Positions 1 through 35,486 of a stretch of 35,486 bases of DNA are shown here, piece after piece. Every line of letters starts with the position of its first letter. Position 1 is the stretch's first letter. The notes beneath the pieces are model-generated. The model did no database searches. It had not been told where the DNA came from and worked only from the letters and a program-made list of their open reading frames with translations. Origin of the DNA: an uncultured Pseudomonadota bacterium (GTDB lineage Bacteria > Myxococcota_A > UBA796 > SXON01); contig CAIMSU010000030.1 in assembly GCA_903844155.1 (NCBI GenBank), positions 1 to 35,486 on the forward strand, written 5' to 3'. The position numbers were made by a program, and so were the translations under genes.

Positions 1-47
1 CGGCGTCGGTGAGCATGTGCCCATTTCACGCGACCGGGCGAGACAGT

Positions 48-102
48 TGTCAGACGTCTGTCAGGCGGACGTCAGACGATTGTCAAGGTTTGTGGCTTAG
101 AA
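48..102 (+). promoter_or_regulatory. Four-step 11-bp direct-repeat array, Pho-box-like
   Basis: Four hexamers, TGTCAG at 48, TGTCAG at 59, CGTCAG at 70 and TGTCAA at 81, are spaced exactly 11 bp apart. A Pho box is a pair of CTGTCA-type repeats with the same 11-bp period, so this resembles two consecutive PhoB sites read on the plus strand. TTAGAA at 97-102, ten bases after the array, is a possible -10 hexamer. No rightward gene follows. A leftward gene could start at 24 or 16, where ATG is readable on the minus strand. The array is directly visible; the regulator is inferred. Confidence 0.5.
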
Positions 103-123
103 AAAACTCAGCGATGGCGTGAG
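101..123 (-). terminator. Rho-independent terminator of the leftward two-gene unit
   Basis: Read on the minus strand, a short stem (CTCA paired with TGAG, extended by a CG/CG or GC/GC pair with one bulged base, 4-base loop) is followed at once by six T. It lies 17 bases after the stop codon of the gene ending at 140. The stem is weak but the T tract is clear. Confidence 0.5.
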
Positions 124-139
124 ACCTCAGAAATGGGGG

Positions 140-736
140 TCAGAACGCGCCCGTCGCGACGAACATCGCGCCGCCGTTGATGGGCATCAAGCCCAGCGCC
201 GGGCGTGGCGTCGCGGTCGGCGCTGGGCCCGACGGAGGCTGGGTCGCGCCGCGGTGGAAGGCCGCACCGTTCAGCGCTGCCTGCCAGTCCGGGAGCAGCA
301 GGGCGCCCCCGCAGGTTGCGACGAGGGCCAGGGACTTGACCGCACCTGGGTCACCGATCTCAAGCGCGCCAGCGCAGGTCGCGAGGGCGGCGAACGCGAA
401 CCCACCGGGGGCGAGCGAGACGCGATGTTCCACTCGATTCAAGGCGGCGCCCGCCACCAACACCCCGATATCACTGGTTAGCAGGCCGCTTGTCCCCAGC
501 AACGCTCCGGCTCCGGTCAACACCAGGCTCGGACTGTCTGCTCCCGAAGTCCATAACGGCCCCAGCGCCAACCCGAATGTTGCCCCGCCGACTGCCTGCG
601 CGACGACCCCGCTGCGCCAGGCCATCATCCCCGCCGTGTAGCCGGGCGGTGCCACCGGATCGCCGGGGAACGGCGCGGGTAGCGCCAAGGGGTCGGCCCG
701 CGCGACCGTCGTCAGCAGCCAGCAAAGGATCAGCAT
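140..736 (-). CDS. Hypothetical exported or membrane protein
   Basis: This 198-residue protein matches no family I recognise. The N-terminus (MLILCWLLTTVARADP) looks like a cleavable signal peptide ending near ARA-D. The remainder is rich in Gly, Ala and Leu, with three or four hydrophobic stretches at about residues 45-60, 70-98, 108-125 and 132-150, so it may sit in a membrane. The C-terminal 45 residues are Pro/Ala-rich and probably disordered. It starts 22 bases after the stop of the VWA lipoprotein gene and precedes a terminator-like hairpin, so the two genes probably form one transcript. No function can be assigned. Confidence 0.7.
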   Translation of the reverse strand: MLILCWLLTTVARADPLALPAPFPGDPVAPPGYTAGMMAWRSGVVAQAVGGATFGLALGPLWTSGADSPSLVLTGAGALLGTSGLLTSDIGVLVAGAALNRVEHRVSLAPGGFAFAALATCAGALEIGDPGAVKSLALVATCGGALLLPDWQAALNGAAFHRGATQPPSGPAPTATPRPALGLMPINGGAMFVATGAF

Positions 737-758
737 GTCTCTCGCTTATCGCGGCCGA

Positions 759-3137
759 TCACGTACAAGAAAACCGCCCCCCCCTGACCACGCACCGCAG
801 GTCCGCGCCCGTCTCCGGCACCTGCACGGTCGTGGTCATCGGCACGTTCCCCTGCAGCGTGAGCTGGCAGGAGCCGGGGCGGGCCTGGAAGGTCGCGACC
901 TGGTCGCCCGCGCCGAGGTTGTCCGTCAACCGCGATCCGCCGCAGACAAGGCCGACTTCGGCGATCGGCATGTCGCTGTCGAGCTTCACCTTCAGCGCGA
1001 CCGTCCGCGCGGGCGGCGGGCTCACTGGAACGGGCGTCTGGCCGCAGAGCGGGCTGGTCAGGCCGTCCAACCAGGTGATCTCGCTGTCCTGGCCGAGCTC
1101 CGAGACGCGCTGACGCCACGTGTCCATCGGCGCGCCGCAGACCTGGCCGCCGAGTGACTTGGTCATCAGCAGGTCCGACCACGCCATCAGCGCGCGGCCC
1201 TTGACGAGATTGTGCACGTCCGAGTTCAGCAACGTGCCGACGGTGGTGTGGAAGCTCTGGTTCTCACTGGCGCCCGTCTCCGGGTCGACCCAGGAGGCGT
1301 TGAAGGTGATCGGGTCGGACGGCACGACCTGGTCGCGGCGGATCTTCAGGTCCTGCAGGAACAATTGCGAGGTTCCCGCAAAGTAGTTGATCGGCTGCAC
1401 CTTGGTGATGTCCGTGCTCGACTCCTCGCCGTAGAAGCGCTCCATCGCGAGCGAGGGCGGGAGGTCGACGGAGAAGTGGACGTCGCGGGCGATGGTGCGG
1501 GTCAGCGCGTCAAGGCCGACGCCGAAGACGCGGTCGACGACCGCCTCGGAGCCGAGGTAGACGTAGGCGCCATGCCCCTTTTCGGAGAGCTGGTCGAGCA
1601 CCTTGTCGTTGAAGTCGGTGCCGACGCCAACGGCCGTGAGGTTCACGCCCGCCTGCAAGTAGCCCTTGCCGATCTCGGTCAGGATGTTCGGATCAATCTG
1701 CCCTTCGTTCATCAGCGCGTCCGTGATGAGCATCATCCGCTTGTTGCGGCCCTGCTCGCCGACGCCGTTGGGGTCGCGCCCGGTGGCCAGCGTGTAGCCC
1801 TTGCCAAGGCCGATGCCGAGGTTTGTGGAGCCTCGCGGCTGAATCTGCGAGATCGTCGACGTCAGCAGGTTCATGTCGTCGCGTCCGACCACGAAGTTCT
1901 GGAGCGGCGAGCACAGGTCGTTGTCGAAGAGGATGAGGTCGACGCGGTCGCCGGTGTGCAGGCCTTGCGTCATCTTGAGCAGGCCGCGCTTGAGGTACTC
2001 CATGCGCCCTTCGGCCGCCATCGAGCCGGAGCGGTCGAGGACGAGCGTGAGATCAAGCGGCTTTGGCGGCGGGTTGTAGCCCTTGACGGCAAAGCTGACG
2101 GTGAGGGTGTCGGGCGCCGTCTGCTCGGCGGCGCCGAGCGCTGAGAAGACCTGCCCGTCCTTGACCTCGGCGGTGTCGAAGCTGAAGTAGTTGAGCAGCT
2201 CGTGCGGGCGGATCTCGCTGGTCTTGACCGGGGCGTGGTTCTGGAGCGCCCAGAGCAGGCGCTGGGCCGAGGCGAGGCTCATGCTGTCGTCGTTGGAGAG
2301 GTAGACGGTCGCCCCCCAGTCGGGCTCGGGGACGGCGGGCTTTTGCGCGACGACCGGGATCGTGGCCATCTGGTCGTTGCCGTCGTCGGGCTCCTTTTCG
2401 CGCTCGGCGTCGGCGCGGCGGCCAAGCTCGTCTTTCGCGGGGCCGCTCATGTGGGCAGCCGGAGCGTCGGACTTGGCCTTGGTCGCCGAGTTGGACGCGT
2501 AGCCCTTGTTGCCGTCGGTGCTCGGGGTCGTTCCGGTTGCAGCGGTGGCGTCGGCTGGCGGCGCGTAGTTGGACTTTTTGTCGGCGCCAGAGGTGGGCTT
2601 CTGCTCGGCAGCCTTCGGCGCAGGCCCGGGCGCCTGGGCCTCAGCCACCCCCGCGCTCATGTCGCCAGAGGCGGACCCCTGGCCGCTCGCGTAATTGCTG
2701 TTCCCGCCGCCGCCGATCCCCGCGCCGCCCGAATTTGTGCCGAGCGACTGGAGGTTGGCGTTGTTGCTCGGTGCGGCTGCTGCGACCGGCTGGGGCGCCG
2801 ACTTTGCCATCGGTGCGGCCGAGGCCGTCGTGGGCGGACTGGTTGGCGCGGGATAACCCCCAGGGTACGCCGTCGATCGCGAGGGGGAGGGGCTCGGGGG
2901 CGGCGGGTAGGCGCCGACGCGGTTGCGCGACTCGTAGCCGCTCGCGAAGCACTGCTCCTGGACGAGCGGCGTCGTCGGGAGGACGACGGCCTTCGCTTCC
3001 GGCGCCGGGCGCGTCGCCATCGGCTCGGGATCGCGATCCTTCGCGGCCACGGGCTTGGAGTTCGTCGTCAGGCTCGTGCAGGCAAGCAGGATCAAGAGGC
3101 TGGTCATCGTGGCTCCGGTACGCGTAGGATTGGACAT
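759..3137 (-). CDS. VWA-domain lipoprotein, YfbK-like
   Basis: A 792-residue surface or periplasmic lipoprotein. The signal peptide ends in the lipobox LLAC with Cys20. The ATG at 3107 would leave only nine residues before that Cys, so the start at 3137 is preferred. Residues 30-270 are a low-complexity Pro/Ala/Ser/Gly linker. Residues about 275-335 carry the HELLNYFSFD-type segment that precedes the A domain in YfbK-like proteins. The von Willebrand A domain (about 360-545) has an intact metal site: D368-R-S370-G-S372, then GSTNLG near 437 and ITD near 473. The C-terminal 230 residues match the region after VWA in YfbK-like proteins. The role is probably metal-dependent protein binding; the partner is unknown. 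It is first in a two-gene leftward unit and diverges from the lipoprotein gene at 3247. Confidence 0.88.
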   Translation of the reverse strand: MSNPTRTGATMTSLLILLACTSLTTNSKPVAAKDRDPEPMATRPAPEAKAVVLPTTPLVQEQCFASGYESRNRVGAYPPPPSPSPSRSTAYPGGYPAPTSPPTTASAAPMAKSAPQPVAAAAPSNNANLQSLGTNSGGAGIGGGGNSNYASGQGSASGDMSAGVAEAQAPGPAPKAAEQKPTSGADKKSNYAPPADATAATGTTPSTDGNKGYASNSATKAKSDAPAAHMSGPAKDELGRRADAEREKEPDDGNDQMATIPVVAQKPAVPEPDWGATVYLSNDDSMSLASAQRLLWALQNHAPVKTSEIRPHELLNYFSFDTAEVKDGQVFSALGAAEQTAPDTLTVSFAVKGYNPPPKPLDLTLVLDRSGSMAAEGRMEYLKRGLLKMTQGLHTGDRVDLILFDNDLCSPLQNFVVGRDDMNLLTSTISQIQPRGSTNLGIGLGKGYTLATGRDPNGVGEQGRNKRMMLITDALMNEGQIDPNILTEIGKGYLQAGVNLTAVGVGTDFNDKVLDQLSEKGHGAYVYLGSEAVVDRVFGVGLDALTRTIARDVHFSVDLPPSLAMERFYGEESSTDITKVQPINYFAGTSQLFLQDLKIRRDQVVPSDPITFNASWVDPETGASENQSFHTTVGTLLNSDVHNLVKGRALMAWSDLLMTKSLGGQVCGAPMDTWRQRVSELGQDSEITWLDGLTSPLCGQTPVPVSPPPARTVALKVKLDSDMPIAEVGLVCGGSRLTDNLGAGDQVATFQARPGSCQLTLQGNVPMTTTVQVPETGADLRCVVRGGRFSCT

Positions 3138-3246
3138 GGGGTTTCGGCTCGGGTTCGCAGGGACAACGCGGTGGCTCCCCGAGTCTTACACCGTCGCCGG
3201 AGAAAAACGCGCCGGAGGGCTCCCAGGAACCGCGGGATAGGCCGGT

Positions 3247-4686
3247 GTGGTGTTGTTCCTCCTCTTCGCGTGCAAGCCCGATCCGCAGGCGCTGCCGTTG
3301 CCTGAGGCTATTGCGGTGGTGCCCGACACGGGGAACGACCGCGTCGCGTACGTCAAGCTCACGGACGACGCCCTCGTGTACAGCCTCGACCTGCGCGCGC
3401 TCGCGCCCGATGACTGCGGCGCGCAGTTCGGTGGCACGGCGCCGCCGGACGCGACCTGCCTGCCCTTCCAGGCCGACCCGGAGACCGTCACCGACCCGGA
3501 CGGCACCATCCACGACGAGATCACGCTCGCCTACGATCGCGAGGCCAGCGATCCCTACTACGAGCGCACCGCGATCGAGCGTGTCCGACTCCCCGCATCG
3601 GGGCAGCCCTCCCCGGACTCGGTGCGCTGGCGCCTCGACACGCTCGACTTCCAGACCAACTTCGCGGGCGACGACGACGCGTGCATCAACGCCAACCCCT
3701 GCGAGGACCACGCCGAGGACAGCACCGCCCTGCTCGCCCTCGCGCTGCGCTGTGGCCTCGCGCACGTCCACGACTACGACATCCTCGCCGAGGACGACGC
3801 CAGCCTCGACCTGCTCATCGCCGACTCCGTGAACGAGCGCGCGCTGACGGTGCACCTCGACAAATCGACGACATGTGGCGTGGTGACGAGCGTGCTCGAC
3901 GACGTCCACGCGCCCGGCTGGTCCATCGGCCGCACCCCCAACGACATCGACGCCGTGCCGCTCGACGACGGGTCCATCGGCGCACTGGTGACCTTCCGGT
4001 CGTCCAATGGCGACACGACCGCCGGCGGGCTCGCCGATGGCGGCGATGGGAACGGGATGGTCATGCTGTACACGCCATCGGCCGACGGCTGGTCGCACGC
4101 CTGGACCTTCCCGTCGACGGGCTTCCTCAACTCCCCGCATGACACCAGTATTTTCACGAGTGCTTCTGGTGGACGGTTCCTCGTTGGCGCCCACAGCGAC
4201 GGCAACGGCGAGAGCCTGCAGGCCGGCTGGAAGCTGCCGACGGACTCGCGCGGGAGCGTGAGCGTCTCCGAATTCGGCGGCGACCTGGCCGTCGCGCCCG
4301 ACTACCGGTTCGACGTCGTGGTCGACGCGACCGACGCCGACCCCGGGCTCGGCTTCATCCGGTCGGCGCACCCCTACGTCGTCGGCACGCCGGGGGACGC
4401 GGATCCGGCAGGGGTCGACTGGGTGATCACGGACTCGGGCTGCATGTCCCCCGCCGCCGGCTGCCAGCACCTTCCGGGCGTTCGCAGCATCCAGTTTGAC
4501 CTCGACGACCCGACGAACGGTGCCGCTCCGGGCGATTTCGTCACCGACCGGGCGGACCAGACGGACGTCTCCGCGTTGACCTCTCCGTCGGTGAACTGCA
4601 GCTTCGCGGTGCCGTATACGGTGGATTTGCTGTGGACGACGGGGGATGCGGTGGGTGGGGCGGTGGCGGGGACGTGCGGAGGATAG
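3247..4686 (+). CDS. Lipoprotein of unknown function, possibly beta-propeller
   Basis: A 479-residue protein starting with GTG. An in-frame TAG at 3238-3240 forbids a longer start, so the signal peptide is only MVLFLLFA before Cys9 (lipobox LFAC). The mature part is Asp-rich and has repeated strand-like segments (for example DRVAYVKLTDDALVYSLDL near the N-terminus, and PHDTSIFTSASGGRFLVGA near residue 297), which suggests a beta-propeller or similar beta fold. Several Cys pairs (GCMSPAAGC near 400) could form disulfides outside the cytoplasm. I recognise no catalytic motif. GGATAGG just upstream may serve as the ribosome-binding site. Confidence 0.75.
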   Translation: MVLFLLFACKPDPQALPLPEAIAVVPDTGNDRVAYVKLTDDALVYSLDLRALAPDDCGAQFGGTAPPDATCLPFQADPETVTDPDGTIHDEITLAYDREASDPYYERTAIERVRLPASGQPSPDSVRWRLDTLDFQTNFAGDDDACINANPCEDHAEDSTALLALALRCGLAHVHDYDILAEDDASLDLLIADSVNERALTVHLDKSTTCGVVTSVLDDVHAPGWSIGRTPNDIDAVPLDDGSIGALVTFRSSNGDTTAGGLADGGDGNGMVMLYTPSADGWSHAWTFPSTGFLNSPHDTSIFTSASGGRFLVGAHSDGNGESLQAGWKLPTDSRGSVSVSEFGGDLAVAPDYRFDVVVDATDADPGLGFIRSAHPYVVGTPGDADPAGVDWVITDSGCMSPAAGCQHLPGVRSIQFDLDDPTNGAAPGDFVTDRADQTDVSALTSPSVNCSFAVPYTVDLLWTTGDAVGGAVAGTCGG

Positions 4687-4823
4687 GGACCGCTTCGTCA
4701 CGATCTGTCACACTTCAGCCTCAAAGGTGGCGAAAATGTCGAGGGGGGGGGAAGGTTCTGGACGGACGCGCGACACAACCTTTCCGTCGATTCCCAGCCT
4801 TCAACCGTCTTCCCGGCACCACA

Positions 4824-5597
4824 ATGCAGATCCTCACCCTCCTCCCCGAAGTCACCATCGCTGTCACGGGCAACAGCACGACCGACTACGTCTACTACTG
4901 GCTTACGGGCTGGATGCCGTGCATCGCCATGGATTCGGCGCTCTCGACGCTCAAGCTGATGAACTGCGCGAACAACGTGCAGGTCATGGCCGCGGTACAG
5001 TTCGCGGCATGTCGCACCGACAAGCCCAGCGTGCCCACCACCGTCGGCTCGGTCCGGTCCAGCGACAACGAGTACCTGACCTCCACCACCGACTACGGGA
5101 TCGCCGCCAGCGCGGCCGGCAACACCTTCGTGCGCTTTGGCGTTGCCTGCAAGGTGAGCGCGGCGGGGCAGGGGCGGGCGGACGTCGCGTTCCAGCCGAG
5201 CTTCGTGCAGCTCGGCAAGCTCCTGCCGCCGTGGACCGGCCATCTCGTCGCGCAAGGCGGCACCAAGGTGTTCATCCCCATCAGCGCGTGGCTTCCCGCC
5301 ATCGGCGTGGTGAAGGTCGAGGCGACCATCACGATCGGCGACCTCACCAACAACCTCCAGGTCAATCTGACCACCCGGACCGCCCTGGCGTCGCCGGAGG
5401 CTCCGGACGCCTGGGACGTGACCGGGCTGCTCACGCCGCTCGCGGGCAACGGCGAGACCAACAGCACCGAGGTCACCGTGGCGTCTGCGCCCGGCAAGGC
5501 GTGGATCCAGTTCGGGCTGTGGTTCAACCAGAGCACGGGCACGAACGTTGGCCAGTGCGACATCACTGTGCTCCTTGGCGTGCGGCAGGCGACGTGA
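4824..5597 (+). CDS. Hypothetical protein with two tandem beta-rich domains
   Basis: A 257-residue protein from ATG 4824. The frame stays open further upstream, but that part reads like non-coding sequence. There is no signal peptide. The two halves look homologous: a GNTFVRFGVACKVS segment in the first aligns with GKAWIQFGLWFNQS in the second, each followed by a strand ending near an Asp. A duplicated beta-sandwich of about 120 residues each is likely. The composition (Thr, Val, Ala, many short strands) recalls structural or appendage proteins, but I know no family. The stop lies ten bases before the next gene, so it is the first of a three-gene unit. The 137 bases upstream hold no clear promoter. 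Confidence 0.65.
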   Translation: MQILTLLPEVTIAVTGNSTTDYVYYWLTGWMPCIAMDSALSTLKLMNCANNVQVMAAVQFAACRTDKPSVPTTVGSVRSSDNEYLTSTTDYGIAASAAGNTFVRFGVACKVSAAGQGRADVAFQPSFVQLGKLLPPWTGHLVAQGGTKVFIPISAWLPAIGVVKVEATITIGDLTNNLQVNLTTRTALASPEAPDAWDVTGLLTPLAGNGETNSTEVTVASAPGKAWIQFGLWFNQSTGTNVGQCDITVLLGVRQAT

Positions 5598-5607
5598 GGA
5601 GCCGGGG

Positions 5608-7062
5608 ATGAGCGCGGACTCCTGCCAGACCTGCGCGCAGCAGGCGCGTGACGTGCTCGCCTACACGCGCACGTTCCCGCCTGGGATCGTGGGCGCGACG
5701 CCTGCGCAATTGCGCGGGGTCGGGCGCGGGGGAGGCCAGGGATTCGCGCAGGGGAAGTACGCCCGGACTGGACCCGGGTGCGCCAGCGTGACGTGCAACG
5801 CTGCGGCGAACGAGGCGGTGGGCGTGATGGACTACGCCGGCCGGTTCAGGTCGGGCATGCCCGGCGCGACGCGGGCGCAGCTCCTGGGGATGCGAACCGG
5901 GTTGTCGACGCCGCGGGGGCAGGCCGGCAACGCGCCTCTTCCGTTGGGCGGAGGATTCAGGTTGAACGGCGCGACGGGTTGGAGTGGTCCGACGCTTGCG
6001 GGGCAGAGGGGTGGGTTTGACCTGGGGGACGACGGACTGGCGTCGTTCGGCACGTTCGACCGGTGCTCGTCCTCGGACCGATTCGCGGCCCCCACCGCGG
6101 CGTCCATCGCAGCCGACTACACCACATTCCTTGGCGTCTGGCCGGAGACCAAGGCGGACTCGCAGATCGCCGACAACACTGTACAGTTCACGCGCGCCGT
6201 CGCCTATGGTGATCGCCACCTGTCCTCAAGGGAAACGTATCCCGTCGGGAGCATCCGCCTGTACCTGAGCGCCCAGCTGAACGGGGGGCTGGGCGAGGAG
6301 TATTCACTGATCTCCCCCGCCGGGGGGGACTTTGACGTGGAGTACCCGCCGGTCCAGAGGCTTGGCGAGGCAGAGGGGCAGGCCGAATCCTACCTCGCCC
6401 GGGGCGGCAAGCTTTGGATGTACTACAACGCCAACGGTAGCGACGGCCAGGGCATCTACGCAAAGACAAGCATGGACGGCTTGAACTTCGCTACCGAGAC
6501 GGCGACGGGCGCGACGGGGTTGAACCAGGCCACGGTGGGGTACGGTGGCCTGACCGGGTTGAGCGTGGTCCAGACCTCGCGGAGCTTTGGCCCGGCGACC
6601 TACCGAGGGTATTTTGGGAACGAGTTGGGTGTGGTGGACGGTGACACCGTCGTCTACTCCGCGACGTCCACCGACCTCCAGAACTGGGCCTTGGACCCCG
6701 CCGCCACGGGCGGCATCCTGATCGGCCCCGGTGGGTCGTCCGCGATCACGAGCAATGCCCGACAGCCGTTTGCGCTCAAGCGCAACGACCCCATCCACCC
6801 GGCGTGCGTGACGCTGTTCTATTATCACCCGCCCGAGCACGGCCAGGGGACCCGGATCTGGTACAGCACCGCGACCGACGGCACCAATTTTGAGTACGAG
6901 TACGAGCTCGATCTCGGGGATCAGGCGGTGGCGGGGCCCACGGTTCTGGACATCTCGGACGCGGTTTGGTCGCCCGCCGACCACGGCGCGTACCTGCTGT
7001 TCAATGACGTTAACGTAGACACAAGCAGGTATATTCAGGTCCGGGAACTGGTACGCGCATGA
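5608..7062 (+). CDS. Duplicated Cys-motif protein with GH43/GH32-like propeller
   Basis: A 484-residue protein. ATG 5608 follows an AGGAG ribosome-binding site, which decides the start. Residues 5-45 and about 57-98 are two copies of one motif: a Cys pair, then AxxVLAY or AxxVMDY, an aromatic position, G(I/M)xGAT, AQL and G. The part from about residue 150 looks like the five-bladed propeller of GH43/GH32/GH68 proteins. It has strands such as GKLWMYYNANGSDG and IYAKTSMDGLNF, and TRIWYSTATDGTNF later, typical of the 'sample-like' strands in that fold. I cannot place catalytic acids with certainty. No signal peptide is visible. The stop overlaps the start of the next gene (ATGA), so translation is probably coupled. 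Confidence 0.7.
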   Translation: MSADSCQTCAQQARDVLAYTRTFPPGIVGATPAQLRGVGRGGGQGFAQGKYARTGPGCASVTCNAAANEAVGVMDYAGRFRSGMPGATRAQLLGMRTGLSTPRGQAGNAPLPLGGGFRLNGATGWSGPTLAGQRGGFDLGDDGLASFGTFDRCSSSDRFAAPTAASIAADYTTFLGVWPETKADSQIADNTVQFTRAVAYGDRHLSSRETYPVGSIRLYLSAQLNGGLGEEYSLISPAGGDFDVEYPPVQRLGEAEGQAESYLARGGKLWMYYNANGSDGQGIYAKTSMDGLNFATETATGATGLNQATVGYGGLTGLSVVQTSRSFGPATYRGYFGNELGVVDGDTVVYSATSTDLQNWALDPAATGGILIGPGGSSAITSNARQPFALKRNDPIHPACVTLFYYHPPEHGQGTRIWYSTATDGTNFEYEYELDLGDQAVAGPTVLDISDAVWSPADHGAYLLFNDVNVDTSRYIQVRELVRA

Positions 7063-8120
7063 TGCGTGGTCCTCCCGCCCTTCCGAAGAACGTGGCGTGC
7101 ACGTTGGCTCTGTGGGCGCTGCTCACGGCGGTCGCCTGCACCCACGGCTCTCAGAGATCCCGGCAGGGTGATTCGGGCCTCAGCACCTCCACGGACAGCA
7201 CCCCCGCGGGCGACTCGGCCGCAGATTCTTCGCGCCGTGTAGATTCGTCGCCCGCCGATTCAGGAAACCAGGACTCAACAGTAGACACCATCTTGTACCC
7301 CGACTCCGCCGCTGGATGGGACTCGGCAGAGCACGGCCCCGCCATGGTCGTCATTCCGGCCAGCACCTTCGAGATGGGCTGTACGGCGAGTCAGGCTGTG
7401 GCCGAAGACGGTTGCCAGCCCTCGGCCATTGCGCACACGGTAACCCTCACCCACGACTACCTGATCGGGGTCACGGAGGTGACCGAGGGCGACTTCCTCA
7501 TCGCGATGGGCTACAACCCCGCCTGGTACGACCATGACAATTCGGTGGACTGCGGCGGCGACTGTCCGATCCAGTGGATCACCTGGTACGAGGCGGCCGC
7601 CTACGCGAACGCGATGTCGGACCTCGCGGGGCTGCCAGAGTGCTACGTCTGTACTGGGACGGCGCCGGACTTCGTGTGTGAGGTGGGAGTGAATCCGTAT
7701 GCGTGCTCCGGCTACCGCCTGCCGACGGAGGCGGAGTGGGAAGGCGCGGCGCGGTGCGGGACCGACCTGCTCTATTCTGGCTCGGACGTGGCCGAGGACG
7801 TGGCGTGGGACGACGTGAACGACCGGATGAGTGACCTTCACGCGGAGCCGGTGGGTTTGCTCGCACCGAACGGCTGCGGGGTCTATGACATGAGCGGAAA
7901 CGTCGCTGAGATCGTCCAGGATGGATTCGCGGACTTCACAGCCGACTCAGTTACCGACCCGGTTGGCGACACGGTTGACGGCTTTTGGGACGTGCGCGGT
8001 GGCGCGTACTATCTTGGCGCGGAGGCTGCGCTGGTCAGCTTCCGCCAGCCTGGCGCAGCGACGCGGGATGCGCGCGACCGCGGCGGGGGCTTCCGCCTCG
8101 CGATGACCCTCGACCCCTGA
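7059..8120 (+). CDS. SUMF1/FGE-like lipoprotein, probably not catalytic
   Basis: A 353-residue lipoprotein. The signal peptide ends in TAVAC with Cys27, followed by about 60 residues rich in Asp, Ser and Thr. The sulfatase-modifying-factor fold (about 90-350) is clear from MVVIPASTFEMGC, EVTEGDF, WITWYEAAAYANAMSD, YRLPTEAEWEGAARCG, YDMSGNVAEIVQD, VRGGAYY and the final GGGFRLAM. True formylglycine-generating enzymes use a Cys pair near the C-terminus; none is present after the GNVAE segment, so this is more likely a binding protein of the C-lectin-like superfamily. Pairs such as CYVC and the Cys near GGDC may form disulfides. It is the last gene of the three-gene unit, with its start overlapping the preceding stop. 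Confidence 0.85.
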   Translation: MMRGPPALPKNVACTLALWALLTAVACTHGSQRSRQGDSGLSTSTDSTPAGDSAADSSRRVDSSPADSGNQDSTVDTILYPDSAAGWDSAEHGPAMVVIPASTFEMGCTASQAVAEDGCQPSAIAHTVTLTHDYLIGVTEVTEGDFLIAMGYNPAWYDHDNSVDCGGDCPIQWITWYEAAAYANAMSDLAGLPECYVCTGTAPDFVCEVGVNPYACSGYRLPTEAEWEGAARCGTDLLYSGSDVAEDVAWDDVNDRMSDLHAEPVGLLAPNGCGVYDMSGNVAEIVQDGFADFTADSVTDPVGDTVDGFWDVRGGAYYLGAEAALVSFRQPGAATRDARDRGGGFRLAMTLDP

Positions 8121-8125
8121 GCGGC

Positions 8126-8149
8126 GGCGCCCTCACCACCGGAGGCGCC
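8126..8149. terminator. GC-rich hairpin between convergent genes
   Basis: GGCGCC and TC pair with GAGGCGCC around a short loop with one bulged C. The hairpin lies between the convergent stop codons at 8120 and 8154 and could serve both strands. There is no T tract, so this is a weak call. Confidence 0.3.
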
Positions 8150-8153
8150 CGAT

Positions 8154-8978
8154 CTACGCCACAAACAACCGCACAACCGCATTCACGAACCCCCGCACCG
8201 CCCCCGGCCGGTCGAGCGCGCGCATGTCCAACGTGAGCCCCCACGCGCGCGCGTATTCTTGAAGGATTCGGACCTCGGTGCCATCGGCCTCGCGGTCGGC
8301 GAGGCACATCAGCCGCATCACGTCGAGCAGGCGCTGGGGATCGGCCGGAACGCCCATCTCCTGCGGGCGCCAGACCCGGTACTCGGACTCGGGCAGCGGC
8401 GGCGCCTTGAATTCCTCCAGCATCCGGGCGAGGAATTTCTTCTCGGAGGGCCGGACGACCCCGTCCGCGACCATAACGCTGACGAGCGCGCGCGCGATGT
8501 CGACGGGGCCGAAGGGCGGAGCGGTCCAGAGGGGCTCGGCCGCGTAGGCGGGCACGCCGCGGACCTCGTTGGCCATGCGGATCTCCGGCTTGCGGTCGTC
8601 CGGGTGGATGGCGCTGCCCGATGCCGCCTGCGGAAAAAGGAAGGCGATGACATCAAAACTCGTCTCGACGCGCTCGCCGCGCAGGACCCGGTGCGCGACC
8701 TCGGCCGGCGTCAGGCCGCTCATGTTGACCTGCGTGAACAGCAGCGTGTCCGGCTCGCCGTCGCCCCGTGCCCAGCCGTCCAACGCCGCGACGACCTCGT
8801 CGACCGTCAAAAAATGCTTCCCCTTCGCTCGTACTTCGCCGAACTCCGTCGCATGCCCGCACAGCCGGCAGTGCCCCTCGACGGTGACGGCGAGCTTCCC
8901 GGCGGGGTCCGCCAGCTCCAGCATGCCGCCTTCAACGAGGCAGCTTGGGCAGTCGGTCAGCAGGTGGACGGCGGGCAC
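8154..8978 (-). CDS. Zinc-ribbon plus TerB-like domain protein
   Basis: A 274-residue cytoplasmic protein starting with GTG. The N-terminus carries two Cys pairs, C10-x2-C13 and C37-x2-C40, which look like a zinc ribbon. After a variable middle part, residues about 170-274 form an all-helical region with the TerB/DjlA-type pattern: DIARALVSVMVADGVV, EKKFLARMLEEF and LMCLADREADGTEVRIL. Acidic residues in these helices are where TerB-fold proteins bind metal. The physiological role is unknown; TerB folds occur in tellurite-resistance and stress-related proteins. It lies 27 bases after the oxidoreductase gene and is probably co-transcribed with it. Confidence 0.75.
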   Translation of the reverse strand: MPAVHLLTDCPSCLVEGGMLELADPAGKLAVTVEGHCRLCGHATEFGEVRAKGKHFLTVDEVVAALDGWARGDGEPDTLLFTQVNMSGLTPAEVAHRVLRGERVETSFDVIAFLFPQAASGSAIHPDDRKPEIRMANEVRGVPAYAAEPLWTAPPFGPVDIARALVSVMVADGVVRPSEKKFLARMLEEFKAPPLPESEYRVWRPQEMGVPADPQRLLDVMRLMCLADREADGTEVRILQEYARAWGLTLDMRALDRPGAVRGFVNAVVRLFVA

Positions 8979-9005
8979 GCTACGTCCGCCGGGGCAGGGC
9001 CGGGG

Positions 9006-10004
9006 TCATTCCGGCACCAGCACGACCTTCCCGAAGTTCTCGCGACGGTGCAACACCGCGTGTGCCTCGCTCGCCTTCGCGAACGGGAACGTGGCGTGGA
9101 CGTGCGGATGGATCTTGCCGGCCTCGTACATCGCGAGGATGGCCGTCAACCATTGCCCGACGCGCTCGCCCTCGTCCCACAGGTGCCCCATGTTCACGCC
9201 CATGACCCCCTTGTTCTCGTTCATCAGCGTGATCGGGTTCACCCGCATCCACGGCACCGCGGCGAGGCCCTTGACCGCGCTCCAGATCGAGCGCTTCTCC
9301 TCGGTCATCGTCGAGAACCCGAAGCAGATGAGTCGCCCGCCCGCACGGGTGTGGTCGAGGCCCTGCTTCCAGCTTGCACCGCCGATGGCGTCCAGCACGA
9401 TGTCCATCTTCTCGGCCGGCCACTCGTTGGCGTGGCCGTCGACCACGTGGTTGTAGCCGCGCTTCAGCAGGAATTCGTGCTTGGACTTGCCCGCGCTCCC
9501 CCAGGTCTCGGCGCCCGAGTCCATCAGCAGGTCCAACGCCGCGAGTCCGACGCCACCGCCGGCCGAATGGACGAACACCCGGTCCCCGGGCTGCGGGCGG
9601 GTGTAAACGCGGAGCATCATCCAGGCGGTCATGTACGTGACCGGGATGGACGCCCCCTCGATCGCGGAGAGCCCCACCGGCCGGCGCGCAGCCTGGCCCG
9701 CTGGCACGACCCGCTTGGAGCTGTACCCGCCAAACCGGCACATCGCGAGGACGGGCTCGCCGATGCGGGACTCGGGAACGCCCGGGCCGACGGCGTCGAT
9801 GGTCCCGGCGACCTCGTACCCGACCACGAACGGGATCGGCGGGGCGTCCGCGTACATCCCCGTTCGCGCGACCAGATCGGCGAAGTTGACCCCGGCCGCC
9901 TCGACCGCGATCCGCACCTCGCCCTCGCCGGGGACGGGGTCCGGGCACTCGCGGACTTCGAGGACTTCAGGCCCGCCGGCGCGGGGGATCCAGACTTGAC
10001 GCAT
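9006..10004 (-). CDS. Quinone-oxidoreductase-like MDR protein (VAT-1 type)
   Basis: A 332-residue NADPH-dependent medium-chain dehydrogenase/reductase of the zinc-free quinone oxidoreductase group. The GroES-like half begins with RQVWIPRAGGPEVLEV and contains EAAGVNFADLVARTGMY and FVVGYEVAGTIDAVG. The Rossmann half has the AGGGVG nucleotide-binding loop after DRVFVHS. The Cys and His zinc ligands of alcohol dehydrogenases are absent. Overall similarity is closest to VAT-1/NADP-dependent oxidoreductases that reduce quinones or enones; the substrate is not predictable. The length is usual for the family. It is the first gene of a probable two-gene leftward unit with the TerB-like gene. Confidence 0.9.
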   Translation of the reverse strand: MRQVWIPRAGGPEVLEVRECPDPVPGEGEVRIAVEAAGVNFADLVARTGMYADAPPIPFVVGYEVAGTIDAVGPGVPESRIGEPVLAMCRFGGYSSKRVVPAGQAARRPVGLSAIEGASIPVTYMTAWMMLRVYTRPQPGDRVFVHSAGGGVGLAALDLLMDSGAETWGSAGKSKHEFLLKRGYNHVVDGHANEWPAEKMDIVLDAIGGASWKQGLDHTRAGGRLICFGFSTMTEEKRSIWSAVKGLAAVPWMRVNPITLMNENKGVMGVNMGHLWDEGERVGQWLTAILAMYEAGKIHPHVHATFPFAKASEAHAVLHRRENFGKVVLVPE

Positions 10005-10027
10005 CGGGCGCCCGTATCCCGAAAGTT

Positions 10028-10053
10028 GCCGGCCGATGCCGCGGCCGGCTTTT
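10028..10053 (+). terminator. Hairpin with T4 tail in a divergent intergenic region
   Basis: GCCGGCCG and CGGCCGGC form a perfect 8-bp stem with a 6-base loop, followed by TTTT. It sits between divergent starts (10004 minus, 10109 plus), so it does not end a visible gene. It might attenuate the leader of the plus-strand lipoprotein gene. TATGCT at 10061-10066 is a possible -10 hexamer just after it. Confidence 0.35.
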
Positions 10054-10108
10054 GCGGGTGTATGCTGCCTCCACGTCCCAAACTCAAACCCCCTACCCGC
10101 GGTGCTCC

Positions 10109-11593
10109 ATGCTCCTCCTGCCCCTCACGGCCCTCATCGCCTGCCAGGACACCGCCGTACACAAGGTCGTGGTCACATCGCCCTCGCAGACCGGGGCGCT
10201 CTCGGTGAGCCCTTCGGTGGTGGAGTTCGGGTGGGCGGCGCCGGGCGACGTGCAGACCGCCTTAGTCACCCTCACCTCGGTCGGGTCCGGCCCCGTGCAG
10301 ATCGACGATCTGCGCGTGGTCGGGGCCTCCGCGTTCACGGTCACGAGCCCGGGGGCGACGACGCTCCCGGTCGGGCAGAGCCTGGACGTCGCGGTCACGT
10401 GGACGCCCGCGTCCTACAACGACCAGGCCTACCTGCAGATCCACGGGGATGCGTCGACGCCGGAGGTCCAGGTGGCGCTGGTCGGCGAGGGCGAGTTTCC
10501 CGGCATCCAGGTCGACCCGCCAAGCGCGACGCTGGAGGCGGACTTCGGGTCGTCGGCGACGCAGAGCCTCACGATCACAAGCGTCGGCGCTGCGGATCTC
10601 GTCGTCTCGCAGGACGTGCTGACGGGCACGGAATTCACCCTCGACGACGCCTTTGTGCCGTTGACCCTGACGCCCGGTGCCCGCGCGACGGTCTCCGTCA
10701 CCTACACGCCGACCGCGACGAGCGACGCCGCCGACGGCGAGCTCTGGTTGGCCACGAACGCCGCGGACCCGAGCACGCTCGTTCCGCTGTACGGCTCGAC
10801 GGCGCCGACGTCCTACTCGATGGGCGAGGCCTGGGACCGTGGCCTGCTCACGATCGAGAGCAGCTTCCGAGCGGGCATCCGCATCACGAACCTGGACCCG
10901 CTCACGCCGATCGCCATGGATCAATGGTTCCTGCTGGTCGCGCCAACCAGCCAGGACGCCATCGCCGGCAGCATGGTGCCGGGGGACCTCACCCTCCTGC
11001 CGAACAGCACCAATTACTTCGCCTACGACGGCACATCGGCCAACGCTTGGTATTGCATCGAGTACGACCAGTACACGAACCAGGGGGCGCCCTACACTTT
11101 CCTGGGGGCTCACGCACCGGAACCGCTGCTCGGCGACGTGCTCACGGGTGATCAGGACGGCAGCTGGGCTGCACAGACCGCGCAGGCGGTCATCGCGGTC
11201 GGCAGGACCAGCAATTACGTCGAAGTTGGCGCTGGCGAGAGCGTCGCCACCGGCATCGTCGTCCTCAACATCGGCAGCATGCCCGGAGACACGACCGCGT
11301 CCGAGACCGTCCCGGCCGGGTTTGCCGCGAGCGGGTTCTCGGTCGAGCCCGATCGCGCTGTAGCCGGGGCGGACGGGAGTACGACCTACACGTGGGCGCT
11401 GTCCCTCGACGGACGGAATGTCGCTCCCAACGAGGGAAACACGACGTACGACGAGCGCGACATCACGTATGCGCTCACCCGGACGGGCGATTGCTCCGGT
11501 CGCCAGACCGCCCCCGAGGCCAGCGCGGAGTGGGACGACGCCGACGGCGCAGAGACCTCGACCGCGAACGCGCTTACCATCCGCTGCCTCTGA
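10109..11593 (+). CDS. ASH-domain (choice-of-anchor D type) lipoprotein
   Basis: A 494-residue lipoprotein. ATG 10109 is chosen because it begins a signal peptide directly (MLLLPLTALIAC, lipobox LIAC, Cys12). Two Ig-like ASH/HYDIN-type repeats follow, at about 25-130 and 130-235. Each has the pattern 'V.P..VEFG...G....LTLTSVGS.P..I', visible as SVSPSVVEFGWAAPGD and VDPPSATLEADFG with SVGAADLVV. The C-terminal 250 residues are beta-rich and unassigned. Such proteins are common on myxobacterial surfaces and probably bind protein or glycan partners. There is no catalytic motif. The next gene follows 57 bases later on the same strand but has an unrelated function. Confidence 0.8.
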   Translation: MLLLPLTALIACQDTAVHKVVVTSPSQTGALSVSPSVVEFGWAAPGDVQTALVTLTSVGSGPVQIDDLRVVGASAFTVTSPGATTLPVGQSLDVAVTWTPASYNDQAYLQIHGDASTPEVQVALVGEGEFPGIQVDPPSATLEADFGSSATQSLTITSVGAADLVVSQDVLTGTEFTLDDAFVPLTLTPGARATVSVTYTPTATSDAADGELWLATNAADPSTLVPLYGSTAPTSYSMGEAWDRGLLTIESSFRAGIRITNLDPLTPIAMDQWFLLVAPTSQDAIAGSMVPGDLTLLPNSTNYFAYDGTSANAWYCIEYDQYTNQGAPYTFLGAHAPEPLLGDVLTGDQDGSWAAQTAQAVIAVGRTSNYVEVGAGESVATGIVVLNIGSMPGDTTASETVPAGFAASGFSVEPDRAVAGADGSTTYTWALSLDGRNVAPNEGNTTYDERDITYALTRTGDCSGRQTAPEASAEWDDADGAETSTANALTIRCL

Positions 11594-11650
11594 GGCGCGC
11601 GACTCGCCGAAATTCCCACATCCCCGTCGTCCCGCGCATAGACTAGGGCG

Positions 11651-12439
11651 ATGTCCGACGCCACCTACCCGGAGACCCGCATCGTGCACGATCGGTTCGA
11701 GCCGTGCATCTACCGGCCGGGGCAGGTGGCGCGGTGTCCCGCCCGGGTGCCGAAAGACAAGCTGGATCATGAGCAACTGGACGTCCTGCTCAACGAGGGG
11801 GACCAGCGGGTTGGCGGTACCGTCTTCCGCACCGTGTGCCCGTTCTGCCAGGCGTGCGAGCCCGTTCGCATCGACGTGAACGCGTTCGTGCAATCTCGGA
11901 GCCAACAACGTGTCTTTCGCCGAAACGCGGCGCTGCTCAGGGTGGAGACCGGGCCGCCGGAGCTGTCCCGCAAGCGCGTGGCCCTTTGGAATCGCCATCG
12001 TCAGGCCCGGGGCCTGCTGACCGAGCACTCCCGGCGCGACCCCGTCGGCTACCAGGAGTGGCTGGTCGAGACGTGCGCGGACACCATCGAATTCCGCTAT
12101 TTCCTCGCCGATCGTCTCGCAGCCGTCAGCATCCTCGACCGGGGGACGAAGGCGGCAAACAGCGCCTACTGCTATTTTGACCCGCGCCTCTCCCGGATGT
12201 CGCTCGGCGTGCACTCGGTCCTGCACGAGGTGGCGTGGTGCAAGGAGCAGGGGATGGACTGGTACTACCTTGGTCTTTGGGCCGCCGATGCGACGGCGCT
12301 ACGGTACAAGACGAACTACTACCCGCATGAGCGCTTTGTACGGGGGGAATGGCAGCGCTTCGCCGAGCCGCAGGAGTACCTGCCGCCTCCGGATGGCCGG
12401 CCGGTGCCGACCGAGGCCGACTGCCAGGGCGAGGAGTAG
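11651..12439 (+). CDS. bpt: Aspartate/glutamate leucyltransferase or arginyltransferase (Bpt/Ate)
   Basis: A 262-residue aminoacyl-tRNA-protein transferase of the N-end rule pathway. It moves Leu (Bpt) or Arg (Ate) from tRNA to N-terminal acidic residues and so marks proteins for ClpS/ClpAP. The N-terminal Cys cluster C63-PF-C66-QA-C69 matches the family's C-x2-C-x2-C segment, followed by PVRIDVNAF. The GNAT-like half shows the pattern YCYFDP, SLGVHSVL and DWYYLGLW, then an ALRYKTNYYPHERF segment near the C-terminus. The length is typical. Sequence alone does not settle Leu versus Arg. The stop codon abuts the convergent stop of the protease gene with no gap. Confidence 0.88.
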   Translation: MSDATYPETRIVHDRFEPCIYRPGQVARCPARVPKDKLDHEQLDVLLNEGDQRVGGTVFRTVCPFCQACEPVRIDVNAFVQSRSQQRVFRRNAALLRVETGPPELSRKRVALWNRHRQARGLLTEHSRRDPVGYQEWLVETCADTIEFRYFLADRLAAVSILDRGTKAANSAYCYFDPRLSRMSLGVHSVLHEVAWCKEQGMDWYYLGLWAADATALRYKTNYYPHERFVRGEWQRFAEPQEYLPPPDGRPVPTEADCQGEE

Positions 12440-13486
12440 TCACCACCGCGCGTGGTCCAGCGTGACCGTGTAGGTCTGGCAGGCGGCGTCGGCGGGCAGG
12501 GTCGCGGCGGCCGTGCTCGTCTCCCCCGGGGCGATGGCGGGCAGGTCGACTGTCAGGTGGTGATCGCCGCAGTGGATGCCGACAGTAGCGCCGTCGACGC
12601 GCCGGGCACCGTGGTTCTCCGCGGTGACATTGGCCTGGCCGCGACCGTCCGCAAAGAGGGTGATGGCTGCCTCTGTCGTGAGCCAGGGCTGCACGTCGTT
12701 CACGCGGTCGACGGGCGCGGGGCGCGCCTGGAAGAGCACCTGCTGCGCCGCAGTGTCGATGGTCACGAAGAACTGGCCAGAGACGTTGAGGCCGAGCAGG
12801 CCGCTGACGCGGTCGTCCGCGCACTCCTCGCAGAGCGCGACCGTGACGCCCTCGACCGGCAAGCCGCCGACCCAGGCCTTGGGAATGACGGTCAGTCGCG
12901 CCTTTTTTGCGCCGTTCGCCGTGTGGAGCGTGACTTCGGGGGCGTCGGGAGCGACGCGGACGCCGAGCGTGGCGAGGGCTTTGGCGTTGAGCGTCGTGAA
13001 GCTCGCGCCCGTGTCGAAGAGCATGGGAAGCTCAGCATCGCCGAACTGGACGGGCACGATCATGCTGTGGCCCTGGCCTTCGTAGGGGAGTGCGACCTGG
13101 TCGTCGCCAAGGGTGATGGCGGGCGGACACTCGCGGGCGGGCGCGAGCGCGGGTGGGGGTGCGAGCGTTCCGGAATGACCGGGCGTGCTCGCAGCGAGGG
13201 CCTTGCCGCTGGCGGCTGCGGAGCGGGCGGCGTCGCGGCCGGCGGGCGAGGCGAAGACTGAGAAGCCTGTCGCCAGGGCGTCGCCGAGCTCACCCGGAAA
13301 ATAGCCGGGAAAGGCGGCGAAGAGGAGCGCAGGCCAGAGCAGGGCTGCCGCGAGGAGGCCCCACAGGCGCCGGCCGAACAGGTCCCACAGGCCGATGATG
13401 GGGAGCGCAGTCAACGCGACCGCCATGCCGACGGTCTCGGCCGTTGGCAACCCGCGCAGCACGCCGATCCCGACCCACAGCGCCAT
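12440..13486 (-). CDS. Membrane-anchored retropepsin-like aspartic protease
   Basis: From ATG 13486 this is 348 residues. The hydrophobic N-terminal part (about 1-60) holds two or three membrane segments and is followed by a Pro/Ala linker. A single-domain retropepsin fold spans about 120-260. The catalytic motif MLFDTGASFTTLN has D158-T-G-A. A later SGLLGLNV segment matches the family's second conserved region. Such proteases act as dimers, here probably on the periplasmic side. The C-terminal 85 residues form an added beta-rich domain. The start is uncertain: the frame stays open and hydrophobic upstream, and a CTG at 13555 overlapping the preceding TGA could also initiate. Confidence 0.78.
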   Translation of the reverse strand: MALWVGIGVLRGLPTAETVGMAVALTALPIIGLWDLFGRRLWGLLAAALLWPALLFAAFPGYFPGELGDALATGFSVFASPAGRDAARSAAASGKALAASTPGHSGTLAPPPALAPARECPPAITLGDDQVALPYEGQGHSMIVPVQFGDAELPMLFDTGASFTTLNAKALATLGVRVAPDAPEVTLHTANGAKKARLTVIPKAWVGGLPVEGVTVALCEECADDRVSGLLGLNVSGQFFVTIDTAAQQVLFQARPAPVDRVNDVQPWLTTEAAITLFADGRGQANVTAENHGARRVDGATVGIHCGDHHLTVDLPAIAPGETSTAAATLPADAACQTYTVTLDHARW

Positions 13487-13551
13487 GCACGCGAGCGTGG
13501 ACGGGACGCTCAGCGCGGCGACGAGGGCGGGGAGGGCGCGGGAAATCGTTT

Positions 13552-14856
13552 TCAGAAGTAGAAGTTCAACCCCGCGTTCGCCTGCAATGCCCCGCGCCGC
13601 GACGAGTCGTCCGGCGGCAAGTTCACGAACGAGAGGTACCGCGCGTCGAACGACAGCGACGTCTGCTTGCCGAGGTTGAACTCCAGACCGACGCCAACGT
13701 GCGGGCCCCACGCGAACCCGGTCCCTTCGACCAGGCCACCGGCGGTCTTGTCGTGGAAGTCACGCTTGGTCGTGCTCAATCCGCCGAGCAGGTAGGGGTT
13801 GACGCGCGCCCAGGGCATCGCGAACAGCTCCAGCGAGCCGGAGAGCGGCGACTCGATGCGCGACGTGCCCTGCTGCCACGTGTCGTCGTGGTACATCCAC
13901 TGCACCTCGACGCCGAGCGGATCGTTGAAGCGGTAGCGCGCGGCGAGGCCGAGGCCGGTGTCGCTGTAGCCGGGTGCGTTCACGTAGCCGCTGTCGAAAA
14001 CACCGGCGCGAACGCCGAGAGAGAGCTCACCGGCGTGGCGGGCCTTGCGCGGAGGGAGCTCGGCGCGCGGGTGCCCAGCAGGGGGCGGCGGTGCGCCCGG
14101 TGGCGGACCGTAGACGAACACGCCGGTGTACCAGTAGTGCGGCGCGCCGGGGTACCAGGGCCGGAACCAGCCGCGCGGTTGGTACCAGTCGTAGTGCCGC
14201 CGCGAATCCTCGTAGCGGTCGCGGTAGGACTCGGCGCGGTGCGTGCGGGCCCAGGCCTCGTCGTGAGCGTGATCGCGGTGCGCGTCCCCGCGGGGGTCGT
14301 TTTGCGCGTACTGGTGGCCCGCGTTCCGGTGGTCGCGCGCGGTGTTCTGGGCGTTGCCGCCCTGATTCCCCTGGCGCTCATTCTGGCCGGCGGGACCGGG
14401 ACCGCGGAAGTTCGACGGGGCGAAGTTCCCGCGCGAGGCGCCGGGGAGTGTGCCAGGGGCGCCCGGAGCGCCCGGCTGGCCGAACGAGACGGGGCGTGGG
14501 CCCTGCTGGCCGCCGCGGGGATCGGGCCGGTTGGAGCCGGGTGATGCATCACGGCCGGGGGCCGGGCCCCTGCCGGACGACGAATCGTGCGACTGAGACG
14601 GGTCGTGCGACGGTGACGAGCCCCGTGTAGGGGCCGGCTGCGTCCGGGTCGGCTGGCCCTTCTGCGCCGGTGCGGGGCGCGACGAGCCGGGCTTGGAGTG
14701 GGTGCTGGCGGCATGCTTGCTGCGGTGCGGAGCGCTCGCGCCCATCACCAGGGGGCCCGTCGCCGCCTCCGCCCGCTGCGGGGCGCCAAGGAGCGCCGCG
14801 AGGATGAGGGCGCCAGAGTAGGCCAGTTTGTAGAGGTTGTTGTCGTTCAGTTTCAC
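13552..14856 (-). CDS. Outer-membrane beta-barrel protein with disordered linker
   Basis: A 434-residue protein. GTG 14856 is preferred over upstream codons because GGAGG precedes it by a few bases and a signal peptide follows, with cleavage near RAEA. Residues about 35-240 are low-complexity (Ser, Pro, Gly, His, Arg, Gln). The C-terminal 180 residues show alternating strands of an eight-stranded OmpA/OmpW-like barrel: SLGVRAGVF, YSDTGLGLAARYRF, PYLLGGLS and VGVGLEFNL. The last residue is Phe after NFYF, the usual C-terminal signal for barrel assembly. The long His/Arg/Gly-rich segment could bind peptidoglycan or metal, but that is speculative. It probably belongs to the leftward run that begins with the ATP-grasp gene. 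Confidence 0.82.
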   Translation of the reverse strand: MKLNDNNLYKLAYSGALILAALLGAPQRAEAATGPLVMGASAPHRSKHAASTHSKPGSSRPAPAQKGQPTRTQPAPTRGSSPSHDPSQSHDSSSGRGPAPGRDASPGSNRPDPRGGQQGPRPVSFGQPGAPGAPGTLPGASRGNFAPSNFRGPGPAGQNERQGNQGGNAQNTARDHRNAGHQYAQNDPRGDAHRDHAHDEAWARTHRAESYRDRYEDSRRHYDWYQPRGWFRPWYPGAPHYWYTGVFVYGPPPGAPPPPAGHPRAELPPRKARHAGELSLGVRAGVFDSGYVNAPGYSDTGLGLAARYRFNDPLGVEVQWMYHDDTWQQGTSRIESPLSGSLELFAMPWARVNPYLLGGLSTTKRDFHDKTAGGLVEGTGFAWGPHVGVGLEFNLGKQTSLSFDARYLSFVNLPPDDSSRRGALQANAGLNFYF

Positions 14857-14932
14857 GGAGACCTCCGGGCGAGAAGCTCGACCACGTGCTTGGAACGCGC
14901 GAGTCGCTCCCGTATTCATCGCAGAGACGGCC

Positions 14933-15649
14933 TCAATTGTCCAGTGCCCCCGCGGTGATCCACCCGCCGACGGCGTCGATCTGCGTCGTCGTCAACGGCG
15001 TGACTTTTCGTGGCATCCGCGCGCCCTTCGGCGGGGTGTCGGAGGAGACCTTCAGGTAGATGTAGCTGTCGTCGGGGTTCCCCGGGTCGATGTACGGGTA
15101 CCCGTCGCCGGTTTTTGAGGTGATGGTCGCGTAGAGCGCGGCCGTGTCACCGTGGTTCGCCCAGTCCGAATGGCAGTCGTCGCAGGCGTAGACGTCGTAG
15201 ATGTGCGCCATGCTGCTGATGAACGCGGCGTCGTTGGCCGCGCCCGACGTGATCCACGCGCGCAGGGCGGAGAGGTCACTGTCGCTGACGTTGCCGAGCT
15301 GCAGCGGCATCGTCGACCCCTCCGGTGGCGCGGTGAGCTTCAGGTAGACGAAGGATTGCGATGGATCGCCGGGCGTAATGAACGGCGTTCCGTCCTTCGA
15401 CATCGTCGTCCAGGTCCGGTACAGATCCCCGGACGTCGTCCCCCATTGCGAATGGCAGGACTCGCAGGAGCCCACTTCGATCGGGTACACGTCGCCCGAC
15501 CACGTCGGGTCGGTGTTCGTGTCGGTGTCGGAATCCGAATCGGTGTCCGTGTCGGCATCGGTGTCCGTGTCGGAATCGGCCTTGGAGTCGCCGATTCCGT
15601 CGCTGTCATCGATAGGCCAGGGGTGGCAGGCGAGGAGCAGGAGCAGCAT
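14933..15649 (-). CDS. Lipoprotein with two CxxCH haem sites
   Basis: A 238-residue lipoprotein with an extremely short signal peptide (MLLLLLAC, Cys8). About 30 residues of Asp/Thr/Ser repeats follow. The remainder is an internal duplication. The first half has CESCH (62-66), YLKLTAPPEG and a Met in STMPLQ; the second has CDDCH (156-160), IYLKVSSDTPPKG and ARMPRK. Each half ends in an AWIT/GWIT segment. This is the pattern of a c-type cytochrome with Met as distal ligand, as in planctomycete-type cytochrome domains. It probably transfers electrons at the cell surface or in the periplasm; no partner oxidase is present nearby. It starts 17 bases after the ATP-grasp gene's stop. Confidence 0.85.
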   Translation of the reverse strand: MLLLLLACHPWPIDDSDGIGDSKADSDTDTDADTDTDSDSDTDTNTDPTWSGDVYPIEVGSCESCHSQWGTTSGDLYRTWTTMSKDGTPFITPGDPSQSFVYLKLTAPPEGSTMPLQLGNVSDSDLSALRAWITSGAANDAAFISSMAHIYDVYACDDCHSDWANHGDTAALYATITSKTGDGYPYIDPGNPDDSYIYLKVSSDTPPKGARMPRKVTPLTTTQIDAVGGWITAGALDN

Positions 15650-15666
15650 TGTCGCAGTCTACCCGG

Positions 15667-16935
15667 CTACTTCAAACGGTCCCGCTCCGTCCGAACCCAG
15701 AACTGCACGAGCCCGTGGAAGTGGTCGGTGAACTCGTCCACCTCGTGCTTCGGGAAGAGCGCGGCGACCTTTTCGCGGAAGATCTCCTTGCAGGCCGGCG
15801 TCGAGAAGAACTCCACGGCGACCTCGTCGAGATGCTTCAGGTGCGTGCTGCAGAACTCCTCGAAGCGGTCAGCGTCGAAGTGCTCCTTCGCCAACGCGTC
15901 GTACTGCACGAGCTTCTCGGCGAACGACAGGTCCTTGTCCGCGATCGCGAAGTAGGGCGCCCAGTTGGGGTTGAGCTTTGGCTTGCGGGACGTGTACGCG
16001 CAGAAGAGCGACCATTTCACCAGCGACTTCACCATCCACGGAAAGTGGAAGTGCAAGCTGGTGACCTGGCTGTCCGGGCAGGCGTTCGCAAAGTCGATGG
16101 GGAAGAACGTGCCGCCCTTGCGCAGGGACTCGCAGGAGTTGTAGTCCCAGCAGAAGAACGCGTTGATGACGCGCGTGTAGCGCGTGAGGGTGAGCCACTC
16201 CTCCCCGGTCAGGAAGTTGAAGTCGACGACGTACCGGGCGTGGAGCGGGGCCGCCGGGTCGTACTTGATGCAGTTGACCTGCGGGCCGATGCCGATGCCG
16301 CGGACGAAGAGGTCGAAGGGATCGACGCCCTGCTGCACGTGCATGAGCTGTTTGCCTGATTCGTCGTAGGACTTTGCGAGCGCCGCCCCATCGTTGATCT
16401 TGGTGACACCGCGCCAGGCGCCGCCATCGTAGGGCTTCATGAACTGCGGGTAGCCGACGGCCTTGCCGACCTCCTGCAGGTCAAAGAGCTTGTTGTACCG
16501 CTTGACCGTCGTGAGAACGTCGCCTTCGTCGAGGTATTCCTTCGGCGGGACGAGCCACGTCTCGGGGATGGGGAAGCCGAGCCGCATCATCGCGCAGTAG
16601 GTCGTGTGCTTCTCGGCCGACTGGATCATCCAGGGGTTGTTGAGGACGTAGACGTCGTCCATCAGCGCGATCTTCTTCACCCACTCGCGCGTGGTCGGGA
16701 ACCAGTGCGTGATTCGGTCGAGCACGACGTCGTACTTGGGCTTGTAGCGGAGATCGAAGGGCTCGGGGCGCACGCGCTCGACGGCAAAACGCATCGTCTC
16801 CTTGGATTTTGCCTTGCCCTTCGGTGCGGGCGGGACCGGCAGATCGAGGTCCAGCCGACGAATGATCTCCTCGTAGCAAGCGGGCCAGCAGAGGTCCGCG
16901 CCGAGGGAGAGGCCGATGTTCTTGGTGATGGGCAT
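15667..16935 (-). CDS. ATP-grasp family protein, substrate unknown
   Basis: A 422-residue soluble protein. ATG 16935 has a GGAG ribosome-binding site seven bases upstream and opens with MPITKNIGLSLGADLCWP, which fits better than the ATG at 16977. The centre resembles an ATP-grasp/RimK-like ligase: a pre-ATP-grasp part (about 60-130), then YPQFMKPYDGGAWRGV, where a Lys and Gly-rich loop would hold ATP, followed by a VQQGV hinge-like strand and a VNCIKYD segment. It probably forms an amide or similar bond on an acid substrate. The C-terminal 150 residues (Trp/Phe-rich) are not assigned. It diverges from the fibrinogen-like lipoprotein gene across 41 bases and is first in a leftward run with the cytochrome gene. 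Confidence 0.72.
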   Translation of the reverse strand: MPITKNIGLSLGADLCWPACYEEIIRRLDLDLPVPPAPKGKAKSKETMRFAVERVRPEPFDLRYKPKYDVVLDRITHWFPTTREWVKKIALMDDVYVLNNPWMIQSAEKHTTYCAMMRLGFPIPETWLVPPKEYLDEGDVLTTVKRYNKLFDLQEVGKAVGYPQFMKPYDGGAWRGVTKINDGAALAKSYDESGKQLMHVQQGVDPFDLFVRGIGIGPQVNCIKYDPAAPLHARYVVDFNFLTGEEWLTLTRYTRVINAFFCWDYNSCESLRKGGTFFPIDFANACPDSQVTSLHFHFPWMVKSLVKWSLFCAYTSRKPKLNPNWAPYFAIADKDLSFAEKLVQYDALAKEHFDADRFEEFCSTHLKHLDEVAVEFFSTPACKEIFREKVAALFPKHEVDEFTDHFHGLVQFWVRTERDRLK

Positions 16936-16976
16936 GGGGGCTCCGGGCCGAGGGGCTAACCTGCTATTCTGCTCCA

Positions 16977-18002
16977 ATGCGCCTCCTCGTCCCCACCGTT
17001 GTCGCGCCGATGTTCTTCGTGACCGCCGCGTGCGCGTCTACGAAGCCCGTCGACACCGCGCCCATCACCGGGGTTACAGGTGACTCGACGATCACGAGCA
17101 CCGGCGACAGCACGTCCGACAGCCCCACCGACTCGTCGCCCGACTCGGCCAGCGACTCCGCCTGCGCCACCAGCACGTTCTACGCCGACAACGACGGCGA
17201 CGGCTTCGGCAGCGACGCCACCGCCGTCACCGTCTGCGACCAGCCCGCCGGGTACGTCCTCATCGGCGGCGACTGCGACGACGCCAACCCCGACATCCAC
17301 CCGGGCGTGACCGAGATCGAGGGCGACGGCATCGACCAGGACTGCGACGGCTTTGACACCTGCGGCACCGGACCCTGCGTCGCCCTCGGCACCGTCGAAA
17401 ACCCCGCCGAGACCTGCCAGGACCTCTACAATCGCGCTGGCGCCTTGACCGGCGCCTACTGGATCGACCCTGACGGCACCGGCGACATCCCCGTTTTCGA
17501 GGTCTGGTGCGACATGAAGGACGACGGCGGCGGCTGGACCCTCGTGCTCAAGACCGACGCCTCCGCCCCCACTCACTACACGACCGCGGCCGTCAGCCCG
17601 GACGAGCTCTCCAACGACAGCCTCGACACCGTCGCCAAGCTCGACGACGCCGTTGTGGACGCGATCATCGCCACATCCTCCGCCGCAGACGAGGTGCGCG
17701 TCGACGCGACCGGCACCTCCGACACCCTCATCGAGAGCGGCGTGACGTGGGCGATGTACGACAACGGCGCCATCAACCGCGATCTCCTGGGACGGCTGGG
17801 CTCGGAGTCGACGTACTCGACCGGGATCGTCTGCTACGACGGTGACGCGTCCACGAACCCGCCGTGCAGCTACGACCACTGGTGCATCGGCAAGGAAGGC
17901 TCGGAGCACGCCTGCATTCGGCGATGGGGGACGGGCGGCATCTGGATGAACTGGGGGATCTACCCCTCGGGGTACTACCCGGCGAGCGTCTGGGTGAGGT
18001 AG
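16977..18002 (+). CDS. MopE-repeat and fibrinogen-like domain lipoprotein
   Basis: A 341-residue lipoprotein. The lipobox TAAC gives Cys19, then about 40 Asp/Ser/Thr residues. Residues about 66-125 form a MopE-type metal-binding repeat with DNDGDGFG, GGDCDDANPDIHPG and DGIDQDCDG. Residues about 138-341 look like a fibrinogen C-terminal-like domain: NPAETCQDLYNRAG, GAYWIDPDG, VFEVWCDMKDDGGGWTLV. Fibrinogen-like domains bind carbohydrate or protein ligands. The metal repeat probably binds calcium or another divalent ion outside the cell. The function is inferred as surface adhesion or recognition. The downstream small lipoprotein gene starts within ten bases and is probably co-transcribed. Confidence 0.85.
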   Translation: MRLLVPTVVAPMFFVTAACASTKPVDTAPITGVTGDSTITSTGDSTSDSPTDSSPDSASDSACATSTFYADNDGDGFGSDATAVTVCDQPAGYVLIGGDCDDANPDIHPGVTEIEGDGIDQDCDGFDTCGTGPCVALGTVENPAETCQDLYNRAGALTGAYWIDPDGTGDIPVFEVWCDMKDDGGGWTLVLKTDASAPTHYTTAAVSPDELSNDSLDTVAKLDDAVVDAIIATSSAADEVRVDATGTSDTLIESGVTWAMYDNGAINRDLLGRLGSESTYSTGIVCYDGDASTNPPCSYDHWCIGKEGSEHACIRRWGTGGIWMNWGIYPSGYYPASVWVR

Positions 18003-18011
18003 GTGGCCCGG

Positions 18012-18431
18012 ATGCGCCGACCGACCCTCGCCGTCCTCTGCTTGCTTGGCGGGTTCTCCCTGGCGTGCGGCGGCGGCGACAACAACGGCGGGGTCGAACT
18101 GCCGAACCAGATGTCGTCCAACGACCACACGCACGCCGACAAGTTGCTTAAGCCGGGCGAGCAGATCCGGGCGTACTACGATGCGACCATCGCCCTGAAC
18201 GGCAACGAGGCCGCGATGGTCACCGATCAGCGCGTCGTGTACGTGATCGACGGCCGCACGACCGACATCGCGCTCGCGGACGTGACGGCGGTCGACCACA
18301 CGAAGGACAAGCTCACCGGCGATGTCATCGACGTCCACGGTACAGGCGGACAGCGCATGCGCATCGAGATCGCCCCGTTCAACGACGGCGATCTCTTCGT
18401 GCAGATCCTCAAGGAAGCGACCGGCAAATAA
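18012..18431 (+). CDS. Small lipoprotein with PH-like domain
   Basis: A 139-residue lipoprotein. The signal peptide MRRPTLAVLCLLGGFS precedes Cys19 (lipobox SLAC), followed by GGGDNNGG. A GTG at 18003 is the alternative start; ATG 18012 gives a normal basic n-region. Residues about 45-135 resemble a bacterial pleckstrin-homology-like fold: EQIRAYYDATIALNG, AAMVTDQRVVYVIDG, DIALADVTAVDH and LFVQILKEA. Such domains typically bind peptides or surfaces rather than catalyse. The gene follows the fibrinogen-like lipoprotein gene within ten bases. Its stop is three bases from the convergent glycoside hydrolase stop. Confidence 0.65.
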   Translation: MRRPTLAVLCLLGGFSLACGGGDNNGGVELPNQMSSNDHTHADKLLKPGEQIRAYYDATIALNGNEAAMVTDQRVVYVIDGRTTDIALADVTAVDHTKDKLTGDVIDVHGTGGQRMRIEIAPFNDGDLFVQILKEATGK

Positions 18432-18434
18432 CCG

Positions 18435-19802
18435 CTACTGCAACCACGCAGGGCCGGTCGCCGTCTGCCCACCGACCAGCGCCGCACCTGTCCGCAGATC
18501 GCCCCCCACATTCGTCACGGTTCGCGACCCGTCGTACAGCAACACGCTGCCGTCGCGGAGCTTGACCGCGCCGGTGCCGTCGGGCACGCACCCGTTGAGG
18601 TCGTGGGCAGCGAGGAAGGCGGCCAGATGCTGGTAGACCTGCCCGACGGGCTTGATCGTGCGGTTGTCGTCCGCGTCGAGCTGGAAGAGCGAGTGGCCGA
18701 ACATCGGCATCCGCCGCGTGAAGTCGCTCGGTGGCGGGTCGCTGAGCGTGTGCCAGAACATCTTGTCGGCGCCCTCCAGCGCCGTTCGCGCCGCGTCGGT
18801 GACAACCATGCGCGCCTGCGCGGCCTCGTCGATGTCGTCGGTCGTCCCGACGCTCGTCTCCGTCACCCAGACCGGCTTTTGCGGCGCGTAGTAGCGCTCA
18901 TTCCGGATCCCCGCTGCCAGCCGATCGCCGTCGAGGTCGTCGTGGTAGGTGTGAACCGAGACGATGTCGATCGCGTCGAGCACGCCGTGGACGGTGACGA
19001 AGTCCCGAAAGTACGCCGCGCCTAGCGTGCTGTGGGGTCGGTACAGCCCGCCGTTCAGCACCTTCGCGGTTGGCGATGCAGCCTTGATCGCCTTCGCAGA
19101 CGCGAGGAACACCTGCGCGTACTCGGCCGGCGTGCAGAACGTCTTCGGGTCGTAGTCGGCCGAAGCGCCCTTCCCGACGAGCGAGTTTTTCAGGTCGGGC
19201 TCGTTGTCCACCTCCCAGTACCGCACCCCGCGCAGCAGCCCGGGCATGTCGCCGACCCCGTCGCCATCGTAGCGCTCGACGACGGCGGTCACATAGGCGG
19301 CGTACGCGGCCATGTCCGCGGGGACGTAGGCCTGCGCGTACTTGGCGGTGTCGTTGCCCGGCCAGGGGCTGACCATCAACACGGGCTCGAGTCCGGCGGC
19401 CTCGACGGCGGTGACCCACGCGTCCGCGGCTCCGAGCGCCCCGGGGTTCTGCTGGAGCGCCCACGCGCTGATCGCCGGGTAGTTGCCGGTGTGCCCGCGC
19501 ACGAGGCGCGCGCCGACGGAGGCAGCGAGCTGCGCCGAGGCGGTCAGGCGCAGGGCCTGGTCGCTCGCGGGCATGGTGAGCGCCAGCCGCTGCGGGACCG
19601 AGACAGCCTCGTTGATGCCGAGCGCGAACGGGCTCTCGAACGGGGGCGCAGGCAGCGGTGCAGGCGCGAGCGACGCCTCCGCTGGTCGCGCGTCCGGGCG
19701 TGGCGGGCGACCGGCCGGGGCGGCTTGCGTGTGGCAGGACGGGAAGAGACTGCTGCAACCAACGAGGAGGGCGGGCATCAGCAGCGCACCCGCAGCCCTC
19801 AC
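18435..19802 (-). CDS. Lipoprotein glycoside hydrolase (GH39/GH5-like TIM barrel)
   Basis: A 455-residue lipoprotein. GTG 19802 overlaps the previous stop as GTGA and opens a signal peptide ending in LVGC (Cys16), which decides the start. A Pro/Ala linker leads to a (beta/alpha)8 barrel at about 55-390. The acid/base Glu lies in YWEVDNEPD (E201) and the nucleophile Glu in VWVTETSVG (E315), the usual clan GH-A pair. Other barrel strands are ARLVRGH, PVLMVSPW and IDIVSVHTYHDD. The overall form recalls GH39 xylosidases or GH5-like enzymes; substrate specificity is not predictable. Coupling to the XRE-SspB gene suggests co-expression. Confidence 0.8.
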   Translation of the reverse strand: MRAAGALLMPALLVGCSSLFPSCHTQAAPAGRPPRPDARPAEASLAPAPLPAPPFESPFALGINEAVSVPQRLALTMPASDQALRLTASAQLAASVGARLVRGHTGNYPAISAWALQQNPGALGAADAWVTAVEAAGLEPVLMVSPWPGNDTAKYAQAYVPADMAAYAAYVTAVVERYDGDGVGDMPGLLRGVRYWEVDNEPDLKNSLVGKGASADYDPKTFCTPAEYAQVFLASAKAIKAASPTAKVLNGGLYRPHSTLGAAYFRDFVTVHGVLDAIDIVSVHTYHDDLDGDRLAAGIRNERYYAPQKPVWVTETSVGTTDDIDEAAQARMVVTDAARTALEGADKMFWHTLSDPPPSDFTRRMPMFGHSLFQLDADDNRTIKPVGQVYQHLAAFLAAHDLNGCVPDGTGAVKLRDGSVLLYDGSRTVTNVGGDLRTGAALVGGQTATGPAWLQ

Positions 19803-20458
19803 TTGATCACCCGGAGAAAGGGCTTCCCTGCGGGTTTTGGGGGCTCGGGTGGTGGCGCGACGACGGGAGCCTCGACCGGCAGGACGAAGTGGACCTGGCG
19901 GAAGGCGGTCCAGGGGAATGTGCACGTATACAAGCGGTCAAACGAGAGGACGCACTCAAAGGCGTCGTCCCCGAACCGTGGCTTGTAGTGGCGATGAAGT
20001 CGGGCCTCCAGGCGGATCGGGAGGTGCTCCTTGAATCGGCCGAGGACGGCAGCGGGCACGCCCGAATCGCCGAGCTGCGTCGAGTCCAGCATGAGCATCA
20101 CGTCGATGCCGAGCGCAAAGGCAAGGCCAACCACCTGTTTCGGCAGGTTCCCCTCGGGGTCGGGGGCGTCGTCGTCGTCGGAGTCGTCGTCGGGTGTGTC
20201 GATGGTGAGCGGCGGGCGCTGCTCGGTGGGTGCCGAAAACGGGGCGGTGCCGGCCAGGCCGATGCCGTCCTTGCCGAACCCCAGGGCGTCCGAGAGGAGG
20301 ACGAGGTCGTCGACGGTCATGGCCTCGGTGCCGGCGAGGCGGCGTTTGAGGATGGAGCGGTCGATGCCGGTGGCCTCGGAGAGGGCCTGGGTCGTCAGGG
20401 CGCGGCGGCGAACCTCGTCACGCAGGAAGCCGAGGAGGGGGTCTGAGGGGCGGGACAT
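19799..20458 (-). CDS. XRE-family HTH fused to SspB-like ClpX adaptor
   Basis: A 219-residue protein from ATG 20458. Residues 10-60 form an XRE-type helix-turn-helix (core TTQALSEATGIDRSILKRR). An Asp-rich linker spans 80-105. Residues about 108-195 resemble the SspB substrate-binding fold: GVPAAVLGRFKEHLPIRLEA, DAFECVLSFDRLYTCTFPW. The C-terminal end, after a Pro linker, is AGKPFLRVIK. It closely matches the ClpX-binding module at the end of E. coli SspB, GGRPALRVVK (recalled from memory). The protein may deliver substrates to ClpXP while bound to DNA, or use its HTH for autoregulation; both are inference. The stop overlaps the start of the glycoside hydrolase gene, and a 14-bp inverted repeat lies upstream. 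Confidence 0.78.
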   Translation of the reverse strand: MSRPSDPLLGFLRDEVRRRALTTQALSEATGIDRSILKRRLAGTEAMTVDDLVLLSDALGFGKDGIGLAGTAPFSAPTEQRPPLTIDTPDDDSDDDDAPDPEGNLPKQVVGLAFALGIDVMLMLDSTQLGDSGVPAAVLGRFKEHLPIRLEARLHRHYKPRFGDDAFECVLSFDRLYTCTFPWTAFRQVHFVLPVEAPVVAPPPEPPKPAGKPFLRVIK

Positions 20459-20485
20459 GTGGCCGGGCGATAACCCCTCCGGGCC

Positions 20486-20566
20486 GGGGGGCCATTGCTG
20501 GCGCTCGGCAAACGAACAACTCGTAAGTGCCCGAAAGTTCGCGATTGGGGAGAGCAATGGCCCCCC
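20486..20566. promoter_or_regulatory. Perfect 14-bp inverted repeat upstream of the XRE-SspB gene
   Basis: GGGGGGCCATTGCT (20486-20499) is exactly repeated in inverse orientation as AGCAATGGCCCCCC (20553-20566), separated by 53 bases. The site begins 28 bases upstream of ATG 20458. A weaker symmetric pair, CGAAC and GTTCG, lies inside. It could be an operator, a protein-bound loop, or a tiny mobile repeat; no flanking target duplication is visible. Confidence 0.6.
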
Positions 20567-20611
20567 GCCGAGCTGTTCCGCGCACGAACCGTGACGGACG
20601 GCGTCTTCGCC

Positions 20612-20638
20612 GGCTGGCGGGGTTCGTGGCCTTGGAAC
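20612..20638 (+). repeat. Dispersed repeat, copy 1
   Basis: These 27 bases are identical, in reverse orientation, to 35460-35486 at the window's right edge. Similarity continues for about 25 further bases after a short mismatch, and a second block GAGCGCCAGGATCGGCGGC at 20677-20695 matches 35283-35301 with one difference. Both copies lie next to poor coding sequence. No transposase is visible; the nature of the element is unknown. Confidence 0.7.
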
Positions 20639-20723
20639 GGCGAAAAATCAACGCCGAGCCGGGCGCGAGCGGTAGCGAGCGCCAGGATCGGCGGCGACCG
20701 GGCTGGGGCGCAACGTGGCAAAC

Positions 20724-20740
20724 GCTCACGCCTTGCGAGC
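20724..20740 (-). terminator. Weak hairpin overlapping the repeat-protein stop
   Basis: On the minus strand GCTCGC pairs with GTGAGC (one G-T pair) around a 5-base loop, with the stop codon of the repeat protein inside the stem. A short GTTTG follows. The organisation resembles the stronger hairpin at 25338-25371. It would end the spike-gene unit. Confidence 0.3.
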
Positions 20741-22456
20741 GGACTCGATGACCTTGTCGAGCGACACGTCGGAGCCGGGAAGGCCGGTCCCGGCGGCCGG
20801 TTCGCCTGAATCCGCGGTGGCGGACGCGTGCTCTTTCCCGAGCGTGCCGGCGTCTGGGCGCGCGGCTCCCACCCCGCCCGCCGGGTGCGAGGGTGCGCTG
20901 GTCGCGCCGCCGTGCGAGCTCGGGTGGTTCTCCATGGTGAGGTGGTCGGGCGCGGGGCTCGTGGCGGGCGCGTTCGTGGTCCCAAAGCCGCCCCCCCGTC
21001 CGGGATCACCCAGGCCCGGATTCGAGCCGCCTCCCGACGGAGCGCCCGAACCGGATTCGGACGTCGTCCCGGACCCCGACGACGTCGACCCCGACGACGT
21101 CGACCCCGACGACGTCGACCCTGACGACGTCGACCCCGACGACGAGGGGCCGCCCATGCCGCTCCCCGACGACGTGCCGCTGTGCGACGGTCCCGAGCCT
21201 GCCGACGGCGCTCCGGTCCCGCCCGAGGAAGACGGGCCGCCGGACCCGCTCCCCGATGTCCCGCTCGAGCCGCTCCCGGAGGTCCCGCTCGAGCCGCTCC
21301 CGGAGGTCCCGCTCGAGCCGCTCCCGGAGGTCCCACTCGAGCCGCTCCCCGATCCGCTCGACGAGGAGTGTCCGCCTCCATCGGGCGTGATCGTCCCGCC
21401 GCCATGCACGTGGGTCGACGGGGCTGCGTCGGGCGACGGCGCCGTGCCCCCACCGCTGGTCGTGCCACTGGACGTACCGTGGGACGGCCCCGAACCCGAA
21501 CCGCTCGACGGTGCTGACGAGGAGCCACCGTGGGACGGCCCCGATCCCGAGCCGCTCGAGGGCCCTGCCGACGACCCACCGTGCGACGGCCCCGAACCCG
21601 ACCCGCTCGACGGCCCCGCCGACGACCCGCCGTGCGACGGCCCCGATCCCGAGCCGCTCGAGGGCCCTGGGGTGGGAGAGCCGCCGTGCGACGGCCCGCT
21701 GCCCGACCCGCTCGACGGCCCCGCCGAGGACCCGCCGTGCGACGGCCCCGATCCCGAGCCGCTCGAGGGCCCTGGGGTGGGAGAGCCGCCGTGCGACGGC
21801 CCGCTGCCCGACCCGCTCGACGGACCGGCGCCCGATCCGCCGTGCGAAGGCCCGGATCCCGAGCCGCTGGACGGTCCCGCGCCCGACCCGCCGTGGGCTG
21901 GTCCGCCGCTCGGACCGCTCGTCCGATCGCTGCCCGCCCCGGATCCGCCCCCCGTGCCGGATCCGAACCCGAAGTCGAGCCCGCCTGCCGCCACGTCCCC
22001 GGAGACGCCGCCGAGGCCCGCGGAGATGCTCGCACTGAAGTCGTCGCCGATCCCAAGGTCGGCCGTGAGCCCACCGGCGCCGAGGCTGGCGTTCAGGTCG
22101 ACACCGAGCGCATCCGAGAGCGCCCCGGTAGCGTCCCCAAGCGCGTCGGAGAGCGCCCCGGTGACGTCCCCGATCGCCCCGCTCACCGCATCGGCAACGC
22201 TGGAAAGCGCGCTCCCGACGGCGTCCTCAGCGGCGCTGAGCGCGTTCCCGAGGTCGGCAGTCACAGCCGCGGCCGCCGCAGTCGTTGCCGCCACGGCAGT
22301 CGCCGCTACCTCTGCTGCTGCGCCCGCGGCGCCGGCCGCCGCTGCCGATGACATGCCGCTGCTCGATGTTGGCGGCGGAGTAGCCGCGGCAGGCGCGGCT
22401 GCCGTCACGATCTTCGGCGGGTGTTTGTGGGTGGGCGTGGGGAGGGCGGTCGCCAT
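20726..22456 (-). CDS. HxH-motif protein with Gly/Ser/Pro/His repeat tail
   Basis: A 576-residue protein belonging to the spike cluster. The N-terminus contains PTHKHPP (residues 8-14), the same motif as in the gene before it. An Ala-rich part follows (about 15-70), then helical heptad-like repeats such as GALSDALGDATGALSDALG near 100, and a Gly-rich beta-like part (about 115-180). About 350 residues are repeats built on SGSGPSHGG with units of 17-18 residues, then GSTSS and SGTSGSGS arrays. The last 40 residues (SDVSLDKVIESARKA at the end) are less repetitive. There is no OB-fold. The plus strand is also open for a long distance here; the minus strand is preferred from its neighbours and its shared motif. 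It starts 15 bases after the preceding stop. Confidence 0.68.
   Translation of the reverse strand: MATALPTPTHKHPPKIVTAAAPAAATPPPTSSSGMSSAAAAGAAGAAAEVAATAVAATTAAAAAVTADLGNALSAAEDAVGSALSSVADAVSGAIGDVTGALSDALGDATGALSDALGVDLNASLGAGGLTADLGIGDDFSASISAGLGGVSGDVAAGGLDFGFGSGTGGGSGAGSDRTSGPSGGPAHGGSGAGPSSGSGSGPSHGGSGAGPSSGSGSGPSHGGSPTPGPSSGSGSGPSHGGSSAGPSSGSGSGPSHGGSPTPGPSSGSGSGPSHGGSSAGPSSGSGSGPSHGGSSAGPSSGSGSGPSHGGSSSAPSSGSGSGPSHGTSSGTTSGGGTAPSPDAAPSTHVHGGGTITPDGGGHSSSSGSGSGSSGTSGSGSSGTSGSGSSGTSGSGSSGTSGSGSGGPSSSGGTGAPSAGSGPSHSGTSSGSGMGGPSSSGSTSSGSTSSGSTSSGSTSSGSGTTSESGSGAPSGGGSNPGLGDPGRGGGFGTTNAPATSPAPDHLTMENHPSSHGGATSAPSHPAGGVGAARPDAGTLGKEHASATADSGEPAAGTGLPGSDVSLDKVIESARKA
21078..21140. repeat. 15-bp tandem array
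   Basis: GACGACGTCGACCCC recurs at 21078, 21093, 21108 and 21123 with one substitution, and a partial unit follows. It encodes GSTSS-type repeats of the minus-strand protein. Slipped-strand length change is plausible. Confidence 0.85.
21260..21350. repeat. 24-bp tandem array
   Basis: About four copies of a 24-bp unit, readable as GAGCCGCTCCCGGAGGTCCC plus four bases (CGCT), repeat with few changes. On the minus strand they encode SGTSGSGS-type repeats. Confidence 0.8.
21483..21900. repeat. 51/54-bp tandem array with 105-bp duplication
   Basis: GACGGC-type unit starts are seen at 21483, 21534, 21585, 21636, 21690, 21741, 21795 and a degenerate one at 21846. The spacing is 51 or 54 bases. The pair 21636-21740 is nearly repeated by 21741-21845, a 105-bp tandem duplication. 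Each unit encodes 17-18 residues around GSGPSHGG. Confidence 0.85.
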
Positions 22457-22471
22457 CGTTGTGTCCTCGGC

Positions 22472-24286
22472 CTATTCGGCTTCGCGGGTCTTCGGCTTCG
22501 GGCCTGGCATTGCGCCGTCCGCCGGCGGAGGTGCGGCGTGATGTTCGCCGCCCATCGGCGTGCCTGCCGCTGTGGCGTCGGGGGTCGGGGCAGCTCCGGC
22601 GCCGGCTGCGTGCGCGCTACCACCCGAATCCGCCTCACGGTGATGCGCGCCCCCGGTAGATTCAGCGCCTTCGTGGCTGGGTCCGGTCCCGTGATGCGCG
22701 CCGCCGGTGGATTCGCTGCCGCCGTGGCTGGGTCCGGTCCCGTGATGCGCGCCGCCGGTAGATTCAGCGCCTTCGTGGCTGGGTCCCGTACCGTGATGCG
22801 CGCCCCCGGTGGATTCGCTGCCGCCGTGGCTGGGTCCGGTCCCGTGATGAGCGCCGCCGGTGGATTCACTGCCGCCGTGGCTGGGCCCCGTACCGTGATG
22901 AGCGCCGCCCGTGGATTCACTGCCGCCGTGGCTGGGTCCGGAGCCCGAGTGGCTTCCGCTGCTCGACTCGCTGCCGCCGTGGCTCGCGCCCGATCCGCTG
23001 GGGCCCCCGCCGCCCGACGATCCGCCGCCGGAGTGCGCGCCGCCGCCACCTGACGAGCCTCCACCGGAAGATCCGCCGCCCGAGTGCGTCCCACCGCCTG
23101 ACGATCCGCCGCCCGAGTGCGTCCCACCGCCTGACGATCCGCCGCCCGAGTGCGTTCCACCGCCTGACGATCCGCCGCCCGAGTGCGTTCCAACGCCGCT
23201 GCTTGCACCGCCGAACCCGCCGCTTTCGTTGAACCCACCCACCGACAGGCTCCCGCGCCCGCTCAAGTTGCCGTTCTCCAGGTTCACCGAACCGCCGCCG
23301 AACGGCGTGTTGAGACCGCCGGTGGCCGAGAGCCCGTTCGGCCCGACGCTCAGGCCACCGCTGAACCCGCCGAGGCTGCCGGAAGCCGTGATCCCGTTCG
23401 GGCCGACCTCAAACCCCGAGTCCCCGGAGCCCGCCATTCCCCCGCTCCCGCCGCCCGCGCCCGACCCCGCGCCGCCACCGGAAGCGCTGTCCCCGCCTGC
23501 GCCGCCGTCCGCCGCGCCGCCACCGGAACCCCCACCACCGCCACCACCGCTCGTCGTCGCGCCCTGTTGCGAGTCCGTGGCCGTGCGACTGCCCTTTCCG
23601 CTCGGCGGGTGCTTGTGCGTAGGCGTTGCCTTTGCGGGCGTTGCGGGTGGGGGAGGTGCGGTGTTGATGTCAATTCGCGTGTCGCTATGCCAGGTCTGCG
23701 TGTCACCCGTCCAGTTGCAGGACTGCGTCGCCTCGATGCACACCGTCATCGTCGCGCCAATGTCGATGCTGTTGGAGGCATCGAGCGAGAAGTCCTTGCA
23801 CTTCCAGCTCATCGTCTCCTTGGCCTCGTGGATGATGTCCTTCTGCACGGTGACCGTCAGCACCTTGTTGGCCGCGTGGATCTCCATGTAGATCGCGTTG
23901 TTGTCGGTCGTGGAGATGATCTCGATACGCTCGGCGCCCGGCGTGTCGTCAAAATCCACCCAGTGCGAGTTTCGCGACCAGAATCGCCGATGATCGTCGT
24001 TCCCATCCTCATTCGCGTAGGGGTCCGGCGTGTCATCCCCACCGTTGTACAGCGCGCCGAGGCAGTACGGCGAATTCGTCCGGTACGCAAAGCCGATCAG
24101 CACCTCCGTGCCGATCTCGGGGAGCATCACCAACCCGCGCGACGTGCCCGCCATCGGCACCATCATCCGGATCCAGTACGACTCCGGGTTGTCCTCATGG
24201 TCGACCGGGTACTTGACCTTGACCCGCGCCATCTTGTCCGGGTCGACGTTGTCGATGACCAGTCCAGTTACAACGCCGTTCATCAT
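22472..24286 (-). CDS. gp5/gpV-like spike protein with HxH motif and repeat tail
   Basis: A 604-residue protein. Residues 1-90 form the OB-fold of phage baseplate protein V/VgrG (NGVVTGLVIDNVDPDKMARV, YWIRMMVPMAG, LPEIGTEVLIGF, LGALYNGGDD). A beta-helix-like needle (about 118-208) has ERIEIIS, KDIIHEAKETMSW, KDFSLDASNSI and ATMTVC. TPTHKHPP (221-228) then recalls the iron-binding HxH of phage spike tips. The rest is a Gly-rich part with GPNGITASGS and GPNGLSATGG, four 11-residue GGGTHSGGGSS units and six 17-residue GTGPSHGGSESTGGAHH units. There is no gp27-like domain. Two adjacent ATGs give starts at 24286 or 24283. It is clearly paralogous to the gene before it. Confidence 0.82.
   Translation of the reverse strand: MMNGVVTGLVIDNVDPDKMARVKVKYPVDHEDNPESYWIRMMVPMAGTSRGLVMLPEIGTEVLIGFAYRTNSPYCLGALYNGGDDTPDPYANEDGNDDHRRFWSRNSHWVDFDDTPGAERIEIISTTDNNAIYMEIHAANKVLTVTVQKDIIHEAKETMSWKCKDFSLDASNSIDIGATMTVCIEATQSCNWTGDTQTWHSDTRIDINTAPPPPATPAKATPTHKHPPSGKGSRTATDSQQGATTSGGGGGGGSGGGAADGGAGGDSASGGGAGSGAGGGSGGMAGSGDSGFEVGPNGITASGSLGGFSGGLSVGPNGLSATGGLNTPFGGGSVNLENGNLSGRGSLSVGGFNESGGFGGASSGVGTHSGGGSSGGGTHSGGGSSGGGTHSGGGSSGGGTHSGGGSSGGGSSGGGGAHSGGGSSGGGGPSGSGASHGGSESSSGSHSGSGPSHGGSESTGGAHHGTGPSHGGSESTGGAHHGTGPSHGGSESTGGAHHGTGPSHEGAESTGGAHHGTGPSHGGSESTGGAHHGTGPSHEGAESTGGAHHREADSGGSAHAAGAGAAPTPDATAAGTPMGGEHHAAPPPADGAMPGPKPKTREAE
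22641..22946. repeat. Six 51-bp tandem repeats of two subtypes
   Basis: Units begin at 22641, 22692, 22743, 22794, 22845 and 22896, exactly 51 bases apart. Two subtypes differ in the middle (AGATTCAGCGCCTTC versus GGATTCGCTGCCGCC). Their order is A, B, A, B, B, B. They encode GTGPSHEGAESTGGAHH or GTGPSHGGSESTGGAHH. Confidence 0.9.
23070..23191. repeat. 33-bp tandem array
   Basis: Units begin at 23070, 23103, 23136 and 23169 (last partial) with one or two changes. Each encodes eleven residues, GGGTHSGGGSS, on the minus strand. Confidence 0.88.
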
Positions 24287-24340
24287 CGAGGCACCCGAGG
24301 CTTGAGGTAGAGCGTTCGGCGCCGCCAGCGCCCGCGACCG

Positions 24341-24994
24341 CTAGTTGATGTTCGTCATCGAGGCAAAGAGCGTGAGCTGCTGGCCCCCGTTGACGGTGGA
24401 CGTCGGCGCGTCGACCTTCATCGTCGCGCCCGCTTTGATCGAGATGCTGTTGGAGGCGTCGAGGATGAAGTCCTTGCACTTCAGGCTGATCGTCTCCTTC
24501 GCCTCCACGATGATGTCCTTCCCGGAGTACAGGCTGAAGGTCTTCTCCTTCGCGTCCCAGATGAACCGAAGCTCCTCGTTGAAGCTGATGAGTTCGATGC
24601 GCTCATCGCCGGACGTGTCGTCGAACGTGAGGCGGTGGCCCGAACGACTCTGGAACACGCGCAGGTTGTTCTTCTGGTCCTCGTTCGCGTACGGCGGCAG
24701 GTCCACGCCGTTGTACAGCGAGCCGACCACGATCGCGTGGTTGATGTCGCCATGCACGAAGCTGACGAGCACCTCGTCGTTGACCTCCGGAATGGTCATC
24801 CAGCCGCGTTGCTGCCCGGCCATCGGCATCGACAGCCGCGCCCAGTAGCTCTCCGGCCCATCCTGCAGGGTCGGAAATTTCACCTTTACGCGGCCGAGCT
24901 TCTCGGGATCCACGTTGTCGGTGACGATGCCTTCGACGAGTCCCGGGAGTTGTCCGGAGACGGGGCGGCCATGCCGATCGGTGACCTTGGGCAA
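24341..24994 (-). CDS. gp5/gpV-like baseplate spike protein
   Basis: A 217-residue protein of the phage baseplate assembly protein V/VgrG OB-fold family, without the gp27-like part. TTG 24994 is preceded by AAGGA and fits the family start. The OB-fold spans about 18-98 (GLVEGIVTDNVDPEKLGRV, YWARLSMPMAG, IPEVNDEVLVSFVHGD, VVGSLYNG). A needle-like repeat region follows (about 115-195): SRSGHRLTFDDTSGDERIE, KDIIVEAKETISLKCKDF, DASNSISIKAGATMKVDAP. It ends at residue 217 with no HxH motif. Such trimers form the spike of contractile injection systems, T6SS or tailocins. A TATACT hexamer lies upstream. No sheath or tube gene is near. Confidence 0.83.
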   Translation of the reverse strand: MPKVTDRHGRPVSGQLPGLVEGIVTDNVDPEKLGRVKVKFPTLQDGPESYWARLSMPMAGQQRGWMTIPEVNDEVLVSFVHGDINHAIVVGSLYNGVDLPPYANEDQKNNLRVFQSRSGHRLTFDDTSGDERIELISFNEELRFIWDAKEKTFSLYSGKDIIVEAKETISLKCKDFILDASNSISIKAGATMKVDAPTSTVNGGQQLTLFASMTNIN

Positions 24995-25016
24995 GGGGAG
25001 TCCTTCGATTGTGGCA

Positions 25017-25022
25017 AGTATA
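25017..25022 (-). promoter_or_regulatory. Candidate -10 hexamer of the spike unit
   Basis: TATACT on the minus strand lies 22 bases upstream of TTG 24994. It matches the sigma-70 -10 consensus TATAAT at five of six bases. The -35 region (CCCAAA at the usual distance) does not match, so an activator may be needed. Confidence 0.4.
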
Positions 25023-25045
25023 GCGCGAATCCCCGGCGCTTTGGG

Positions 25046-25337
25046 GCTGTGCGCGGAACGGCGTCAGATCATCCGCCGGACGCGGGATCTTCGGGCCTTT
25101 TCGGGCGGCTACGTCGGCCTCACGCCGGTTGGAGGCTCGCTCGGAACGCCGCGTCGACCCCGCGCCGTTCGCGTGGGTGGCCAAGGAGAAGGCGCGACTT
25201 CGTGCCCCGCACGAAGCGTGCCTTCGACGCGGTCAGCAGCGGTCGCGCTCGCCGGAACCTGCGCAGGTGTGGACGGGTCAAGAGAGGTCACGAACACGCG
25301 TGACGGCTCGAAAGCCAAGGCGCGACGGGCAACAAAC
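25046..25337. other. Intergenic stretch without a recognised gene
   Basis: This stretch lies between the DUF1858 gene's terminator and the spike promoter. Frames are open on both strands but read as Arg/Pro/Gly-rich shadow sequence, without a start that carries a ribosome-binding site. A perfect 8-bp hairpin CTTCGTGC-CCC-GCACGAAG lies at 25198-25216. I see nothing else with a clear role. Confidence 0.4.
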
Positions 25338-25371
25338 AGCCATCACCGGACCGAAGGGGCCGGTGATGGCT
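25338..25371 (-). terminator. Strong hairpin containing the DUF1858 stop codon
   Basis: AGCCATCACCGG (25338-25349) and CCGGTGATGGCT (25360-25371) form a perfect 12-bp stem with a 10-base loop. The TGA of the DUF1858 gene lies within the stem on the minus strand. GTTTGTTG follows. It would end the four-gene leftward operon. Confidence 0.65.
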
Positions 25372-25810
25372 GCGGCGAGCGGTCTCCAATCCCCAGCGCC
25401 ACGAGCTCGGCGAGGAGCTGGTCGACATCGAAGCCCTCGGAGAAGGCGGCCTCGGCGAGGGTCTCGTCGGCGCCGACCGGGCAGGCGGGGCAGTTTGGCA
25501 GGCCGTGACGGGCAAAGACCTCGCGCACGCGGGGGTCGCGTGCGTGCGCTGCGTGGATCGGGAGGTCGGGCCCGAGGGGACGACGATCAAAAACCGGGGC
25601 GACGGCGTCGACGGTGTGCTCGAGTGCCCGCAGCGTCGGTCGGGCGGCGGCGAGGTCCGCGCGGATCAGGACCGCTGCATGCCGTCGGTCGTCGAGGATG
25701 CCGCGGATGACGGGCTCGGCGTGCGCGCGCAGGACGGCGACCGCGTGCCGACGGACCCGGTGCGGCAGTCGGGCGACCAGCCGGTCGAGATCAGCCGACG
25801 TGAGCGGCAC
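25343..25810 (-). CDS. DUF1858-domain protein
   Basis: A 155-residue cytoplasmic protein. GTG 25810 has GAGG about seven bases upstream and overlaps the end of the FAD gene. The frame is open further, but only as a shadow of that gene. The N-terminal 90 residues are Arg/Leu/Asp-rich helices (ADLDRLVARLPHRVRRHAVAV) and unassigned. Residues about 93-148 match DUF1858, the small helical domain of ScdA/hybrid-cluster-like proteins: PIHAAHARDPRVREVFARHG, then LPNCPACPVGADETL and SEGFDVDQLLAEL. The Cys pair CPAC is conserved in that domain and may bind metal or respond to redox state. It is the last gene of a leftward operon with a thioredoxin and a flavoprotein. Confidence 0.75.
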   Translation of the reverse strand: MPLTSADLDRLVARLPHRVRRHAVAVLRAHAEPVIRGILDDRRHAAVLIRADLAAARPTLRALEHTVDAVAPVFDRRPLGPDLPIHAAHARDPRVREVFARHGLPNCPACPVGADETLAEAAFSEGFDVDQLLAELVALGIGDRSPQPSPAPSVR

Positions 25811-27383
25811 AGAGCGCCTCGGCGACACGGAATCCGTCGAGCGCCGCGGAGATGATGCCACCCGCGTACCCGGCGCCCTCGCCGCAGGGGTAGAGGCCGG
25901 GGAGCGAGGTGGACTGCAGGTTTTCGCCGCGAAGGAAGCGCAGCGGCGCGGTGGTCCGGGTCTCGGGCGCGATGAGCACGCCCGCCTCGCCCGCGAATCC
26001 AGGAATCTCGGCATCGAACCGTCGGATCGCCTCGCGCATGCCGTGGACCACGGCGGCGGGGAGGACGCGCGCCAGATCCGTCGCCACGACCCCTTTCGGG
26101 TAGCTCACGCGCGGCAGGTCGACGCTCGCGCGCCCGGCCAGGAAGTCCGTCACGCGCTGTGCTGGCGCCGACCCCGTCCCCGCGACGGCGTGGGCCGCCT
26201 GCTCGATCGACCGCTGGAACGCGACGCCCGCGAGCGGATCGCCCGGCCACCTCGTGTGCGGGGCGTAGGCCTCGATCGGCACCTGCACGATCAGCGCGGA
26301 ATTCGCCCATCGCGCCATCCGCGTGGAGAAGCTCATCCCGTTCACGACAACGAGCCCGTCGGACTCCTCGGCGGGCACCACCAGCCCGCCAGGGCACATG
26401 CAGAACGTGTAGGCCGCCGACTCGGCGGCGCCGGGGGGCGTCCACGCCAGGCGGTACGACGCGGCCGGGAGCTCACCGCGGCCCGTGGGGTAGCGGGCGG
26501 CGTCGATGATCGCCTGCGGGTGTTCGATGCGGGCGCCGATCGCGATGGGGCGCTGCTCGGCGACCGCACCGGCCTCCAGGAGCGCCGCCATGGTGTCCCG
26601 GGCCGAGTGCCCCGTCGCCACGACTACCGGCCCGCCACCGATGACCTCGTCGCCCGCCGGCCCGTGCACCTCAACCCCCACGCAGGCGCCATCCTCGACC
26701 AGGAACCGGGCGACCCGGGTGTGGAAGCGGATCTCAACGCCCGCAGCCTGGAGCGTTGCACGGATCGCGGGCAGGATCGCGCGGACCTTGTCGGTGCCGA
26801 GGTGTGCCCAGCTCTCCTGGAGGATCCCGGGATCCGCGCCAGCGTCGACGAGCCGTGCGAAGACCCACCCCAGCTCGCCGTCGCGCCGCCGTGTGTAGAT
26901 CTTCCCGTCGGAGAAGGTGCCCGCGCCGCCCTCGCCAAAAACGATGTTGCTCTCGGGATCGAGCGGCTGTCCGCGCCAGTACGCGTTGACGACGGGGATG
27001 CGGTGCTCGACCGGCCCGCCGCGCTCGATGAGGATCGCGGGCGCGCCCGCCTCCGCCAGCCGCAGCGCGCAGAAGAGCCCTGCTGGCCCTGCCCCGACGA
27101 TGATCGGGCGGTTCTTCCAGCTTTGTTTCGGAGCGGGTGCTACGCCCGACCGCCGCTGCTCGTCCCGTTCCGTCCAGGCCCGCACGCCGGGTGCTGCGGG
27201 CACGCGCTCCCCGGCGATCTGCGCCCGCACCGTCGCCCGCCAGAGGGGTGGTCGGGCGCGTGCGTCCAGCGATTTCTTCACCAGCGTGACCGCAAGCGCC
27301 TCGATCCCGATGCGCTCGCGGACGGCAGCCGCGAGATCCGCCCCCTCGGCGCCAAGCGCGAGGTTGGAGATATGAAGGTACAA
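25791..27383 (-). CDS. FAD-dependent dehydrogenase-like protein (COG2509 type)
   Basis: A 530-residue flavoprotein. An N-terminal domain (1-85) has the YLHISNLAL and VTLVKKSLDAR elements of this family. The Rossmann FAD motif RPIIVGAGPAGLFCALRLAE lies at 92-111, with the acidic ribose-binding E120. Family features include NIVFGEGGAGTFSDGKIYTRR near 165, PVVVATGHSARDT, YTFCMCPGGLVVPA and the C-terminal GLYPCGEGAGYAGGII. These proteins are annotated as NAD(FAD)-utilising dehydrogenases; the true substrate is not known. ATG 27383 lies one base beyond the thioredoxin stop, and the 3' end overlaps the DUF1858 gene. Confidence 0.9.
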   Translation of the reverse strand: MYLHISNLALGAEGADLAAAVRERIGIEALAVTLVKKSLDARARPPLWRATVRAQIAGERVPAAPGVRAWTERDEQRRSGVAPAPKQSWKNRPIIVGAGPAGLFCALRLAEAGAPAILIERGGPVEHRIPVVNAYWRGQPLDPESNIVFGEGGAGTFSDGKIYTRRRDGELGWVFARLVDAGADPGILQESWAHLGTDKVRAILPAIRATLQAAGVEIRFHTRVARFLVEDGACVGVEVHGPAGDEVIGGGPVVVATGHSARDTMAALLEAGAVAEQRPIAIGARIEHPQAIIDAARYPTGRGELPAASYRLAWTPPGAAESAAYTFCMCPGGLVVPAEESDGLVVVNGMSFSTRMARWANSALIVQVPIEAYAPHTRWPGDPLAGVAFQRSIEQAAHAVAGTGSAPAQRVTDFLAGRASVDLPRVSYPKGVVATDLARVLPAAVVHGMREAIRRFDAEIPGFAGEAGVLIAPETRTTAPLRFLRGENLQSTSLPGLYPCGEGAGYAGGIISAALDGFRVAEALCAAHVG

Positions 27384-27384
27384 C

Positions 27385-27888
27385 CTACCCTCCGGCCTGG
27401 GTCACGGCCTGCGCAAGGCTGTCCCTGTCGATCGCGCCCTGGATGATGTCAGAGATGGTGCCGTCCGCTTTCAGCACGTAGGTCGTGGGGAAGACGTCGA
27501 TCCGGTAGGCCTCCTGCGTCGGGTCGTCGCAGATGAGGACCGGGTAGGCGATGGGCAAGCGGTGGACGATCTCGGCGAGGCGGGCGCCTTCGTTGGACGG
27601 GACGACGATGCCGTACAGCTTGATCGCCGGATGCGCCTTGGCGTAGGCGGAGAATTCGGGCATCTCCTGCTTGCACGGCCCGCACCACGTCGCAAAGAAG
27701 TTCAGCACGGCAACGCTGCCCTTCAGATCCGCGAGGCTGAGCGTCCCGCCGTCGATGGTCGTCAGGTTGAACGCCGAGGCTTCGCCGCCGCCGTGCGCGT
27801 CGTGATGGCGGGAGAGCACGTCCGCCAGCCAGAAGACCAGAAAGCCGACGCCAAGCGCCAGCGCCCAGTCGCGGATCATCCGGCCCAT
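27385..27888 (-). CDS. TlpA/ResA-like membrane-anchored thioredoxin
   Basis: A 167-residue thiol-disulfide oxidoreductase. An N-terminal membrane anchor (about 7-25) places the domain in the periplasm. The thioredoxin fold has the active site WCGPC at 68-72 in NFFATWCGPCKQEMPEF, and the cis-Pro in FPTTYVL. This is the TlpA/ResA/DsbE pattern, usually reductive and linked to cytochrome c maturation or copper delivery. ATG 27888 shares one base with the preceding stop (TGATG), so translation is coupled with the ArsC-like gene. The FAD gene follows after one base. Confidence 0.92.
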   Translation of the reverse strand: MGRMIRDWALALGVGFLVFWLADVLSRHHDAHGGGEASAFNLTTIDGGTLSLADLKGSVAVLNFFATWCGPCKQEMPEFSAYAKAHPAIKLYGIVVPSNEGARLAEIVHRLPIAYPVLICDDPTQEAYRIDVFPTTYVLKADGTISDIIQGAIDRDSLAQAVTQAGG

Positions 27889-28313
27889 CAGCCGCTCCTC
27901 GTGGACGACCCGCGGGGCGTGAGGTGCAACTTCAGGCGGCGAACCAGCTCATCCCGGGTCGCGCGCCAGGCGTCGTCGCGGTCGGCGAGGGGGGCGCAGG
28001 TCGGGTCCGGCAGGTGCCAGTCGATGCAGGGCAGTCCGGCGGGCAGCGGAAAGCGGAGGTCGGGCGCGAGCTTCACCGCCAGGGTGACCTCGTCGAGCGG
28101 CACCGCGAGCAGCGGCTTTGCGTGGATCCCGTCGACGGCGGCGCCGGCCTCGCGCAACAGCTTGCGAACCTCCGGGCGCACGTGCGAGGGGCGCATGCCG
28201 GCGCTGTAAGCGTCCACATCGAGGTCCAGGTCCTCCGCGACCATGCGCGCCAGACCGGCCGCGAGCGGGGCGCGGGCGGCGTCGTCGTCGTCGAGGAAGA
28301 GGAGGGTGGTCAC
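27888..28313 (-). CDS. ArsC/LMW-phosphatase-like protein lacking the catalytic Cys
   Basis: A 141-residue protein from GTG 28313; no Shine-Dalgarno is evident. It shows the low-molecular-weight tyrosine phosphatase/arsenate reductase fold: a first strand TTLLFL, a P-loop-like segment, RPEVRKLLREAG, EVTLAVKL, and the C-terminal WHLPDPT with the general-acid Asp and helix DELVRRLKLHL. In the family the P-loop reads C-x5-R-S. Here it is LDDDDAARAP: Asp8 occupies the Cys position and R14 remains. The enzyme is therefore probably inactive as phosphatase or reductase and may be a binding protein. It is the first gene of an operon with TlpA. Confidence 0.72.
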   Translation of the reverse strand: MTTLLFLDDDDAARAPLAAGLARMVAEDLDLDVDAYSAGMRPSHVRPEVRKLLREAGAAVDGIHAKPLLAVPLDEVTLAVKLAPDLRFPLPAGLPCIDWHLPDPTCAPLADRDDAWRATRDELVRRLKLHLTPRGSSTRSG

Positions 28314-28394
28314 GAGGAGGGGCGCTATCCCGTCCTGGTGATGGTCACCGTCAACTGGAAACGGGCGGCCGGCCCGGACCTTTGCGACGCCGCC

Positions 28395-28526
28395 CGCCGG
28401 TACTCCGGCGCTTGCGGCGGAGCAAAGTCGCGCCGATTCGGTACTCCGAATCGGCGTTAGGGCCCGGCCCGGGGGTAGCCGCGCCTCGCGCGGCTGAGGG
28501 GGGCGCCGGATAGGCGCCCCCCTCAG
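28395..28526. other. Cluster of GC-rich hairpins in a divergent intergenic region
   Basis: Four perfect stems are visible: CGCCGG-TACT-CCGGCG (28395-28410), GCCGATTCGG-TACT-CCGAATCGGC (28432-28455), AGCCGCGC-CTC-GCGCGGCT (28477-28495) and CTGAGGGGGGCGCC-GGATA-GGCGCCCCCCTCAG (28494-28526). The first two share the loop TACT. The region lies between divergent starts at 28313 and 28603 and contains no gene. It may be a repeat element, a protein-binding region or a transcription barrier. Confidence 0.65.
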
Positions 28527-28602
28527 AAAAGACGGTAGCGCCTCGATCTGAACGCGATCCGGCGTCAACCTTCTCCGCGCGGTTCATGATAGTCGCCGCT
28601 CC

Positions 28603-30033
28603 GTGAACGTCGTCTTCTACCTGCTCGTCCTCATCCCGGTGATGGTGGCGGGCGTGAACCGGGTACCCACCTACTCCGGCGTCGTCGACGGGCAGGCGAT
28701 GACGGTCCCGGCGTCCGGATTGTCGGCCGGCGCTGCGGTGATCGTCACGGAGCCGGCGTCGAGTCGGGATGGCGCGCGGAGCTTTGACGGAACGATCGCG
28801 ACCGTCGACAAGAGCACCGCCACCGTTCACGCCGCCGCCCCGGACGGACCCGCCACCGTGCGCGTGCTCGGGATGGAGGCGATGACCGTCGTCGGTGCCG
28901 GCGCGCTCGATGGCGTGAAGAGCAGCTTTGATCTCGTCCTCTCGCTCGTCGGCACGATGACCTTTTTCCTGGGTTTGATGAAGATCGTCGATGCGTCCGG
29001 CGGGCTGACAGCGATGGCGCGCTGGATCCGGCCGGTGATGGTCAAGCTGTTCCCGGATGTCCCCGCCGATCATCCCGCGATGAGCGCGATGATCCTGAAC
29101 CTCGCCGCCAACGTCCTCGGCCTCGGCAACGCCGCCACGCCCTTCGGCATCAAGGCGATGCAGGAGCTCGAGACGCTCAACCCCTCGCCCGGTACCGCCA
29201 CGAACGCGATGGCTTTGTTCCTCGCGATCAACACGGCGGGCGTCGCCGTCCTCCCCACCGGCGTCATCGCGATCCGCGCGGGCCTCGGCTCCAAAGACCC
29301 CGCTTCCATCCTGCTCCCCACGCTCCTCGGCACCTTCTGTCACACGATCGCCGCCGTCCTCATCTGCAAGGGCCTGCAGCGGTTCTACCCGCTCGAACGC
29401 GACGTTCCGGCCGCCCCGCCCGCAACGCTGCGCCCGGCGGAGTTCCTCCCCGTCCTCACCCTCCTCGCCGCGTTCGGCGCCTTCGTCACTGCCGCCGGCA
29501 TCTACGGCACGGTGGTCACGTCCTGGATCCTTCCCGGCTTGATCCTCGGGATGCTCACCATCGGCGTCGTGAACGGCGTTCGCGTCTACGAGGTCTTCAT
29601 CGACGGCGCGAAGGACGGCTTCATGACCGCCGTGAAGATCCTGCCCTTCGTCGTCGTGATCCTCGCAGGCGTCGGCATGTTCCAGGCCTCAGGCGCGATG
29701 GGCCGCCTCGTTTCCTTTGTCTCGCCGGTCTGCGCGCTCATCGGTCTCCCGCCTGAGGTGCTCCCGCTCGCGCTCCTGCGCCCGCTCTCGGGCTCCGGCG
29801 CCATCGCGCTCACCGCCGATCTGACCCGCGTGTACCACCCGGACACGTTCATCGGGCAGGTCGCCGGGACCGTGAACGGCTCGTCGGAGACGACGTTTTA
29901 CGTGCTTGCGCTGTACTTTGGCGCCGTCGGCGTCAACCGCTACCGCCATGCCGTGCTGACGGGCGTGCTCACGGACATCGCCGGGGTGATCTTCGCGGTG
30001 ACGGCCGTGCGGCTGTTGTTGGGCGGGGGCTGA
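28603..30033 (+). CDS. SpmA-SpmB-like fused nucleoside-recognition membrane protein
   Basis: A 476-residue inner-membrane protein starting with GTG. The first membrane segment (about 2-19) is followed by a polar domain of about 85 residues (20-105). From 106 the SpmA-like half has SFDLVLSLVGTMTFFLGLMK, LNLAANVLGLGNAATPFG and ATNAMALFLAINTAGVAVLP. From about 295 the SpmB-like half has GAKDGFMTAVKILPFVVVIL and PLALLRPLSGSGAIA. Fused forms are common outside spore formers. The transport substrate is unknown; GATE-type domains are tied to nucleosides or small ions. It diverges from the ArsC-like operon and converges with the sulfatase-like gene 17 bases away. Confidence 0.88.
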   Translation: MNVVFYLLVLIPVMVAGVNRVPTYSGVVDGQAMTVPASGLSAGAAVIVTEPASSRDGARSFDGTIATVDKSTATVHAAAPDGPATVRVLGMEAMTVVGAGALDGVKSSFDLVLSLVGTMTFFLGLMKIVDASGGLTAMARWIRPVMVKLFPDVPADHPAMSAMILNLAANVLGLGNAATPFGIKAMQELETLNPSPGTATNAMALFLAINTAGVAVLPTGVIAIRAGLGSKDPASILLPTLLGTFCHTIAAVLICKGLQRFYPLERDVPAAPPATLRPAEFLPVLTLLAAFGAFVTAAGIYGTVVTSWILPGLILGMLTIGVVNGVRVYEVFIDGAKDGFMTAVKILPFVVVILAGVGMFQASGAMGRLVSFVSPVCALIGLPPEVLPLALLRPLSGSGAIALTADLTRVYHPDTFIGQVAGTVNGSSETTFYVLALYFGAVGVNRYRHAVLTGVLTDIAGVIFAVTAVRLLLGGG

Positions 30034-30034
30034 C

Positions 30035-30048
30035 CCCGACTGGTCGGG
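30035..30048. terminator. Small hairpin between convergent genes
   Basis: CCCGA and TCGGG pair around a CTGG loop in the 17-base gap between the stop codons at 30033 and 30051. It is short and lacks a T tract, so it is only a possible bidirectional terminator. Confidence 0.3.
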
Positions 30049-30050
30049 CG

Positions 30051-31436
30051 CTACCAGTACCCCTGCGAGGGCGACATCCGCAGATCCCACAACTTCCGGG
30101 GATCAAGGCTCCCATCTGGCGGTGCGGCTACGCCCGTGCGGATGGTGATCAGCAGCTTGCGAAGCTCCTCGAAGCGCGCGGACTGGGCCGCCGAAAGGTC
30201 CGTCGCCTGCCAGGGATCCGTCGTGACGTCGTGGAGACGGAAGGAGTGCTGGACGTCGCGGGCGGCGAGGAGGGCCTGCGTGAGCTGCGGATCCATGGCC
30301 GTTGGGTGGTGCTGGTAGCTGCGGAACGAGAGCATGAGCGGGCCCTGCCGCAACGCCAGGAATTCGCCGAACTCGGCGTAGGCCCAGGCGTTCGGGTCGG
30401 GCGTGGTGATGGCAAGAAGGTCCTCGCCTGGCAAGCCTGCGGGGGGCAGCGCGCCGGCCAGCTTTGCGAGGGTGGGGAAGAGGTCGGTGAGCTCGACGAC
30501 CTGGTCGACCTGCCTCGTCTCCGTGACCGGGGTCGGACCGTAGATGGCGAGGGGGACGTGAACGGTGCGTTCGAGGAGGAAATTGTTCGACAGGGACGGA
30601 ACGACGTTCCCGCCCGCCAACCCGGTCGACGCCGTCATCGAAACGGCGTTCGTTGAGGACAAAACCACCCAGCGCGGCCGGCTTGACGGGAGCGCCTTGA
30701 GGATCGCGGCGACCTGCGCGCCGACCTTGCCCGACTCGGCCGCCATCGCCGCGCCGCCGTTGGACGGGCTCCCGGGCACGGGCATGGCGCCGGCCTGCAG
30801 CCCCGTCGCCGCGAGCAGCTCGGGCCGACACGTAGGCATCAGCTCGGGCAGCGCGAGGACGGCGAAGTGCGGGGCGTCGCCCGCGTTCCACCAGTCGTCG
30901 AACGTCGAGCTGAGGTCGGTCCAGGGCGTTTCGCGGTGGGGCCAGAGGCCGTTGAGCTCGACGTGGGTCTGGAACTGCGGCGTGTAGACCTCCGCGCCGT
31001 GGAGCCCGCTCGTGAAGAGCGCTGTTCGATAGCCGTAGATCCCGAGGACGTCCGGGAGCGTGTGGCGGTTCTGCGGGATCGTCGCGCACCAGGCGCGGTC
31101 GGTGGTGTCGACGGGGTGCATCCCATCGTCGTAGAGCCCGCACATCGGCAAGGCGGAGGCGTACATGCCGGTGAGCAGCGAGCCGAGGCTGACGAAGGGG
31201 GCGGGCGACTGCGAATACGCCGCTGAGAAGCGGACAGTAGGCGGGCCGAACGCGTTGAGGAGCGCAGCTTCGGCGCCTGGCGTGCCACCGAGATCCGCGG
31301 CCAGCCCGGGGACGAGCAGGACGACGAGGTCGGGGCTCGCGGGCGGTGGCGCGGCGACGGGCGCGGGTGCCGCGACGGGGCTGCAGCCCACGACGACGGG
31401 GAGCAGCAGGATCGCGGCGAACCAAGGATGCTTCAA
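30051..31436 (-). CDS. Sulfatase-fold lipoprotein, nucleophile missing
   Basis: A 461-residue lipoprotein. TTG 31436 overlaps the previous stop (TTGA) and has GGGGAGGAG four bases upstream; the signal peptide ends VVGC (Cys18). The alkaline-phosphatase/sulfatase fold is seen in LVVLLVPGL, FSAAYSQSPAPFVSLGSLLTG (67-90), HTLPDVLGIYGYRTALFTS, VHVPLAIYGP and ELTDLFPTLAKLAG. Sulfatases need C/S-x-P-x-R just before the SLLTG segment; here the residues are PFVSLG. The first metal-binding Asp of the N-terminal strand is also lost (VPGLAADLG). It is probably not an active sulfatase and may bind its ligand only, or use another mechanism. It is the last gene of the right-hand operon. Confidence 0.8.
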   Translation of the reverse strand: MKHPWFAAILLLPVVVGCSPVAAPAPVAAPPPASPDLVVLLVPGLAADLGGTPGAEAALLNAFGPPTVRFSAAYSQSPAPFVSLGSLLTGMYASALPMCGLYDDGMHPVDTTDRAWCATIPQNRHTLPDVLGIYGYRTALFTSGLHGAEVYTPQFQTHVELNGLWPHRETPWTDLSSTFDDWWNAGDAPHFAVLALPELMPTCRPELLAATGLQAGAMPVPGSPSNGGAAMAAESGKVGAQVAAILKALPSSRPRWVVLSSTNAVSMTASTGLAGGNVVPSLSNNFLLERTVHVPLAIYGPTPVTETRQVDQVVELTDLFPTLAKLAGALPPAGLPGEDLLAITTPDPNAWAYAEFGEFLALRQGPLMLSFRSYQHHPTAMDPQLTQALLAARDVQHSFRLHDVTTDPWQATDLSAAQSARFEELRKLLITIRTGVAAPPDGSLDPRKLWDLRMSPSQGYW

Positions 31437-32464
31437 GACTCCTCCCCGGAGAGCACGCGGCCGCCGAGCAGGGCCGTCAGGAAGACGGCCAGCAGTCCGG
31501 CGTTGTCGGCGACCGCCTCGCCCAGCTCCCCGCCACCCTGGCCGGACAGCGTCAGGATGGCGATGAAGATGAGGTTGATCGCGGGGGGGAGCGTCGTCAC
31601 CGCCAGGATCAGCCACCCCAGCGCGCGCCGAGCGAGCGGCCCGGGGTCCACGCCAACGAGCGCCAGCAACCCGAGCGCGGGCGCGAGCAGCAAAAGCGCC
31701 CCCTCCAGCGCGATCAGCGCCGTCACCAGCCACTTCTGGGCGCCCCAGAGCGCGCCCTCGACCAGCCCGGTCCCGCTCGTCTCCAGCACCAGCCCCTGCG
31801 CCACGTCCGAACGCACCCCCTCGTTCTGGATGATCGCGGGCAATCGCGCCACCGGCAGGCCGAACGTGAGCGCGCGGTCCCAGGGGTGGTGCTCAAGCGC
31901 GCCATGCACCGCCACCGGCATGTCCCCCGCCCGATGGTAGTCGACGACCTCGTCGTAGAACGTCTGATCCTTCACCCAGTACGCCGTGTACAGCCCACTG
32001 CCGGCGATGCACAGGAGCGCAAGCAGGCCGCGGCCCGGCCTGGCCTTGCCCCGCCGTATCGCCCGCGACCCGCGCCCCGTTCGCAGCGCCGAGCCCATCG
32101 CCAGCGTGGGCGATGCCGCAAACGCGAGCAGGTAGATGCCCACGATGTAGAGCCAGCGCGGCTGCCCGATGCCCAGCGGGACGACGCCGTCGACGAGCGG
32201 GAGCGCCGAGATGCGGTGTGCGCCGACGAGGAAGGCGCCAGCGCCGGCCCCGAGCACCACCGCGATCAACGCGGACATCCTCGGCCCGAGGAGCCCGAAA
32301 ACGGCGGCGAGCACCAGGCCCGCGCCCCCGAGCCCGCCGAGCGTGATCAGGTGCAGGCTCAGCGTCGAGCCCGACATCAGGAAGCCCACCCCGCTGCCGA
32401 CCACGCCGGCCAACCCAGCGACGACCAGCAGCAGCCTCAACCGCCTGTCGGCCCGCCACGTCAT
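31433..32464 (-). CDS. Multi-pass membrane protein of unknown function
   Basis: A 343-residue integral membrane protein. ATG 32464 overlaps the previous stop (ATGA), which decides the start. Hydrophobic segments lie at about residues 10-30, 35-60, 63-85, 105-125, 150-165, 235-265, 275-295 and 310-335, giving seven or eight helices. A polar loop of about 65 residues (about 168-230; WVKDQTFYDEVVDYHRAGDM, HHPWDRALTFGLPV) probably lies outside the cytoplasm. I recognise no family. It is translationally coupled to both neighbours: the secreted protein before and the sulfatase-like lipoprotein after. That suggests a shared envelope process. Confidence 0.75.
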   Translation of the reverse strand: MTWRADRRLRLLLVVAGLAGVVGSGVGFLMSGSTLSLHLITLGGLGGAGLVLAAVFGLLGPRMSALIAVVLGAGAGAFLVGAHRISALPLVDGVVPLGIGQPRWLYIVGIYLLAFAASPTLAMGSALRTGRGSRAIRRGKARPGRGLLALLCIAGSGLYTAYWVKDQTFYDEVVDYHRAGDMPVAVHGALEHHPWDRALTFGLPVARLPAIIQNEGVRSDVAQGLVLETSGTGLVEGALWGAQKWLVTALIALEGALLLLAPALGLLALVGVDPGPLARRALGWLILAVTTLPPAINLIFIAILTLSGQGGGELGEAVADNAGLLAVFLTALLGGRVLSGEES

Positions 32465-33498
32465 GGCGTTGGTGGGACGCCGGGCAGGCCCATCCCCCAC
32501 GCGTACGTGCTCACCTTGCCCGTGTCGAGAAAATCGAAGTCAGACCCGTGCAATTTCGACAGGTCGCTGAACGCGCCCTTCGCCCACCGCGGGTCCGCCT
32601 GGGCGCTCATCGACCACGTCGCGCCGTTGTGCGAGAGGAGCAAGCCGTAGGTCTTGAGCGTGGTGCAGAGCGCCTGCCCGGCCGGCGAGAACGTCGCGCA
32701 CGAGACGTTCGCGCGCAGTCGCAAGCGCCCGCCCATCGGCGGCATGTTCGGGTCCTCGAACACCGAGCCCGCGTGGATGGCCGGCGGGACGAAGCCGCGC
32801 TGGGAGTATTCGCTGTTCACGCGCAGGGCGTGGTGGATGGCGCCGTCGCCAACGAGCTCGTCGTAGCGGATCAGGCCCGGGTAGACGGGCAGGCCGGAGC
32901 AGTCGTGGGGCGGGTCCAGACCCTGTCCGCCGCTGCGCTTCCAGCCGGTGCTGCGCGTCTCGCCGCCGTGCATGTCGAACACGCTGCCGTAGGCCGCGCT
33001 CCAGGGGGCCTTGGCGTGGACGCCGTAGAGCTCGTACAGCTTGCACGCGTCCTCGTCGACGACGACCACGCGGCGATCGGACGTGGAGATCGCGGCGTCG
33101 TCCGGGATCTTGTACGGTCCGGCGTCGCTGTTGACGGGCGAGTCGAACGTCACCGCCGTTTCGGGCTGGCTGCTCCCGACAACCGAGACACCAATCGTGT
33201 CACCGACGAACAACGCCCGCTTTCCCATGCTCGTGATCCATGCGTCCGAGAGCGGGTTGACGGGCAGGCCGGAGACGTCGGTGTTCCACGGGTCGTCGGG
33301 CGGGAAGACCGCGCAGTGTCCGACAGCCGCCGCGCCGCCGCCGTGGCAGGCGAGGAGGAGCGCGAGCCCGGGGATGCAGACGGGGCGAGGGTCGAGAACG
33401 GCGGTAGTCCTTGGTCCTTTGGAGCCTATCCGAAAACGCGGCCGGTCACCCGGCGAGCAGGTCGCCGATGGCGGTCTGCGCACGCTCAGCGTCGGCAT
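32461..33498 (-). CDS. Conserved secreted protein, lipoprotein-like, start uncertain
   Basis: About 345 residues in this frame. The mature part belongs to a conserved secreted family of unknown function that I recall from actinobacteria and fungi: CAVFPPDDPWNTDVSGLPV, PYKIPDDAAI, RRVVVVDEDACKLYELYG, GLPVYPGLIRYDE, DPNMPPMGGRLRLRA and KTYGLLLSHNGATW. A hydrophobic lipobox-like PGLALLLAC segment precedes it. The start is a problem: between the patatin stop at 33446 and that segment there is no ATG, GTG or TTG in frame. ATG 33498 overlaps the patatin gene by 53 bases and would leave a long n-region. A rare start such as ATA, ATC or GTT, or a sequence error, is possible. Confidence 0.72.
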   Translation of the reverse strand: MPTLSVRRPPSATCSPGDRPRFRIGSKGPRTTAVLDPRPVCIPGLALLLACHGGGAAAVGHCAVFPPDDPWNTDVSGLPVNPLSDAWITSMGKRALFVGDTIGVSVVGSSQPETAVTFDSPVNSDAGPYKIPDDAAISTSDRRVVVVDEDACKLYELYGVHAKAPWSAAYGSVFDMHGGETRSTGWKRSGGQGLDPPHDCSGLPVYPGLIRYDELVGDGAIHHALRVNSEYSQRGFVPPAIHAGSVFEDPNMPPMGGRLRLRANVSCATFSPAGQALCTTLKTYGLLLSHNGATWSMSAQADPRWAKGAFSDLSKLHGSDFDFLDTGKVSTYAWGMGLPGVPPTP

Positions 33499-34615
33499 AG
33501 CCAAGCTCCTCCAATTCCCGCGTGTAGCGCTTGTGGAACAGGAAGTAGCTGACGAGGTCGGCCTCGTGGTCATCGGCGATGGCCTGGAAGAAGATCCGGG
33601 AGGACCAGTCGAGCCCCGGGGCGATGACCGGAAAGAGATGCGCCGCCAACCGGCCGATGTCCTCGCTGGGGCGGAGGTGCACGCTCTGGACGACGCGGTA
33701 GGCGCGGTGCTCGGTGGCGAGCCGGTCGAGAAAATCGGGGTAGGCGCCGGATGCCCAGGTCAGCATCGCGTTCCAGCGCTGGATCCGTCGCAAGTCCTCC
33801 TCGATCGGGTCGAGCATGAGCGCGTTGAGGGCCCGGCCGGCGAGGGTGGCGGCAGACGGCGGCTCGGCGGGGATCGCGGGCGAGAAGGGCGCGGTCTCGG
33901 CCTCCGTCTTGCTTCGCTTGACCCCGATCACCAGCAGCCGGTCGCACTGGTACTGAAGTGCAGGGCCCAGCGGCGTGTTCTGGCGCAGCGCCCCGTCGAC
34001 CATCCAGCGGCCGTTCACCGAGACCGGCGGGAAGACGAAGGGGATCGCGGCGCTGGCGAGGACGTGCTCGGGCCCGATGTGGGCAGCCCGCATCGTCGTT
34101 GTGGCGGTCTCGCGCAGGGTGTCCGGGCTGCTGCGCTCGGGGCGGGTGGCCTGGAGGCCGTCGGTGAACTGGATGCAGCGGCCGCTGGCCACGTCCGTCG
34201 CCGCGCAGGCGAAGGCGCGCAGGGCGCCGGAGTCGATGCGTTCGCGCAGCGACCGCCACGGGATGGCCTGCCGGACGTGCTCGTAGAGGGGCGCGGGGTC
34301 GAACAGCGCCGTTCCGCCCCCGAGCGCCGTGCGCCGCTGCAAGAACGCGTCCCGCCCGCTCACCAGATCGCGCATGTGCATCTTGTAGATGTGCCGGGGC
34401 TCCAGCTCGCGCCAGAAGTACGAGAGCGTCTGCGCCGCGGCCATCCCCATCGCGCCAACCCAGGCGCCGGTCAGGGCACCCACGGAGGTGCCGCAGATCA
34501 CGTCGGGCGCGAGATCGCGGCCCAGGCGCCTCGCCAGGGGCCCGTAGACATAGCGCAGCGCGCCGGCCTCATACGCCCCGCGCGCGCCACCGCCCGAGAG
34601 CACGAGGCCGTTCAC
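33446..34615 (-). CDS. Patatin-like phospholipase
   Basis: A 389-residue lipid acyl hydrolase. GTG 34615 overlaps the previous stop (GTGA) and starts the domain directly with NGLVLSGGGARGAYEAG, the oxyanion loop. The nucleophile Ser lies in CGTSVGA (S44). The second dyad residue is the Asp of WMVDGALRQNTP. Other family segments include ASAAIPFVFPPV and DRLLVIGVKRSK. All catalytic elements are intact, so activity on membrane phospholipids or acyl esters is likely. There is no signal peptide, so it acts in the cytoplasm or at the inner face of the membrane. The C-terminal 130 residues are charged helices of unknown role. It is second in the five-gene operon. Confidence 0.92.
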   Translation of the reverse strand: MNGLVLSGGGARGAYEAGALRYVYGPLARRLGRDLAPDVICGTSVGALTGAWVGAMGMAAAQTLSYFWRELEPRHIYKMHMRDLVSGRDAFLQRRTALGGGTALFDPAPLYEHVRQAIPWRSLRERIDSGALRAFACAATDVASGRCIQFTDGLQATRPERSSPDTLRETATTTMRAAHIGPEHVLASAAIPFVFPPVSVNGRWMVDGALRQNTPLGPALQYQCDRLLVIGVKRSKTEAETAPFSPAIPAEPPSAATLAGRALNALMLDPIEEDLRRIQRWNAMLTWASGAYPDFLDRLATEHRAYRVVQSVHLRPSEDIGRLAAHLFPVIAPGLDWSSRIFFQAIADDHEADLVSYFLFHKRYTRELEELGYADAERAQTAIGDLLAG

Positions 34616-35316
34616 GGGGGCGCCCCGAGGCCGCTCGTCAGCAAGCGGGCGACCTCTGGCCGCCGCACCTTCCAGATCAGCGCGTCCACGATGTAGTGAT
34701 GGAAGTTCAACGTCTGCGAGAAGAGCAGCACCACCGGCACCGTCAGCACCTTCACCCCCGGAACGCCCGCGATGACGGCAAAAAGGATGGTGGCCGTCGC
34801 GTAGATGACGAACACGTAGCGCGGCCAGGCGTTCGGCTGGGACATCGCCGACAGCAGCGGCGCGGTCGCCGTCTCGCCCTCCCGAAACCGGTTCACGTTG
34901 TACATCCAGACGATCAGCAAATACTGGGCGTTGTGCCAAACGTTCAGGGCGATCCAGCCTTGCGAGAGGTCGGGGATGAGCGCGTAACCGACGCCGAAGA
35001 CCGCGACGTGGGTCACGACGAAAAGCGCGTGGGGGAGCGCGAGATCACCGGTGATCGCCCGCTGCGCCTGCCGCCCGGCCCAGACGAGCACGGCGAGCCC
35101 CGCCGCGCCCGCCGCCACCTTCGCGACGACGTCCGGCACCGGGATCATCCGGATGTCGAGGGTGAGGAACGCCGTCCACCCCTGCGCGCTTCGGTGGAGC
35201 ACGCCGGCGAGGACAGGCAGGAACAACGCCGCGGAATCGAGATGGTCGTCGATGCCGGTGCCGCTCGGTGTCCGGCTCGTCGGCCGCCGATCCCGGCGCT
35301 CGGCGACCCCCTTCAC
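34612..35316 (-). CDS. Multi-pass membrane protein, 5' end possibly disrupted
   Basis: From GTG 35316 this is 234 residues. Five or six hydrophobic segments follow, with conserved-looking motifs HNAQYLLIVWMYNVNRF in the middle and NFHHYIVDALIWKVRRPEV near the end. I recall this pair from uncharacterised membrane proteins that have extra N-terminal helices. Here the frame stays open to the window edge, but upstream codes only for Arg/Pro/Gly-rich sequence and runs into the dispersed repeat. The 5' part may be lost or replaced; TTG 35226 is another possible start. The stop overlaps the patatin start as GTGA, so the two are co-translated. Confidence 0.6.
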   Translation of the reverse strand: MKGVAERRDRRPTSRTPSGTGIDDHLDSAALFLPVLAGVLHRSAQGWTAFLTLDIRMIPVPDVVAKVAAGAAGLAVLVWAGRQAQRAITGDLALPHALFVVTHVAVFGVGYALIPDLSQGWIALNVWHNAQYLLIVWMYNVNRFREGETATAPLLSAMSQPNAWPRYVFVIYATATILFAVIAGVPGVKVLTVPVVLLFSQTLNFHHYIVDALIWKVRRPEVARLLTSGLGAPP

Positions 35317-35486
35317 GGCCGCCCTTTGCGGGCGTCCTCCAGGGGCGGGCTGCGCCGCCTGAACGCCTTGCCGGCGTTCGCCGTCGCAGTGCTCCGGCCG
35401 GTGGCTCCGCGTCGGGCGCGGACGCCCGACCGCGCCGGCCTCGGCGCTGAATTCCCGCAGTTCCAAGGCCACGAACCCCGCCAGCC
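35282..35486 (-). repeat. Dispersed repeat, copy 2, reaching the window edge
   Basis: The first 27 bases on the minus strand (35486-35460) are identical to 20612-20638. A second matching block lies at 35301-35283. In copy 1 the two blocks are 38 bases apart; here about 158, so copy 2 carries roughly 120 extra bases. These include the hairpin GTCGGGCG-CGGA-CGCCCGAC at 35411-35430. The left limit of the element is unclear, and it may continue beyond the window. Confidence 0.55.

Follow-up and report, generated by a model that had tools for sequence, protein, structure and literature searches.

A conserved fusion of an XRE-type helix-turn-helix to an SspB-type domain, a probable ClpXP adaptor, in one bacterial order

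SspB is a textbook adaptor that delivers tagged proteins to the ClpXP protease, and SspB adaptors function as dimers. Members of the family (PF04386), such as E. coli sspB and Caulobacter SspB (2QAS/2QAZ), combine an alpha-beta domain, a flexible acidic or proline-rich linker, and a C-terminal ClpX-binding tail of the LRVVK type. ClpXP adaptors can also steer transcription by delivering regulators, as in the pairs SspB-RseA (PDB 1YFN) and RssB-RpoS. To our knowledge, every known SspB is blind to DNA. In E. coli, the C-terminus of SspB (XB) binds the zinc-binding domain of ClpX (PMC12373786).

In the window, a stretch of 35,486 nucleotides, a minus-strand reading frame (19799–20458, stop included) encodes a protein of 219 residues that ends in ...KPAGKPFLRVIK and has 51 intact homologs. 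It begins with an XRE/Cro-type helix-turn-helix (HTH), which an acidic linker joins to an SspB domain; a proline-rich linker then leads to a ClpX-binding (XB) tail. It shares the SspB domain, flexible linker, and tail with the described SspBs, but the N-terminal HTH and the acidic linker are additional; the adaptors of SspB-RseA and RssB-RpoS, which control transcription through regulator delivery, lack an XRE-type HTH. In most members of the family, the SspB domain is too divergent for Pfam to call it. The 219-residue protein itself does not match PF04386, and its genome has no match above the curated cut-off, which is a database convention and not a biological feature. Since homologs from the same genus keep an ATG start with a conserved SRPSDPLL, we favor the start at 20458; a longer reading frame beginning at 20557 was judged an unlikely start, as these congeners conserve the shorter one. 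The combination of HTH, SspB fold, and XB tail had been proposed in an earlier note on this DNA and is borne out by profiles, fold searches, and tail conservation as detailed below. That note knew of no described protein with such an arrangement, and our search of open-licence papers found no HTH–SspB protein either.

The HTH spans residues ~7–58 (20285–20440, minus strand). Taken as a single sequence, the window protein stays under the Pfam cut-offs for this fold (HTH_31, E 0.0034), but 27 of 28 homologs match HTH_26 or HTH_3 at E ≤ 1, with best values of 1e-8 and 1e-7, respectively. An AlphaFold model built from a two-sequence alignment places helices at residues 7–18, 23–30, 34–42, and 49–58 with a pLDDT of ~70–83, and Foldseek finds that these helices resemble XRE repressors (C.AhdI, TMt 0.72, rmsd 1.2). 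Outside the HTH the full-length model was poor (pLDDT 54), and the SspB domain was therefore folded separately; a PDB fold search with the full model returned mainly HTH matches. The N-terminal helical DNA-binding fold is that of the XRE/Cro-CI repressors (C.AhdI, HipB, HTH_3/HTH_26/HTH_31), in which, however, it is joined to a sensing or dimerization domain rather than to a protease adaptor. D50 is invariant among the homologs, and R34 and G43 are kept in at least 90% of them. The mean pairwise identities of HTH and SspB domain are equal (44% and 45%), which argues that both are under like constraint; the HTH, which has not outpaced the SspB domain in divergence, is not decaying. Its net charge is −0.5 in the window protein and +0.8 in the family mean, and the recognition helix carries a mean charge of +2.1. 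Such charges, near neutral for the HTH and mildly basic for its recognition helix, are compatible with DNA binding but do not establish it.

The SspB domain covers residues ~102–192 (19883–20155, minus strand). When residues 100–196 were compared by hhalign with PF04386 members of the phylum and E. coli SspB, they matched at 94–95% probability (E ~5e-8); the match was colinear over the domain, the tail having been left out of the comparison. Among PDB sequences, the family profile found Caulobacter SspB (2qas, E 0.017, residues 120–211; 2qaz, E 1.6), and its remaining hits were HTH-domain matches plus one low-scoring designed protein. Direct matches to PF04386 at E ≤ 1 occur in 3 of 28 homologs and are weak (best E 0.0029). 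The AlphaFold model of residues 98–198, again from two sequences, is of low confidence (pLDDT 60). Its first seven Foldseek hits are all either SspB (1oul, 1zsz, 1ou9, 1twb, 1ou8) or Agrobacterium AGR_C_3712 (2nys), all at nonsignificant E-values, and VIA-align puts the same entries first, with a Z of 8.2 to 2qas over 93 residues. A Z of about 8 is weak by itself; it counts here because the sequence profiles agree. The structural comparison thus places SspB crystal structures at the top for the region in which an SspB-like fold had been proposed, and from the profile match, the weak Pfam hits, and the low-confidence model together we regard the predicted SspB type of this domain as confirmed.

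The protein closes with the XB-like tail KPFLRVIK (residues 212–219; 19802–19825, minus strand). A C-terminus of the form LR[VIL][VIL] with no more than four residues behind it is present in 51 of 51 intact homologs and in 0 of 225 other ORFs of the same loci; conversely, the 19 ORFs that matched the tail pattern among 244 from these loci are all members of the HTH–SspB family. L215 and R216 are invariant, and no segment of the protein varies less than the tail (entropy 1.15, compared with 1.69–1.72 for the domains and 2.5–2.8 for the linkers). This conservation is not due to chance, and the resemblance to the ClpX-binding end of SspB that had been read from one sequence extends to all of the intact homologs. 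The linkers, by contrast, vary in length as well as in sequence. The acidic linker (residues 69–98; 20165–20254, minus strand; charge −8.2, pLDDT <50) measures 13–68 residues in the homologs, and the proline-rich linker that separates the SspB domain from the tail (residues 195–211; 19826–19876, minus strand) 11–35 residues.

We searched 187 related genomes, including 63 of the same order (families f1–f6), and found the fusion in 56, of which 53 belong to the order. The 10 genomes of the order that gave no match are metagenome-assembled genomes of 72–94% completeness. Beyond the order, a profile search across the phylum (379 genomes), which is probably Myxococcota to judge from the genome sizes and SspB types of its members, turned up a single further clear full-length fusion, in G273. 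This gene (L084, G273:C423) lies in another family of the phylum, in a genome with 7% contamination, and reflects either a transfer or a binning error. Since no homolog was present in phage and plasmid collections, we rejected a reading of the protein as a phage repressor. The gene tree requires 7 label changes for seven taxonomic groups, where the minimum is 6 and shuffled labels give a mean of 25.6, and f1 and f3 are each confined to one side of a branch. This agreement with taxonomy marks the fusion as a vertically inherited, order-wide gene.

Of the 187 genomes sampled, 60 have a PF04386 match at E ≤ 0.1. All of them lie outside the order, whose 63 genomes gave 0 such matches. As far as profile searches can tell, the fusion replaces the stand-alone SspB and is the order's only recognizable SspB. 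In sister families of the class, the fusion-family profile matches short ORFs of 134–149 residues (L080–L083), which have the same SspB domain but lack the HTH; those of G063 and G066 are also weak PF04386 matches, and three of the four end in an SspB-type tail (GHLRVVK, GHLRIVK, or GHLRLVD). Most simply, the resident SspB acquired its HTH by fusion in an ancestor at or close to the order's root. A 450-residue ORF (L092, G031:C285) contains a second SspB-like domain of divergent sequence; this ORF has no HTH and ends in HLSLVE without an LR tail.

The host genome (G000) encodes two ClpX proteins with zinc-binding domains (L105 and L106, on C213 and C182), which share 32 of 39 and 25 of 39 residues, respectively, with that of E. 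coli. A ClpX with a near-identical zinc-binding domain is available, and only one of the two proteins may be the partner of the adaptor. The tmRNA of the host lies at C79:4253–4620 (L097:1501–1868). ARAGORN's frame for the tag peptide was rejected, as a different frame ends in ALAA and a stop and gives the tag AANNSNHFEEALAA. Many tmRNAs of the order specify tags of the ANNNxxFALAA type (ANNNKHFALAA, ANNNNNFALAA, or ANNSDHFSEALAA). In E. coli, the AANDENY part of the tag binds SspB and the ALAA part binds ClpX (PMC8512704). The host tag is similar to AANDENYALAA and, by this likeness, is of the right kind for SspB.

GGTTATC, at 20469–20475 (minus strand) directly upstream of the fusion gene, is likely a −10 element. 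GGTTA occurs in 14 of 40 upstream regions of homologs and in 5 of 210 of other ORFs, the start sites of the latter being rough, and in many family-f1 genes it sits 12–14 nt ahead of the start. This spacing fits the −10 box of leaderless transcripts better than an operator half-site, and we discarded the latter reading. A perfect 13-bp inverted repeat, GGGGGCCATTGCT...AGCAATGGCCCCC, with a 53-nt loop (20487–20565; RNA fold z −2.6) also lies upstream of the start; it was rejected as an operator because it is private to the host genome and absent from the congeners read. No operator or conserved palindrome emerged from the upstream regions of the homologs, in which the −10-like GGTTA is the only shared element.

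Further upstream on the minus strand are two Phage_base_V genes (22472–24286 and 24341–24994), which encode VgrG-type spikes of contractile injection systems. Among the 22 neighborhoods compared, a spike homolog is present in 10, which represent several families of the order; none was found beside the stand-alone SspB-like genes of the class. PADLOC reported nothing for the spike genes or for the HTH–SspB protein. Directly downstream lies a glycoside-hydrolase-like gene (18435–19799, minus strand) with homologs in 9 of the compared neighborhoods. In five family-f1 loci (L109, L114, L116, L119, and L127), a gene a few positions away encodes what we take, from a sequence motif, to be an Aat-like leucyl/phenylalanyl-tRNA-protein transferase of the N-end rule.

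Taken together, these observations make it quite probable that the protein is the lineage's own SspB adaptor, with an XRE-type HTH added in front. Its SspB domain would bind degradation tags, in the first place that of the tmRNA, and the flexible C-terminal LRVIK tail would dock on the zinc-binding domain of ClpX, so that ClpXP would degrade the bound cargo faster. The HTH, attached in front through the acidic linker at or close to the root of the order, would bind DNA, conceivably at operator sites, or a DNA-bound partner. It could in this way bring adaptor and protease to substrates on DNA, or let the adaptor control its own promoter. The stronger version of this proposal, a DNA-binding protease adaptor whose HTH recognizes specific sites and which passes to ClpXP either itself or proteins that are bound to DNA or tagged on the ribosome, we put forward only tentatively.

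The same architecture might serve gene control as its main role, with a DNA-binding repressor or activator whose tail recruits ClpXP against a bound partner or against the protein itself. Such a switch would account for an HTH as conserved as the SspB domain across the whole order, for the retention of D50, R34, and G43, for the mildly basic recognition helix, and for the similarity of the modeled helices to XRE repressors. However, the search yielded neither operator nor regulon, the HTH is neutral in net charge, and a housekeeping adaptor role is to be expected because the fusion is the order's only SspB; we consider a transcription switch rather unlikely. Here the earlier note fares unevenly. 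Independent tests lend good support to its architecture and to the adaptor identity, but not to its description of the protein as repressor-like and as a proteolysis-controlled switch, since no operator, regulated gene, or substrate was found and the HTH charge is near neutral.

That near-neutral charge and the weak single-sequence Pfam scores would also suit an HTH fold that no longer binds DNA and has become a protein-docking or dimerization module of an otherwise ordinary SspB, the more so as XRE domains dimerize and SspB adaptors act as dimers. Against such a module, R34 and D50 are among the best-kept positions, and a mildly basic recognition helix is also what DNA-binding XRE domains have, which leaves this interpretation doubtful in our view. 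A different Sm-like barrel at the C-terminus, such as Hfq or the WYL domain of the HTH–WYL regulator PafBC, would make the protein an ordinary ligand-sensing regulator, but we consider this very improbable. PafBC and Hfq do appear in the VIA list (Z 5.9 and 5.1), but SspB entries rank higher over the whole domain (Z 8.2–6.9), sequence profiles find SspB, and every intact homolog carries the SspB tail. The most economical reading takes the protein for the one SspB that the order has, extended by an HTH, and not primarily for a repressor.

That the only recognizable SspB of an entire order has a conserved HTH points to a way of coupling ClpXP delivery to DNA, and the fusion may link protein destruction to DNA or to gene control. 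If the adaptor does sit at specific DNA sites, proteolysis could be targeted by chromosome location, or transcription could be switched by degradation. The fusion is a ready-made test case for directing regulated proteolysis to sites on the chromosome, and tools for targeted degradation could be built on it as a natural scaffold.
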